Shown piece after piece: positions 1-43,770 of a stretch of 43,770 nt of DNA. The stretch is from contig PDQG01000009.1 in the NCBI GenBank assembly GCA_002747745.1, positions 1 through 43,770 on the forward strand. Reading direction: 5' to 3'. The DNA comes from a bacterium DOLZORAL124_38_8 (GTDB lineage Bacteria > Patescibacteriota > Gracilibacteria > UBA4473). Under the pieces are notes generated by a model. It made no database searches. It saw only the letters and a list, made by a program, of their open reading frames with translations, and had not been told where the DNA came from. A program made the translations under genes and the position numbers. Every line of letters begins with the position of its first letter. Position 1 is the first letter of the stretch.

Positions 1-251
1 ATACTTTTTTCGTCAATTTGTCAAGAAATGTTGAAAAATAATAAAAAACCTCTTCCATGCCCAATTATTGTGTCTAAAAAATGACGGAGTCTCCTTACAA
101 GTCCACAAGAACCTCATTCCCGCGTAGGCGGGAATCTCTTAAAACCGTCTTTGGATTCTGGACACACCAGAATGACAAAGTATCTTTAAAACATTCCACA
201 AAATACATTAAATTTGGCACATATAAAAATATTTTTACAATTTAGAACGAT
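1..251. repeat. Upstream region with REP-like palindromes
   Basis: No gene is seen here. The stretch holds two perfect small inverted repeats: 116-135 (ATTCCCGC, 4-nt loop, GCGGGAAT) and 155-173 (ATTCTGG, 5-nt loop, CCAGAAT), the second followed by AATGACA. A further segment at 71-110 resembles 41661-41698, sharing AAAAAATGACGG(A/G)GTCTC. This has the look of decayed dispersed palindromic repeats. They could also act as weak terminators or RNA stabilisers; there is no upstream gene in the window to judge by. Confidence 0.5.
214..241 (+). promoter_or_regulatory. purD promoter, near-leaderless
   Basis: TTGGCA (214-219), a 16-nt spacer and TACAAT (236-241) form a good sigma70-type promoter. The -10 ends only 10 nt before the purD ATG at 252, so the mRNA would begin within a few bases of the start codon. 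No Shine-Dalgarno sequence is present. Confidence 0.6.
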
Positions 252-1583
252 ATGAAAAAAATTTTAGTTATTGGAAACGGAGGGCGAGAAAATGCCATTA
301 TTCGGGCTTTGAAACAATCAAAACACGAAACAGAAATTTATAATATCGGAACGGCCATTAACCCCGATATCGAAAACCATTGCCAACAAGTAATTGTTGG
401 AGACATTATGGATAATGACTTTTTGGCTGACACCGCCCAAAAACTGGCCGTAGACTTTGCCGTGGTAGGACCCGACGACCCGATTGGAAACGGAGCCGTT
501 GATGCACTCCTATCCGTAGGAGTAAAATCGTTTGCGCCAACCAAAAAATGCGCTCAACTAGAAAGTTCTAAGAGTTTTACTCGAAACTTATTGGAAAAAT
601 ACAACATCGAAGGCTCACCAGAGTTTTATGTTTCAACCCAAGCCGAAGATAAACAGCGAGCCGATTTTTTTGCCCGACACAATGGACAAATCGTCGTAAA
701 AGCCGATGGATTGCTCGGTGGAAAAGGGGTTTTGGTTGCGGGAGACCATTTTACGACCCTAGCCGAAGCCGAAGAATTTGCTCAAAAATCAATCGAAAAA
801 TTTGGCAAAGTCGTACTCGAAGAAAAAATGATTGGACCAGAGTTTTCTATTATTTTTATGGTTGATGGAAAAACGGTAATTCCAACACCCGCCATTCAAG
901 ACCACAAACGGGCCTTTAATAATGACGAAGGACCAAATACTGGTGGTATGGGAACCGTCAGCGACGAAAACAATTCGTTACCATTTTTGGAAGATTCAGA
1001 TTTAGCAACGGCGAAAAAAATTACCGAACAAACGATGCATGCCTTAGAAAAAGAAACGGGCGAAAAGTTTGTGGGATTGATGTACGGTGGATTTATGAAA
1101 ACCAAAAACGGTACTAAATTGGTCGAGTACAACGCCCGCTTTGGAGACCCAGAGGTATATAATATCCTTGGAAACCTTGAAACGGATTTTGTTGAAGTTT
1201 GCCAAGCGGCTATCAATAAAGAACTATCAAAACTTGATATCACCTTTAAAAAACAAGCCACCGTTTTAAAATATCTTTGCCCAGAAGGATACCCAACATC
1301 TTCGGTTAAAAATGTGCCCGTAAAAGTTTTACCCGCAGCCTACGAAATGGATCCAAACCAAGCCGAATTCTTTTTCGCCAGTATCGGAAAAGAAAATAAT
1401 AAATACTTATTAAAAGGATCACGAGCCATTGCCGTACTTGGAAAAGGAAAAAATTGGGTTGAGGCCAATGCCAACGCCGATGCAATGATTAAAAATTTCG
1501 AAGGACCAATGTTTTACCGTACTGATATTGGAACCACTGAATATTGGGAAAACAAAATGAAACGATTTCCGTTTCTTCCGTAA
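252..1583 (+). CDS. purD: Phosphoribosylamine-glycine ligase (GARS)
   Basis: GARS joins glycine to phosphoribosylamine using ATP, the second step of de novo purine synthesis, in the cytoplasm. The 443-aa product has the family length (about 420-430). Visible signatures are the N-terminal VIGNGGREN loop (residues 6-14), the ATP-grasp VVKADGL (148-154), QDHKRAF (216-222), GPNTGGMG (227-234) and the metal-binding YNARFGDPE (293-301). The ATG at 252 gives the normal N-terminus and directly follows a promoter. It is monocistronic: the next gene is convergent pyk. No other purine gene is nearby, so the rest of the pathway must lie elsewhere if it exists. Stop codon is TAA. Confidence 0.96.
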   Translation: MKKILVIGNGGRENAIIRALKQSKHETEIYNIGTAINPDIENHCQQVIVGDIMDNDFLADTAQKLAVDFAVVGPDDPIGNGAVDALLSVGVKSFAPTKKCAQLESSKSFTRNLLEKYNIEGSPEFYVSTQAEDKQRADFFARHNGQIVVKADGLLGGKGVLVAGDHFTTLAEAEEFAQKSIEKFGKVVLEEKMIGPEFSIIFMVDGKTVIPTPAIQDHKRAFNNDEGPNTGGMGTVSDENNSLPFLEDSDLATAKKITEQTMHALEKETGEKFVGLMYGGFMKTKNGTKLVEYNARFGDPEVYNILGNLETDFVEVCQAAINKELSKLDITFKKQATVLKYLCPEGYPTSSVKNVPVKVLPAAYEMDPNQAEFFFASIGKENNKYLLKGSRAIAVLGKGKNWVEANANADAMIKNFEGPMFYRTDIGTTEYWENKMKRFPFLP

Positions 1584-1603
1584 AAAAACGTACTAATAAA
1601 AAA

Positions 1604-1633
1604 ATTCAACACTTCATTTCTGAAGTGTTGAAT
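1604..1633 (-). terminator. Intrinsic terminator, pyk (bidirectional)
   Basis: A perfect 13-bp stem (ATTCAACACTTCA, TTTC loop) lies between convergent purD and pyk. On the minus strand it is followed by TTTTTT, so it mainly ends pyk; it can also stop purD transcripts. Confidence 0.85.
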
Positions 1634-1654
1634 AAATGTACCTAATTCTAAATT

Positions 1655-3052
1655 CTATAAATCTCGCACTTGAACTGAGCGTACAAATTCGCCATTGACT
1701 AAACTTCCAGAAAGAAGAATAAATTGTTTTCCTTTTTTCTCTGGGAATTTTTTAAGGAATAATTCTCGAGCCGTTTGAACAGTATTTTCTGGATTTTGAC
1801 CGTCAAAATCAATTACATTAGCGGTCGTTCCCCACAACACCCCTAATTGCCGAGCCGTTATTTCTGAATCGGTAAAGGCAAAAATATCGGCTTTTGGTCG
1901 GAAACTTGCAATGTCTCGAGCCGTTTCTCCAGTATGAGTCAAAACAAAAATAACATCAATGTCTTCTAAGGTTTGTGACAACGTTGCCACCGACTTAGCC
2001 AACCCGTTTGGCACAGCATTAGTAGGAATATTCCGCAAATCAGAACTTTCTACAAAACTTGATTCACTTTCTAATAATATTTCTGACATGGTTTCTACCA
2101 CTTTAATTGGATACTTCCCTGCCGCGGTTTCTCCTGATAACATCGTGGCATCCGCTCGCTGGAATACCGCTAACGATACATCCGTTACTTCCGCTCGCGT
2201 AGGAATTGGATTTTCCATCATAGTTTCCAACATTTGTGTCGCTACAATCACTGGTTTTTGCGCTTTTTCTGCGGCTTCAATTAATTCTTGTTGCACCCGT
2301 GGCACTTGTGTAAACGGTAATTCTGCTCCCAAGTCCCCTCGAGCCACCATAATTCCATCGGCAACCGTCAAAATTTCTTCAATATTTTGAGCCGCTTCAC
2401 AAGTTTCAATTTTGGCAATTACTTGTATATCTCCCGCATTATTTTCCGCCAAGAAATCTTTTATGAGTTTAACATCACTCGCAGAACGAACAAACGATTG
2501 AGCAATCATATCCACTCCATGTTGAATCCCAAACTTCAAATCTTCCCAATCTTTTTCTGTAACAGGATCAAGCGAAGCCGTTCTCCCTCGCACGTTTAAA
2601 TGTCGTCGAGAAGACATCGTTCCCCCATCAACAATTTCACAAATAATATCTTCCCCTTTCTTTTCCAAAATTCTCATACTCATCACTCCTCCGTCAACCA
2701 AAATCAAATCATCAACTTCTACATCAGTAATAAACTTCTTGTAACTTACGGAGATTTTTTCATCTGACTTTGTAATACCGTCCGCTACTGACAATACGAG
2801 TGAATCACCTGGTTCAAACGTCCGTGGAGATTCCAATTCTCCAGACCGTATTTCTGGACCTTTCGTATCTAAGATAATTGGATTCCCGTTTTTCAAAGAT
2901 CGAATGTCTTTAATAAGTCCTTCATACCAATCGTATGATCCATGGCTAAAATTTAGCCGATACATTCCAACTCCCGCTTTCGCTAAGGCATCTAATTGCT
3001 CTAAAGAATGCGTAGCTGGACCAATTGTTGCGACAATTTTTGTCTTTCTCAT
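1655..3052 (-). CDS. pyk: Pyruvate kinase
   Basis: Converts phosphoenolpyruvate and ADP to pyruvate and ATP, the last step of glycolysis. The 465-aa protein is full length (usual 465-480). Family motifs are present: TKIVATIGPA (4-13), LNFSHG (33-38), LDTKGPEIR (61-69), the catalytic-lysine segment IAKIE (212-216), MVARGDLG (235-242) and the pyruvate kinase signature around VIVATQMLETM (268-278), followed by PTRAEVTDV and SGETAAGKYP. The C-terminal effector domain is short but complete. It is transcribed away from the 124-aa membrane gene that starts upstream on the same strand. The ATG follows TATACT directly, so the real start site of transcription is unclear. Stop codon is TAG. Confidence 0.97.
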   Translation of the reverse strand: MRKTKIVATIGPATHSLEQLDALAKAGVGMYRLNFSHGSYDWYEGLIKDIRSLKNGNPIILDTKGPEIRSGELESPRTFEPGDSLVLSVADGITKSDEKISVSYKKFITDVEVDDLILVDGGVMSMRILEKKGEDIICEIVDGGTMSSRRHLNVRGRTASLDPVTEKDWEDLKFGIQHGVDMIAQSFVRSASDVKLIKDFLAENNAGDIQVIAKIETCEAAQNIEEILTVADGIMVARGDLGAELPFTQVPRVQQELIEAAEKAQKPVIVATQMLETMMENPIPTRAEVTDVSLAVFQRADATMLSGETAAGKYPIKVVETMSEILLESESSFVESSDLRNIPTNAVPNGLAKSVATLSQTLEDIDVIFVLTHTGETARDIASFRPKADIFAFTDSEITARQLGVLWGTTANVIDFDGQNPENTVQTARELFLKKFPEKKGKQFILLSGSLVNGEFVRSVQVRDL

Positions 3053-3073
3053 AGTATAGTTTAAATTAAATAA

Positions 3074-3448
3074 TTATTTTTTTACGAGCATAGAATAATA
3101 AATTTCCAAAAAAAGGAAAAACAAAAAAATAGCGGACACAATTTCTATTTCCGACACACCAAAAATATGGACCACACAATACAATATTCCGAATAAAGCC
3201 ACAAATCCAGCCCGCCGCATACTTCGTTTTAAAATAACAATGGAAGCCGTTTTCTTTTGACGGAGTTCCGCAAGAAAGAACAAAAACAAAGAAAAAAATG
3301 AAAACAGACATCCACCCAAAAGACTTACCAGTCCAACAATCATCCAAGGAAAAGAATCCTGTGGACTTACATACATAACTAGGTACAAAGCCCCTCCAAA
3401 AGTAAGCAAAAAAGAAGTTAACAATCCCCACAAATATCTATTTATCAT
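3074..3448 (-). CDS. Small membrane protein, unknown function
   Basis: I do not recognise this 124-aa protein. It contains about four hydrophobic segments (roughly residues 6-25, 33-60, 78-97 and 100-118) separated by short basic loops such as RQKK and KRSMRR, typical of an integral inner-membrane protein. An upstream in-frame GTG at 3457 would add three residues; I prefer the ATG at 3448. It lies between rplS and pyk on the same strand, but an intrinsic terminator after rplS separates it from that gene, and 21 nt separate it from the pyk start, so it may share a transcript with pyk. No catalytic motif is visible. Confidence 0.75.
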   Translation of the reverse strand: MINRYLWGLLTSFLLTFGGALYLVMYVSPQDSFPWMIVGLVSLLGGCLFSFFSLFLFFLAELRQKKTASIVILKRSMRRAGFVALFGILYCVVHIFGVSEIEIVSAIFLFFLFLEIYYSMLVKK

Positions 3449-3481
3449 ACTTCTCACAGCATACTTAGATAATTATTTTTA

Positions 3482-3516
3482 TCAAAAAAAAGCCCTTCTA
3501 TAATTTCTTTTGAAGG
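3482..3516 (-). terminator. Intrinsic terminator after rplS
   Basis: On the minus strand CCTTC, a 13-nt loop, GAAGG, then GCTTTTTTT. The stem is short (5 bp, extendable by weak pairs), but the T-tract and the position just after rplS support it. Confidence 0.6.
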
Positions 3517-3546
3517 ACTCCATTGTGTTCTGATAATAAATATTTA

Positions 3547-3960
3547 TTATTTTTCTTCGTCTGCAGATTTTTCTGTTGAAACTGGTTTTGCAAATTCTTT
3601 ACTGGCCAATTTCAATGGAATTTCTTTCAATCGAAGTGCTTTTCCTGATCGATCTCGCAAGAAGTTCAATTTTGAACGTCGTACTTTTTGTGCTCGCAAT
3701 ACTTCAATTTTTACTACATTTGGAGAATGGAATGGAAAACATTTTTCAACTCCAATTTTTTCTGAGATTTTTCGAACGGTAAACATAGCGTCTACTCCAT
3801 ACCCAGCACCAACTTTAATAACGGTTCCTTGGAAAACTTGAATTCGTTCTTTGGCTCCTTCTTTAATTCGTTGATGAACTCGTACAACCATCCCAACTTT
3901 TAAGTCTGGCACTGAAGCTTTACAAGATTTTTCTCCAAACTGTCTTACTAATTCTGACAT
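3547..3960 (-). CDS. rplS: 50S ribosomal protein L19
   Basis: L19 sits at the 30S-50S interface of the ribosome. The 137-aa product carries the family core: VHQRIKEGAKERIQVFQGTV, GYGVDAMFTVRKIS and the highly conserved EKCFPFHSP followed by VRRSKLNFLRDRSGKALR. The last 20 residues form a charged tail (KSADEEK) slightly longer than in the usual 115-130-aa protein. Arg codons are almost all CGA, which is unusual for a highly expressed gene. The start ATG has no Shine-Dalgarno sequence upstream. The usual partners trmD and rimM are absent. Stop is TAA. Confidence 0.97.
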   Translation of the reverse strand: MSELVRQFGEKSCKASVPDLKVGMVVRVHQRIKEGAKERIQVFQGTVIKVGAGYGVDAMFTVRKISEKIGVEKCFPFHSPNVVKIEVLRAQKVRRSKLNFLRDRSGKALRLKEIPLKLASKEFAKPVSTEKSADEEK

Positions 3961-4039
3961 AATTAATAGTGTTTAATACTTTTTTAATCGAACGCATTTT
4001 AGAACCAAAAAAAAAGAAAGCAAATTTTTTTTACGCCTT

Positions 4040-4621
4040 TTACAAAGCAACTAAGGCCTCGGTATCTTTTTTCAGTTTATTTTTCAAAATAATGTTTTGT
4101 TTTTGTGCAAAAACATTTCGAATAAATTTGTCATTTAATGCTAATCGGTACAAGAAATCTTGTTTGGTAAAGACGGTATATTTCAATGAAACATCCGGGA
4201 ATTTTTCGGCTAGCAATTCCCCTACCGCGGCTTTATCCACATCTTCTCCAACCAACAACACATCTGTTTCTAATTGTGAATCCTGAATAAATATTCCTGA
4301 CAAAACTACTAAATAAACATTTCCTAACGTATTGAAGTCCTTCAACAAAGCTTTATTCGAATCATCTTCTTTTCTAAAAATAGAAGTTAATTCTGGCAAC
4401 AAAGAAAAATGTTTGTTAATACGGTAATATTTTTTTCGATTCCGTTCAACTGACTTTAATAATCCAATTTTTTCTAAATTTTCTAATTCTCTTCGCAAAG
4501 AATTAATTTGCTCGTCCAAAATCCGGGTCAATTCTCGAATGTAAAATTCATCTTCTCCATTTAACAAAAATTGTTTCAATAGCTTCACTCGAGCTCCTGA
4601 TCCAAATATTTTCTTGAGCAT
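4040..4621 (-). CDS. Winged-helix regulator with nucleotidyltransferase-like domain
   Basis: The N-terminal 65 residues form an ArsR/MarR-like winged helix: FYIRELTRILDEQINSLRREL is the recognition region and ENLEKIGLLKSVERNRKKYYRI looks like the wing. Residues about 100-190 resemble a minimal nucleotidyltransferase fold, with LSGIF and LETDVLLVGE in the place of the usual GS...SDIDLLVVGE, so the metal-binding pair would be E-x-D rather than D-x-D. Such HTH-NTase fusions are known in archaea and CPR bacteria; their targets are mostly unknown. It lies alone between rplS and a small membrane gene. I infer a DNA-binding regulator; enzymatic activity is uncertain. Confidence 0.65.
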   Translation of the reverse strand: MLKKIFGSGARVKLLKQFLLNGEDEFYIRELTRILDEQINSLRRELENLEKIGLLKSVERNRKKYYRINKHFSLLPELTSIFRKEDDSNKALLKDFNTLGNVYLVVLSGIFIQDSQLETDVLLVGEDVDKAAVGELLAEKFPDVSLKYTVFTKQDFLYRLALNDKFIRNVFAQKQNIILKNKLKKDTEALVAL

Positions 4622-4810
4622 GTTTTTTATTCAAAAGGAATATGCACAAAAAACTTATTCGTTTTTATATATTTTGTCAATACTTTTATTTAGAAAAACT
4701 CATATAACAAGAAATAGAAACAAAAAAATGAAACAAAAATATACACAAGAGTTATTATATTACCCAGTTAAGAACAATTTTTGTGAACAAAAAAAATAAA
4801 AAAATTAATT

Positions 4811-4838
4811 CAAAAAAAACTGGCGGATAGCCAGTTTT
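4811..4838 (-). terminator. Intrinsic terminator after small membrane gene
   Basis: AAAACTGGC, a 5-nt loop and GCCAGTTTT, followed on the minus strand by a run of T. It ends the tig / 74-aa gene transcript. The remaining bases 4622-4810 are AT-rich; a possible 61-codon ORF there has no family resemblance and I do not call it. Confidence 0.75.
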
Positions 4839-4865
4839 CATATTCGCAAGCCACTTCAAAACAAT

Positions 4866-5090
4866 TTAGAAGCCAGAAGTATCTGAAACTTCTTTATTTG
4901 ATTTAAATCCTAAGACAAAGAATATCCCTGATACAAACCCAAGAACAAACAAAGACATAAAAGCCGTCGAAGGCGACCCATTATTCTCTTCAAAAAACCA
5001 GAATAAAGAAATATAAGAATAATTTACTGCTGAAATGATTAAAGCCAACAGAAAGGTTAAACCGGAAATTACATAAAATATTTTCTTCAT
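4866..5090 (-). CDS. Small two-helix membrane protein
   Basis: A 74-aa protein with two hydrophobic stretches (about residues 5-30 and 43-63), a short polar loop containing EENNGSPS between them, and a C-terminal polar tail. The N-terminus MKKIFYVISGLTFLLALIISA could also act as a signal anchor. It starts 26 nt after tig on the same strand and is followed by a terminator, so it is probably the last gene of the tig transcript. I do not recognise the family; the two-helix arrangement is seen in LapA-like proteins, but no specific motif supports that. Confidence 0.7.
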   Translation of the reverse strand: MKKIFYVISGLTFLLALIISAVNYSYISLFWFFEENNGSPSTAFMSLFVLGFVSGIFFVLGFKSNKEVSDTSGF

Positions 5091-5116
5091 GTGGTTTTAT
5101 TATGAAGTACTACGGA

Positions 5117-6382
5117 TTACAAATCAAATATTTGTGAAAAGAACTTATCAATTTTCGCATTCATAACTTCTTGTGCCATCAGTTGAGCGTGTTCTGGTGA
5201 GTCATGCCCTGCAGTTTTCAAACGCTGATGAACTTTCATATGAGCGCCTTCATATTCAGCGTCAGTTAACTCGATTTTTTCCGCTTTTACAATTTCTGAC
5301 AGAGCCAAATACGCTTTCAAGGAAACATCAGCTTCTTTTTGAAATTCTTTTACTAATTCTTCTTCGGTTTTTCCTAATTGTTCCCAGAACTTATCCGCAT
5401 TCGCTACAAACTCTGGCGAACGTTTCACATACGCCAACCGAGATTCCACTTCTTTATTGATCCAAGATTGAGGCAATTCAATTTTTACTTTTTTTCCTAA
5501 TTCAGCTTTGTATTCTTCTTTTTTCGTTCCCAAAGCAGAACGTTTCTTATTTGCTTCGATTAATTCTGACATTTGTTTTTTCAAGTCCTCTACTGATTGT
5601 TTTTTCCCCGTAATCTTTTCTACTAAATCTTCGTTTAGATTTTTTACCGATACTTCTTTTACTGAAACAAGTTTAATATCAAAATGAACGGTTTTCCCCG
5701 CCATATCTTTCGCATGATAATTTTTAGGGAATTTTACAGGTACCGCTGTTTTTTCTTCTCCAGCTTTCATACCAACAAAGGCTTTTTCTAAATCAGACAA
5801 AAAGTGTCCAAATCCAATTCTAAATGGCACGTCTTTTCCTTCCGTTTTTGGCAACACATTTCCTTTTTCATCCTTTCCAGCAAAGTTTACCACGACTTGA
5901 TCTTGATCTTTAGCCGCTCGTTTTACTTCGGTTCCCAAAGACATATCCGCCATAACCGTTGCCAAGGCATCTTCAACTTCTTTATCCGTTACTTCTACTT
6001 TCAAAGGAGCAACTTTTATTTTCTTATATTCGCCTAAATCAATTTCAGGAAAGACTTCTACTGTCACAGTCACTGTTACGGGCAATTCTTTCATATCTCC
6101 AAAATCAACATTTGGAGCCGCCACTGGAGACAATGATTCAGCTTTTACAAATTTTCGATATTCCCGTTCAATTACATCATTAAACCCTTGGTTTAACAAG
6201 TTATCCACTCCAAAATGAGCGATTACCATATCATTCGGAGCGTGTCCTTTTCGGAATCCCTTGATAGATAAATTTTTCTTGTATTCCTTAATGATATTTG
6301 TTTGTGCCTTTGCTAATTCAGGCTCTGTCACGGTCAAGGTAAATTCTACAACAGAATTTGGTTTTTTGGTATAATTTGCCAT
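5117..6382 (-). CDS. tig: Trigger factor
   Basis: Ribosome-associated chaperone with peptidyl-prolyl isomerase activity. The 421-aa protein shows the ribosome-binding signature GFRKGHAP (residues 42-49), an FKBP-like domain at about 150-235 (DQVVVNFAGK ... IGFGHFLSDLEKAFVGMKAGEE) and a helical C-terminal chaperone domain to the end. I place the start at the ATG at 6382 (MANYTKKP) because it gives the standard N-terminus; an in-frame codon 42 nt upstream would add an unrelated sequence. There is no Shine-Dalgarno. The C-terminal region is shorter than in E. coli (432 aa in total). It heads a transcript that also includes the 74-aa membrane gene. Confidence 0.95.
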   Translation of the reverse strand: MANYTKKPNSVVEFTLTVTEPELAKAQTNIIKEYKKNLSIKGFRKGHAPNDMVIAHFGVDNLLNQGFNDVIEREYRKFVKAESLSPVAAPNVDFGDMKELPVTVTVTVEVFPEIDLGEYKKIKVAPLKVEVTDKEVEDALATVMADMSLGTEVKRAAKDQDQVVVNFAGKDEKGNVLPKTEGKDVPFRIGFGHFLSDLEKAFVGMKAGEEKTAVPVKFPKNYHAKDMAGKTVHFDIKLVSVKEVSVKNLNEDLVEKITGKKQSVEDLKKQMSELIEANKKRSALGTKKEEYKAELGKKVKIELPQSWINKEVESRLAYVKRSPEFVANADKFWEQLGKTEEELVKEFQKEADVSLKAYLALSEIVKAEKIELTDAEYEGAHMKVHQRLKTAGHDSPEHAQLMAQEVMNAKIDKFFSQIFDL

Positions 6383-6401
6383 AATTTTTTGTCTAAATAA
6401 A

Positions 6402-6440
6402 TATAACGACCACAGCATACCCACGTTTTTTTTTTTGACA
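6402..6440 (-). promoter_or_regulatory. Divergent promoter region tig / SNase-like gene
   Basis: On the minus strand TTGTCA (6440-6435), a 16-nt spacer that includes a run of A, and TATGCT form a probable tig promoter about 25 nt before its ATG. The same six bases read TTGACA on the plus strand, and TATACA at 6461-6466 lies 6 nt before the SNase-like ATG, but the 20-nt spacer is too long, so that second promoter is uncertain. Confidence 0.4.
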
Positions 6441-6472
6441 ATTTTTTTTAGAACCTCAAATATACAAATGAT

Positions 6473-7558
6473 ATGAAAAAGAAATGCTGGTTGGTAGTAC
6501 TTATTTTTATTTTCGGAACGCTTTCAAATATAACCCTCGCCAAAACCCCAAATTTAGTACAAAAAGTGTTAGAAAATACTTATTTTTTTGATTCCCATCA
6601 AACAGCATTACCCATTCATGGCATTACCATTCCTACTCGGAATAATAAGCTTTGGTGTCATCATTTAGCGACGCACAAATTCTTACAAACAAAAATAAAA
6701 GGCAGTACCATCACCAAAATCACCCCAGAAACATTCTTTTTAGATTCGGTAGATGTTCGAACCATTTTGCTCGCCAATGGCGTCGCCACCGTAGACGAAA
6801 AAAATTTAGATGAGCCAATGATGAAAAAATTATTCCCCTTTCAAAAAAAGGCCTATAAAGAAAAACTAAATATATGGAAACGCAATTGTAATGACAAAAG
6901 AGAAAACCTTATTATCCCTGCCAAAGACCGCTTTTCTGCCACCGTCGGAGTCGTTACAAAAGTATTTGATGGACATTCTTTTAAATTTAAAAAAGGCCCC
7001 ATTATTCAAATTCTTAATACCAGCATTCCCAAATTTACCAACCACTCACCAGCAGCACAATGTTTCCGGGCAGAAAGCAAAAAATTTCTCGAGCACCAAA
7101 TACTTGGTAAAGTGGTTCAGTTAGAAAAAAAGGATATTCAAGGAACCAACCCCGCTGTCCGCATTTTCAGAAACGTAAGAATTTTAGAACCGAAACCATT
7201 TGAAAGCGATAATTTAGCCGAAATACTCATAAAAAACGGGTATGCACAATATATCCCTCGTAAATTTCTCGAACACAAAGCGTGGGGAAAACTCCAAAAA
7301 CATGTATACCAAAACCCCACCGGGGCTTGGTCTACGTGCTCTCCGTACGTATTTGGAGAAACAAATCCCCCATTACCAAAAGAGACCCCCACGATTCCAA
7401 AAACTTGCCCAATTAAAGGGAATATTTCTGGGAGCAAAAAACATCCTATTAAAACGTATCACACCATAAAAAGTGGCTGGTATAAAAGAATAAAAGCCGA
7501 ACGATGTTTTTCCAGTGAGGCTGAAGCACAAGAAGCCGGATTTAGGAAAGTAAAATAG
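6473..7558 (+). CDS. Secreted tandem SNase-like protein, probably inactive
   Basis: The 361-aa product starts with a signal peptide (residues 1-23, basic MKKK then hydrophobic core, cleavage near TLA-KT). Two staphylococcal-nuclease-like units follow: a degraded one at about 47-140 and a better one at about 153-290 (ATVGVVTKVFDGHSFKFK ... FRAESKKFLEHQILGKVVQLE ... LAEILIKNGYAQYI ... GAWSTC). The segment equivalent to RLxGIDTPE reads IQILNTSIPKF, so the catalytic Arg and Glu of SNase are replaced. The C-terminus (about 311-361; CPIKGNIS ... YHTIKSGWYKRIKAERCFSSEAEAQEAG) matches the short Cys-containing 'sunset'-type domain often attached to SNases. I infer an extracytoplasmic binding protein rather than an active nuclease. 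Stop is TAG. Confidence 0.75.
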   Translation: MKKKCWLVVLIFIFGTLSNITLAKTPNLVQKVLENTYFFDSHQTALPIHGITIPTRNNKLWCHHLATHKFLQTKIKGSTITKITPETFFLDSVDVRTILLANGVATVDEKNLDEPMMKKLFPFQKKAYKEKLNIWKRNCNDKRENLIIPAKDRFSATVGVVTKVFDGHSFKFKKGPIIQILNTSIPKFTNHSPAAQCFRAESKKFLEHQILGKVVQLEKKDIQGTNPAVRIFRNVRILEPKPFESDNLAEILIKNGYAQYIPRKFLEHKAWGKLQKHVYQNPTGAWSTCSPYVFGETNPPLPKETPTIPKTCPIKGNISGSKKHPIKTYHTIKSGWYKRIKAERCFSSEAEAQEAGFRKVK

Positions 7559-7561
7559 GAA

Positions 7562-9043
7562 TTATAAATTATTCAAGGCTCTTAAATTGTTTCTACTCTT
7601 TTTTACGTAATTAACAAATCGTCCGCGACAATAATTGGCAAATTTTTTATTCTTTTTATCAGCCTTTGGACTGCCCTTTTCCAATAAATAATTATTATAC
7701 AACCAAGCTCGAGCATACTTAATACCATTTCCTGGTGCATGATGAGCAGCAGCCATAAAATGAGCAATTTCATCATAATTCTCAATTTTTTCCAATTGAA
7801 CTAATTCGCTCTTATTACAACTATTTACCAATCCCGCAATATTATTTATGGCAAACATATACGCCGCTTTATGATGATCATTTCCTCTCAATTTCATAAC
7901 CGAACCAGGTATTTTTTTATCATTTGGCAACGCTTGATTTACAACTGATGCTCCATATTTTTCTTTTGGTAAGTCTCGCAACGCTAATGAGGTAAATTGA
8001 TATGGACCAAAAGAAGTATAAGCATCACCCAGTGCTGGAATAAGTTCTATAAATTCTTTTCCCGCATTTTTCAACAAAAAATCCAACATTGCTACATTCA
8101 ATTTTCCATCAGCAGTTGGCATAATTTCGGTCAAACAGTAACTCATTAAATCTTTGCCATCAATGGTTTTTACTAATTTTTTTGTTAAAGCTAATTCACG
8201 CGCATTTAATCCTTTTAGTTTAGCAACCTCTGACCAATCTAAATTATCGTTTACAAATTCAATACTTTTATCAGCTGAACTCATAAATTCATCTATGCTT
8301 GAAGGCGTACTTTCCGTCAAATTATATCCATCCAAAATTAATGTTTGGTATGCATCTTTTACTACTGGGTATATTTTTCTGTTTAATTTTTCTTCCCATA
8401 ATTTATTTATATTTTTCGGAAAGTTAATACTCAATGTATTTGGTATAGGAAGGGGATTTTTAGTATCTAATCCTAAATATTTAGCATATAAACCACCAAG
8501 CTTCCGCCCAAAAAAATCTCCCATTTCATACTCTTTATCTCCTTGCTCAATTTTTTCTCCAGGTTTATACATAAATTCACTATTATCAGAATTATTTACA
8601 TCAAATAAATTAGTTACATTTTCTTTAACCGATCCACACGTCTCACCTACCCATTCAATTCCGTCTTCTACCGCGTCATGTACTTTTTGAGGAATATCAG
8701 CATATTGTGCATACAAAACGCCACCAATGACCATTGTACCAAGAATCTTTCTTCTAGTTTCTTTCTTCGCCTTTTCATACAAAACTGGCACCCCATTAAC
8801 CATTTTTTTAACAAAATTTGGCGCATCACTACTTTCAACAGCTTTTCCTATTCCCTTAAAAATTGGACGAGTTGTCCATTCGGTTAAATGTCCTGTTTTT
8901 TCAAACGTAAAACCCAAAGCTTTTAAAGTTTTTGCAACCACATATTTTGACAAGGTAAGAAAAGCCTTTCCCGCTTCAGAATTATTAGGAGATTCTACGC
9001 TATCCATTACATGCACTTCTGCCGAATCAACACTTTCAACCAT
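7562..9043 (-). CDS. Unknown 493-aa protein with a possible lytic-transglycosylase-like region
   Basis: I do not recognise this protein as a whole. Residues 1-100 are mixed polar/basic; about 97-118 (RRKILGTMVIGGVLYAQYADI) is a weak membrane segment. An acidic linker follows (VNNSDNSEFMYKPGEKIEQGDKE is its core). Around residue 340-360 the sequence IELIPALGDAYTSFGPYQFTSLALRDL recalls the E...S-x-GPYQ region of lytic transglycosylases, followed by helical segments with HHKAAYMFAINNIAGLVNSC and AHFMAAAHHAPGNGIKYARAW. If that reading is right it would act on peptidoglycan from the cell surface. It faces the convergent SNase-like gene with only 3 nt between stops, and diverges from proC. No terminator is visible. 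Confidence 0.6.
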   Translation of the reverse strand: MVESVDSAEVHVMDSVESPNNSEAGKAFLTLSKYVVAKTLKALGFTFEKTGHLTEWTTRPIFKGIGKAVESSDAPNFVKKMVNGVPVLYEKAKKETRRKILGTMVIGGVLYAQYADIPQKVHDAVEDGIEWVGETCGSVKENVTNLFDVNNSDNSEFMYKPGEKIEQGDKEYEMGDFFGRKLGGLYAKYLGLDTKNPLPIPNTLSINFPKNINKLWEEKLNRKIYPVVKDAYQTLILDGYNLTESTPSSIDEFMSSADKSIEFVNDNLDWSEVAKLKGLNARELALTKKLVKTIDGKDLMSYCLTEIMPTADGKLNVAMLDFLLKNAGKEFIELIPALGDAYTSFGPYQFTSLALRDLPKEKYGASVVNQALPNDKKIPGSVMKLRGNDHHKAAYMFAINNIAGLVNSCNKSELVQLEKIENYDEIAHFMAAAHHAPGNGIKYARAWLYNNYLLEKGSPKADKKNKKFANYCRGRFVNYVKKSRNNLRALNNL

Positions 9044-9150
9044 AACATAAATAGATTAATCAAATAATTATACCACAAAATTATACAAAAAGCAAATAGA
9101 CATAATATTTTATCTTTACTAGCATGTAAAAAAAATATCAGACGAAATAA

Positions 9151-10056
9151 ATGCAGTACAAACTTTCAATTCTCGGTTGCGGAAACATGTGTGGTAGTAT
9201 TTTACAAGGTGCACTCAACAAACACTTATTCAAACCACAAGAAATTGTGATAAAAAATAGTTCGTTTACACGAAGCCAAACGGTTGCTAATCACTTCCAA
9301 GTTCATGCCACCGATACAATAACTGACATTGAAACAGCCGAACTCGTTATGCTCGGAATAAAGCCACAAATGTTGAACGATATTGCGCTTCACGTTTCCA
9401 ACAGTTCCACCGTTATTTCCGTTTTGGCAGGTATTACTACCAAAACTTTGAGTCAAAAATTAAACACCCCAAACGTAGTCCGAGTCATGCCCAACATGGC
9501 GGCCAAAGTAAACCAAGGACTTTCAGGCGTATTCTTCAGCCCAACCATTGATTCACACACCCAACAACAAATCATTGCGGTATTAGAAACCTCTGGCGAG
9601 GTTATTATTCTTCCACAAGAAGATTATATGAATCGATTTATGGTTTTAAGTGGATCACTGATTGGGATTTTAGGGTTTTGGGAACATAATTTTGCCTATT
9701 ATAATCAAGAAAATGTACAAGCCGAACTCATCAAAATTCTACACCACTTATCGAGTGAGAAGTTTTTCCAAGCACCCGATGGACAAAAAATTATTAACCA
9801 AACGTTTACCGGGTACCAAGCTATGCGAGAAAAAACTGGCATTACCGCCCAAGAAATGCAACAAAGAGTTTCTTCAAAAGGAGGCGTAACCGAAGCCATG
9901 ACTAATTTTTTAAATACCGAAGCGGCACAAAGTGTACAACAAAAATTTTTCAAACACCCAACCAAAAACAGCCAGTCAATGACCGATATAATACGGAAAA
10001 TGTTTACGGTGGGAGAAGAAAAATCTGAAATGTTATCTTTCCATTGCGAAAATTAA
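9151..10056 (+). CDS. proC: Pyrroline-5-carboxylate reductase
   Basis: Reduces pyrroline-5-carboxylate to proline with NAD(P)H. The 301-aa product shows the Rossmann motif LGCGNMCGSI (8-17), MLGIKPQ (about 66-72), VISVLAGITTK, RVMPNMAAKVNQG (about 110-122), the GSLIG turn at about 169-173, and the C-terminal SSKGGVTEAM (about 237-246), equivalent to the proline-binding SPGGTT loop, here with a Lys and Val. It is longer at the C-terminus than the usual 270 residues. It is followed after 41 nt by proS, giving a logical pair in which proline is made and then charged onto tRNA. proA and proB are not in the window. Stop is TAA. Confidence 0.88.
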   Translation: MQYKLSILGCGNMCGSILQGALNKHLFKPQEIVIKNSSFTRSQTVANHFQVHATDTITDIETAELVMLGIKPQMLNDIALHVSNSSTVISVLAGITTKTLSQKLNTPNVVRVMPNMAAKVNQGLSGVFFSPTIDSHTQQQIIAVLETSGEVIILPQEDYMNRFMVLSGSLIGILGFWEHNFAYYNQENVQAELIKILHHLSSEKFFQAPDGQKIINQTFTGYQAMREKTGITAQEMQQRVSSKGGVTEAMTNFLNTEAAQSVQQKFFKHPTKNSQSMTDIIRKMFTVGEEKSEMLSFHCEN

Positions 10057-10097
10057 GGAACCTTGTATTCTTTATCTGAAAATTCACCTTATGCTAT

Positions 10098-11795
10098 ATG
10101 AGATACTCAAACTATTCTATTACCACCAACAAAGAAACCTCTTCCGAAAACGCGGTTAATGCCCAATTGCTCACCAAAGCTGGATTTATTCGTAAAACTC
10201 TGGCCGGAGCCTACACGTTTTTACCAATGGGACTCAAAGTTTTGCGAAACATCGAACAAATCGTCCGAGAAGAAATGGAGTCCGTTGGTTGCCAAGAAAT
10301 GCTTATGCCCAGCCTTGTACCAAAAGAAAATTGGGTGCAAACTGGACGTTGGGACACCGTCGACGTGTTGTATAAAATGACTATTTCAGACGGAAAAGAA
10401 GTAGCCCTTGCCCCAACACACGAAGAAACCGTAACACCTTTAATGAACGAGTTTTTAAACTCTCACAAAAATTTCCCTGCGAGTGTGTACCAGTTTCAGA
10501 CCAAATTCCGAAACGAACCACGCGCCAAATCTGGATTACTGCGTGGGCGAGAATTTTTAATGAAAGATGCGTATTCATTTCATACGAGCCAAGAATGTTT
10601 AGATGAATATTACGAAAAAATGGCAACCGCCTACCACCGAGTTTACGAACGACTCGGATTAGGCGACATTACCAAATATGTGTATGCCAGTGGTGGAGAT
10701 TTTTCTCAATTCTCACACGAATTTCAAACTATCTCGCCCATTGGCGAAGACGAAATTTATTATATTCCAAGCGAGGATAAATACTTGAATAAAGAAATTG
10801 TAGCCAGCCAAGCGCCAAAAGTTTCGTACCAAGACGAAACCGAAAAACCAATGGAAACCGTTGTCGGCGAAAATATTACGGGGTTAGAAGCTATTGCTGA
10901 ATTTTTGAATATCGAAGTAGAACGAACCACCAAAACGGTAATGTTTACCACCGAAACAGGACAATTGGTCGCCGCCGCCGTACGAAGTGGATACGACATC
11001 GACGAACATAAACTCCAAACCATTCTTGGCTGTGAATCATTAACGTTCGCTACCGATGAACAATTAGCCAGTGTTGGAACCACGGCTGGATATGTCGGAA
11101 TTATCGGGTTACCAGCATCGGTAAAAATTATTTGTGATGAATCGATGGAGAATCGTTTGAATTTTGAAATGGGCTCAAACGAAAAAAATAAACACTTGAT
11201 TAATGTAAACTGGAACCGAGACGTAGAAAAACCAGCCCAGTTCTATGATATTAAAACGCCAAAACCAGGTGATTTCTACCCAAAAACCGGAGAGAAATAC
11301 GAAGTAATGAACGCCGTTGAAGTTGGAAATATTTTCAAACTTGGAACTAAGTTTACCGACGCTTTCAAGTTTAACCACATTGCCGAAAACGGAAAAAGCG
11401 AACCAGTCGTAATGGGTTGTTACGGAATTGGTATTTCTCGGGTAATGGGGGTCATTGCCGAAATTTTCGCCGACGAGAAAGGGCTTGTTTGGCCACAAAA
11501 TATTGCTCCGTACCAAGTATATTTAGCCGTTTTTGGAAAAAACCAAGAACTTTACGACCAAGGAACCGAAATTTACGAAACCCTACAAAACGCTGGCATA
11601 ACCGTGTTTTTCGACGATCGACAAGGGAAAAAGTTTGGCCCAGGCGTAAAACTCGGCGATTTTGAACTAATGGGAATGCCAAAATGTGTGGTTTTATCAG
11701 ACCGAATAGAAAACGGAAAAGTAGAAATAATTGACCGTAAAACTGGTGACAAAGAATTGGTAGAAATAAGCCAACTAGTAAGTAAACTCTCATAA
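10098..11795 (+). CDS. proS: Prolyl-tRNA synthetase, bacterial type
   Basis: Charges tRNA-Pro with proline. At 565 aa it matches the bacterial-type enzyme (about 570). Class II motifs are clear: motif 2 FRNEPRAKSGLLRGREFLMKD (near residue 137-158) and motif 3 GCYGIGISRVMGVIAE (near 436-451). Between them is the YbaK-like editing insertion (about 220-390) with FEMGSNEKNKHLINVN, so mischarged Ala/Cys-tRNA-Pro can probably be cleared. The C-terminal anticodon-binding domain (about 470-565) has KFGPGVKLGDFELMGMPKCVV. It is preceded closely by proC and followed by a strong terminator. No Shine-Dalgarno; the ATG lies just after TATGCTAT. Stop is TAA. Confidence 0.97.
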   Translation: MRYSNYSITTNKETSSENAVNAQLLTKAGFIRKTLAGAYTFLPMGLKVLRNIEQIVREEMESVGCQEMLMPSLVPKENWVQTGRWDTVDVLYKMTISDGKEVALAPTHEETVTPLMNEFLNSHKNFPASVYQFQTKFRNEPRAKSGLLRGREFLMKDAYSFHTSQECLDEYYEKMATAYHRVYERLGLGDITKYVYASGGDFSQFSHEFQTISPIGEDEIYYIPSEDKYLNKEIVASQAPKVSYQDETEKPMETVVGENITGLEAIAEFLNIEVERTTKTVMFTTETGQLVAAAVRSGYDIDEHKLQTILGCESLTFATDEQLASVGTTAGYVGIIGLPASVKIICDESMENRLNFEMGSNEKNKHLINVNWNRDVEKPAQFYDIKTPKPGDFYPKTGEKYEVMNAVEVGNIFKLGTKFTDAFKFNHIAENGKSEPVVMGCYGIGISRVMGVIAEIFADEKGLVWPQNIAPYQVYLAVFGKNQELYDQGTEIYETLQNAGITVFFDDRQGKKFGPGVKLGDFELMGMPKCVVLSDRIENGKVEIIDRKTGDKELVEISQLVSKLS

Positions 11796-11819
11796 ACGAA
11801 TATTCAAATACACTACTCT

Positions 11820-11848
11820 CCCCTTCTTTAAAGAAGGGGCTTTTTTTT
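11820..11848 (+). terminator. Strong intrinsic terminator after proS
   Basis: A perfect 10-bp GC-rich stem CCCCTTCTTT/AAAGAAGGGG is followed by C and eight T. It lies 25 nt after the proS stop. Confidence 0.92.
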
Positions 11849-11875
11849 AAAAATCCGCCATTGGCTGATTTTTTT
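11849..11875 (-). terminator. Intrinsic terminator for asparaginase gene
   Basis: An imperfect copy of the recurrent TCCGCCA/TGGCGGA hairpin. Read on the minus strand it is ATCAGCCA-ATGGCGGAT followed by TTTTT, just downstream of the asparaginase stop. Confidence 0.65.
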
Positions 11876-11892
11876 GAAAAAGAATAAAAAAA

Positions 11893-12978
11893 TTAAATTA
11901 ATTCGGTTTCTATGTTTATTTCTCCGTGCATATCTTCTAAAAACATTTTTTTTATTTGCTCGTATGTTTTTTCTTGTGCTAAGAACCAACTTAGTTTTAC
12001 AGTCATAGACTCAATACTCATGTCAAAAGCTGGAATAGCTAAATCATTTTCAGCTAAATACATTCCAGTTTCATTTACCTGAAAATTGGAAACTCCTCCC
12101 GGAGCTTGTGTAGTCACCACAATAGGAATTCTTTTTTCTTTTAAGTATTCAAATGCTGGAAACAAATGAGCACTTGGGTCTCCAGCTCCAAAGGATCTGA
12201 ATATAAAGGCTTTAATGTCATTATTTTCTACTAACGATTTAAATATATCCACCGACATACCAGGAAACTCAGTTAAAGACGCAATTGATTTTGTATCAAA
12301 ATATTTTTTAACACTTAGTACTCGTGATTGAATCGCTAACGGCTTATATTTAGACAAATAAGCAACATGTTTATTCAGTTGAGAATCATCAATTCTAATA
12401 AAACGACCAATTTGACCAAGAGCTCCAGATTGAAAAGATTTAAACGGATCATAATCAAAATCTGTTCCTTTTTTTACTCTTGAACCAGTAATAATTTTAC
12501 TTCCAAACACAGCCATAACTCCTTTTACGTCATGGTACCCCCAAACGGCTAAACGCAAAGAATTTACTAAATTAATAGTAGAATCTGACCCCAAATAACC
12601 CAACGGAACTTGAGCTCCAGTGATAATAACTGGTTTATTAATATTTTCTAAACCAAAGGTAAGCGCCGCAGCTGTATATCCCATGGTATTTGTTCCGTGC
12701 AAAATAATAAAAGAATCGTATTCATCATAGTTTTTTTCAATTTCACTTATAATATCCGTCCAATTTTGTGGTTTAATATTTGAACTATCAATATTTAATA
12801 ATTCGGAAATTGTTGGTTCAATTTCGATGTTCCAGTTTTTTTTAATTATACCAATGGAACCGTGCAGTGTCCCCAAGAAATTATCTGGGGTTATTTTTAC
12901 ATCCTGAGAAACTTTACTTTTTGCTACATTTCCAGCTACCGTTCCTCCAGTAAGAATCACTAATATTTTCTTTTTCAT
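11893..12978 (-). CDS. ansA: L-asparaginase-like amidohydrolase
   Basis: Family members hydrolyse asparagine to aspartate and ammonia. The 361-aa protein has the N-terminal nucleophile motif LTGGTVAG (residues 9-16), the second signature LHGTNTMGYTAAALTFGL (93-110), NLVNSLRLA, the lysine region SRVKK (166-170) and the C-terminal domain with FGAGDPSAH and VTTQAPGGV. In typical asparaginases the second signature reads HGTDT; here the Asp is Asn (residue 97; codon AAT), a substitution in the catalytic triad, so activity or substrate may differ. It has its own extended -10 promoter and a terminator. The same window encodes asparagine synthetase. Symbol chosen by resemblance to cytoplasmic type I enzymes (no signal peptide). 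Confidence 0.82.
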   Translation of the reverse strand: MKKKILVILTGGTVAGNVAKSKVSQDVKITPDNFLGTLHGSIGIIKKNWNIEIEPTISELLNIDSSNIKPQNWTDIISEIEKNYDEYDSFIILHGTNTMGYTAAALTFGLENINKPVIITGAQVPLGYLGSDSTINLVNSLRLAVWGYHDVKGVMAVFGSKIITGSRVKKGTDFDYDPFKSFQSGALGQIGRFIRIDDSQLNKHVAYLSKYKPLAIQSRVLSVKKYFDTKSIASLTEFPGMSVDIFKSLVENNDIKAFIFRSFGAGDPSAHLFPAFEYLKEKRIPIVVTTQAPGGVSNFQVNETGMYLAENDLAIPAFDMSIESMTVKLSWFLAQEKTYEQIKKMFLEDMHGEINIETELI

Positions 12979-13009
12979 ATTTTTCTAATTATTGAAATTT
13001 ATTTCCAAC

Positions 13010-13021
13010 GCGATTATAACA
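13010..13021 (-). promoter_or_regulatory. Extended -10 promoter of the asparaginase gene
   Basis: On the minus strand TGTTATAAT (TG-n-TATAAT; -10 hexamer at 13018-13013) lies 34 nt before the ATG at 12978, within the 57-nt gap after the TSUP gene. No clear -35 is seen, as expected for an extended -10 promoter. Confidence 0.55.
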
Positions 13022-13035
13022 GACAAAAGAAAGAA

Positions 13036-13779
13036 TTAATAGGAAAAAATATTTAAATCATACAAAACCTTAAATACCATAATAACCGCAATCCCAATCA
13101 TAGCTTTTTGAATGAAGTGACTCCCTTGTTTAACCGCAATTTTGGCTCCCAACCAAGCTCCAACAAAACTAGAAAAAAACATTGTTACCAGTGGTTGCCA
13201 CGTCAAAGTCGAACCAAACACTAAAAAAGAAGTTGATATAAGTGTTTCTGGAATAGCCATCACAATTTGCGTAGTTCGTGCTGGTAAAAACTCTTTATGA
13301 AAAAATCGCACAAACACCAACACCGAAAACATCCCGCCGGCCATCCCTAAGGCTCCACTCCATACGCCAGAAGCCCACAAAAGCAACCACACCCAAAATT
13401 GAATATTGGCTTTTGATTTCTTTACTCGTTTTACAGGTTTTATTAAAAAAAATATCCCCACAGACACCCCAACTAAAATTACCATTTTCAAAATATTCTC
13501 TGGCAACCACAAAGAAATATTCACCCCAAGAATAGCCCCAAAAGCCACGATAAAACATCCTTTTATCGCTAATGACCAATCAATACTTTTTGAATCAATG
13601 TAATTTTTTAAAGATCCCAACACGACTCCTACATCAGACATTCGGTTGAGGGTCAACACATTTACCGCTGGAACACCCAAAGCAATCATTAATGGAACCG
13701 CAAAAATACCAGCTCCACCACAAATACTCGTTACGACGCCCATCACAAATCCCAAAATTACCACGTGGTATAACTCCAT
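13036..13779 (-). CDS. TauE/SafE (TSUP) family permease
   Basis: A 247-aa integral membrane protein with about eight hydrophobic segments in two similar halves, as in the TauE/SafE family of putative sulfite/sulfonate or organic anion exporters. The first half has the family pattern GFVMGVVTSICGGAGIFAVP (about 11-30) and NRMSDVGVVLGS; the second repeats it as SGVWSGALGMAGGMFSVLV. I use the ATG at 13779; a TTG precedes it in frame. It lies 100 nt after rplA, separated by a terminator, and 57 nt before the asparaginase gene, which has its own promoter. The substrate cannot be told from sequence. Stop is TAA. Confidence 0.82.
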   Translation of the reverse strand: MELYHVVILGFVMGVVTSICGGAGIFAVPLMIALGVPAVNVLTLNRMSDVGVVLGSLKNYIDSKSIDWSLAIKGCFIVAFGAILGVNISLWLPENILKMVILVGVSVGIFFLIKPVKRVKKSKANIQFWVWLLLWASGVWSGALGMAGGMFSVLVFVRFFHKEFLPARTTQIVMAIPETLISTSFLVFGSTLTWQPLVTMFFSSFVGAWLGAKIAVKQGSHFIQKAMIGIAVIMVFKVLYDLNIFSY

Positions 13780-13827
13780 CAAAATGCAATATAATAAAAT
13801 AAATAAAAAAAACTATTGAAAACATAT

Positions 13828-13856
13828 AAAAAAATCCGCCAATGGCGGATTTTTCT
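13828..13856 (-). terminator. Intrinsic terminator after rplA
   Basis: AAAAATCCGCC-AAT-GGCGGATTTTT, an 11-bp stem with T-tracts on both strands. It ends the rplK-rplA transcript. It belongs to a recurrent terminator family in this window. Confidence 0.88.
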
Positions 13857-13880
13857 AGTTCATATTTTTGATGAATCAAA

Positions 13881-14570
13881 CTATTCTTCTCCAAGATTAA
13901 TTTTGATTCCAGCTCCCATAGTAGAGTTAATTGTCACATTTTGAATAAATTGTCCTTTGGCTCCAGTTGGTTTTGCAGCTTTCAAAGCAGCTACCATCGC
14001 TTCAAAATTTTCTTTCAATTTATCCGCTCCAAAAGATTTTTTCCCAAAAATGGTGTGTACGTTTCCGTATTTATCATTTCGGAATTCCAATCGTCCAGCA
14101 ACCAATTCTTTTACGGTTTTATCAATTTCCATTGTCACCGTTCCTCCTTTTGGCGAAGGCATCATTCCTCGTGGCCCAAGAATTCGGGCTACTTTTGCCA
14201 AGTGTCGCATCATTGGTGGAGTTGCTACTACAACATCAAAATCCATAAACCCTTTTGAAATTCGGTCTACCAATTCTTCCGCTCCAACAACGGTTGCGCC
14301 AGCGGCTTTCGCTTCAGCGTGTTTATCGTCTTCAGCAATTACAGCTACTCGTACTGTTTTCCCTGTACCATGAGGCAAAGAAACGGTCGCCCGTAATTGT
14401 TGATCAGCGTGTCGTGGGTCGATTCCCAAGGTAAAGTGAACTTCAGCCGTAGCATCAAATTTTACGGTTGAGGTTTCAATCATAATTTTCAACGCTTCTT
14501 CGATTGGCAAAGCGGTTTCTCGATTGAACTTTTCGTATGCTGCTTTAAGTGATTTTGAAATTTTAGCCAT
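13881..14570 (-). CDS. rplA: 50S ribosomal protein L1
   Basis: L1 forms the mobile stalk at the ribosomal E site and in many bacteria represses its own mRNA. The 229-aa protein matches family length, with SLPHGTGKTVRVAV, GMMPSPKGGTVT, GRLEFRNDKYGNVHTIFGK and the C-terminal GQFIQNVTINSTMGAGIKIN. I start at the ATG at 14570 (MAKISKSLK); in-frame codons further upstream lie within the rplK-rplA spacer and would read through the hairpin described separately. Order rplK-rplA is standard. The presence of L1 argues against those CPR groups reported to lack it. Stop is TAG. Confidence 0.97.
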   Translation of the reverse strand: MAKISKSLKAAYEKFNRETALPIEEALKIMIETSTVKFDATAEVHFTLGIDPRHADQQLRATVSLPHGTGKTVRVAVIAEDDKHAEAKAAGATVVGAEELVDRISKGFMDFDVVVATPPMMRHLAKVARILGPRGMMPSPKGGTVTMEIDKTVKELVAGRLEFRNDKYGNVHTIFGKKSFGADKLKENFEAMVAALKAAKPTGAKGQFIQNVTINSTMGAGIKINLGEE

Positions 14571-14591
14571 TTTGTAATAAGTGTTAATATT

Positions 14592-14623
14592 TGTGGTAAG
14601 AGCGTCTACGTCAGACTCCCACA
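14592..14623 (-). promoter_or_regulatory. L1-binding-like RNA hairpin between rplK and rplA
   Basis: The 76-nt spacer can fold as TGTGG / CCACA enclosing GTCT-GACGT-AGAC, with unpaired GAG... and GCTCTTA between. The strand pattern GUGGGAG ... UACCAC is shared with the L1-binding region of 23S rRNA (helices 76-77, from memory of E. coli). It lies 22 nt before the rplA start, the right place for autoregulation by L1. Binding is inferred, not shown. Confidence 0.5.
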
Positions 14624-14646
14624 GGCTTTTTTTAATTATTTTTGAA

Positions 14647-15087
14647 CTATTCAACTTCTGGTTCTAATCCCATTCGTTTGGCCGTTCCAGCCACAATTTT
14701 TACCGCTGCGTCCATATCATTCGCATTCAAGTCTTTCATTTTTACTTCGGCTACGGCTTCTAATTGAGCCCGTGTAATTTTCCCGATTTTTTCTGTATTT
14801 GGTCGCCCAGATCCTTTCGCAATTCCTAATTCTTTTTTAATCAAGTTTGATGTCAAAGGCGTTTTGAATTCAAGTTCGAAGGTTTTGTCTTCAAACACGT
14901 AACAAATTACTGGAATTTTCAATCCTGATCCTTTGAAATCAGCGGTTCCGTCGTTGTAAGCAACACAGAATTGTTGAATGTTTACCCCGTATTGACCCAA
15001 GATTGGACCAACTGGTGGAGCTGGTGTTGCGGCTCCTGCTACAAGTTGAATCTTGAACTTAGAAGCGTATTTTTTCTTTGGTGGCAT
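14647..15087 (-). CDS. rplK: 50S ribosomal protein L11
   Basis: L11 binds the GTPase-associated centre of 23S rRNA and takes part in factor-dependent steps. The 146-aa product is of normal length, with the N-terminal domain LVAGAATPAPPVGPILGQYGVN (about 15-36) and IQQFCVAYNDGT, and the RNA-binding C-terminal domain with GSGRPNTEKIGKITRAQLEAVAEVK and the ending AKRMGLEPE. It is cotranscribed with rplA. An upstream terminator separates it from nusG and a promoter-like element at 15156-15183 precedes it. No Shine-Dalgarno. Stop is TAG. Confidence 0.97.
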   Translation of the reverse strand: MPPKKKYASKFKIQLVAGAATPAPPVGPILGQYGVNIQQFCVAYNDGTADFKGSGLKIPVICYVFEDKTFELEFKTPLTSNLIKKELGIAKGSGRPNTEKIGKITRAQLEAVAEVKMKDLNANDMDAAVKIVAGTAKRMGLEPEVE

Positions 15088-15155
15088 GTTTCTATGTGGT
15101 TAAAAAATAAGAAACGGTCCTGTTTTTTGTTGTCAAAAAACTTAAATCCACGCGT

Positions 15156-15183
15156 ATTTTGTTTATTTAAGCCAATATGTCAA
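15156..15183 (-). promoter_or_regulatory. rplK-rplA promoter-like element
   Basis: On the minus strand TTGACA, 9 nt, then AAATAAACAAAAT. The same two elements with the same 9-nt gap occur before secE. TTGACA is a perfect -35; the -10 partner is not a good TATAAT, so the shared downstream block may be its substitute. Confidence 0.45.
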
Positions 15184-15210
15184 ATTTTCCGCACGGTAAA
15201 TTCTTCATAC

Positions 15211-15243
15211 AAAAAAAGCCTAAATGGTGTTTTAGGCTTTTCT
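15211..15243 (-). terminator. Intrinsic terminator after nusG
   Basis: AAAAGCCTAAA, a 6-nt loop, TTTAGGCTTTT with a T-tract on the minus strand. It separates secE-nusG from rplK-rplA, which in many bacteria are read as one unit. Confidence 0.85.
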
Positions 15244-15267
15244 GTTTTATTCAAACTTAATAATGGA

Positions 15268-15819
15268 TTATTTCAAAGCAGAAACCACTTCTTCAAATGA
15301 AAGTGAAACCGGTGTTTCTCGTTCGAAAATAGAAACCATAACCGTAATTTCTCCTTTGGCTGGATTTAATTCTGAAATTTTTCCTTCGTAATTAGCAAAC
15401 GGTCCTGCTTTAATTTTTACCAAGTCCCCTACTTTGTAAGAAATATCAGTCGTTGGCACATCATTCCCCATTCGTCGTTTAATTACTCCAAATTCTTCTG
15501 GCAATACTGGTACAGGAATATTTCCAGAACCAACAAATCCCGTTACATTGGGTGTGTTTCGCACCATAAACCAAGAATCTTCGGTTACAATCATGTCTAC
15601 CAATACGTATCCTGGGAACAAGTTTTTTTCTACTACCACTCGTTTCCCGTTTTTAACGGTGGCCACTTTTTCCTTTGGAACCACCACTTCAAACACGTAT
15701 TCTTGCATATTAGTCGATTCAATTCGGTGCTCGATTGCCCCTTTTACGTTATCTTCATACCCTGAATAAGTATGAATTACGTACCAATTTCTTCCCGCTG
15801 AAGCATCTTGTTTAGCCAT
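15268..15819 (-). CDS. nusG: Transcription termination/antitermination factor NusG
   Basis: NusG binds RNA polymerase, promotes processive elongation and links it to Rho or the ribosome. The 183-aa protein has the NGN domain (NWYVIHTYSGYEDNVKGAI, about 11-29; VVVPKEKV; LFPGYVLVDMIVTEDSWFMVRNTPNVTGFVG) and a C-terminal KOW domain (YKVGDLVKIKAGPFANYEGKI ... KGEITVMVSIFERETPVSLSF). It starts 14 nt after secE. The tight coupling of translation to transcription that NusG can provide is relevant to the attenuators in this window. Stop is TAA. Confidence 0.97.
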   Translation of the reverse strand: MAKQDASAGRNWYVIHTYSGYEDNVKGAIEHRIESTNMQEYVFEVVVPKEKVATVKNGKRVVVEKNLFPGYVLVDMIVTEDSWFMVRNTPNVTGFVGSGNIPVPVLPEEFGVIKRRMGNDVPTTDISYKVGDLVKIKAGPFANYEGKISELNPAKGEITVMVSIFERETPVSLSFEEVVSALK

Positions 15820-15833
15820 GTTTTTGTATGTTT

Positions 15834-16004
15834 TTAAATAAATGTATCAATCAATTGTCGAAGACCAAAATCGAACAACGTCAATAACAGTCCGAAAATA
15901 ACAACAATCGTCAACACCAACGCCGTAGCGTGTTTGGTATGATTACTTGTTGGCCAAGTAATGTTGTTTAATTCTGCGATTCGTGCATCAATAAATTTTT
16001 TCAT
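15834..16004 (-). CDS. secE: Preprotein translocase subunit SecE
   Basis: A 56-codon ORF immediately before nusG, easily missed because of its size. SecE is the essential small membrane subunit of the SecYEG channel. The protein begins MKKFIDARIAELNNITWP, with the diagnostic E-x(3)-I-T-W-P motif at about residues 11-18, followed by THE-like polar residues (TSNHTKHAT) and one transmembrane helix (about 28-44, ALVLTIVVIFGLLLTLF) and a short tail. Length and position (secE-nusG) are typical. A promoter-like element (16035-16062) lies 30 nt upstream. Stop is TAA. Confidence 0.95.
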   Translation of the reverse strand: MKKFIDARIAELNNITWPTSNHTKHATALVLTIVVIFGLLLTLFDFGLRQLIDTFI

Positions 16005-16034
16005 ATTCTAAAAATCAGAAACTTTTTCAGACTA

Positions 16035-16062
16035 ATTTTGTTTATTTCAAAAACTTTGTCAA
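16035..16062 (-). promoter_or_regulatory. secE-nusG promoter-like element
   Basis: On the minus strand TTGACA, 9 nt, AAATAAACAAAAT, identical in parts and spacing to the element before rplK. It starts after the ftsZ terminator and ends 30 nt before the secE ATG. Confidence 0.45.
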
Positions 16063-16125
16063 AGATTTGTGTCAAAAACTGTTCGACGGACCACTCGCAA
16101 TTAATAAAAAAGATAAATTTCTTAA

Positions 16126-16154
16126 ACAAAAAAAGCCTCTAACGAGACTTTTTT
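16126..16154 (-). terminator. Intrinsic terminator after ftsZ
   Basis: On the minus strand AAAAAAGTCTC-GTTA-GAGGCTTTTTTT, including one G-U pair. It separates ftsA-ftsZ from secE-nusG. Confidence 0.8.
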
Positions 16155-16176
16155 ATTATATACCACCTTCGTTTCT

Positions 16177-17325
16177 TTAGCGCAGATTTTTTCGCATAAA
16201 GGCTGGTGTTTCTAAATCAACACCCCCATCAGAATCATTGCCTGTATTTACGCCAAAGGCTTTTCGCATAATAGATGCGTGTCCTGGTTTTTTCTTTTCA
16301 GATTCACTAAATCCAGTCGCAATAACGGTAATTTTCATTTCTCCGTTGTATTTTTCATTAATCACTGACCCAAAGATAATATTCGCTTCTGGATCCGCCG
16401 CTTCTGTAATAATTTTAGCCGCTTCATCCACTTCAAACATAGATAAATCGGTTCCACCCGTAATATTGAACAAGATTCCTTTGGCTCCGTGAATTGATTG
16501 TTCCAACAATGGTGATTCGATAGCTGCTTTTGCCGCATCGGCCGCTCGGTTTTCACCCGCTCCGTATCCAATTCCCATCAATGCAGTACCAGCATCTTTC
16601 ATAACTGAACGCACATCAGCAAAATCGACATTAATCAACCCATGTAAGGTAATCAAATCAGCAATTCCTTGCACCCCTTGTCGCAACACTTCGTCTACTA
16701 CGCTAAACGCATCCGTAATAGGTGTTTTTCGGTCGATAATAGACAAGATTCGATCATTTGGAATAGTAATCAATGTATCAACATTTTTCGCTAACTCATC
16801 ATATCCTTCTTGGGCTTTAGTCATTCGTTGGTGTCCTTCAAAACTAAATGGTTTTGTAACCACCCCAACCGTCAAAGCGCCTAACTCTCGAGCCACTTGT
16901 GCCACTACTGGTGCAGCACCAGTACCGGTTCCGCCCCCAAGACCACAAGTAACAAACACCATATCAGCCCCTTTCAAAGCTGATTTTAACTCTTCCAAAG
17001 ACTCTTCAGCCGCTGCTTTTCCCACTTCTGGATTTGCGCCTGCTCCTAACCCTCGAGTCGCTTCCATTCCAATGTGCACTTTTTCTTCGGCTTTTGAATG
17101 GAACAAACTTTGGGAATCCGTATTTACCACCACAAATTCAACATTGTTAAAATCTGAATCCGTCATGCGGTTTACGGCGTTGGTTCCTCCACCACCAACT
17201 CCCACAACTTTAATGTTGGCTACGGGTGTCATAGATGGATCTACTGATTGAGTCACATTTGTTCCAGCCATAGCTGGTTTTCCATTTTTTGCATTGGCAA
17301 TCGCTGTTTGTAATAAGTCTTTCAT
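16177..17325 (-). CDS. ftsZ: Cell division protein FtsZ
   Basis: Tubulin-like GTPase that forms the division ring. The 382-aa product has the N-terminal [14 protein letters not shown], the tubulin signature [24 protein letters not shown] and [19 protein letters not shown]. The C-terminal end [13 protein letters not shown] is the conserved peptide that contacts FtsA and other partners, after a short linker. I start at the ATG at 17325; a TTG 9 nt upstream is in frame but there is no reason to prefer it. It follows ftsA by 41 nt, as in many bacteria; no other division or cell-wall (dcw) genes are present here. Stop is TAA. Confidence 0.97.
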
Positions 17326-17366
17326 GAGTTTCAATTTATAAGGTAAGCAAATATTTTTTTATGATG

Positions 17367-18593
17367 TTATGGTAAGAGTCTTTTAAAGAATTCCTTCACT
17401 GAATCGAACATTTGAGGGAACGAAAAGTCAAAGAACGCTCGTTTTTCTCCGTATCGGTTCGCAAAGTGTAACAACCCCACCACCCCCGAAAAGGCTGGAT
17501 CATCCACTCGGTCTACAATTCCCTCAATATCTTTTGGGAACCCAATTTGCACTGGCAACCCTAATGTTTGTCGAGCCAAATCAACGACCCCCGGAGTTTT
17601 TACCGCCGCTCCACAAAGCACGGCTCCCGCAGGCAACATCCCTGCTCGACCAATTCGGATTAATTCATCTCGCACCAATAAGAAAATTTCTCCGTATCGG
17701 GCTTCAATGAATTTACTACAATCTTTTTTACTAATTTTATGATTATCGGTTCGAGAAATTTGACTCAAATCAATATCTTCTCGATCAGTTTCTTCTACTA
17801 AACACGTTCCGTATTCTATTTTTACTTTTTCAGCGGTATCGATGGCAATACGACCACCAATCGCCAAATCGTTGGTTACGTGTTCGCCTCCAACAGGCAA
17901 AACCGTTGAATAAATAACTGTATTTTCTTCAAATACGGCAATGTTTGTCGAACAAGCTCCAACTTCTATCAATACCACACCAAGTTCTTTTTGTTGTCGA
18001 TCAAGCACCGCTTCTGAAGCCGCCAAATGAGACGGAACAATTTCTTCAATATCAACTCCAGCTTGATACAAGCATTTTTCTAAATTTTTAATCGCTGCTT
18101 TTTGTCCAGCAATAATGTGGGCTTCTACTTCTAGTCGAATACCTGACATTCCCACTGGATATTTTACGTGGTGTTGCGAATCAACCGAAAAGTTTCTTGG
18201 AATAATTCGCAAAATTTCTCGATTTGCCGGCAAAGTTACCGCTCGAGCCGCATCAAGCACTCGATCTACATCATCTTCTGTAATTTCAGCGTTTGAACCA
18301 TTAATGGCAATTACCCCTTTAGAATCAAAGGTTTCAATGCTTGGTCCAGAGAACGAAACATATACCCGATGAATCGGTTCGCCACTCATTCGTTCGGCAT
18401 CCTCCAATGACGCCGTAATATTGGCAACCGCTTCATCCATATCTGAAACTATCCCCTTTCGAATTCCTTGAGACGGAGCCACTCCGACTCCAATAATGTT
18501 TACAATGTTCTTTTTTTCTTCCACAACTCCTACGACGGTTCGTATTTTTGAAGACCCTATATCCAATGCCGCAAATATCTTTTGTTGTGCCAT
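17367..18593 (-). CDS. ftsA: Cell division protein FtsA
   Basis: Actin-like ATPase that anchors FtsZ to the membrane. The 408-aa protein begins MAQQKIFAALDIGSSKIRTVVG (phosphate 1 loop DIGSSK), has the SHS2/1C domain (about 85-160, with RVYVSFSGPSIETFDSKGVI), the phosphate 2 region IEVGACSTNIAVFEENTVIYS and the adenosine loop AVLCGAAVKTPGVVDLA. The C-terminus FPQMFDSVKEFFKRLLP is an amphipathic helix expected to bind the membrane. The start at 18593 gives the standard N-terminus; upstream in-frame codons add an unrelated stretch. It heads the ftsA-ftsZ operon. Stop is TAA. Confidence 0.95.
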   Translation of the reverse strand: MAQQKIFAALDIGSSKIRTVVGVVEEKKNIVNIIGVGVAPSQGIRKGIVSDMDEAVANITASLEDAERMSGEPIHRVYVSFSGPSIETFDSKGVIAINGSNAEITEDDVDRVLDAARAVTLPANREILRIIPRNFSVDSQHHVKYPVGMSGIRLEVEAHIIAGQKAAIKNLEKCLYQAGVDIEEIVPSHLAASEAVLDRQQKELGVVLIEVGACSTNIAVFEENTVIYSTVLPVGGEHVTNDLAIGGRIAIDTAEKVKIEYGTCLVEETDREDIDLSQISRTDNHKISKKDCSKFIEARYGEIFLLVRDELIRIGRAGMLPAGAVLCGAAVKTPGVVDLARQTLGLPVQIGFPKDIEGIVDRVDDPAFSGVVGLLHFANRYGEKRAFFDFSFPQMFDSVKEFFKRLLP

Positions 18594-18899
18594 TTTTTTA
18601 TTAAAATTGGTAATCGTTAAATTCGATACAAACCATATCAAAACGAGATATATCGTGCAAATCTTTTTTCCACTCAACCTACTATTGTTCTACTTTTTTA
18701 TGCATATTTTTTATGACTAGAAAAGCATTAAAAGAATTACAAAAAAGAAAAAAAAAGTTCAATTAACAATTTTTGTATTCAAGAAAAACACTCTTAAAAA
18801 AACAAAAGACCAAACAATGATGATTTTTAGTCGAGAAAACAGCTTATTTTTAAGGTAATTTTTGTGTTCAATAACAAAAAAAAGAATAAAATAATTATT
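18594..18899. other. AT-rich gap between ftsA and the 5' nuclease gene
   Basis: About 306 bases with no supported gene. On the minus strand TTGCAC and TATGGT with a 17-nt spacer (near 18655-18627) are a possible but weak ftsA promoter. A 17-codon Lys-rich ORF on the plus strand (18713-18766) has no support. No strong hairpin with a T-tract is visible. Confidence 0.4.
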
Positions 18900-19859
18900 C
18901 TAAAAAAGCGTCATCTGTTCTTCATTTTTAGAATTATCCACCTTTTTATCTACCGAAAAACTTCCCGAAGAAATCTTTGCGAACCGACTCGCTAAAGTTT
19001 TAAAATTTAACCGGGTTAAAAACTCTTCTGCGGAGCTATTTTCAAGCGAATATTTTTGCGAAAAATCAAAATCAATCTCAACATCGGTCGCAATTTTGGC
19101 CAACGACTGACAATGATACACATACTTTTTTTCCGCCAAGAACTTCTGGCGCAATGATTCTTTTTCTATTTGGTCAATTTGCTGATACAAATGATCTAAT
19201 GATCCAAATTGTTGTATCAGTTTCGCCGCCGTTTTGGGTCCAACACCAGCCACCCCTTTATAATTATCAGATGAATCCCCCATGATAGCTTTCAAATCAA
19301 TCATTTGTGCCGGCGTCACCTCGTATCGAGCCAAAGTTTCGGCGGGTCCATATTCAGGAGAATGTTCTATTTTTCCAGCCAACTTTATCAGCGAAATTCG
19401 CTCCGTTACTAACTGCGTAAAATCAAGATCACCACTCACAATTTTTACCAAAAAATCTTGCGGCGCGTTGGTCGCCAAAGTTCCAATCAAATCATCTGAT
19501 TCAAACCCTGGTTTCTTCAAAATAGGCACATTAAAAGATGTAAATAATTCTTCTACCAATGGTAACTGCGGATAAAAATCATCCGGAGCCTTTTTCCGGT
19601 TCGCTTTATAATTTTCATCTAGTTTATGCCGAAACGTTTTTTCTTTCGTATCAAACGTAACCACTAACACATCTGGATTCAACACCTGAATGGCATTCAT
19701 AAGCGTCAAAGCAATTCCGTACACCATTCCCACTGGCATGCCGTTATATTGTGGCACAAACCCACGGTTCATACCATGATACGCCCGATGCATTAACGCG
19801 TTTCCATCTAATAGCACTAAAAGTTTATTTCGAAATATTTCACTATTATCGCCACTCAT
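18900..19859 (-). CDS. Standalone 5'-3' exonuclease (PolA N-terminal type) with C-terminal clamp motif
   Basis: The 319-aa protein is a complete 5' nuclease of the PolA/FEN family without polymerase domain; it would remove RNA primers and flaps. Metal-binding acidic motifs are visible: LLDGNALMHRAYHG (15-28), VVTFDTKEKTFRH (about 66-78), the arch region ANRKKAPDDFYPQL, GFESDDLIGTLA (about 117-128), VKIVSGDLDFTQLV (about 137-150) and IMGDSSDNYKGVAGVGPKTA with the helix-hairpin-helix DNA-binding segment. The protein ends EEQMTLF; QMTLF fits the Qxx(L/M)F beta-clamp-binding pentapeptide, on a flexible polar tail. It is divergent from the GT-B-like gene. Stop is TAG. Confidence 0.9.
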   Translation of the reverse strand: MSGDNSEIFRNKLLVLLDGNALMHRAYHGMNRGFVPQYNGMPVGMVYGIALTLMNAIQVLNPDVLVVTFDTKEKTFRHKLDENYKANRKKAPDDFYPQLPLVEELFTSFNVPILKKPGFESDDLIGTLATNAPQDFLVKIVSGDLDFTQLVTERISLIKLAGKIEHSPEYGPAETLARYEVTPAQMIDLKAIMGDSSDNYKGVAGVGPKTAAKLIQQFGSLDHLYQQIDQIEKESLRQKFLAEKKYVYHCQSLAKIATDVEIDFDFSQKYSLENSSAEEFLTRLNFKTLASRFAKISSGSFSVDKKVDNSKNEEQMTLF

Positions 19860-19887
19860 TTCTCTGGATTTTTAACAAAAAATATGA

Positions 19888-19893
19888 TATACT
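19888..19893 (+). promoter_or_regulatory. Candidate -10 of the GT-B-like gene
   Basis: GATATACTGAC contains TATACT about 33 nt before the ATG at 19926, in the 66-nt divergent gap. No matching -35 is convincing. Confidence 0.35.
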
Positions 19894-19925
19894 GACCTGA
19901 TTTATTTAAGAAAACTCACAAAAAC

Positions 19926-20468
19926 ATGCCAACAACAAAAAGTGTACCAAAATCGAAAACAAATACAATCAAGAGTCGTCCAAACAAGCTTTTCAAGATT
20001 GGCGTTATCTCTCCGCTGCGAAGCACCAAACAGAACGTTTTAAATCAAGCCATGATGGGCTTTTGCGAATTAGGATTTGAAACGAGAATCATTGCCGAAG
20101 GCGACGAAACGTCACAAAAAATTTGTTTAGATTTGTTAGGAAAATACCCAGACAAATTCTCTGTTCACGAAAGCATTCTCAATGAAAAAGAAAACATTAT
20201 TACCCAATCTGACATTATTGTTTTTGATCACAAACCACTAAAATCCGAGTTGGCACTCATTATAAAACACAATATTCCTTGTGTTCTTCCCGAAGGCTGT
20301 GGACTAGAAAATTTCAATCCACAAAAAGAATGTGGAGAATCATTCACGTATACCATGGGCAATTTTTGGACCTTTATGTCAGCCGTCATTCGGGCAAGCG
20401 AAAACAAAAAATTCTCCTATGACTGGCGCGTTATTCGCCGAAATTTGGCCAAAATAACCGAAATTTAA
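19926..20468 (+). CDS. GT-B glycosyltransferase C-domain-like protein, unknown role
   Basis: This 180-aa protein has a basic, disordered N-terminus (MPTTKSVPKSKTNTIKSRPNK) followed by a single Rossmann-like domain. Strand-loop elements IGVISPLRSTKQNVLNQAMMGFCELGFETRIIAEG, SDIIVFDHKP and IPCVLPEGCGLENF, then FTYTMGNFWTFMSAVIRASENKKFSYDWRVIRRNLAKI, follow the order seen in the C-terminal half of glycogen-synthase-type GT-B enzymes (grasp loop, GGL turn, final Trp helix). The N-terminal acceptor half is missing, so a catalytic role is doubtful. It may be a stand-alone nucleotide-sugar or regulatory fold. It precedes tRNA-Leu by 56 nt. Confidence in the fold is modest. Stop is TAA. Confidence 0.5.
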   Translation: MPTTKSVPKSKTNTIKSRPNKLFKIGVISPLRSTKQNVLNQAMMGFCELGFETRIIAEGDETSQKICLDLLGKYPDKFSVHESILNEKENIITQSDIIVFDHKPLKSELALIIKHNIPCVLPEGCGLENFNPQKECGESFTYTMGNFWTFMSAVIRASENKKFSYDWRVIRRNLAKITEI

Positions 20469-20524
20469 TAGCAGAAAAATTTGTCAAAAGCCACAGAAAG
20501 ATTATTTTGTTGACGATCTTTTTC

Positions 20525-20608
20525 GCGCAAGTGGTGGAATGGTAGACACGCTGGTTTTAGGCACCAGTGGCGAAAGCCGTGGAGGTTCGAGTCCTCTCTT
20601 GCGTACCA
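20525..20608 (+). tRNA. tRNA-Leu (anticodon UAG)
   Basis: An 84-nt class II tRNA. The acceptor stem GCGCAAG pairs with CTTGCGT, followed by A and an encoded CCA. The anticodon arm is CTGGT-TTTAGGC-ACCAG (anticodon TAG), the long variable arm is TGGCGAAAGCC-type, and the T arm is GAGG-TTCGAGTC-CTC. It reads CUA and probably other CUN codons. Confidence 0.97.
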
Positions 20609-20625
20609 ATGAAGATACATAAAAC

Positions 20626-20652
20626 AAATACCCCTTGCGGGTATTTTTTTTA
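20626..20652 (+). terminator. Intrinsic terminator after tRNA-Leu
   Basis: AATACCC, a 5-nt loop, GGGTATT followed by seven further T, 18 nt after the tRNA CCA. Confidence 0.85.
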
Positions 20653-20685
20653 GGTAATTTTTTATGGAACATAAAAAGAGTCGAA

Positions 20686-20769
20686 CCGCAGAGGTTCGCT
20701 CACGAGCCTTACGAGTGAAACGATAAAGAAATAAGAATAAAACATTTAGTGTCCTCTCTTGCGTACCAA
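20686..20769 (+). pseudogene. Interrupted copy of the tRNA-Leu 3' end
   Basis: Bases 20751-20769 repeat exactly the last 17 nt of the tRNA gene plus two following bases (20591-20609). Bases 20686-20698 (CCGCAGAGGTTCG) match 11 of 13 positions of the tRNA variable/T-arm segment CCGTGGAGGTTCG. The two parts are separated by 52 nt inserted at the T loop. The insert contains CTCACGAG ... TTACGAGT, also present in the repeat near 41685. It looks like a remnant of duplication and insertion at the tRNA. Confidence 0.6.
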
Positions 20770-20799
20770 AAGAAAAATTTACACAATAAACTCTTTAAA

Positions 20800-20826
20800 A
20801 CAAAAGACCCCAAATCAAGTTTGGGG
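20800..20826 (-). terminator. Intrinsic terminator after asnB
   Basis: On the minus strand CCCCAAA-CTTGA-TTTGGGG then TCTTTTGTTTT, 61 nt after the asnB stop. Confidence 0.75.
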
Positions 20827-20886
20827 ATTTGTTTTATACAACTTTCAAACGGACAGACTTATTTGATTTCCAAAATAGAACAAAAT

Positions 20887-22467
20887 CTATTCTCCACTCT
20901 TACCGTAGTTTTTCAGCACCCGTGCCGAAGGATCATCAACTGCACATCCTTCCCACTCTTTGTTTGGCATCCAAAAATCCGGTATCAAACCAGCGTGTCC
21001 TGAAAAATGTTTTTCAAAAATTTCTCGATACAACAAACTTTCTTTCGTAAACGGAGTACCATGCTGGTACTTTTGCGCTTGAATTTGCCAATCATCACCA
21101 TAAAAATCTTCGGCAAAGGCTTTAATAATATCAACCATCGAGTGTCCAACCGCATCAGAAAAGGCTGCTTTTTCTCGCCATAAAATAGAGTCGGGCAAGT
21201 GTCCTTGCGTGGCAAAACTCTTTCGTAATAAATGTTTTCCAATACCCGTCGTGTTCATTTTTAATTGGACGGGCACACTCATCACAAAATCAACAAACGC
21301 TTTATCGCTGAATGGCACACGGGCTTCTAACCCAACCCCAGCAATACATCGATCCGCCCGCAGCACATCATACAAATACAACTCTCGCACACGTTTTTGC
21401 GCTTCTCGTTGAAATTCATCTTCCGACGGAGCGAAATCAGTATATTTATAACCAAACAATTCATCACTCACCTCTCCAGTTAAAACCACTTTGATATCCG
21501 TTTTTTCCGAAATATATTTAACCAACAAATACATTCCTATTGAGGCTCGAATAGTAGTAATATCCCAAGTTTCCAGCAGATAAATCAAATCTTCCAAAGC
21601 GTTAAAAATATCCGATTGCGAAAATATCACTTCCGTATGTTCCGTTCCTAAATGATCCGCCACCATGCGAGCATATTTCGTATCAATCGCATCGCCTTCG
21701 ATTCCAATGGCAAAGGTTCGAATCGGCTTTGCTGAAATTCTAGACGCAATCGAACACACTAAACTTGAATCAAGTCCCCCACTCAACAAAAACCCTACGG
21801 GAACATCAGCCTCTAACCGTTTTTTAACCCCAGCAGATAATAAATCGTGTATTTTTTGTTCGGCCGTAGATGGCAAAATTTTCTCATCAGTTTTAACGGT
21901 TGAGTAATCGTGATAAGTATAAAATTGACCATCGATAAAAATTTTTCCCGGGGGAAATGGAAGCACTTTTTTACAAACTTCCGTTAACACTTTGGCTTCA
22001 CTCGCAAAATAAAAATCTCCTGATTCGTCTTGCGCATAAAACAAAGGACGAATTCCTAATGCATCTCGAGCCACCACCCAAGATGATTTATGTTTTAAGG
22101 CAAACGCAAACTCTCCATCGAGTTTTTGCACTGCTTCAATCTTGTCTTCCGATTGCGTCATTAACGGCAAAATCACTTCGCAATCAGACTCAGACTGAAA
22201 CTCGTACGACGAGAATTGCTGACGAAGTAATTGATGTTCGTATATTTCTCCGTTGCACACCAGCGTGGCTATTTCGGTCGCAAATGGTTGGTCTCCTTTG
22301 GGAGTGGTATCAATAATTCGCAATCGATGAAACCCAATCCAACCACCCGTTGACAGTGTTTTGGTAATCGTTTTATCTGGCCCACGATGTTTTATTTTCG
22401 CAAACGACAGACGCAATTTTGTTTGTATTTTAGTATCGGTTCCAGTATAGGCAGTAAATCCACACAT
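20887..22467 (-). CDS. asnB: Asparagine synthetase B (glutamine-hydrolysing)
   Basis: Makes asparagine from aspartate, ATP and glutamine. The 526-aa protein starts at the ATG at 22467 so that Cys2 (MCGFTAY) becomes the N-terminal nucleophile after Met removal; an upstream in-frame ATG at 22524 lies within a terminator loop and is rejected. Domain 1 is the class II glutamine amidotransferase (HRGPD 27-31, CNGEIYEH 71-78, ESDCEV). Domain 2 is the ATP-PPase synthetase with PP-loop LLSGGLDSS (227-235), FAIGIEG and LTGEVSDELFGYKY. About 540-600 aa is usual, so this is compact. It is preceded by a long leader carrying two Asn-codon attenuators. Stop is TAG. Confidence 0.96.
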   Translation of the reverse strand: MCGFTAYTGTDTKIQTKLRLSFAKIKHRGPDKTITKTLSTGGWIGFHRLRIIDTTPKGDQPFATEIATLVCNGEIYEHQLLRQQFSSYEFQSESDCEVILPLMTQSEDKIEAVQKLDGEFAFALKHKSSWVVARDALGIRPLFYAQDESGDFYFASEAKVLTEVCKKVLPFPPGKIFIDGQFYTYHDYSTVKTDEKILPSTAEQKIHDLLSAGVKKRLEADVPVGFLLSGGLDSSLVCSIASRISAKPIRTFAIGIEGDAIDTKYARMVADHLGTEHTEVIFSQSDIFNALEDLIYLLETWDITTIRASIGMYLLVKYISEKTDIKVVLTGEVSDELFGYKYTDFAPSEDEFQREAQKRVRELYLYDVLRADRCIAGVGLEARVPFSDKAFVDFVMSVPVQLKMNTTGIGKHLLRKSFATQGHLPDSILWREKAAFSDAVGHSMVDIIKAFAEDFYGDDWQIQAQKYQHGTPFTKESLLYREIFEKHFSGHAGLIPDFWMPNKEWEGCAVDDPSARVLKNYGKSGE

Positions 22468-22497
22468 TTTGTAATAAAAGTTTAAAAAATTAGTTAT

Positions 22498-22533
22498 AAA
22501 AAAATCTCCACGCAGTTCATTCACTCGTAGAGA
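22498..22533 (-). terminator. asnB leader terminator 2 (regulated)
   Basis: On the minus strand TCTCTACG (22533-22526), a 13-nt loop and CGTGGAGA (22512-22505), then seven T (22504-22498). All 8 bp pair, one as G-U. It lies 31 nt before the asnB ATG. Its 5' arm is also the 3' arm of antiterminator 2, so the two cannot coexist. Confidence 0.78.
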
Positions 22534-22566
22534 AAAAAGAATACAGAAAATTCTTTCGCCCCTACG
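22526..22566 (-). promoter_or_regulatory. asnB antiterminator 2
   Basis: Minus-strand bases 22566-22550 (CGTAGGGGCGAAAGAAT) pair with 22542-22526 in 16 of 17 positions (three G-U, one mismatch), leaving a 7-nt loop. The hairpin consumes the 5' arm of terminator 2. The stop codon of leader peptide 2 (22564-22562) lies inside its 5' arm. Confidence 0.75.
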
Positions 22567-22612
22567 GAGGAGAATTATTATTTGCCATATTGTTATTAAA
22601 CCAAGTCATCAT
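22562..22612 (-). CDS. asnB leader peptide 2, Asn-rich
   Basis: A 16-codon ORF reading MMTWFNNNMANNNSPP, stop TAG. Six of the 16 residues are Asn (codons AAT and AAC), in two triplets. The peptide itself needs no function; translation speed through the Asn codons is what matters. If Asn-tRNA is scarce the ribosome stalls about 20-30 nt before the antiterminator arm and leaves it free; if Asn is plentiful it reaches the TAG, covers that arm and the terminator forms. It lies between terminator 1 and terminator 2, so it acts only on transcripts that have passed the first checkpoint. Confidence 0.78.
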   Translation of the reverse strand: MMTWFNNNMANNNSPP

Positions 22613-22627
22613 TTTATTTTTGTCATT

Positions 22628-22657
22628 AAAAAAACACTCTCGTGGCGAGAGTGTTTT
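22628..22657 (-). terminator. asnB leader terminator 1 (regulated)
   Basis: On the minus strand AAAACACTCTCG-CCA-CGAGAGTGTTTT, a perfect 12-bp stem with a 3-nt loop, and seven T in a row (22634-22628). It lies 25 nt after the stop of leader peptide 1. Its 5' arm is shared with antiterminator 1. Confidence 0.88.
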
Positions 22658-22698
22658 ACATTTTTATATTTTTTAATAATACTAAAACATCTCTCGCC
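22644..22698 (-). promoter_or_regulatory. asnB antiterminator 1
   Basis: GGCGAGAG (22698-22691), one bulged A and TGTTTTA (22689-22683) pair perfectly with TAAAACACTCTCGCC (22658-22644): 15 bp with a single bulge. The 5' arm overlaps the last codons and the TAG stop (22684-22682) of leader peptide 1; the 3' arm is the 5' arm of terminator 1. Confidence 0.85.
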
Positions 22699-22744
22699 TC
22701 AGCCAGTTATTGTTATTCGTATTATTATTTTTAAATTGTTTCAT
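22682..22744 (-). CDS. asnB leader peptide 1, Asn-rich
   Basis: A 20-codon ORF reading MKQFKNNNTNNNNWLRREMF, stop TAG. Seven of eight consecutive residues (6-13) are Asn, coded by AAT and AAC. It starts 11 nt after a TATAGG -10 element, so it is read almost from the 5' end of the transcript, and no Shine-Dalgarno is present. Stalling at codons 6-13 would leave 22698-22683 free to build the antiterminator; completion would put the ribosome on that segment. This is the standard logic of amino-acid attenuators (as in trp, his, leu), here for asparagine and in front of asparagine synthetase. Confidence 0.85.
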   Translation of the reverse strand: MKQFKNNNTNNNNWLRREMF

Positions 22745-22755
22745 TTGCTTAAAAC

Positions 22756-22782
22756 CCTATACAAAAATTATTTATAAGTCAA
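22756..22782 (-). promoter_or_regulatory. Promoter of the asnB leader
   Basis: On the minus strand TTGACT (22782-22777) followed by TATAGG (22761-22756, 15-nt spacer) or TAGGGT (17-nt spacer). It begins 9 nt after the stop of the preceding gene and places the transcript start 3-7 nt before the leader peptide 1 ATG. Confidence 0.6.
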
Positions 22783-22790
22783 TTTTTTTC

Positions 22791-23234
22791 TTACACCAAC
22801 GGCAAACCTTCGCCTTCACCGCCAAATCTAGTTTCAAAATATTCCATTACCATACCAATAAACATTCCGTCTAGTACACTCCAAAAAGGAGATTCCAATC
22901 CCGTCCAAGCAACAAACGATGTTTGCATAACTGGCAAAAATGAATCGTACGCCAATAACACCAATATTAGCATACAAAATCCACCAATTACCGCCCCCCG
23001 AAACCACCATGGTTGGGCAAATTTAAATAATGGATGTTTGGTAACTTGCCCCATAAATCCTGTGAGAGCCCCCATTAACATAAATAATAACAACACACCC
23101 CACACAAAATTATTCCGCACCGAAATTTCTAATCCGGCATACGCAAAAAATGCTAAAAATAACCCTGCAAATACCAGACCAATAATTTTACCAATGGCCA
23201 CTCGTTTTGTAACCGAAAATTTGCTGTTATTCAT
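22791..23234 (-). CDS. Four-helix membrane protein, unknown function
   Basis: A 147-aa protein with about four transmembrane segments (roughly residues 12-34, 43-63, 78-98 and 115-133) and an acidic, Gly-rich C-terminal tail (RFGGEGEGLPLV). It starts 13 nt after htpX and is probably cotranscribed with it, which hints at a role in membrane quality control or simply at a shared promoter. I see no motif naming a family. No terminator follows directly; transcripts reading through would enter the asnB leader and be subject to its attenuators. Stop is TAA. Confidence 0.72.
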   Translation of the reverse strand: MNNSKFSVTKRVAIGKIIGLVFAGLFLAFFAYAGLEISVRNNFVWGVLLLFMLMGALTGFMGQVTKHPLFKFAQPWWFRGAVIGGFCMLILVLLAYDSFLPVMQTSFVAWTGLESPFWSVLDGMFIGMVMEYFETRFGGEGEGLPLV

Positions 23235-23247
23235 TATGTAAGAGTGT

Positions 23248-24093
23248 TTAATTCAATTTTTTCAACGCTTCAATTCGTTTTTCCAATGACGGATGCGTGG
23301 CCATCCAAGAACCACCAAGACCAAAAAATGCTTGAACGGCCATTTTTTTATCATCCATTAACGGTCCATGTTTTGGATTAAGCGTTTGTAATTTTTGCAA
23401 CGCCCGAATCATTTTGGTGCGACCTAAGAATTTAGCTGACCCAGCATCGGCTCTAAACTCTCGGTACCGAGAGAATGGAAAAACCACCAAAATATTAGCC
23501 ACCACCCCAAACACAATTTGGAGCACGTAATACAAAAGAAAACTCCGTCCATCTTCGTCTCTCGAAAAAATATTCGCCGCAAACAATACAAACGCATTAA
23601 CCACTCCCTGCACTAACGCCATCGTAACCATATCACCGTTTACTACGTGCGCCATTTCGTGTCCAATAACAGCTTCAATTTCATCATCTTCCATCAAGTC
23701 AATTAACCCCGTAGATACCGCTACCAATGAAGCATTTTTACTGGCTCCAGTGGCAAAAGCATTTGGCGTTGCTGAACGATAAATTCCCACTTCTGGCATG
23801 GTAATCCCCTCTTGTTGAGCGATTCGTTGCACGGTTGAATACACCAATCGTTCCGATGCCGTAACAGGCGTTTGAATAGGCGTAATACCAAATGATTTTT
23901 TAGCCAACCATTTTGACATAAATAAGGAAATAAGACTGCCCACACTTCCCCAAAGAAGACAAAAAATGGCTAATCCAAACAAATTCGAAGTGTCGCCCGT
24001 AAGACCAAACAGAGCGGCAATCATCGAAACTACCAACACCACGACAATATTTACCAACCCAAACAAAAACATTCGTTTTATAAATGACCACAT
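23248..24093 (-). CDS. htpX: HtpX-type membrane zinc metalloprotease
   Basis: Integral membrane protease (M48B) that degrades misfolded membrane proteins. The 281-aa protein has two N-terminal helices (about 8-30 and 38-60), the zinc site HEMAH (145-149) in AVIGHEMAHVVNGDMVT, two further helices (about 160-178 and 188-208), the third-ligand region YREFRADAGSAKFLG with the Glu of EFRAD, and the terminal THPSLEKRIEAL motif. Length matches the family (280-295). It is preceded by a terminator belonging to the rRNA methyltransferase gene and followed after 13 nt by a small membrane gene. Stop is TAA. Confidence 0.95.
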   Translation of the reverse strand: MWSFIKRMFLFGLVNIVVVLVVSMIAALFGLTGDTSNLFGLAIFCLLWGSVGSLISLFMSKWLAKKSFGITPIQTPVTASERLVYSTVQRIAQQEGITMPEVGIYRSATPNAFATGASKNASLVAVSTGLIDLMEDDEIEAVIGHEMAHVVNGDMVTMALVQGVVNAFVLFAANIFSRDEDGRSFLLYYVLQIVFGVVANILVVFPFSRYREFRADAGSAKFLGRTKMIRALQKLQTLNPKHGPLMDDKKMAVQAFFGLGGSWMATHPSLEKRIEALKKLN

Positions 24094-24104
24094 ATTTTTT
24101 TATA

Positions 24105-24146
24105 ATTAAAAATTCGTGTTTAACCTACCTAATTTAAACACGAATT
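24105..24146 (-). terminator. Intrinsic terminator after the RumA-type gene
   Basis: AATTCGTGTTTA / TAAACACGAATT, a perfect 12-bp stem with a 12-nt loop, followed on the minus strand by TTTAATTAT. The T-tract is short, so strength is uncertain. Confidence 0.65.
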
Positions 24147-24171
24147 CAAAAGTTTTCTATCTCAATTAAAC

Positions 24172-25575
24172 TTATATCTTCACAAATTTCCCCACACATT
24201 CAACGTGTGCCGTGTGCGGAAACTGATCGACGAGAGAGAATTTTTCTAATTTGTACCCTGATTCTAAAATAACTTTTGTGTCTCGAGCCATCGTGGCTGG
24301 ATTACAAGACACATACACAAAGTTTGGCGCGCCAAAGGCTAATACTTTTTGTAGGGCTTTGGGCACAATTCCTGCTCGTGGCGGATCAATAATAATCGTT
24401 TCGTAGCCACTTTCTTTGTGTGAATTCAAGAAATTTTTCACATCAGCACACACAAATTTTACATTTTCAATCTTATTCCGTTCCACGTTTTTTCGAGCAT
24501 CTTTTACGGCTGATGGCACAATTTCGACTCCCGTTACCGAAACTTTTTCTAGTTTTCGAGCCAGAATTTGCCCAATAGTTCCCGTACCACAAAACAAATC
24601 TAAAATTTTGGACTCCGCTTTTGAATCAACATACGAAGCGACTTTAGAATACAATTTTTCAGCTGATTTAGGATTGGTTTGAAAAAACGAATCAATCGAC
24701 ATTTCAAACAATAAACCATTAATTTCTTCCATTACGGTTGGATGCCCATACACCAAAGTTCGTACACCCACTTGGTTCGTTCGATCAGACACGCCATTAT
24801 GTTTTGTCCACAAAACGCCTGCCACTCGTTCGCCTAAGTTGTCGACTAATAAGTTGGTAAACGAATCAATATCAAATGCTTCATCGGTGGTCACTAAGTT
24901 TACCAAAAACGAGTCACTCAAAAAACTTTTTCGCACCACTAAATGACGGAAAAAACCCGTATTCGTTCGCTGATTATACACTTCTTTTCCAGTGACTTGG
25001 CAAAATTCTTTAATTTTAGGAAGTACCAGTTCAAAATCTTCATCAAACATGCCCGATGGTTTTTCTAAATTTTCCACCAACCAATATTGTCCTCGTTTTT
25101 TACTTCCTAATCCAAACCCCGATTGCGTCCAAACCTTTTTTTCATCGGTATTTAACGTAAACGATTCGTCCGTTGGTCCAAACGAATATTCCATTTTATT
25201 CCGATAAAACCATTCATTCGGCGACGATACATACTCGTCAAATACGGCTGATAAATCTGTGTCAGCCATTTTAGAAAACAACTCGAACACTTGATTTTGC
25301 TTATATTTTTGTTGGGTTTCAATAGGTAAATTGGCCCACGGTGCCCCCGGAATTGGTTGAAATTCAGTCGTTCGTTCTTCTGTTGATCGTTCTAAAACTT
25401 TTAATAATTTGGCTTGAGCGTGGTTTCGTTTTTTTAACGAAATTTTTGCTTCTACCGTTTGCCCAGGCAAGGCTCCGTCTACAAAAACTACCAATCCTTC
25501 TTCGGTGCGGGCAATCCCCTTTCCGCCAAAGGCTAAATCGGTAATACTGATATTAATAATGTCTCCTTTTTTCAT
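24172..25575 (-). CDS. rlmD: RumA/RlmD-type rRNA (uracil-5-)-methyltransferase
   Basis: SAM-dependent enzyme that methylates C5 of a uridine, usually in 23S rRNA. The 467-aa protein has an N-terminal TRAM domain (1-58, GDIINISITDLAFGGKGIAR ... FVDGALPGQTVEAKI), a central domain, SFFQTNP, the SAM motif ILDLFCGTGTIGQIL, DPPRAG and the catalytic-Cys motif YVSCNPATMARD. The [4Fe-4S] cysteines normal for RumA are absent: the expected Cys-rich segment reads PIPGAPWANLPIETQQKYKQ. The target site cannot be assigned, so the symbol is tentative (rlmCD is an alternative). I start at the ATG at 25575; upstream in-frame codons lack similarity. Stop is TAA. Confidence 0.85.
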   Translation of the reverse strand: MKKGDIINISITDLAFGGKGIARTEEGLVVFVDGALPGQTVEAKISLKKRNHAQAKLLKVLERSTEERTTEFQPIPGAPWANLPIETQQKYKQNQVFELFSKMADTDLSAVFDEYVSSPNEWFYRNKMEYSFGPTDESFTLNTDEKKVWTQSGFGLGSKKRGQYWLVENLEKPSGMFDEDFELVLPKIKEFCQVTGKEVYNQRTNTGFFRHLVVRKSFLSDSFLVNLVTTDEAFDIDSFTNLLVDNLGERVAGVLWTKHNGVSDRTNQVGVRTLVYGHPTVMEEINGLLFEMSIDSFFQTNPKSAEKLYSKVASYVDSKAESKILDLFCGTGTIGQILARKLEKVSVTGVEIVPSAVKDARKNVERNKIENVKFVCADVKNFLNSHKESGYETIIIDPPRAGIVPKALQKVLAFGAPNFVYVSCNPATMARDTKVILESGYKLEKFSLVDQFPHTAHVECVGKFVKI

Positions 25576-25666
25576 CAAAGATGAGTGTACGGAGTTTGTA
25601 ATTGAGTGCAAATTTATAAAGACCAGCGATTGACTTTTACATAAAAATACACGAAACTTTAAACCA

Positions 25667-25906
25667 ATGACAGAAATAATACAAACGATATGGGAAACAA
25701 TAAGTGGCATTTTTTTCCTACTATTTTTTGGACCAAGTATTTTACTAAATCAAACAAGATGTAAACTATTCCCCTATGATGGCTGCCCTTACGACGACGG
25801 AATAGATTTGTTAGTATCTGTATCTATTCTTTATGGAATTCCCTTAATTATTGGACTCTATAAGTTAACAAAATTTTTGTACCGCAAATTAACAAAAAAG
25901 AAATAA
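25667..25906 (+). CDS. Small two-helix membrane protein with Cys pair (copy A)
   Basis: A 79-aa protein: helix 1 about 8-27 (IWETISGIFFLLFFGPSILL), a loop with RCKLFPYDGCPYDDG (two Cys, 7 residues apart), helix 2 about 46-63 and a basic tail KLTKKK. The next gene has the same plan and is probably a paralogue. The Cys pair would face the outside if the basic tail is cytoplasmic, and could form a disulfide. I do not recognise a family. It is divergent from the RumA-type gene. Stop is TAA. Confidence 0.7.
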   Translation: MTEIIQTIWETISGIFFLLFFGPSILLNQTRCKLFPYDGCPYDDGIDLLVSVSILYGIPLIIGLYKLTKFLYRKLTKKK

Positions 25907-25927
25907 AACTTTAAAGCTATTTATACA

Positions 25928-26161
25928 ATGCTTAAAACACTAACCAACTTAATAGCCGAAGGTGAATATTTAGATGCCTTGGGATTTATATTCTTTATTC
26001 CAGGCGCTATTTTGCATGAATTTTTATGCGACCTAAAAATAGAAGCCGTTATTTGCAACGATGAACTTGATAGCAAAATATTTGCCGTAACTGGACCAGT
26101 ATTTTATGGTTCCATTTTGTTATTATTTTTCTACTGGAAATTTGGGAAGAGAAAAAACTAA
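25928..26161 (+). CDS. Small two-helix membrane protein with Cys pair (copy B)
   Basis: A 77-aa protein: helix 1 about 16-33 (LGFIFFIPGAILHEFL), a loop with LCDLKIEAVICNDE (two Cys, 8 residues apart), helix 2 about 54-70 with GPVFYGSILLL, and a basic tail KFGKRKN. Shared order with the preceding gene (helix, Cys-x7/8-Cys, YG in helix 2, Lys-rich end) supports an old tandem duplication. It starts 21 nt after copy A, so the two are probably one transcript. Function unknown. Stop is TAA. Confidence 0.7.
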   Translation: MLKTLTNLIAEGEYLDALGFIFFIPGAILHEFLCDLKIEAVICNDELDSKIFAVTGPVFYGSILLLFFYWKFGKRKN

Positions 26162-26213
26162 TTTTCTTAAGTATTTATAACCTCCCAGACTCGATTTGAA
26201 ATCTTCAAATCCT

Positions 26214-26243
26214 AAAAAAAATCCGCCCAATGGCGGATTTTTC
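26214..26243. terminator. Bidirectional terminator, copy-B gene / tsf
   Basis: AAAAATCCGCC-CAAT-GGCGGATTTTT, an 11-bp stem with T-tracts on both strands between convergent genes. It is a member of the recurrent TCCGCC/GGCGGA terminator family. Confidence 0.88.
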
Positions 26244-26268
26244 TATAATTTGTGTATTTGACTAAAAA

Positions 26269-27030
26269 CTAGATAGACATTCTGATGAAGTCTACCAATT
26301 CAGCGTCTCCTAGGTATTCTCCTACGGTTTGATCTCCATTTTTTACAAATGGTTGAGTTGTCATCGCTCGTTCGGCACAGAATTTTTTAATTTTTCCATC
26401 AATAATTTTATCCAAAATATTTTCTGGTTTTCCTTCCGCTAACAATTGTTCTCGTGCCGCCGCTCGTTCTGATGCAATCAATTCAGCGTCAATATCTTCT
26501 GGGTTAGCCACCAAAGGATCCATCGCAGTTGCATGCATGGCTACGTCTCGAGCTTGGTCTTCAGTTCCTCCGTTAAGAGCCACAACCGTCGCTACTTTTT
26601 TATTTGTATGAACATATCCAGCCACTGTGTTTCCGCCTTCAATAATCATGGCTTTTCCTAACACAAGATTTTCTCCGATTTTTTGGATTTTATCGGCTTT
26701 GATTGATTCGAAGTATTCAGTCATAGCTTCAATTCCTTCCGCATCAGCTTTTTGAGCCAATTCATCAAGCAAAGCTACAAATTCTTCGTTTCGGGCTACA
26801 AAATCTGTTTCACAAAGTACCGAAATAATCGCTCGTCCAGAAATAGCAATTCCTCCTTCTCCAGTTGATCGGTCTCCTTTTGAAGCGGCTTTGGCTTGTC
26901 CTCGTTTTTTCAAAACTTCAATAGCGGCTTCCATGTCTCCGTTGGCTTCTACCAACGCTTTTTTACAGGCCATCATGGCTACACCTGTTTTTTCTCGCAA
27001 TTCTTTTACTTGTGCGGCTGTTACAGTCAT
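26269..27030 (-). CDS. tsf: Elongation factor Ts
   Basis: Exchanges GDP for GTP on EF-Tu. The 253-aa protein has the N-terminal UBA-like domain VKELREKTGVAMMACKKALVEANGDMEAAIEVLKKRGQAKAASK, the EF-Tu contact region SVLCETDFVARNEEFVALLDELA, then GYVHTNKKVATVVALNGG, VAMHATAMDPL and a C-terminal KIKKFCAERAMTTQPFVKNGDQTVGEYL. Length is between the short (200) and long (290) forms. Usually it follows rpsB directly; here a pilin-like gene and a membrane gene stand between, on the same strand, with terminators after each. Stop is TAG. Confidence 0.96.
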   Translation of the reverse strand: MTVTAAQVKELREKTGVAMMACKKALVEANGDMEAAIEVLKKRGQAKAASKGDRSTGEGGIAISGRAIISVLCETDFVARNEEFVALLDELAQKADAEGIEAMTEYFESIKADKIQKIGENLVLGKAMIIEGGNTVAGYVHTNKKVATVVALNGGTEDQARDVAMHATAMDPLVANPEDIDAELIASERAAAREQLLAEGKPENILDKIIDGKIKKFCAERAMTTQPFVKNGDQTVGEYLGDAELVDFIRMSI

Positions 27031-27087
27031 TTTTATGTATTGATTAAGGTATAAAAATCAAAGGTATTGTAAAAACCATTCACAAAA

Positions 27088-27116
27088 AAGCAAAAAAAAA
27101 CACGCTAAAAGCGTGT
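27088..27116 (-). terminator. Intrinsic terminator after pilin gene
   Basis: ACACGCT-AAA-AGCGTGT stem; on the minus strand followed by TTTTTTTT. Lies 20 nt after the pilin stop. Confidence 0.85.
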
Positions 27117-27135
27117 CTAAGCAGAAATATATTGC

Positions 27136-27850
27136 TTATTTTTCTATTTGATAGATAGCCAAATAGGCAATTTCGACATCACCCCCATTAGCGGGGGCAA
27201 ATGTTGGATGATTCTGATACCCTCGTTCTATACAATCATCTTTAGGAAATTTAGATTTATTACAGCTCACATCAATTTCATAACTCTGAAAAGTATCTGA
27301 TAAAGCTTTATCAAAAACAGCATCGTACCCCATTCCTAATTGAAACCTACCGGGAGATTTTATTCTTCGTGCTACCAAGAAAGCTCTATACCGAGGAGAA
27401 ACAAATTTAAGTCCAACAAAATTACTTGGGAAATACCAATTTACCCAAGAATAACCAATAGTACTCGGCACTTGTCGTACCCATAAAACTTGTTTTCCAT
27501 AGGACTCTCGAACAGAAAAATTTCCATTATTATGATGCCCCCACCCAATAATTTTTCCATTCGAGCCTACTTGTGAAAAATCATTGTTTATACTCTGATT
27601 TATTATTTTTTTTCCGGTAGCCGCATAATCTGCCAAAAATTTCCGTTCGGCTTGTTTTACTTCCGCTATAGCTTTAGCATAATGAGCCTTACCGATATAA
27701 CTTTTAAATTGGGCGATTCCCATTCCAGCCAGAATCCCGATGATAACAATGACGACCAATAACTCAATAATGGTAAAGCCACGTCTAATTAATAATGTTC
27801 TGTTCTGTTCTGTTCTGTTCTGTTCTGTTCTGTTCTGTTCTGCCCATCAT
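27136..27850 (-). CDS. Type IV pilin/pseudopilin, phase-variable, currently out of frame
   Basis: The body of the gene (up to 27795) encodes a type IV prepilin: RRGFTIIELLVVIVIIGILAG is the class III signal, with the cleavage site after Arg-Arg-Gly, Phe+1 and Glu+5. The mature protein is about 210 aa, with a long N-terminal helix and a C-terminal Cys pair (SCNKSKFPKDDC) typical of a pilin D-loop. The only upstream ATG (27850, ATGATGGGC) is separated from this by nine GAACA units (27840-27796). With nine units the ATG frame ends at a TAG (27788-27786), while the pilin frame meets TGA just before the repeat. Ten units would join them (MMGRTEQN ... LLIRRGF). Thus the gene is OFF in this sequence, or starts from a rare codon. 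Confidence 0.75.
27796..27842 (-). repeat. Pentanucleotide tandem repeat (GAACA)9 at pilin 5' end
   Basis: Nine perfect 5-bp units (TGTTC on the plus strand) plus two extra bases lie between the ATG and the prepilin signal. Five is not a multiple of three, so gain or loss of one unit by slippage changes the reading frame. Perfect, long pentanucleotide arrays in coding starts are a hallmark of phase-variable genes, for instance CTCTT in Neisseria opa. Confidence 0.95.
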
Positions 27851-27920
27851 CTGTATTTTACTTGAAAAAACAGCAAAACAAAGATTTTTAATTTGATTTA
27901 TTCACAAAATATGGAATTTA

Positions 27921-27942
27921 AAAAACACGCCTTTGGCGTGTT
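27921..27942 (-). terminator. Intrinsic terminator after 152-aa membrane gene
   Basis: AACACGCC-TTT-GGCGTGTT stem; on the minus strand followed by TTTAAATTCC. Lies 35 nt after the stop. Confidence 0.75.
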
Positions 27943-27976
27943 CTAAGTACCATAAATGAAAACTTTAGAGAAGTCC

Positions 27977-28435
27977 TTATAATTTAATTTTATTCGCTAC
28001 TTCTGATACCATTGGCATTTTGGCTGGCGCCCCCGTAAAGGCTGTAAACGCTCCAAACCCAGCCACTCCTAGGTACAATAATACCCAGAGTTTAAACATT
28101 CCTAAAAATGGCAAAATCAAGAACATACCACCAAACAACGCCGCAATAACAATTCCTTGTTTGGCGTGTTCTTTACAAAACGCTGAGTCTTTTTTGAGTA
28201 CCAACGGCACCAAAACCGTAAACGGCAAATACCCCAAAGCAGCCAGTCCTTTTTCTTCTCCAGACACCATATCTTTTTTTAGAGTTTCGGTCGTTTGCAA
28301 AAAATCTTCCGCTGGCTGATTTTCAGCTCCAGTTGGTTGAGATGAAGCTTTTGTTTCCGCCGCTTCTGGCGCACCCACAGCTTCAGGAGCAGAAGGATTT
28401 GTTGTTTCTGTAACCGATGTGTTTTCATTTGTCAT
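27977..28435 (-). CDS. Membrane protein with long acidic N-terminus (DUF4870-like)
   Basis: The 152-aa protein has a low-complexity N-terminal 55 residues rich in Pro, Ala, Glu and Thr, then VSGEEKGLAALGYLPFTVLVPLVLKKDSAFCKEHAKQGIVIAALF and two or three hydrophobic segments to about residue 135. The pattern of an early helix, a loop with F-C-x-H-A-K-Q-G and following helices resembles DUF4870/Tic20-like small membrane proteins, whose role is unknown. It lies between rpsB and the pilin gene on the same strand. Stop is TAA. Confidence 0.6.
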   Translation of the reverse strand: MTNENTSVTETTNPSAPEAVGAPEAAETKASSQPTGAENQPAEDFLQTTETLKKDMVSGEEKGLAALGYLPFTVLVPLVLKKDSAFCKEHAKQGIVIAALFGGMFLILPFLGMFKLWVLLYLGVAGFGAFTAFTGAPAKMPMVSEVANKIKL

Positions 28436-28484
28436 CGTTTCATTATATCACAGTTTTTTATTTTTATCAAACGAATTTCAATGG

Positions 28485-28516
28485 ACAAAAAAATCCGCCG
28501 ATGGCGGACTTTTTTA
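28485..28516 (-). terminator. Intrinsic terminator after rpsB
   Basis: On the minus strand GTCCGCC-ATC-GGCGGAT followed by seven T; another copy of the recurrent TCCGCC/GGCGGA hairpin. Confidence 0.85.
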
Positions 28517-28537
28517 CTAATATGTTTATTCTACCAA

Positions 28538-29200
28538 CTATTTTTTCAAAGCTGATACCATTTCATTTACGATATATTCAATTGATTCTACCGCATCATC
28601 ATTGGCAGGAATCACATAATCAATTCCGTCTGGATTTGCATTTGAATCAGCCACAGCCACAATTCCTACACCCGCTTTTTTCGCTTCTTCTACCGCCAAT
28701 CGGTCTACTACCGCATCCAAAACCACAATTACTTCTGGTCGTTTTCGCATTTCTGCTACGCCTTCGTATACTTTGGCTAATTTATTCAAATCTTTTTTGT
28801 ATTCAGAAATTTCTTTCTTGGTGTATTTATTGATTTCTCCTGTTTCGAATTGAGACTTCAAGTTTAGGTAATAATCAATTCGTTTTCGAATTTCAGTAAA
28901 GTTCGTCAACAATCCTGGTTGCCATTTTTGACACATGGCAAAATGGTTCGTTCCTTCTAGTGCTTTTTTGAGCACGAAAGATGATTGTGGTTTGGTTCCT
29001 ACGAACAATACTTTCGCATTTTTTAATTTTGTAGCCGCCAAAAACTGTTTTGTTTTTTCTAAAGCCGCTTCGGTTTGTTCTAAATCAAAAACATGAACCC
29101 CGTTCACTTTTCCGTGAATGTACGGTTTCATTTTTGGATTCCAATTACTGGTTTTGTGCCCAATGTGAGCGTTGTTTGCAAACAAATCTTTTGTAGTCAT
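28538..29200 (-). CDS. rpsB: 30S ribosomal protein S2
   Basis: S2 binds at the back of the 30S head-body junction and is needed for S1 binding. The 220-aa protein has AHIGHKTSNWNPKMKPYIHGKVNGVHVFDLEQT (about 11-43), VLFVGTKPQSS, the conserved WQPGLLTNF and RPEVIVVLDAVVDRLAVEEAKKAGVGIVAVADSNANPDGIDYVIPANDDA. It is somewhat shorter than the usual 230-260 aa. No Shine-Dalgarno precedes the ATG, consistent with the rest of the window. tsf is 1.5 kb downstream instead of adjacent. Stop is TAG. Confidence 0.97.
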   Translation of the reverse strand: MTTKDLFANNAHIGHKTSNWNPKMKPYIHGKVNGVHVFDLEQTEAALEKTKQFLAATKLKNAKVLFVGTKPQSSFVLKKALEGTNHFAMCQKWQPGLLTNFTEIRKRIDYYLNLKSQFETGEINKYTKKEISEYKKDLNKLAKVYEGVAEMRKRPEVIVVLDAVVDRLAVEEAKKAGVGIVAVADSNANPDGIDYVIPANDDAVESIEYIVNEMVSALKK

Positions 29201-29280
29201 AAATCTTAAGTTAGAAATATATTTGTTTGTATTTAAAGAAATACGCAGTCAGGTTAGAGATGTTTTTATTTTTTGCAAAT

Positions 29281-30525
29281 TTATTTCTTAAAACAAATTT
29301 CTCGCCCTCGGAACAAGTCGTTGGTAATTTTTTCCCCATCAAACACTTCTGTTCCAGCAATAAAAGTTTTTTCAATTTTCCCATTCACTTTCCAGTTTTC
29401 AAACGGCGTCCAAGTACATTTCGACAAAAATCGGTCGGCTTTAATTTCTCCCGCCCATTGAGCATCAATTAACACAAAATCAGCGTCATATCCCTTGGTA
29501 ATATTCCCTTTTTTGTCAGCAATATTAAACACTTCTACAATGTTAGTACTGGTCATTTTTACAAATTTGTTCAGAGACCATCCTCGTTTTACAAACTCGG
29601 TAAAAATAAGTTGAAACAAAGTTTCCACCCCTGGAATTCCGTAAATTGGATTAGTGTCAATGTCCGATTCCAACTTTTCTTCTTTGGTGTGGGGCGCGTG
29701 ATCGGTTGCAAAACAATCAATGGTTCCGTCTTCAACCCCAACCCACAACGCATCTACATCCGATTGCTCAGCCAATGGTGGTTTCATACAACAAAAGGCT
29801 CCGTATTTTAGACGCTCTTTTCCCGTCATAAATAAGTGATGCGGACACACTTCTACCGAAATACGGTTGGTAACCGTTGGATCAGCCTTTACTTGTCTGA
29901 TTAGTTCAATTTCTGAAGCCAACGAAGCATGACACAAGTGCAATTCACAAGGTGTTCCAAGTTCTCGCCAAATTTCTACCGCTCGAAAAAAAGTTTCGCC
30001 TTCAGCGTGCAGAGAGATTTTTTTTCCTAATGAGAAGATTTTTCGCCATTGCTCTTCATCATCCATTTTTAGGTTTCCAGTGGTAACATTCAAATACATT
30101 TTTGTACCTGGAACATTTTCAGCTTGCCGAATTTCATCTAAATTATCTGGTCCAGCCCCAAAATATAAACCATAGTTTACCAACGCTTTACTTTCGGCAA
30201 TCGCTCGTTTTTCGGCTAATTTTTCTCGCGTAAAAGTTGGTGGATTCGTATTCGGCATATCAAAGATAGTTCCCACTCCACCAGCGGCCGCAGCAGCGGT
30301 TCCAGTATGAAAATCTTCTTTATACGTAAACCCCGGATCTCGAAAATGTACATGCGGATCCATTAACGCTGGAATCAATATTTTATTCGTTCCGTCTATA
30401 ATTTTTAGTTCCGATTCATCCGCCGAGTAATCCCCTACTGACAAAATTTTCTCATCAAACAAAACATCTGTTGTTTGCGTTTCGGTTGGATTTATTACGG
30501 TTACGTTTTTAATTAAAGTTTTCAT
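29281..30525 (-). CDS. pyrC: Dihydroorotase (class I)
   Basis: Cyclises N-carbamoyl-aspartate to dihydroorotate, the third step of pyrimidine synthesis. The 414-aa product is a metal-dependent amidohydrolase: DPHVHFRDPG (metal His 58 and 60), the lysine of GTKMYLNVTTGN (142, likely carbamylated), His173 in SLHAEGE, His199 in HLCHAS and Asp275 in CFATDHAPHT; GIPGVETL and the C-terminal GYDADFVLID complete the fold. Its start is 8 nt after the GNAT gene, so they share a transcript, probably with pyrB upstream. Stop is TAA. Confidence 0.95.
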   Translation of the reverse strand: MKTLIKNVTVINPTETQTTDVLFDEKILSVGDYSADESELKIIDGTNKILIPALMDPHVHFRDPGFTYKEDFHTGTAAAAAGGVGTIFDMPNTNPPTFTREKLAEKRAIAESKALVNYGLYFGAGPDNLDEIRQAENVPGTKMYLNVTTGNLKMDDEEQWRKIFSLGKKISLHAEGETFFRAVEIWRELGTPCELHLCHASLASEIELIRQVKADPTVTNRISVEVCPHHLFMTGKERLKYGAFCCMKPPLAEQSDVDALWVGVEDGTIDCFATDHAPHTKEEKLESDIDTNPIYGIPGVETLFQLIFTEFVKRGWSLNKFVKMTSTNIVEVFNIADKKGNITKGYDADFVLIDAQWAGEIKADRFLSKCTWTPFENWKVNGKIEKTFIAGTEVFDGEKITNDLFRGREICFKK

Positions 30526-30533
30526 AGTTTTTA

Positions 30534-31094
30534 TTATGTTAAATCGTCTTTTAGCAAATCATAGAGCTTTTCATTCCACCACTGTCCGTCATAAAAAGCG
30601 GCCTCGCGCTCGGTTCCAATATACTTAAATCCACATTTAGTCAAAACTCTTCCTGAGGCTTCATTGACGGCAATATGTTTGGCATAAATCCGGTGTAAAT
30701 TAAGTTTTTCAAACCCAAATTTTAAAACGGATTGAACCGCTTCCGTCATAATACCTTGTCCTTGAAACGCTGGCGATAACCAGTACCCCAAATTAGCCGA
30801 ATCGTGTGTCCGTTTTTTTAAAAAACTTTGATACACAATATCGTGTAGTCCAATTTGACCAGCATACTGTCCATCGAGCCAAATTCCCCACACTAATTCA
30901 GACAAAGACTCTAAGTTATTAACAAATGAAAAATAGTCTTCGGTCTCGGATAATTCTTGCGGGGGCAAAAACGTTAAATGTTTGGTAATAGTTGGGTGTG
31001 CTTGCAAAATATCAAACGCCTGCTTGGCATCTGATTTGCTTACTAATCGTAATTCTAAACGCTCGGTTTTTATGATGTAGTCTTCTTTTTTCAT
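30534..31094 (-). CDS. GNAT acetyltransferase, RimJ/RimL-like
   Basis: A 186-aa GCN5-related N-acetyltransferase. The N-terminus TERLELRLVSKSDAKQAFDIL and the acetyl-CoA site LGYWLSPAFQGQGIMTEAV (Q/R-x-x-G-x-G/A form) followed by LNLHRIYAKHIAVNEASGRVLTKCGFKYIGTEREAAFYDGQWWNEKLYDLL are typical of the RimJ/RimL group, which acetylates ribosomal protein N-termini or small amines. The substrate cannot be told. It sits between pyrB and pyrC, 8 nt from the latter, which is probably chance co-location. Stop is TAA. Confidence 0.85.
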   Translation of the reverse strand: MKKEDYIIKTERLELRLVSKSDAKQAFDILQAHPTITKHLTFLPPQELSETEDYFSFVNNLESLSELVWGIWLDGQYAGQIGLHDIVYQSFLKKRTHDSANLGYWLSPAFQGQGIMTEAVQSVLKFGFEKLNLHRIYAKHIAVNEASGRVLTKCGFKYIGTEREAAFYDGQWWNEKLYDLLKDDLT

Positions 31095-31274
31095 ATTTTT
31101 ATTGTTTTCTCAATAATGATATCCCCTATTTTTGAGTGAAAAATTTTTAATTTTGAGTCGAAAAATCTTCCATTGAATTATAAAATATTTGGAGATCCTT
31201 CGGTTCGTTTGTTTTACAAACTATCTCAGGAATAGTTACTTGAGTGTGAATATTTTTATTCTCTCTCTTAATTT
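31095..31274. other. Spacer pyrB-GNAT with decayed palindromic repeat
   Basis: This 180-nt gap contains GAGATCCTTCGGTTCG ... TCTCAGGA, an inverted arrangement like common GAGAT...ATCTC repeat elements, enclosing GTTTGT/ACAAAC. TTGAGTGAAAAA and TTGAGTCGAAAAA form a short direct repeat. TATAAT on the minus strand near 31182-31177 might be a -10 for the GNAT-pyrC pair. No gene is supported. Confidence 0.4.
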
Positions 31275-32183
31275 TTAAATCAACCCCAACGCACGCGCAA
31301 TCAAAGTCATTCGAATTGGTACTCCGTTGCGGGCTTGTTCAAAATAAGTGGCTTGTGGCAAAGCATCAACCCCTAAAGTAATTTCGTTAATTCGTGGCAA
31401 TGGATGCATCAAAATAGCCGTCTCTTTCATGGTTGAAACCTTTGGCACATCAAACACGAACACGTCTTTTAACCGTTCATATTCAGCCAAATCATCAAAT
31501 CGTTCTTGTTGTAATCGAGTGTCATAAATAATATCTGAATTTTCCAACACATCAGCGTTTAATTCGTACACAATTTTATCGTCTGATTTTACATACTCGC
31601 TCGGCATTTGAATTTCTTTCGGAGCCACAAACGTCATATCGACTCCTTCAAAATAACGCAAGATTTTTGATAATGAATGCACCGTTCGTCCGTATTTCAA
31701 ATCACCAACAAACGCCACTTTTAAAGTATCTTGTCCTAATCGGTTTTTAAACTTTTTGTGAATAGTGTACAAATCAAGCAATGATTGTGTTGGATGTTCC
31801 CCCGCCCCATCACCAGCGTTTAACACGGGAATGTTGGAAGCATCGGCGGCTTTTTGGGCGTCGCCTTTCATCTTTGAACGAATCGCAATCACATCAGCAT
31901 AACCGTTAATCATTCGAATCGTATCTTCTAAAATTTCCCCTTTGGTTTGCGAAGAAAAGTTTGTGTTGGTTTCTGAAATAATTTTTCCGCCCAAACGAAG
32001 CATCGCACTTTCGAAACTCAATCGTGTTCGAGTTGATGGTTCGTAAAACAATGTCGCCAAGATTTTCCGTTCTGCCATATTGGTTCCACCTCGTTTCAAA
32101 ATTACTTCCATTTCTTCTGCTTGTGCCAAAATCTCTTGCAATAGTTCAAGCGTAAACTGATCAGCCGATAGTACGTGTTTCAT
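31275..32183 (-). CDS. pyrB: Aspartate carbamoyltransferase catalytic subunit
   Basis: Joins carbamoyl phosphate to aspartate, the committed step of pyrimidine synthesis. The 302-aa product has the carbamoyl-phosphate motif FYEPSTRTRLSFESA (46-60), NAGDGAGEHPTQSLLDLYTI, VGDLKYGRTVHSL, HPLPRINEI (about 261-269) and YFEQARNGVPIRMTLIARAL. Length is that of the catalytic chain alone; no pyrI gene is in the window, so it may act as an unregulated trimer. The ATG directly follows the stop of a mini-ORF in an attenuator-like leader. A 180-nt gap separates it from GNAT-pyrC. Stop is TAA. Confidence 0.97.
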   Translation of the reverse strand: MKHVLSADQFTLELLQEILAQAEEMEVILKRGGTNMAERKILATLFYEPSTRTRLSFESAMLRLGGKIISETNTNFSSQTKGEILEDTIRMINGYADVIAIRSKMKGDAQKAADASNIPVLNAGDGAGEHPTQSLLDLYTIHKKFKNRLGQDTLKVAFVGDLKYGRTVHSLSKILRYFEGVDMTFVAPKEIQMPSEYVKSDDKIVYELNADVLENSDIIYDTRLQQERFDDLAEYERLKDVFVFDVPKVSTMKETAILMHPLPRINEITLGVDALPQATYFEQARNGVPIRMTLIARALGLI

Positions 32184-32222
32184 TTAAAAAAAGTTAAAAA
32201 AAAGAACCAACAACTGGTTCAT
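32184..32222 (-). CDS. Mini-ORF spanning the pyrB leader terminator
   Basis: Twelve codons, MNQLLVLFFNFF, with TAA abutting the pyrB ATG. It runs through the whole terminator hairpin and its T-tract (the Phe TTT codons are the U-run). A ribosome translating it would keep the hairpin from forming and could hand over to pyrB by stop-start coupling. The E. coli pyrBI leader peptide likewise runs through its terminator. Whether it is translated is inferred. Confidence 0.4.
   Translation of the reverse strand: MNQLLVLFFNFF
32196..32220 (-). terminator. pyrB leader terminator (possible attenuator)
   Basis: On the minus strand GAACCA-GTTGT-TGGTTC then eight T, only 13 nt before the pyrB ATG. A terminator between promoter and gene has no sense unless it is regulated. 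The 6-bp stem is modest. Confidence 0.6.
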
Positions 32223-32229
32223 AAAAGGT

Positions 32230-32265
32230 TTAAATCCGAAGCCCAAGAATTGTTCCTAAGTTCAT
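32230..32265 (-). CDS. pyrB leader mini-ORF 1
   Basis: Eleven codons, MNLGTILGLRI, stop TAA. The ATG is about 2 nt after the predicted transcript start (leaderless). The stop lies 9 nt before the terminator's 5' arm, so a terminating ribosome would cover that arm. It fits a pyrBI-like coupling mechanism, but a random ORF of this size is also possible. Confidence 0.4.
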   Translation of the reverse strand: MNLGTILGLRI

Positions 32266-32273
32266 CTGAAACC

Positions 32274-32302
32274 AGTGTACAAAATTTAACGCATTCAAAC
32301 AA
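32274..32302 (-). promoter_or_regulatory. pyrB promoter
   Basis: On the minus strand TTGTTT (32302-32297), a 17-nt spacer and TACACT (32279-32274), between the DUF805 terminator and the pyrB leader. Confidence 0.45.
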
Positions 32303-32313
32303 ATCTTTTTAGA

Positions 32314-32344
32314 AAAAAATATCACCCAACAGCGTGGGTGATAT
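32314..32344 (-). terminator. Intrinsic terminator after DUF805 gene
   Basis: ATATCACCCA, a 6-nt loop, TGGGTGATAT; on the minus strand followed by TTTTTT. It lies 22 nt after the DUF805 stop. Confidence 0.87.
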
Positions 32345-32366
32345 AGATTTTAATAATTATTTACAA

Positions 32367-32717
32367 TTATTTTTTCACATTACAGGCTACTGGTTTTCCG
32401 TATTGATTTTCTTTTTCATCTCCTTTTAAACAGAACAAGTAAATGTTGTAGAAAGGAACCAAAATAAACCAACCAGATTTATTAATATCATGCATTCGTC
32501 GGATACCAACGGCAATTCCAGGAACCAAAACAACTAATGAGAAAATAGTTTCTAAAATAGTAGTTCCGATTATTCCACCAATAATACCCAAAACAATAGT
32601 CACCGCCCAGTTCACCAAAGTAAAGGTCCAGAATTCGTGTCGACAAGCTCGCCCATCAAAATCTTTAAAAGCGTGAGCGGCTTTCATGTATGAGGTTTTA
32701 ATTTGTTCAATATTCAT
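32367..32717 (-). CDS. DUF805 family membrane protein
   Basis: A 116-aa inner-membrane protein. It shows the DUF805 layout: an N-terminal FDGRACRHEFWTFTLVNW (the R-x(2)-EFW motif), two hydrophobic helices, the signature VPGIAVGIRRMHDINKSGWFILVP (about 72-95), and a C-terminal GDEKENQYGKP (N-x-YG motif). Function of the family is unknown. It starts 17 nt after the lipoprotein gene, forming a two-gene unit closed by a terminator. Stop is TAA. Confidence 0.88.
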   Translation of the reverse strand: MNIEQIKTSYMKAAHAFKDFDGRACRHEFWTFTLVNWAVTIVLGIIGGIIGTTILETIFSLVVLVPGIAVGIRRMHDINKSGWFILVPFYNIYLFCLKGDEKENQYGKPVACNVKK

Positions 32718-32734
32718 TTTTTTTGGGGTTTAAA

Positions 32735-33106
32735 TTATTTTTTTACTTCTTCTTTCTTTCCTTCTACTTTTTCTTTCACTGTGTCTACTGCTTTTTCAGC
32801 TGTTTTTTCTACTTTTTCGGCTCCGTCTTTCACCGCATCAACCGTTTTTTCTGTTCCTTCTTTTACCGCGTCTTTTGTTGCTTCTGCCCCTTCCTTTACA
32901 ACATCAACTGTTTTCTCAGCCCCCTCTTTTACTACGTCAGCCGTTTTTTCAGCTCCTTCCTTTACGGTATCAACTGTTTTGGTCGCTCCGTCTTTTACCG
33001 TTTCCATAGCAGAATTAGCCGTGTCTTTTACTTTTTCCACTGGGTTACATCCAGCTAACAATGTTCCTGCCAATACAACCAATGATAATACTAATGCTTT
33101 TTTCAT
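32735..33106 (-). CDS. Lipoprotein with 11-residue LEA-like repeats
   Basis: The 123-aa precursor begins MKKALVLSLVVLAGTLLAGC; the lipobox LLAGC ends at Cys20, so the mature protein is about 104 residues anchored by lipid. From about residue 35 to 115 it consists of 11-residue repeats of the type TVKEGAEKTVD (for example TVKDGATKTVD, VVKEGAEKTAD, AVKEGTEKTVD), giving an amphipathic helix rich in Lys/Glu/Ala, as in group 3 LEA proteins and apolipoproteins. It could shield or span the envelope surface. I use the ATG at 33106 to place the signal peptide correctly. Next to a DUF805 gene. Stop is TAA. Confidence 0.85.
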   Translation of the reverse strand: MKKALVLSLVVLAGTLLAGCNPVEKVKDTANSAMETVKDGATKTVDTVKEGAEKTADVVKEGAEKTVDVVKEGAEATKDAVKEGTEKTVDAVKDGAEKVEKTAEKAVDTVKEKVEGKKEEVKK

Positions 33107-33209
33107 GTTTTTTGTTTTATTAATTAAATAAGCACCAACAATTATTGGGAAAATGAAAGAATAATGCAAGTTTTAATTTATGACCCCGTTTTTTTTACCA
33201 AAAAAATAG

Positions 33210-33238
33210 TTGAACCAAGACGCAAAAGCCGATAGAAT
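33210..33238 (+). promoter_or_regulatory. carB C-half promoter, leaderless
   Basis: TTGAAC (33210-33215), a 17-nt spacer and TAGAAT (33233-33238). The ATG at 33246 is 7 nt after the -10, so transcription should start at or next to the A of ATG. Confidence 0.65.
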
Positions 33239-33245
33239 TTTACAG

Positions 33246-34796
33246 ATGAAGAAAAAAATATTGATTATTGGTTCTGGTCCATACAGTATTGGAAGCTCGG
33301 TAGAGTTTGACTGGTGTGGAGTACAAGTATTACGAACGCTTAAAAAAATGGGCTACGAAACGGTGTTTATCAACTCAAACCCCGAAACTGTTTCGACCGA
33401 TTTTGATGAATGCGACCGATTATATTTTGAAGAGTTAACCTTCGAAAAAGTACTCGATATTTATGATAAAGAACAACCAGACGGCGTGATTTTCTCAACT
33501 GGTGGACAAATTGCCCAAAACATGGCAGAAAAATTATCCGATTATGGGGTACCATTATTAGGAACTAGTGTAGAAAGTATTGATAAATGTGAAGACCGAG
33601 CCAAATTTTCGGCCCTTTGTGACCAATTAGAACTAGACCAACCAAAATGGTCGAGTTTTGATACACACGAAGAAGCCAAAAAATTTGCCGACGAAGTAGG
33701 ATACCCTGTTTTAGTACGACCAAGTTTTGTATTGTCAGGAGCGGCCATGGCCGTGGCCACCGATAAAGAAATGCTTGAAGAATACCTAAACACCGCCGTG
33801 GGAACGACTGATTCGAGCGTGGTGATTTCGAAATTTGAAGAAAACGCCAAAGAAATTGAGTTTGATGGTGTAGCACAAGACGGAGAAATTATCGTATCGG
33901 CCATTGGAGAACACGTAGAAAACGCTGGAGTACACTCGGGTGATGCAACCATTGTAATTCCGGCCCAAAATGTGTATCTCGAAACAATGCGACGAGTGAA
34001 AAAAATTGCCCAAAAACTCGCCAAAGAGTTACAAATCTCAGGACCATTTAATATTCAGTTTTTAGCCAAACAAAACGAAATTAAAATTATTGAATGTAAT
34101 TTGCGAGCCAGCCGAAGTTTTCCGTTTGCCAGCAAAGTACTAGAACAAAACTTTATTGAAATTGCCACCAAAATATTGGTTGGAGAAACACTCGAACCAC
34201 AAGAAAAAAATCCGCTAAACATTAAGTTGGTAGGGGTAAAAGCCGCCCAATTCTCGTTTAGCCGATTAAAAGGAGCCGACCCAAATTTAGGCGTAGAAAT
34301 GAGTTCGACGGGAGAAGTTGGATGTTTTGGGTTGTGTGTCGAAGAAGCCTTCTTAAAAAGTATGATTTCGGTTGGATTCCGTATTCCACCACAAAACTCA
34401 ACTATTTTGGTCACGCTGGGAAAACTCAAAGAAAAAGTTGGATTTTTGGACACCGCCAAAGATTTAGCCAAGTTAGGATTTAAGTTTACTGGAACGGCTG
34501 GAACGGCGGCTTTCTTAAATGAAAACGGCATTGAGTGTGAACGATTATACAAACTGTCTGAAGATCAACATCCAAATGTGGTTGATGCCATTAAAGAAAA
34601 ACAAGTCTCATTAGTAATCAATACGGCAAACAAGTTTAGCCACGAAGAACAAACCGACGGCTACCACATCCGACGAGCCGCTATTGATTGTAATGTACCA
34701 TTGCTCATTAATGTACAATTGGTAAAACTCTTAGCCAAAGCGTTGAAAAAATTTCCAACCCAAGCTGATTTACCCGTATTTGCGTACGGCGAATAA
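33246..34796 (+). CDS. carB: Carbamoyl-phosphate synthase large chain, C-terminal half
   Basis: This 516-aa protein is the second half of CarB, which phosphorylates carbamate to carbamoyl phosphate. It begins MKKKILIIGSGPYSIGSSVEFDW, equivalent to the start of the second synthetase unit, has the ATP-grasp domain (VRPSFVLSGAAMAV, EFDGVAQDGEIIVSAIGEHVENAGVHSGD, NIQFLAK, IECNLRASRSFPFASK) and a C-terminal MGS-like allosteric domain (about 380-516). The N-terminal half is a separate gene at 38231-39877 on the other strand. A TTG 36 nt upstream is in frame but overlaps the promoter. Split CarB is known in Aquifex and methanogens. Stop is TAA. Confidence 0.95.
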   Translation: MKKKILIIGSGPYSIGSSVEFDWCGVQVLRTLKKMGYETVFINSNPETVSTDFDECDRLYFEELTFEKVLDIYDKEQPDGVIFSTGGQIAQNMAEKLSDYGVPLLGTSVESIDKCEDRAKFSALCDQLELDQPKWSSFDTHEEAKKFADEVGYPVLVRPSFVLSGAAMAVATDKEMLEEYLNTAVGTTDSSVVISKFEENAKEIEFDGVAQDGEIIVSAIGEHVENAGVHSGDATIVIPAQNVYLETMRRVKKIAQKLAKELQISGPFNIQFLAKQNEIKIIECNLRASRSFPFASKVLEQNFIEIATKILVGETLEPQEKNPLNIKLVGVKAAQFSFSRLKGADPNLGVEMSSTGEVGCFGLCVEEAFLKSMISVGFRIPPQNSTILVTLGKLKEKVGFLDTAKDLAKLGFKFTGTAGTAAFLNENGIECERLYKLSEDQHPNVVDAIKEKQVSLVINTANKFSHEEQTDGYHIRRAAIDCNVPLLINVQLVKLLAKALKKFPTQADLPVFAYGE

Positions 34797-34814
34797 CATT
34801 GGACCGAAAACAAC

Positions 34815-34846
34815 AAAAAAACACTCGCCCGTGGCGAGTGTTTTTT
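34815..34846. terminator. Bidirectional terminator, carB C-half / unknown gene
   Basis: AAAACACTCGCC-CGT-GGCGAGTGTTTT, a perfect 12-bp stem, with T-tracts on both strands between convergent genes. The stem resembles that of asnB leader terminator 1. Confidence 0.92.
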
Positions 34847-34870
34847 AGTAAACAAAAGCAGAAAGATATC

Positions 34871-36388
34871 TTATTTTTTATTTTTTGAATTAATAAGTTC
34901 GACTAATGTATTTATGGCATCTACTAAGGACTGTTCTGAATTACTTCGTGAATTATCATTAGACATGATAGCATCAGCATTAGCATTGTTTTCTAAATTT
35001 TCAATTATAGGAACTATCTCTTTCGGAAGTTGTCTAGACACAAACCACGATTTCCCAACACTTTTTAAGCGTATTAACTCAGCCAACAATTTAAATACTT
35101 CTAAATAATTATCATTCATACGAGCAAAATCTTTCATTTGTTCTTCATACGCTGCTTTTTCTGCTTCTAATGTTTGAATTTTGTTGTTCAATGTCTCCTT
35201 TTCATTATTAAATTGTTCACGCTCTTTATCAAACGCTGCCTGATTTGATTCGAGTTTTTTTCGCTCTTCAACAAATTTTTCAGGACTTAATCCCAATTCC
35301 AAAATACTATTATATAACTTATTAAACTTTTTCTTTGTTTCACTCACCGAAGTATCAACATTATACTTAACGTCAACTTCGTACGTAACAACTTCACCAT
35401 TTCCAACCTGTTTTACCAACAACTTATTCCCATCAAAATCTAGTGCATTATGATAATAATTTATTTTTTTCGGAATTTTCGTGTCAACAAATTGTCCATC
35501 AATAAATAATTCATACTCTTTTGTCTCCCCCTTTTCCGAACAAAGAACCACATAATGTTCTCCATCCTTACTTAATACCACATCATTAACATAAAAACTT
35601 TCCGGAATATCAATAATTATTGGATTTTCTTCTCCTTTCCCAATGGCAACTTTATTATTTGTAGCAGCTACAATATCTTTGGTGGCTGAATTAACTTTTA
35701 AAACATTAATTCTATTTTTTCTTCCACCATTTGGCACAGCCTCAAAAAACCATTCTTTAGATTTTCCATTCTTATCAACAAGATACACCGTTCCCGAATC
35801 AAAATAATCGCCTAACTTGGACGCCGCCACTAAAAATTCCGTATCAGAATATGGCTGTACATATTTTGGAACCATTAAATCTGTTTCTATCCTATTTACA
35901 CTTAATTTTTTAGATTTTTCTGTTACCTCTATTTGATTCTTTAAATCCCAGAGTCTTAGATACTCATCCCGACCCAAATCGGCCGTTGTGCTTACTACTT
36001 CACCCGTATTTTTATTTAGCACCACCCCACGACTAATATGGTTATTATCTTTCCGCACTTTCTCTGTCACAAATTCATCTTCTTTCAGCCCAAAAACAAC
36101 TTCTTTCTTAACATAACTTTTTTCTGGATAAAAAAAACCTGTTTTTTCAGTGTCTTCTTGTATTTTAACCCATTCACCATCATCCGTAGTTCTAAATTTC
36201 ACCCCATCATCAAAAGAAATTCCTGAATTATCTCGCTGAGGACAATCTTCAACTCTTTTATCAGACAAAATCGTTTTAATTGAATTTCCTGACTCATCAA
36301 CTGCCTCTGCATGAGTGTTTACATCTGGGTTAAACTGAAACAAATATTTTGAATATTGAGCCGATTTATGCTTATATAAATTTTTCAT
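34871..36388 (-). CDS. Unknown protein: beta-rich (propeller-like) domain plus coiled coil
   Basis: The 505-aa product is unrecognised. Residues about 60-365 are rich in short beta strands with recurrent D/G turns (EFLVAASKLGDYFDSGTVYLVDK, VNDVVLSKDGEHYVVLCSE, YHNALDFDGNKLLVKQ), a pattern like WD40/Kelch-type propeller blades. Residues about 370-440 (EERKKLESNQAAFDKERE, NKIQTLEAEKAAYEEQMKD) form a clear coiled coil, then a helical tail with a Ser/Asn-rich end. No signal peptide or membrane segment is seen, so it is probably cytoplasmic, perhaps a scaffold. I choose ATG at 36388; a GTG precedes it. It is divergent from pepF. Stop is TAA. Confidence 0.65.
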   Translation of the reverse strand: MKNLYKHKSAQYSKYLFQFNPDVNTHAEAVDESGNSIKTILSDKRVEDCPQRDNSGISFDDGVKFRTTDDGEWVKIQEDTEKTGFFYPEKSYVKKEVVFGLKEDEFVTEKVRKDNNHISRGVVLNKNTGEVVSTTADLGRDEYLRLWDLKNQIEVTEKSKKLSVNRIETDLMVPKYVQPYSDTEFLVAASKLGDYFDSGTVYLVDKNGKSKEWFFEAVPNGGRKNRINVLKVNSATKDIVAATNNKVAIGKGEENPIIIDIPESFYVNDVVLSKDGEHYVVLCSEKGETKEYELFIDGQFVDTKIPKKINYYHNALDFDGNKLLVKQVGNGEVVTYEVDVKYNVDTSVSETKKKFNKLYNSILELGLSPEKFVEERKKLESNQAAFDKEREQFNNEKETLNNKIQTLEAEKAAYEEQMKDFARMNDNYLEVFKLLAELIRLKSVGKSWFVSRQLPKEIVPIIENLENNANADAIMSNDNSRSNSEQSLVDAINTLVELINSKNKK

Positions 36389-36483
36389 CACACAAATTAT
36401 AAAATAAATTTACAAAAAAGTCAAACGTATTAGATTTTTTATCGACAAAATATTATACTGTTTTCCAGATTAAAAAAATAAAT

Positions 36484-38163
36484 ATGAGAAAATTTTTACC
36501 AACCGATTTTACGCTTACCAAATGGGAAGACCTACAACCATTTATAGCCATACTCCAACAATACCCCGTAGAAACCAAAGCCGACTTACTTGATTTTTTA
36601 AGCAAACGCAGTGAGTTTGACGCGTTTTTATCAGAAAATATGGCATGGCGCTACATTAAGATGAGTTGCGACACGAGCCAACCAGAACTCGAACAATCGT
36701 ACAACTTTTTTGTTCAAAAAATACAACCAAAACTCTCTCCCCTTGCCAATGAACTTAACAAAAAGGTGGCACAATCGCCGGCGGTAGACGAATTGGGGCA
36801 AGATTTTCAACCTTACTTACAATCGCTAAAAAGTTCGATTGAAATTTTCCGTGACGAAAATGTGCCTATTTTTACGCGACTGGAAACCAACGAGACTCAG
36901 TACGGAAAACAAGCTTCGCAAATGAACATCGAATGGGAAAACAAAAAAATAACCTTGCAACAAGCCTCTTTATTACTCAAAGAAAACGACCGAGACACCA
37001 GAGAACAAGCCTACCGAAAAATAGCCGCCACCAGACTAACACAAAAAGAATTTTTTGATGATTTGTTTGATACCCTGCTAAAAGACCGAATACAAGTAGC
37101 ACAAAATGCGGGATTTGCTAATTTTAGAGATTATATGTTTGTGGCCATGGATCGGTTTGATTACACCCCACAAGATTGCGAAAACTTTTGGGAATCAGTG
37201 AAAAAAAATCTGGTGCCGATTCAAAAAGAAATTCTAGAAAAACGAAGAACCGCCCTTAATTTAGACACACTCAAACCTTGGGATTTATCAGTCGATGTCA
37301 GTGGACAACCGCCATTAAAACCTTTTGAAAACACGACTGAGTTAGTCAACAAAACCATTCAAGGATTTGGACAATTAAACCCCAAGTTTGCTCAATTTAT
37401 TACCGAACAAAGAGATCGCAAACATCTCGATTTAGAGTCTCGTCCGCACAAACATCCCGGCGGATACAATTATCCTTTAGCCGAATGTGGGATTCCGTTT
37501 ATTTTTATGAACGCCGTTGGGAGCCACCGAGATTTAGACACCATGGTACACGAAGGCGGACATGCAATTCATAGTTTTTTGTGCCGTGACTTGCCATTCA
37601 ATTTTATGAAAAACACGGGAATGGAAGTAGCTGAATTGGCTTCGATGAGCATGGAATTGTTTTCTATTTCGTTTTTAGATTTGTTTTACAGCCAAGATGA
37701 AATTAAACGCGCCGTAACCGAAAAAATTGAAGACGCTATTTATTCGCTTATTTGGATTGCGCAAGTAGACAAATTCCAACACTGGATCTACACCAACCCT
37801 AACCACACCGCCGAAGAACGAAACGACCAATGGCGAGCTATCTCTGAAGAATTTTCTACCCACATGGTTGATACGAGCGAATTTGAAGAGAACAAACGCA
37901 TTGCTTGGCAATCTCAATTACATATTTTCGAAGTCCCATTCTATTACATCGAATATGGGTTTGCACAACTCGGAGCCATTGCCAACTGGAAAAACTTTGA
38001 AGCGAATCCAGCAAAAACGATTCAGCAATACGAAGATTTTATGGCCTTAGGAAACACGCGTAGTATTCCAGAACTATATGAAGCGTCTGGTATTAAGTTT
38101 GATTTTTCCGAAACATACATCAAAGAATTAGCTGACTTCTTGGTACAAAAATTAGGAAAATAA
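36484..38163 (+). CDS. pepF: Oligoendopeptidase, M3 family
   Basis: A cytoplasmic zinc peptidase that trims short peptides. The 559-aa protein has the M3 signature MVHEGGHAIHSF (zinc site HEGGH, 356-360) with the third ligand in MEVAELASMSMEL; RPHKHPGGYNY and the C-terminal PFYYIEYGFAQLGAI are typical of the PepF branch. Length is slightly shorter than usual (560-600). The ATG lies 24 nt after TATACT (36454-36459), a likely -10; no Shine-Dalgarno. It is convergent with carB N-half, with a shared terminator. Stop is TAA. Confidence 0.94.
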   Translation: MRKFLPTDFTLTKWEDLQPFIAILQQYPVETKADLLDFLSKRSEFDAFLSENMAWRYIKMSCDTSQPELEQSYNFFVQKIQPKLSPLANELNKKVAQSPAVDELGQDFQPYLQSLKSSIEIFRDENVPIFTRLETNETQYGKQASQMNIEWENKKITLQQASLLLKENDRDTREQAYRKIAATRLTQKEFFDDLFDTLLKDRIQVAQNAGFANFRDYMFVAMDRFDYTPQDCENFWESVKKNLVPIQKEILEKRRTALNLDTLKPWDLSVDVSGQPPLKPFENTTELVNKTIQGFGQLNPKFAQFITEQRDRKHLDLESRPHKHPGGYNYPLAECGIPFIFMNAVGSHRDLDTMVHEGGHAIHSFLCRDLPFNFMKNTGMEVAELASMSMELFSISFLDLFYSQDEIKRAVTEKIEDAIYSLIWIAQVDKFQHWIYTNPNHTAEERNDQWRAISEEFSTHMVDTSEFEENKRIAWQSQLHIFEVPFYYIEYGFAQLGAIANWKNFEANPAKTIQQYEDFMALGNTRSIPELYEASGIKFDFSETYIKELADFLVQKLGK

Positions 38164-38174
38164 TCTTTCTCACA

Positions 38175-38204
38175 AAAAAAGAGTATTAGGAAATACTCTT
38201 TTTT
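38175..38204. terminator. Bidirectional terminator, pepF / carB N-half
   Basis: AAAAGAGTATT-AGGA-AATACTCTTTT, an 11-bp stem, with T-tracts on both strands. Confidence 0.88.
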
Positions 38205-38230
38205 ATTATTGATTTTTATGCTGGCAGAAA

Positions 38231-39877
38231 CTATACGTCGTGCTCTACCCCGTGGAAGGTTGTGTACAAATAATTCGTTTGCGCTGGAAATTCTGCGGCC
38301 AACGTATCAATTTGTTTGGCTACGGGCATAATTCCGGCCTTTTTTCGTTGGGCGCGCACAGAAGCAAAACTGGTGTTCGTTCGTTGGGCAATTTCGGTGT
38401 CTGAAAATCCAAGTTTTTTGGCTTGAAACAATAACTCATCGGTCAACGTTTCGGTATCAAGTCGTTGTCCCATGGTCGCAATTCGGTTTAATTGCTGCAA
38501 AAACCAATGATCAATTTTGGTCATTTTCCATATTTCCTCTACCGAGTACAAGTTTTGGTACAACGCCTGACAAATAGCAAACATTCGTCGAGGCGAAGCC
38601 GTGATAATATCGTCTTTTATATCGGTTTCATTTTCGTATTTTTTCGGTGCGTCAAGCACGCCTTCCGTACCAATAGCCAACATACGAACGGCTTTTTGGA
38701 CCGCTTCAGGAAAGGTCTTTCCTAACGCCATCACTTCTCCTACCGATTTCATTTCTGTGGCAATCGTGTCTGATACTTTTCGGAATTTGTGCAAATCCCA
38801 CCGTGGGAATTTAAGGGCAATATAGTCTAACGCGGGTTCAAAAAACGCCGTCGTAGTTTTGGTAATAGCGTTTTCGATTTCGGGCAACGTTTTGCCAATC
38901 ATAATTTCGGCCGCAACAGCCGCGAGTGGATACCCAGACGCTTTTGACGCCAACGCTGATGACCTAGACAATCGAGCATTCACCTCAATTACTCGATATT
39001 CTTTATCGTTATTTGGATTCAACGCATACTGAATATTACATTCTCCGACAATTCCTAAATGCCGAATGGTTTTAATGGCCACCGTTCGCAACATTTGGTA
39101 TTCTCGGTTAGCCAAAGTCATTGACGGCGACACTACAATCGATTCTCCAGTATGAATTCCGAGCGGATCAAAGTTTTCCATATTTAGCACCGTAATACAA
39201 TTATCGGCGGCATCTCGCACCACTTCGTACTCAACTTCTTTCCAACCACGTAAATCTTCTTCTACTAAAATTTGCGGCGAAAACGCAAAGGCATCTTTGG
39301 CCATTTGTTCAAATTTTTCAGGGGTTTCACAAAACCCACTTCCTTGCCCTCCAAGGGTAAACCCCGCTCGCATAATCAGTGGAAACCCAATTTTTTTTGA
39401 GGCCGCAATGGCTTCTTCAAGCGTATACGCACAGATTGATTTTGGCGTATCAACACTAATTTCTTTTAATTTTTGTTTGAAAATTTCTCGGTCTTCGGTG
39501 GCTTCAATTACGGGTACGGGTGTTCCTAAAATTTTCACCCCATATTTTTTCAAAATTCCCGATTTTTCTAGTTCTAATCCACAATTTAAAGCGGTTTGCC
39601 CTCCAAAAGATAACGCTAGAGCATCTGGTGATTCTTTTTGAATAATTTTTTCCACAAAGGTTGGATTTACTGGCACAAAATAAATTTTGTTGGCTCCGTT
39701 CGAATCCCCAGCATGGAAACTTTCAGGATCGGTTTGCACCGTCGCAATATTAGGGTTAATCAGCACGACTTCGTGCCCATTCTTACGAAATGTTTTAATC
39801 GCTTGACTTCCTGAGTAATCAAACTCCCCTGCTTGTCCAATTTGCAAGGCACCAGAACCGAGTAACAAAATTTTCAT
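38231..39877 (-). CDS. carB: Carbamoyl-phosphate synthase large chain, N-terminal half
   Basis: The 548-aa protein contains the carboxyphosphate synthetase unit and the helical oligomerisation domain of CarB. Visible are LLLGSGALQIGQAGEFDYSGSQA, FGGQTALNCGLEL, RAGFTLGGQGSGF, NMENFDPLGIHTGESIVVSPSMTL, EVNARLSRSSALASKASGYPLA and then a helical region (about 400-548). The protein ends where the second unit would begin in a fused CarB, so the split follows the domain boundary. It is divergent from carA, which supplies ammonia through a tunnel. Its promoter is leaderless. Stop is TAG. Confidence 0.95.
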   Translation of the reverse strand: MKILLLGSGALQIGQAGEFDYSGSQAIKTFRKNGHEVVLINPNIATVQTDPESFHAGDSNGANKIYFVPVNPTFVEKIIQKESPDALALSFGGQTALNCGLELEKSGILKKYGVKILGTPVPVIEATEDREIFKQKLKEISVDTPKSICAYTLEEAIAASKKIGFPLIMRAGFTLGGQGSGFCETPEKFEQMAKDAFAFSPQILVEEDLRGWKEVEYEVVRDAADNCITVLNMENFDPLGIHTGESIVVSPSMTLANREYQMLRTVAIKTIRHLGIVGECNIQYALNPNNDKEYRVIEVNARLSRSSALASKASGYPLAAVAAEIMIGKTLPEIENAITKTTTAFFEPALDYIALKFPRWDLHKFRKVSDTIATEMKSVGEVMALGKTFPEAVQKAVRMLAIGTEGVLDAPKKYENETDIKDDIITASPRRMFAICQALYQNLYSVEEIWKMTKIDHWFLQQLNRIATMGQRLDTETLTDELLFQAKKLGFSDTEIAQRTNTSFASVRAQRKKAGIMPVAKQIDTLAAEFPAQTNYLYTTFHGVEHDV

Positions 39878-39884
39878 CTGACAA

Positions 39885-39912
39885 ATGGTAGCAAAAAATT
39901 TGTTTGTTTCAA
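39885..39912 (-). promoter_or_regulatory. carB N-half promoter, leaderless
   Basis: On the minus strand TTGAAA (39912-39907), a 16-nt spacer and TACCAT (39890-39885), with the ATG 7 nt further on. The same arrangement is found at the carB C-half. Confidence 0.55.
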
Positions 39913-39953
39913 AAACATTTTTGAAAAAAATTTTAAACTTTACACAAAAAAAC

Positions 39954-39959
39954 TATACT
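39954..39959 (+). promoter_or_regulatory. carA -10 element
   Basis: TATACT 28 nt before the carA ATG in the 110-nt divergent region. A -35 is not obvious. TTCAAAAA-CA-TTTTTGAA (39909-39926) is an inverted repeat next to the divergent promoters and could be an operator. Confidence 0.45.
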
Positions 39960-39987
39960 GACTTGGAAAATATAAATCATCACACAC

Positions 39988-41052
39988 ATGAATCTACATT
40001 TAGCCAACGGAAAAACTTTTACAGGAACTAGTTTTGGAGCCGACAAACCAGCACTCGGAGAAGTTGTATTTACTACTGGAATGACCGGATATTTGGAAGT
40101 TTTAACCGACCCAAGTTATTACGGACAAATTGTGGTATTTACCTTTCCACTGATTGGAAACTACGGGGTACAAGCCTTAAAAGAGTTTACCGAAGCCGTA
40201 GATGAAGTGTACGAATCAAAAAAAATTTGGGTAAAGGGGGTTATTTTATCTGAAGAATCAGAAGAATTCTCTCATTATTTGGCAACTTCATCGTTTGCTG
40301 AATGGTTGAAAAAAAACGATATTCCCGCCCTTAGTGGAGTAGATACACGAGCCTTAACCAAAGAATTACGAGAAACTGGAACTATCTTTGGAAACATTGG
40401 AGCCACACCAGCCGAAAAATTTGATGATGGATTAAATGGACGATATGTACCAGAGGTTTCGCCAACCGAAGTAACCGTAATTGAACCACAAGGAAACACG
40501 AAAAAAACAGTGGCGTTTGTAGATTGTGGAGCCAAAAACGGAATTTTACGAAACTTTTTAGAGCGTGGGGTAAAAATTATTCGGTTTCCATTTAATGTGT
40601 CTCCGTTTGATTCGGAGTACGAATTTGATGGAGTATTTTTTAGTAATGGCCCTGGTGATCCAGCCGTAATGACCGAAACTATTGATATTGCCAAACAAGC
40701 CCTAGCACAAGACAAACCAGTGTTTGGAATTTGTTTGGGAAACCAAATTTTGGGACTGGCCGATGGCGGACAAACCAAGAAAATGAAATACGGACACCGT
40801 GGCGTAAACCAACCCGTACAGGATGTTGACACCAAGCATTGTATTATTACCACCCAAAACCACGGATACGTAATTGATGAAGACAATTTCCCACCAAACT
40901 TTAAGCCGAAGTTTACCAATGTAAACGACGGCACTAACGAAGGAATTCAACATAAAACCAAACCAATTTTTGCGGCTCAATTCCACCCAGAAGCCTGTGC
41001 TGGACCAGAAGACGCTCAATACCTATTTGACGAATTTATTAACACGCTCTAA
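39988..41052 (+). CDS. carA: Carbamoyl-phosphate synthase small chain
   Basis: Glutamine amidotransferase subunit that delivers ammonia to CarB. The 354-aa protein has the N-terminal CarA-specific domain (GEVVFTTGMTGYLEVLTDPSYYGQIVVFTFPLIGNYG, 24-60; SGVDTRALTKELRE) and a class I amidotransferase domain with the nucleophile Cys249 in FGICLGNQILGLA and the His333/Glu335 pair in QFHPEA; FSNGPGDP is also present. It is divergent from carB N-half and followed after 2 nt by gpt, so carA and gpt are one transcript, linking pyrimidine synthesis and purine salvage. Stop is TAA. Confidence 0.96.
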   Translation: MNLHLANGKTFTGTSFGADKPALGEVVFTTGMTGYLEVLTDPSYYGQIVVFTFPLIGNYGVQALKEFTEAVDEVYESKKIWVKGVILSEESEEFSHYLATSSFAEWLKKNDIPALSGVDTRALTKELRETGTIFGNIGATPAEKFDDGLNGRYVPEVSPTEVTVIEPQGNTKKTVAFVDCGAKNGILRNFLERGVKIIRFPFNVSPFDSEYEFDGVFFSNGPGDPAVMTETIDIAKQALAQDKPVFGICLGNQILGLADGGQTKKMKYGHRGVNQPVQDVDTKHCIITTQNHGYVIDEDNFPPNFKPKFTNVNDGTNEGIQHKTKPIFAAQFHPEACAGPEDAQYLFDEFINTL

Positions 41053-41054
41053 AA

Positions 41055-41510
41055 ATGGAAATTACCAAAAAAGACTTAACGTGGCAAGAATTTGAAGCCG
41101 AAGCCGTTGAATTAGGAAAAAAAATAAAGGCACAACATCCCAATAAATTTAAACATATTTTAGCGTTAACTCGTGGCGGATTAATTCCAGCCTATTTTTT
41201 GGCGAGAGAATTAGGAATTAAATCTATCAAAACTATGTGTTTGGTGTCTTACGGCGACACACGAGACCAAGACGAAATTAAACACTTAAAAATTGATGGG
41301 TTTAGCGAAGAAATCACCAATACCGATGAATGGTTAGTGGTAGATGATATTTGCGATACTGGAAAAACACTCGATTTTGTAGAAACCGTTTACCCAAATA
41401 TTGAGTCGGCGTGTTTGTACATTAAAGAGCACCGAAGTTGTACCTACTACAACCAGCAAGTTCCAAACGAGTTATGGTTGAACTTTCCGTGGGAACGATA
41501 CGAAAAGTAA
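41055..41510 (+). CDS. gpt: Xanthine/guanine phosphoribosyltransferase-like
   Basis: Purine salvage enzyme that transfers phosphoribose from PRPP to xanthine or guanine. The 151-aa protein has LALTRGGLIPAYFLARELGIKSIKTMCLVSY (about 37-67), the PRPP-binding motif WLVVDDICDTGKTL (about 93-106) and a C-terminal NELWLNFPWERY resembling the DTWIEQPW end of E. coli Gpt. Length matches (152). The exact base cannot be told. The ATG comes 2 nt after the carA stop, and a terminator follows. Stop is TAA. Confidence 0.85.
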   Translation: MEITKKDLTWQEFEAEAVELGKKIKAQHPNKFKHILALTRGGLIPAYFLARELGIKSIKTMCLVSYGDTRDQDEIKHLKIDGFSEEITNTDEWLVVDDICDTGKTLDFVETVYPNIESACLYIKEHRSCTYYNQQVPNELWLNFPWERYEK

Positions 41511-41556
41511 GAAGATTCTAAATCAAATTTTGGAAATAACTTAGTAATAAACAACG

Positions 41557-41586
41557 CTCCAGACTTAATCTGGAGTCTTTAATTTT
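41557..41586 (+). terminator. Intrinsic terminator after gpt
   Basis: CTCCAGA-CTTAA-TCTGGAG followed by TCTTTAATTTTTT. Confidence 0.8.
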
Positions 41587-41620
41587 TTGGTAAAAATAGG
41601 AAGATTTCGTCATATTCAAA

Positions 41621-41715
41621 GTCTCATTGGACGAAAAGAAAAAACTCCTCCCCGTCCAAGGTGTGTACAAAAAATGACGGGGTCTCACGAGTCTACAATT
41701 TTACGAGTCAAGAAT
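41621..41715. repeat. REP-like repeat region before DUF389 gene
   Basis: TTGGACG (41627-41633) and CGTCCAA (41653-41659) form an inverted repeat. AAAAAATGACGGGGTCTC (41670-41687) matches 76-93 with one change, and CTCACGAG...TTACGAGTCAA resembles 20699-20718. These appear to be copies of a dispersed element. Confidence 0.5.
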
Positions 41716-41736
41716 ACGGAATTAATTCAATGTTTT

Positions 41737-41765
41737 TTGCCTTTCACAAAAAAGTGAATTATCAT
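41737..41765 (+). promoter_or_regulatory. DUF389 gene promoter, leaderless
   Basis: TTGCCT (41737-41742), a 17-nt spacer and TATCAT (41760-41765); the ATG at 41773 is 7 nt after the -10. Confidence 0.55.
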
Positions 41766-41772
41766 ACCAAAG

Positions 41773-43197
41773 ATGAATCAAGAAACACCATTAAACGAAG
41801 CTGAAATTCAAGCCAAACAAATAAAAAAAGAACTATGGCAAGAAAAAATAATGTCATTCTTTGATCAGCTTTCTTTTTTAGAACAAACCCCAGAACAAAA
41901 ACAAGCCATTGCCATTCGCGTAAAAGAAGATTTAAACACAGGAAAACTGTATTGGCTTGAAATCATTCTCTCCAGTATTATTGCCACCTTTGGACTTTTA
42001 CAAAACTCCGTAGCGGTCATTATTGGAGCCATGCTGATTGCCCCATTATTATTACCAATTCAAGGTATTGCCTACGGAATTGCTGAAGGCGACTCGAAAC
42101 TCATCATAAAAGGAATCAAATTACTCGTAGGCAGCATTATCATTTCAATTCTGATTTCGTATTTAGTCGTATTTTGTTTACCAATTCAAACCGAAACCAG
42201 TGAAATTTTAAGCCGAACTTCCCCCAATATTTTTGATTTATTTATTGCCATTAGTTCCGCCATTATTGCCCTTTTGGCCTTGTCATTCAAAAAATTATCC
42301 GAAAGTGTAGCGGGCGTAGCTATGGCGGCTTCATTAATGCCACCTCTTTCGGTGGTAGGAATCGAACTCGCTTTAGGGTCATTCACCAAAGCTTGGGGCG
42401 GACTACTTTTATTTTTCACCAATATTATCGCTATTTTGTTTGTAGGAGCATTGGTTTTCATTTTTTATGGATTTCGTCCTCACAAAAAAGATTCAGAAAA
42501 AACCGCCAAAGATATTGTTTTTTTAACCGTCATCATTTTAGCGTTGATTATTCCGCTCGTATCAGGATTAACAAAAATCACGCAAAAAATTGAGTTAGAA
42601 GCCCAAAGTAAAAAAATTATTACCAAAATTTTATCAGAAAAAATTCCCGCCGCCGAAGTAGGAAGTATCGAGCTCCAAAGAAACAGTGAGAATGACACGC
42701 TCAATTTAGTAGGAAGTATAAAATTACCAGAAAATATTTCCTTCTTCCGAGAAATCATTGATGAAACCACCAACGAACTATCAAATCAATTACACAAAAA
42801 AATTCAGTTAGATCTCGATATCATTCGAACGGCTCGTATTACGTCTCGTCAAAATCAATCTCCGCTAAAATCTCAAATCCAACAAGCGATTCAACAAGTA
42901 TTTCATTCTCATGTTTCAGACGGAGTACTCGTACAACTACACATTACAAAACATCCACAAAAACCAAACACGTGGTCGGCTAAAATGATTTATACGATTG
43001 CGAATAATGGAGTAATAGAACCAGACGAAAAATCCGTACTCGAAACGTATATCAACAAAAAATTCCCACAACTACAAATTCAATATTGGTGGACACAATT
43101 AGCTGAAAGTCAGTACATACCACCTTCTCTTAGATTCATACCACTCCCCAAAAACGATACGCCCCTTGAATCAACTGAGTCACAAAAAATAAATTGA
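41773..43197 (+). CDS. DUF389 family membrane protein
   Basis: A 474-aa protein. Residues 1-55 are a polar helical region, followed by about six transmembrane segments (60-260) that carry the DUF389 core: SSIIATFGLLQNSVAVIIGAMLIAPLLLPIQGIAYGI (about 66-102) and LSFKKLSESVAGVAMAASLMPPLSVVGIELALG. The C-terminal about 200 residues are soluble, with repeated LxLVGSIKLPENISFF-like and QLHITKHPQKPNTW segments. DUF389 members are of unknown function (perhaps stress- or transport-related). It has a promoter of its own. The following gene starts 57 nt later in the same direction. Stop is TAA. Confidence 0.88.
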   Translation: MNQETPLNEAEIQAKQIKKELWQEKIMSFFDQLSFLEQTPEQKQAIAIRVKEDLNTGKLYWLEIILSSIIATFGLLQNSVAVIIGAMLIAPLLLPIQGIAYGIAEGDSKLIIKGIKLLVGSIIISILISYLVVFCLPIQTETSEILSRTSPNIFDLFIAISSAIIALLALSFKKLSESVAGVAMAASLMPPLSVVGIELALGSFTKAWGGLLLFFTNIIAILFVGALVFIFYGFRPHKKDSEKTAKDIVFLTVIILALIIPLVSGLTKITQKIELEAQSKKIITKILSEKIPAAEVGSIELQRNSENDTLNLVGSIKLPENISFFREIIDETTNELSNQLHKKIQLDLDIIRTARITSRQNQSPLKSQIQQAIQQVFHSHVSDGVLVQLHITKHPQKPNTWSAKMIYTIANNGVIEPDEKSVLETYINKKFPQLQIQYWWTQLAESQYIPPSLRFIPLPKNDTPLESTESQKIN

Positions 43198-43254
43198 TTT
43201 TTTAAGGGAGAACAATAGTTTAGAAAGGAAGAATCTTCTCTTGCTGTATTGTTT

Positions 43255-43770
43255 ATGAAAAGCCTTATTCGACATCATCGTAGAACCAAAAAACTAACCT
43301 TTAATGGACTTTTTTTCCTCGGATTAGGAATGTTTCTTACGGGTGTGTTGGGATATTTATTCCAGTTTTTTACGTTTCATTCAGCCGCAGAAATTGTGCC
43401 AAATACAACCACTTTTTTCCTCCAAACAGAAAGCCAAAGCGTTACCCCTGAAACTCTCGACGCTACGGTTCTTCCGCTTGCCTTAAAAACAATTAGTCAC
43501 AAAATTACCCACTCTCCGTACGACAAAAATTGGATTGGAAAAAACGGAGCCATAACCATTATCAATCCGCAATTATCAGCCTTATTATTGGAATATAATT
43601 CAAAACAAGCCGCCACTGATTTTTTGAAAAAAACTTTCTTGATGGCAAACGAGTCATTTGTGACCAAACAAATCGGAGCACAAGAATATCAAACCGCTCA
43701 ATATTCTTCAAACCTCTCATACTTTTTTGCTGATGGATGGCTGGTACTAACAACAAACGAACAAATTATT
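43255..43770 (+). CDS. DUF3352-like membrane-anchored protein, partial
   Basis: The reading frame opens at the ATG at 43255 and runs off the window end (172 codons seen, no stop). It has a basic N-terminus (RHHRRTKK), one transmembrane segment (about 17-40, NGLFFLGLGMFLTGVLGYLFQFF) and an outside domain beginning AAEIVPNTTTFFLQTES, which resembles the VPadt-x-x-yl opening of DUF3352 proteins. The frame's codon use (GGA, CGA/CGT, AAA) matches its neighbours. Function unknown. It may form a unit with the DUF389 gene. Confidence 0.65.
   Translation, partial: MKSLIRHHRRTKKLTFNGLFFLGLGMFLTGVLGYLFQFFTFHSAAEIVPNTTTFFLQTESQSVTPETLDATVLPLALKTISHKITHSPYDKNWIGKNGAITIINPQLSALLLEYNSKQAATDFLKKTFLMANESFVTKQIGAQEYQTAQYSSNLSYFFADGWLVLTTNEQII

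What the first reader, a model, noticed from the sequence alone, without database searches (positions are those of the whole stretch)
22644..22744. Asn-codon leader peptide with mutually exclusive antiterminator/terminator upstream of asnB (module 1)
Seen: a 20-codon ORF (MKQFKNNNTNNNNWLRREMF) with seven Asn codons in eight positions starts a few bases after a promoter. Its end and stop overlap the 5' arm of a 15-bp pairing (22698-22683 with 22658-22644, one bulge), whose 3' arm is also the 5' arm of a perfect 12-bp terminator with a T-tract (22657-22628). The downstream gene is asparagine synthetase. Known: in trp/his/leu attenuators, stalling at codons for the regulated amino acid favours the antiterminator. 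Inference: asnB is induced by Asn-tRNA shortage. I know of no described Asn attenuator in a CPR-like bacterium.
Basis: partly seen in the sequence, partly recalled or inferred. Interest (0 to 1): 0.95.

Follow-up and report, generated by a model that had tools for sequence, protein, structure and literature searches.

The report
Tandem asparagine-codon attenuators before asnB
In a tiny-genome candidate-phylum bacterium (Gracilibacteria kin), the asparagine-making gene asnB sits behind two consecutive mini-genes packed with asparagine codons, each followed by RNA that can fold into either of two mutually exclusive hairpins, and the gene that charges the asparagine tRNA sits behind a third; together they likely let ribosomes starved of asparagine switch these genes on, a known kind of control for which I found no asparagine version in print.

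Summary
It is half of a tandem: a second Asn mini-ORF, MMTWFNNNMANNNSPP (22612-22562), has its own antiterminator (22565-22527) and terminator (22532-22498), then asnB at ATG 22467. A third module, MRHNNLNSNNNNYSVE, precedes asnS elsewhere in the genome. In the 384 kb scanned (42% of the genome), exactly three mini-ORFs with at least 5 Asn in 8 residues are followed by a terminator-like hairpin, and all three precede asnB or asnS. The one other class genome (353 searched) that matches this AsnB at E<=1e-30, with only 39% identity, has the same kind of leader. Folding with a ribosome footprint predicts antitermination on the Asn codons and termination at the stop codon, as for E. coli trpL and hisL in the same model; module 1 ranks first of 671 mini-ORF/terminator pairs. 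Best reading: trp-type ribosome-mediated attenuation reading Asn-tRNA, serial at asnB and shared with asnS. There are no transcript data and covariation could not be tested. Known kind; Asn specificity, same-signal tandem and phylum appear new.

The parts
22756..22782 (-). possible promoter, TTGACT (22782-22777) and TATAGG (22761-22756), spacer 15
   Evidence: for the letters; NOT listed by the consensus scan; inference only
22682..22744 (-). leader ORF 1, MKQFKNNNTNNNNWLRREMF*, 7 Asn codons
   Evidence: Asn pattern found at two places in the genome
22719..22727 (-). segment 1 (TAATAATAC, inside the Asn codons): predicted to pair with the next part when no ribosome covers it
   Evidence: lowest-energy fold of the free RNA
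22674..22682 (-). partner of segment 1 (GTATTATTA, starts at the last base of the stop codon)
   Evidence: lowest-energy fold of the free RNA
22683..22698 (-). antiterminator 1, 5' arm (GGCGAGAGATGTTTTA), overlaps the end of ORF 1
22644..22658 (-). antiterminator 1, 3' arm (TAAAACACTCTCGCC), shared with terminator 1
22628..22657 (-). terminator 1: 12-bp hairpin 22657-22631 and T-tract to 22628
22562..22612 (-). leader ORF 2, MMTWFNNNMANNNSPP*, 6 Asn codons
   Evidence: Asn pattern found at two places in the genome
22550..22565 (-). antiterminator 2, 5' arm (GTAGGGGCGAAAGAAT), contains the stop codon of ORF 2
   Evidence: duplex -17.7 kcal/mol
22527..22542 (-). antiterminator 2, 3' arm (ATTCTTTTTTCTCTAC), overlaps terminator 2
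22498..22532 (-). terminator 2: hairpin 22532-22506, then A and seven T to 22498
20887..22467 (-). asnB, glutamine-hydrolysing asparagine synthetase, 526 aa, start ATG 22467
   Evidence: Pfam GATase_7 and Asn_synthase; relatives align from residue 1

Best explanation
Two asparagine-codon leader ORFs in series upstream of asnB, each with antiterminator and terminator sequences that exclude one another, are predicted to act as trp-type ribosome-mediated transcription attenuators that read the charging of the asparagine tRNA. When charged tRNA-Asn is plentiful, the ribosome would run to the stop codon inside or at the end of the antiterminator 5' arm, cover that arm, and let the terminator form. 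When it is scarce, the ribosome would stall on the Asn run with its front edge before or near the start of the arm, the antiterminator would form first, and RNA polymerase would read on. Module 1 is predicted to default to termination without a ribosome (its Asn codons pair with the region after the stop codon), while module 2 is predicted to default to read-through. Two serial gates would multiply repression when Asn is ample. A third module upstream of asnS would put synthesis and charging of Asn under one sensor. Shown: the ORFs, the complementary arms and their overlap, the genes downstream, their rarity, a like leader in G028. Inferred: transcription start, translation of the ORFs, stalling, termination, physiology.
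For: Sequence and pairings. Ribosome-footprint folding: pairing of the terminator 5' arm with upstream sequence before the 3' arm is made falls from Asn codons to stop codon: module 1 1.00-0.99 to 0.04, module 2 0.89-0.48 to 0.13, asnS 0.97-0.57 to 0.28, G028 0.84 to 0.09; E. coli trpL (Trp codons) 0.62 to 0.01. A version that takes the highest value over the codons 4-12 before the stop gives drops of 0.95, 0.68, 0.70, 0.76, and 0.62 for trpL and 0.51 for hisL; shuffles reaching the observed drop: 0, 7, 14, 0, 17 and 4 of 500 each. In a ranking of all 671 mini-ORF/terminator pairs of the genome sample by this drop the three Asn leaders are ranks 1, 19 and 21. Mini-ORFs with at least 5 Asn in 8 followed by a terminator-like hairpin in 384 kb: exactly three, before asnB, asnB and asnS. 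Relative: G028, the only other match at E<=1e-30 among 353 class genomes, with a distant asnB (39% identity; long branch apart), carries MTQKNLILSNNNNNLPTP* with the same layout. In the four modules the antiterminator 5' arm starts about 7-12 nt after the first base of the last Asn codon (my count). No Rfam family reaches its gathering score in the leader.
Against: No RNA, ribosome or expression data. No covariation test: no close relative with asnB is held. Of 671 mini-ORF/terminator pairs, 33 score a drop of 0.65 or more (28 of them with terminator probability of at least 0.8 at the stop), so modules 2 and asnS are persuasive only together with their Asn runs and genes. For G028 the equilibrium fold favours the terminator at every ribosome position, so only kinetic folding would make it switch; the same is true of E. 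coli trpL in this model. Modules 2 and asnS fold mainly as antiterminators without a ribosome, so they would repress only if translated. At the last Asn codon of each asnB module the equilibrium fold already favours termination (0.92, 0.93). The asnS terminator is weak (7 bp, -7.3 kcal/mol). The promoter is unproven, and the consensus terminator scan listed hairpin 1 only on the + strand and hairpin 2 not at all. The leader ORFs lack a Shine-Dalgarno site, though only 1 of 31 long ORFs of the window has one. Of 29 other asnS loci of the class none has a comparable leader next to the gene.
Confidence: 0.86

Rival explanations
1. Hairpin 1 is simply the terminator of the upstream gene (stop at 22791), hairpin 2 a second such terminator, and the Asn mini-ORFs are chance in AT-rich DNA.
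For: An upstream gene ends 46 nt before ORF 1 on the same strand; terminator-like hairpins are common (619 in 384 kb, both strands).
Against: The double-Asn-run pattern occurs only at these two places in 909,522 bases; 3 of 3 Asn mini-ORF/terminator pairs in 384 kb precede Asn genes; module 1 is rank 1 of 671 for the switch; G028 repeats it.
Confidence: 0.06
2. The leader ORFs act on translation, or read general translation speed, and not by Asn-tRNA-specific transcription attenuation.
For: Modules 2 and asnS fold mainly as antiterminators without a ribosome, so any change in leader translation, not only Asn lack, would change read-through.
Against: The Asn runs and the asnB/asnS genes match one amino acid; the hairpins end in T-tracts; in all four modules the antiterminator arm begins near the ribosome front edge at the last Asn codon (my count).
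Confidence: 0.07
3. The Asn-rich peptides are functional small proteins, and the hairpins are incidental.
For: Nothing specific; some leader peptides act in trans (peTrpL, PMC7298713, start of the abstract seen in a search listing).
Against: By eye the four peptides share little but Asn runs; their codons overlap the pairing arms.
Confidence: 0.01

Closest known systems
trp/his-type leader-peptide attenuators of Proteobacteria (E. coli trpL, hisL)
   Same: short ORF rich in codons for the product amino acid, stop codon ahead of or in the antiterminator arm, exclusive antiterminator and terminator, predicted switch under the same model
   Different: Asn codons; asnB and asnS; two modules in series; Patescibacteria; Shine-Dalgarno sites rare (1 of 31 long ORFs)
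Tandem attenuators of Salmonella mgtCBR (mgtM, mgtP; PMC3641672, abstract and outline read)
   Same: two leader ORFs in series in one leader mRNA; mgtP responds to proline-charged tRNA
   Different: there the two ORFs sense different signals (ATP and proline), which the abstract calls a singular example; here both would sense the same amino acid
Leader-peptide attenuators of aminoacyl-tRNA synthetase genes: hisS relatives in bacilli (PMC2965389, passages read), trpS and leuS in Streptomyces (PMC1262725, passages read), E. coli pheST (recalled)
   Same: a synthetase gene preceded by an ORF with codons of its own amino acid, like asnS here
   Different: other amino acids and phyla
T-box leaders of Asn-related genes in Firmicutes (recalled)
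   Same: same physiological signal, uncharged tRNA
   Different: direct tRNA binding, no leader ORF; Rfam finds no T-box here, nor in the 18 of 80 named asnB loci given

Membership tests
trp-type leader-peptide (ribosome-mediated) transcription attenuator | short leader ORF enriched in codons of the amino acid that the downstream gene makes or charges | tested here: met
   7 of 20 and 6 of 16 codons Asn, asnB downstream; rarity in the genome
trp-type leader-peptide (ribosome-mediated) transcription attenuator | intrinsic terminator between leader ORF and structural gene | tested here: met
   12-bp and 10-bp hairpins, each with a run of seven T; found by my own hairpin scan. The consensus scan listed hairpin 1 on the + strand only and hairpin 2 not at all, for module 1 probably because it takes four T into the stem
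trp-type leader-peptide (ribosome-mediated) transcription attenuator | antiterminator that shares an arm with the terminator and overlaps the end of the ORF | tested here: met
   shuffles 0 of 500 and 7 of 500
trp-type leader-peptide (ribosome-mediated) transcription attenuator | ribosome on regulatory codons favours antiterminator, at the stop codon favours terminator | tested here: met
   in silico only; controls trpL and hisL
trp-type leader-peptide (ribosome-mediated) transcription attenuator | conserved or covarying in relatives | tested here: inconclusive
   like leader in G028; none in G433 or in 79 named distant loci; no covariation set available
trp-type leader-peptide (ribosome-mediated) transcription attenuator | amino-acid-dependent termination of transcription | not testable with these tools
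   needs RNA or in vitro work
T-box riboswitch | match to the Rfam T-box model | tested here: not met
   no T-box match in the leader, at gathering score or up to E = 10

The most novel reading that the evidence does not exclude
A candidate-phylum bacterium with a 0.9-Mb genome has built its own asparagine regulon out of ribosome-mediated attenuators: two same-signal gates in series on an asnB of foreign origin plus one on asnS, arisen separately from the like device in front of a distant asnB in a UGA-recoded cousin, so that this lineage repeatedly invents leader-peptide attenuation.
Probability: 0.5. Interest if true: 0.82.

Novelty: new variant of a known kind. Interest (0 to 1): 0.74.

Why it matters
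Ribosome-mediated attenuation needs tight transcription-translation coupling. Finding it built three times in one Gracilibacteria-related genome would show that such coupling and specific amino acid sensing exist in the Patescibacteria, which are hard to grow. It would add asparagine to the amino acids read by leader peptides, give a serial same-signal design that bears on leak and dynamic range, and offer a case of attenuators evolving anew on transferred genes. It can be tested in a laboratory E. coli.

Tried and rejected

T-box or other Rfam element: none at gathering score in the leader; 11 sub-threshold matches up to E = 10 (best E 0.16, Phe_leader, 23.4 bits against a cut-off of 55) taken as chance.

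Attenuator inherited with asnB from its donor group: 0 of 79 named asnB loci (Bacteroidota, Bacillota, Pasteurellaceae, Bdellovibrionota and others) have a mini-ORF with at least 5 Asn in 8 within 400 b upstream (one of the 80, L060, left out for short upstream). Other Asn_synthase (PF00733) genes of the class: 130 of 353 genomes have one over the cut-off; none of the 30 loci fetched has such a mini-ORF on its upstream side.

asnS elsewhere: of 29 other class asnS loci (30 fetched with G000, of 37 genomes that matched) none has a comparable leader next to the gene. L175 has an NNNN mini-ORF about 1280 b upstream, L182 and L186 an NNNLN mini-ORF that overlaps the gene start; I did not count these.

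Loss of tRNA-dependent amidation as the reason for asnB: GatB is missing from G000, the only one of the 50 at least 90% complete genomes without it (two less complete ones lack it too), but no glnS over the cut-off is found either (0 of 60 genomes), which would leave no known route to Gln-tRNA; an assembly gap is more likely, so I do not build on it.

Errors corrected: read minus-strand loci from the genome search on the wrong strand; redone. One search used a wrong hairpin slice for hisL; redone. The DNA alignment of the four modules used badly chosen stretches for asnS and G028, aligned poorly and is not used.

Full report
WHAT IS THERE. Read on the minus strand, the 323 bases between the upstream gene (stop at 22791) and asnB (ATG 22467) hold: TTGACT and TATAGG, a weak promoter candidate; ORF 1 (22744-22682), MKQFKNNNTNNNNWLRREMF; antiterminator 1 (22698-22683 with 22658-22644, -22.7 kcal/mol as a duplex); terminator 1 (22657-22628); ORF 2 (22612-22562), MMTWFNNNMANNNSPP; antiterminator 2 (22565-22550 with 22542-22527, -17.7 kcal/mol); terminator 2 (22532-22498). 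The downstream protein has the GATase_7 and Asn_synthase domains. The ORF list starts asnB at GTG 22524, inside terminator 2; relatives align from residue 1 at ATG 22467.

CHANCE. The double Asn run is found at two places in the whole genome, the two leader ORFs, and the reversed control pattern nowhere. A looser run, AAYAAYAAYAAY, gives 17 matches against 10 for the control; 5 of the 17 lie in frame in a mini-ORF, two of these being ORF 1 and the asnS leader. In 384 kb (window plus 17 stretches) there are 9707 mini-ORFs of 8-40 codons, 6 with at least 5 Asn in 8 residues. Three of the 6 are followed by a terminator-like hairpin (619 hairpins, 671 ORF/hairpin pairs): ORF 1, ORF 2 and a leader before asnS. 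About 58% of the genome was not scanned this way.

THE THIRD MODULE. asnS (contig C4, minus strand, ATG at 126659; TIGR00457 over its cut-off) is preceded, 157 bases upstream, by MRHNNLNSNNNNYSVE*, a 15-pair antiterminator (-19.5 kcal/mol, two G-U pairs) and a weak 7-bp terminator (-7.3 kcal/mol) that runs into seven T. None of 29 other asnS loci of the class, 7 of them from the same family, has a comparable leader next to the gene.

THE RELATIVE. Two of 353 class genomes match this AsnB at E<=1e-30, G000 and G028; a search of 379 genomes drawn across the phylum added one, G433, at E<=1e-60. G028, whose asnB has 14 in-frame UGA, has MTQKNLILSNNNNNLPTP*, an antiterminator (-13.2 kcal/mol) that contains the stop codon, and a strong terminator. 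G433 has none. In a tree of 39 proteins G000 groups with environmental proteins (P0002, then P0003 and P0004), while G028 and G433 sit on very long branches whose place is unsure; the best named relatives of the G000 protein are Bacteroidales at 60%. So the two asnB genes were probably acquired separately and the device arose or was rebuilt twice (inference).

THE SWITCH. I folded the RNA from the front edge of a ribosome (12 nt from the first base of the A-site codon) to the end of the hairpin, for each codon. For module 1 the terminator probability is 0.94 without a ribosome, 0.00-0.33 with codons 6-12 in the A site, 0.92 at the last Asn codon and 0.94 at the stop. Module 2: 0.17, 0.08-0.52, 0.93 and 0.99. 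asnS: 0.03 without a ribosome, 0.00-0.18 on its Asn codons, 0.95 at the stop. G028: 0.72-0.96 at every position. Before the 3' arm of the terminator exists, which is the state that matters for a race, all four modules switch from Asn codons to stop: 1.00-0.99 to 0.04, 0.89-0.48 to 0.13, 0.97-0.57 to 0.28, 0.84 to 0.09; E. coli trpL gives 0.62 to 0.01 and, at equilibrium, 0.92-0.95 terminator throughout, like G028. Shuffles reaching the observed drop: 0, 7, 14 and 0 of 500; trpL 17, hisL 4. Against all 671 pairs the three leaders of this genome rank 1, 19 and 21; 33 of 671 reach a drop of 0.65. These are predictions at 37 C with a fixed footprint.

MECHANISM. trp-type attenuation reading Asn-tRNA charging (inferred). 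Module 1 has a stem between its Asn codons and the region after its stop codon and is predicted to terminate when untranslated; modules 2 and asnS are predicted to read through when untranslated. In series the gates would multiply.

KNOWN OR NEW. Leader-peptide attenuators are known in Proteobacteria, Actinobacteria (PMC1262725, passages) and bacilli (PMC2965389, passages); a word search of both texts found no asparagine attenuator. Searches: (asparagine, asnB, Patescibacteria or asparaginyl-tRNA synthetase with leader-peptide terms) found no paper; two searches found 4 each, none an Asn attenuator by title and abstract start; searches had looser terms, found 88 and 375 and listed 20 and 15, none an Asn attenuator or one in this phylum by title and abstract start. 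The library is open-licence PubMed Central only. Tandem attenuators are known from mgtCBR with two different signals (PMC3641672, abstract).

TAXON. EF-Ts relatives whose names bear a taxon are Candidatus Gracilibacteria and Peregrinibacteria; the genome has 909,522 bases and is 98.94% complete.

Noticed in passing
G000 contig C4, 126816-126660, minus strand (L141, L163): A third Asn-codon leader with antiterminator and terminator precedes asnS of the same genome.
   Followed up: yes
G000 whole genome: No GatB match (the only one of the 50 at least 90% complete genomes) and no glnS over cut-off, which would leave no known route to Gln-tRNA; an assembly gap or an unusual arrangement.
   Followed up: partly
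L002, mini-ORF starting about 100 b before the asnB ATG: G028 has a further mini-ORF with four Ile codons in a row (MTIIIIQYISYDSLNCL) between the terminator and asnB.
   Followed up: no
window 34815-34847: A hairpin about 85% identical to terminator 1 lies between two convergent genes.
   Followed up: no
window, ORFs of at least 180 codons: Only 1 of 31 has a Shine-Dalgarno-like 4-mer upstream of its first ATG (starts not curated). Leader ORF 1 and those of asnS and G028 start about 7-11 nt after a TATA-like hexamer (by eye), as if nearly leaderless.
   Followed up: partly
G028 and other genomes of the class: Genes with in-frame UGA occur in several families of the class, while in the window 3 of 34 long frames end in UGA.
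   Followed up: no
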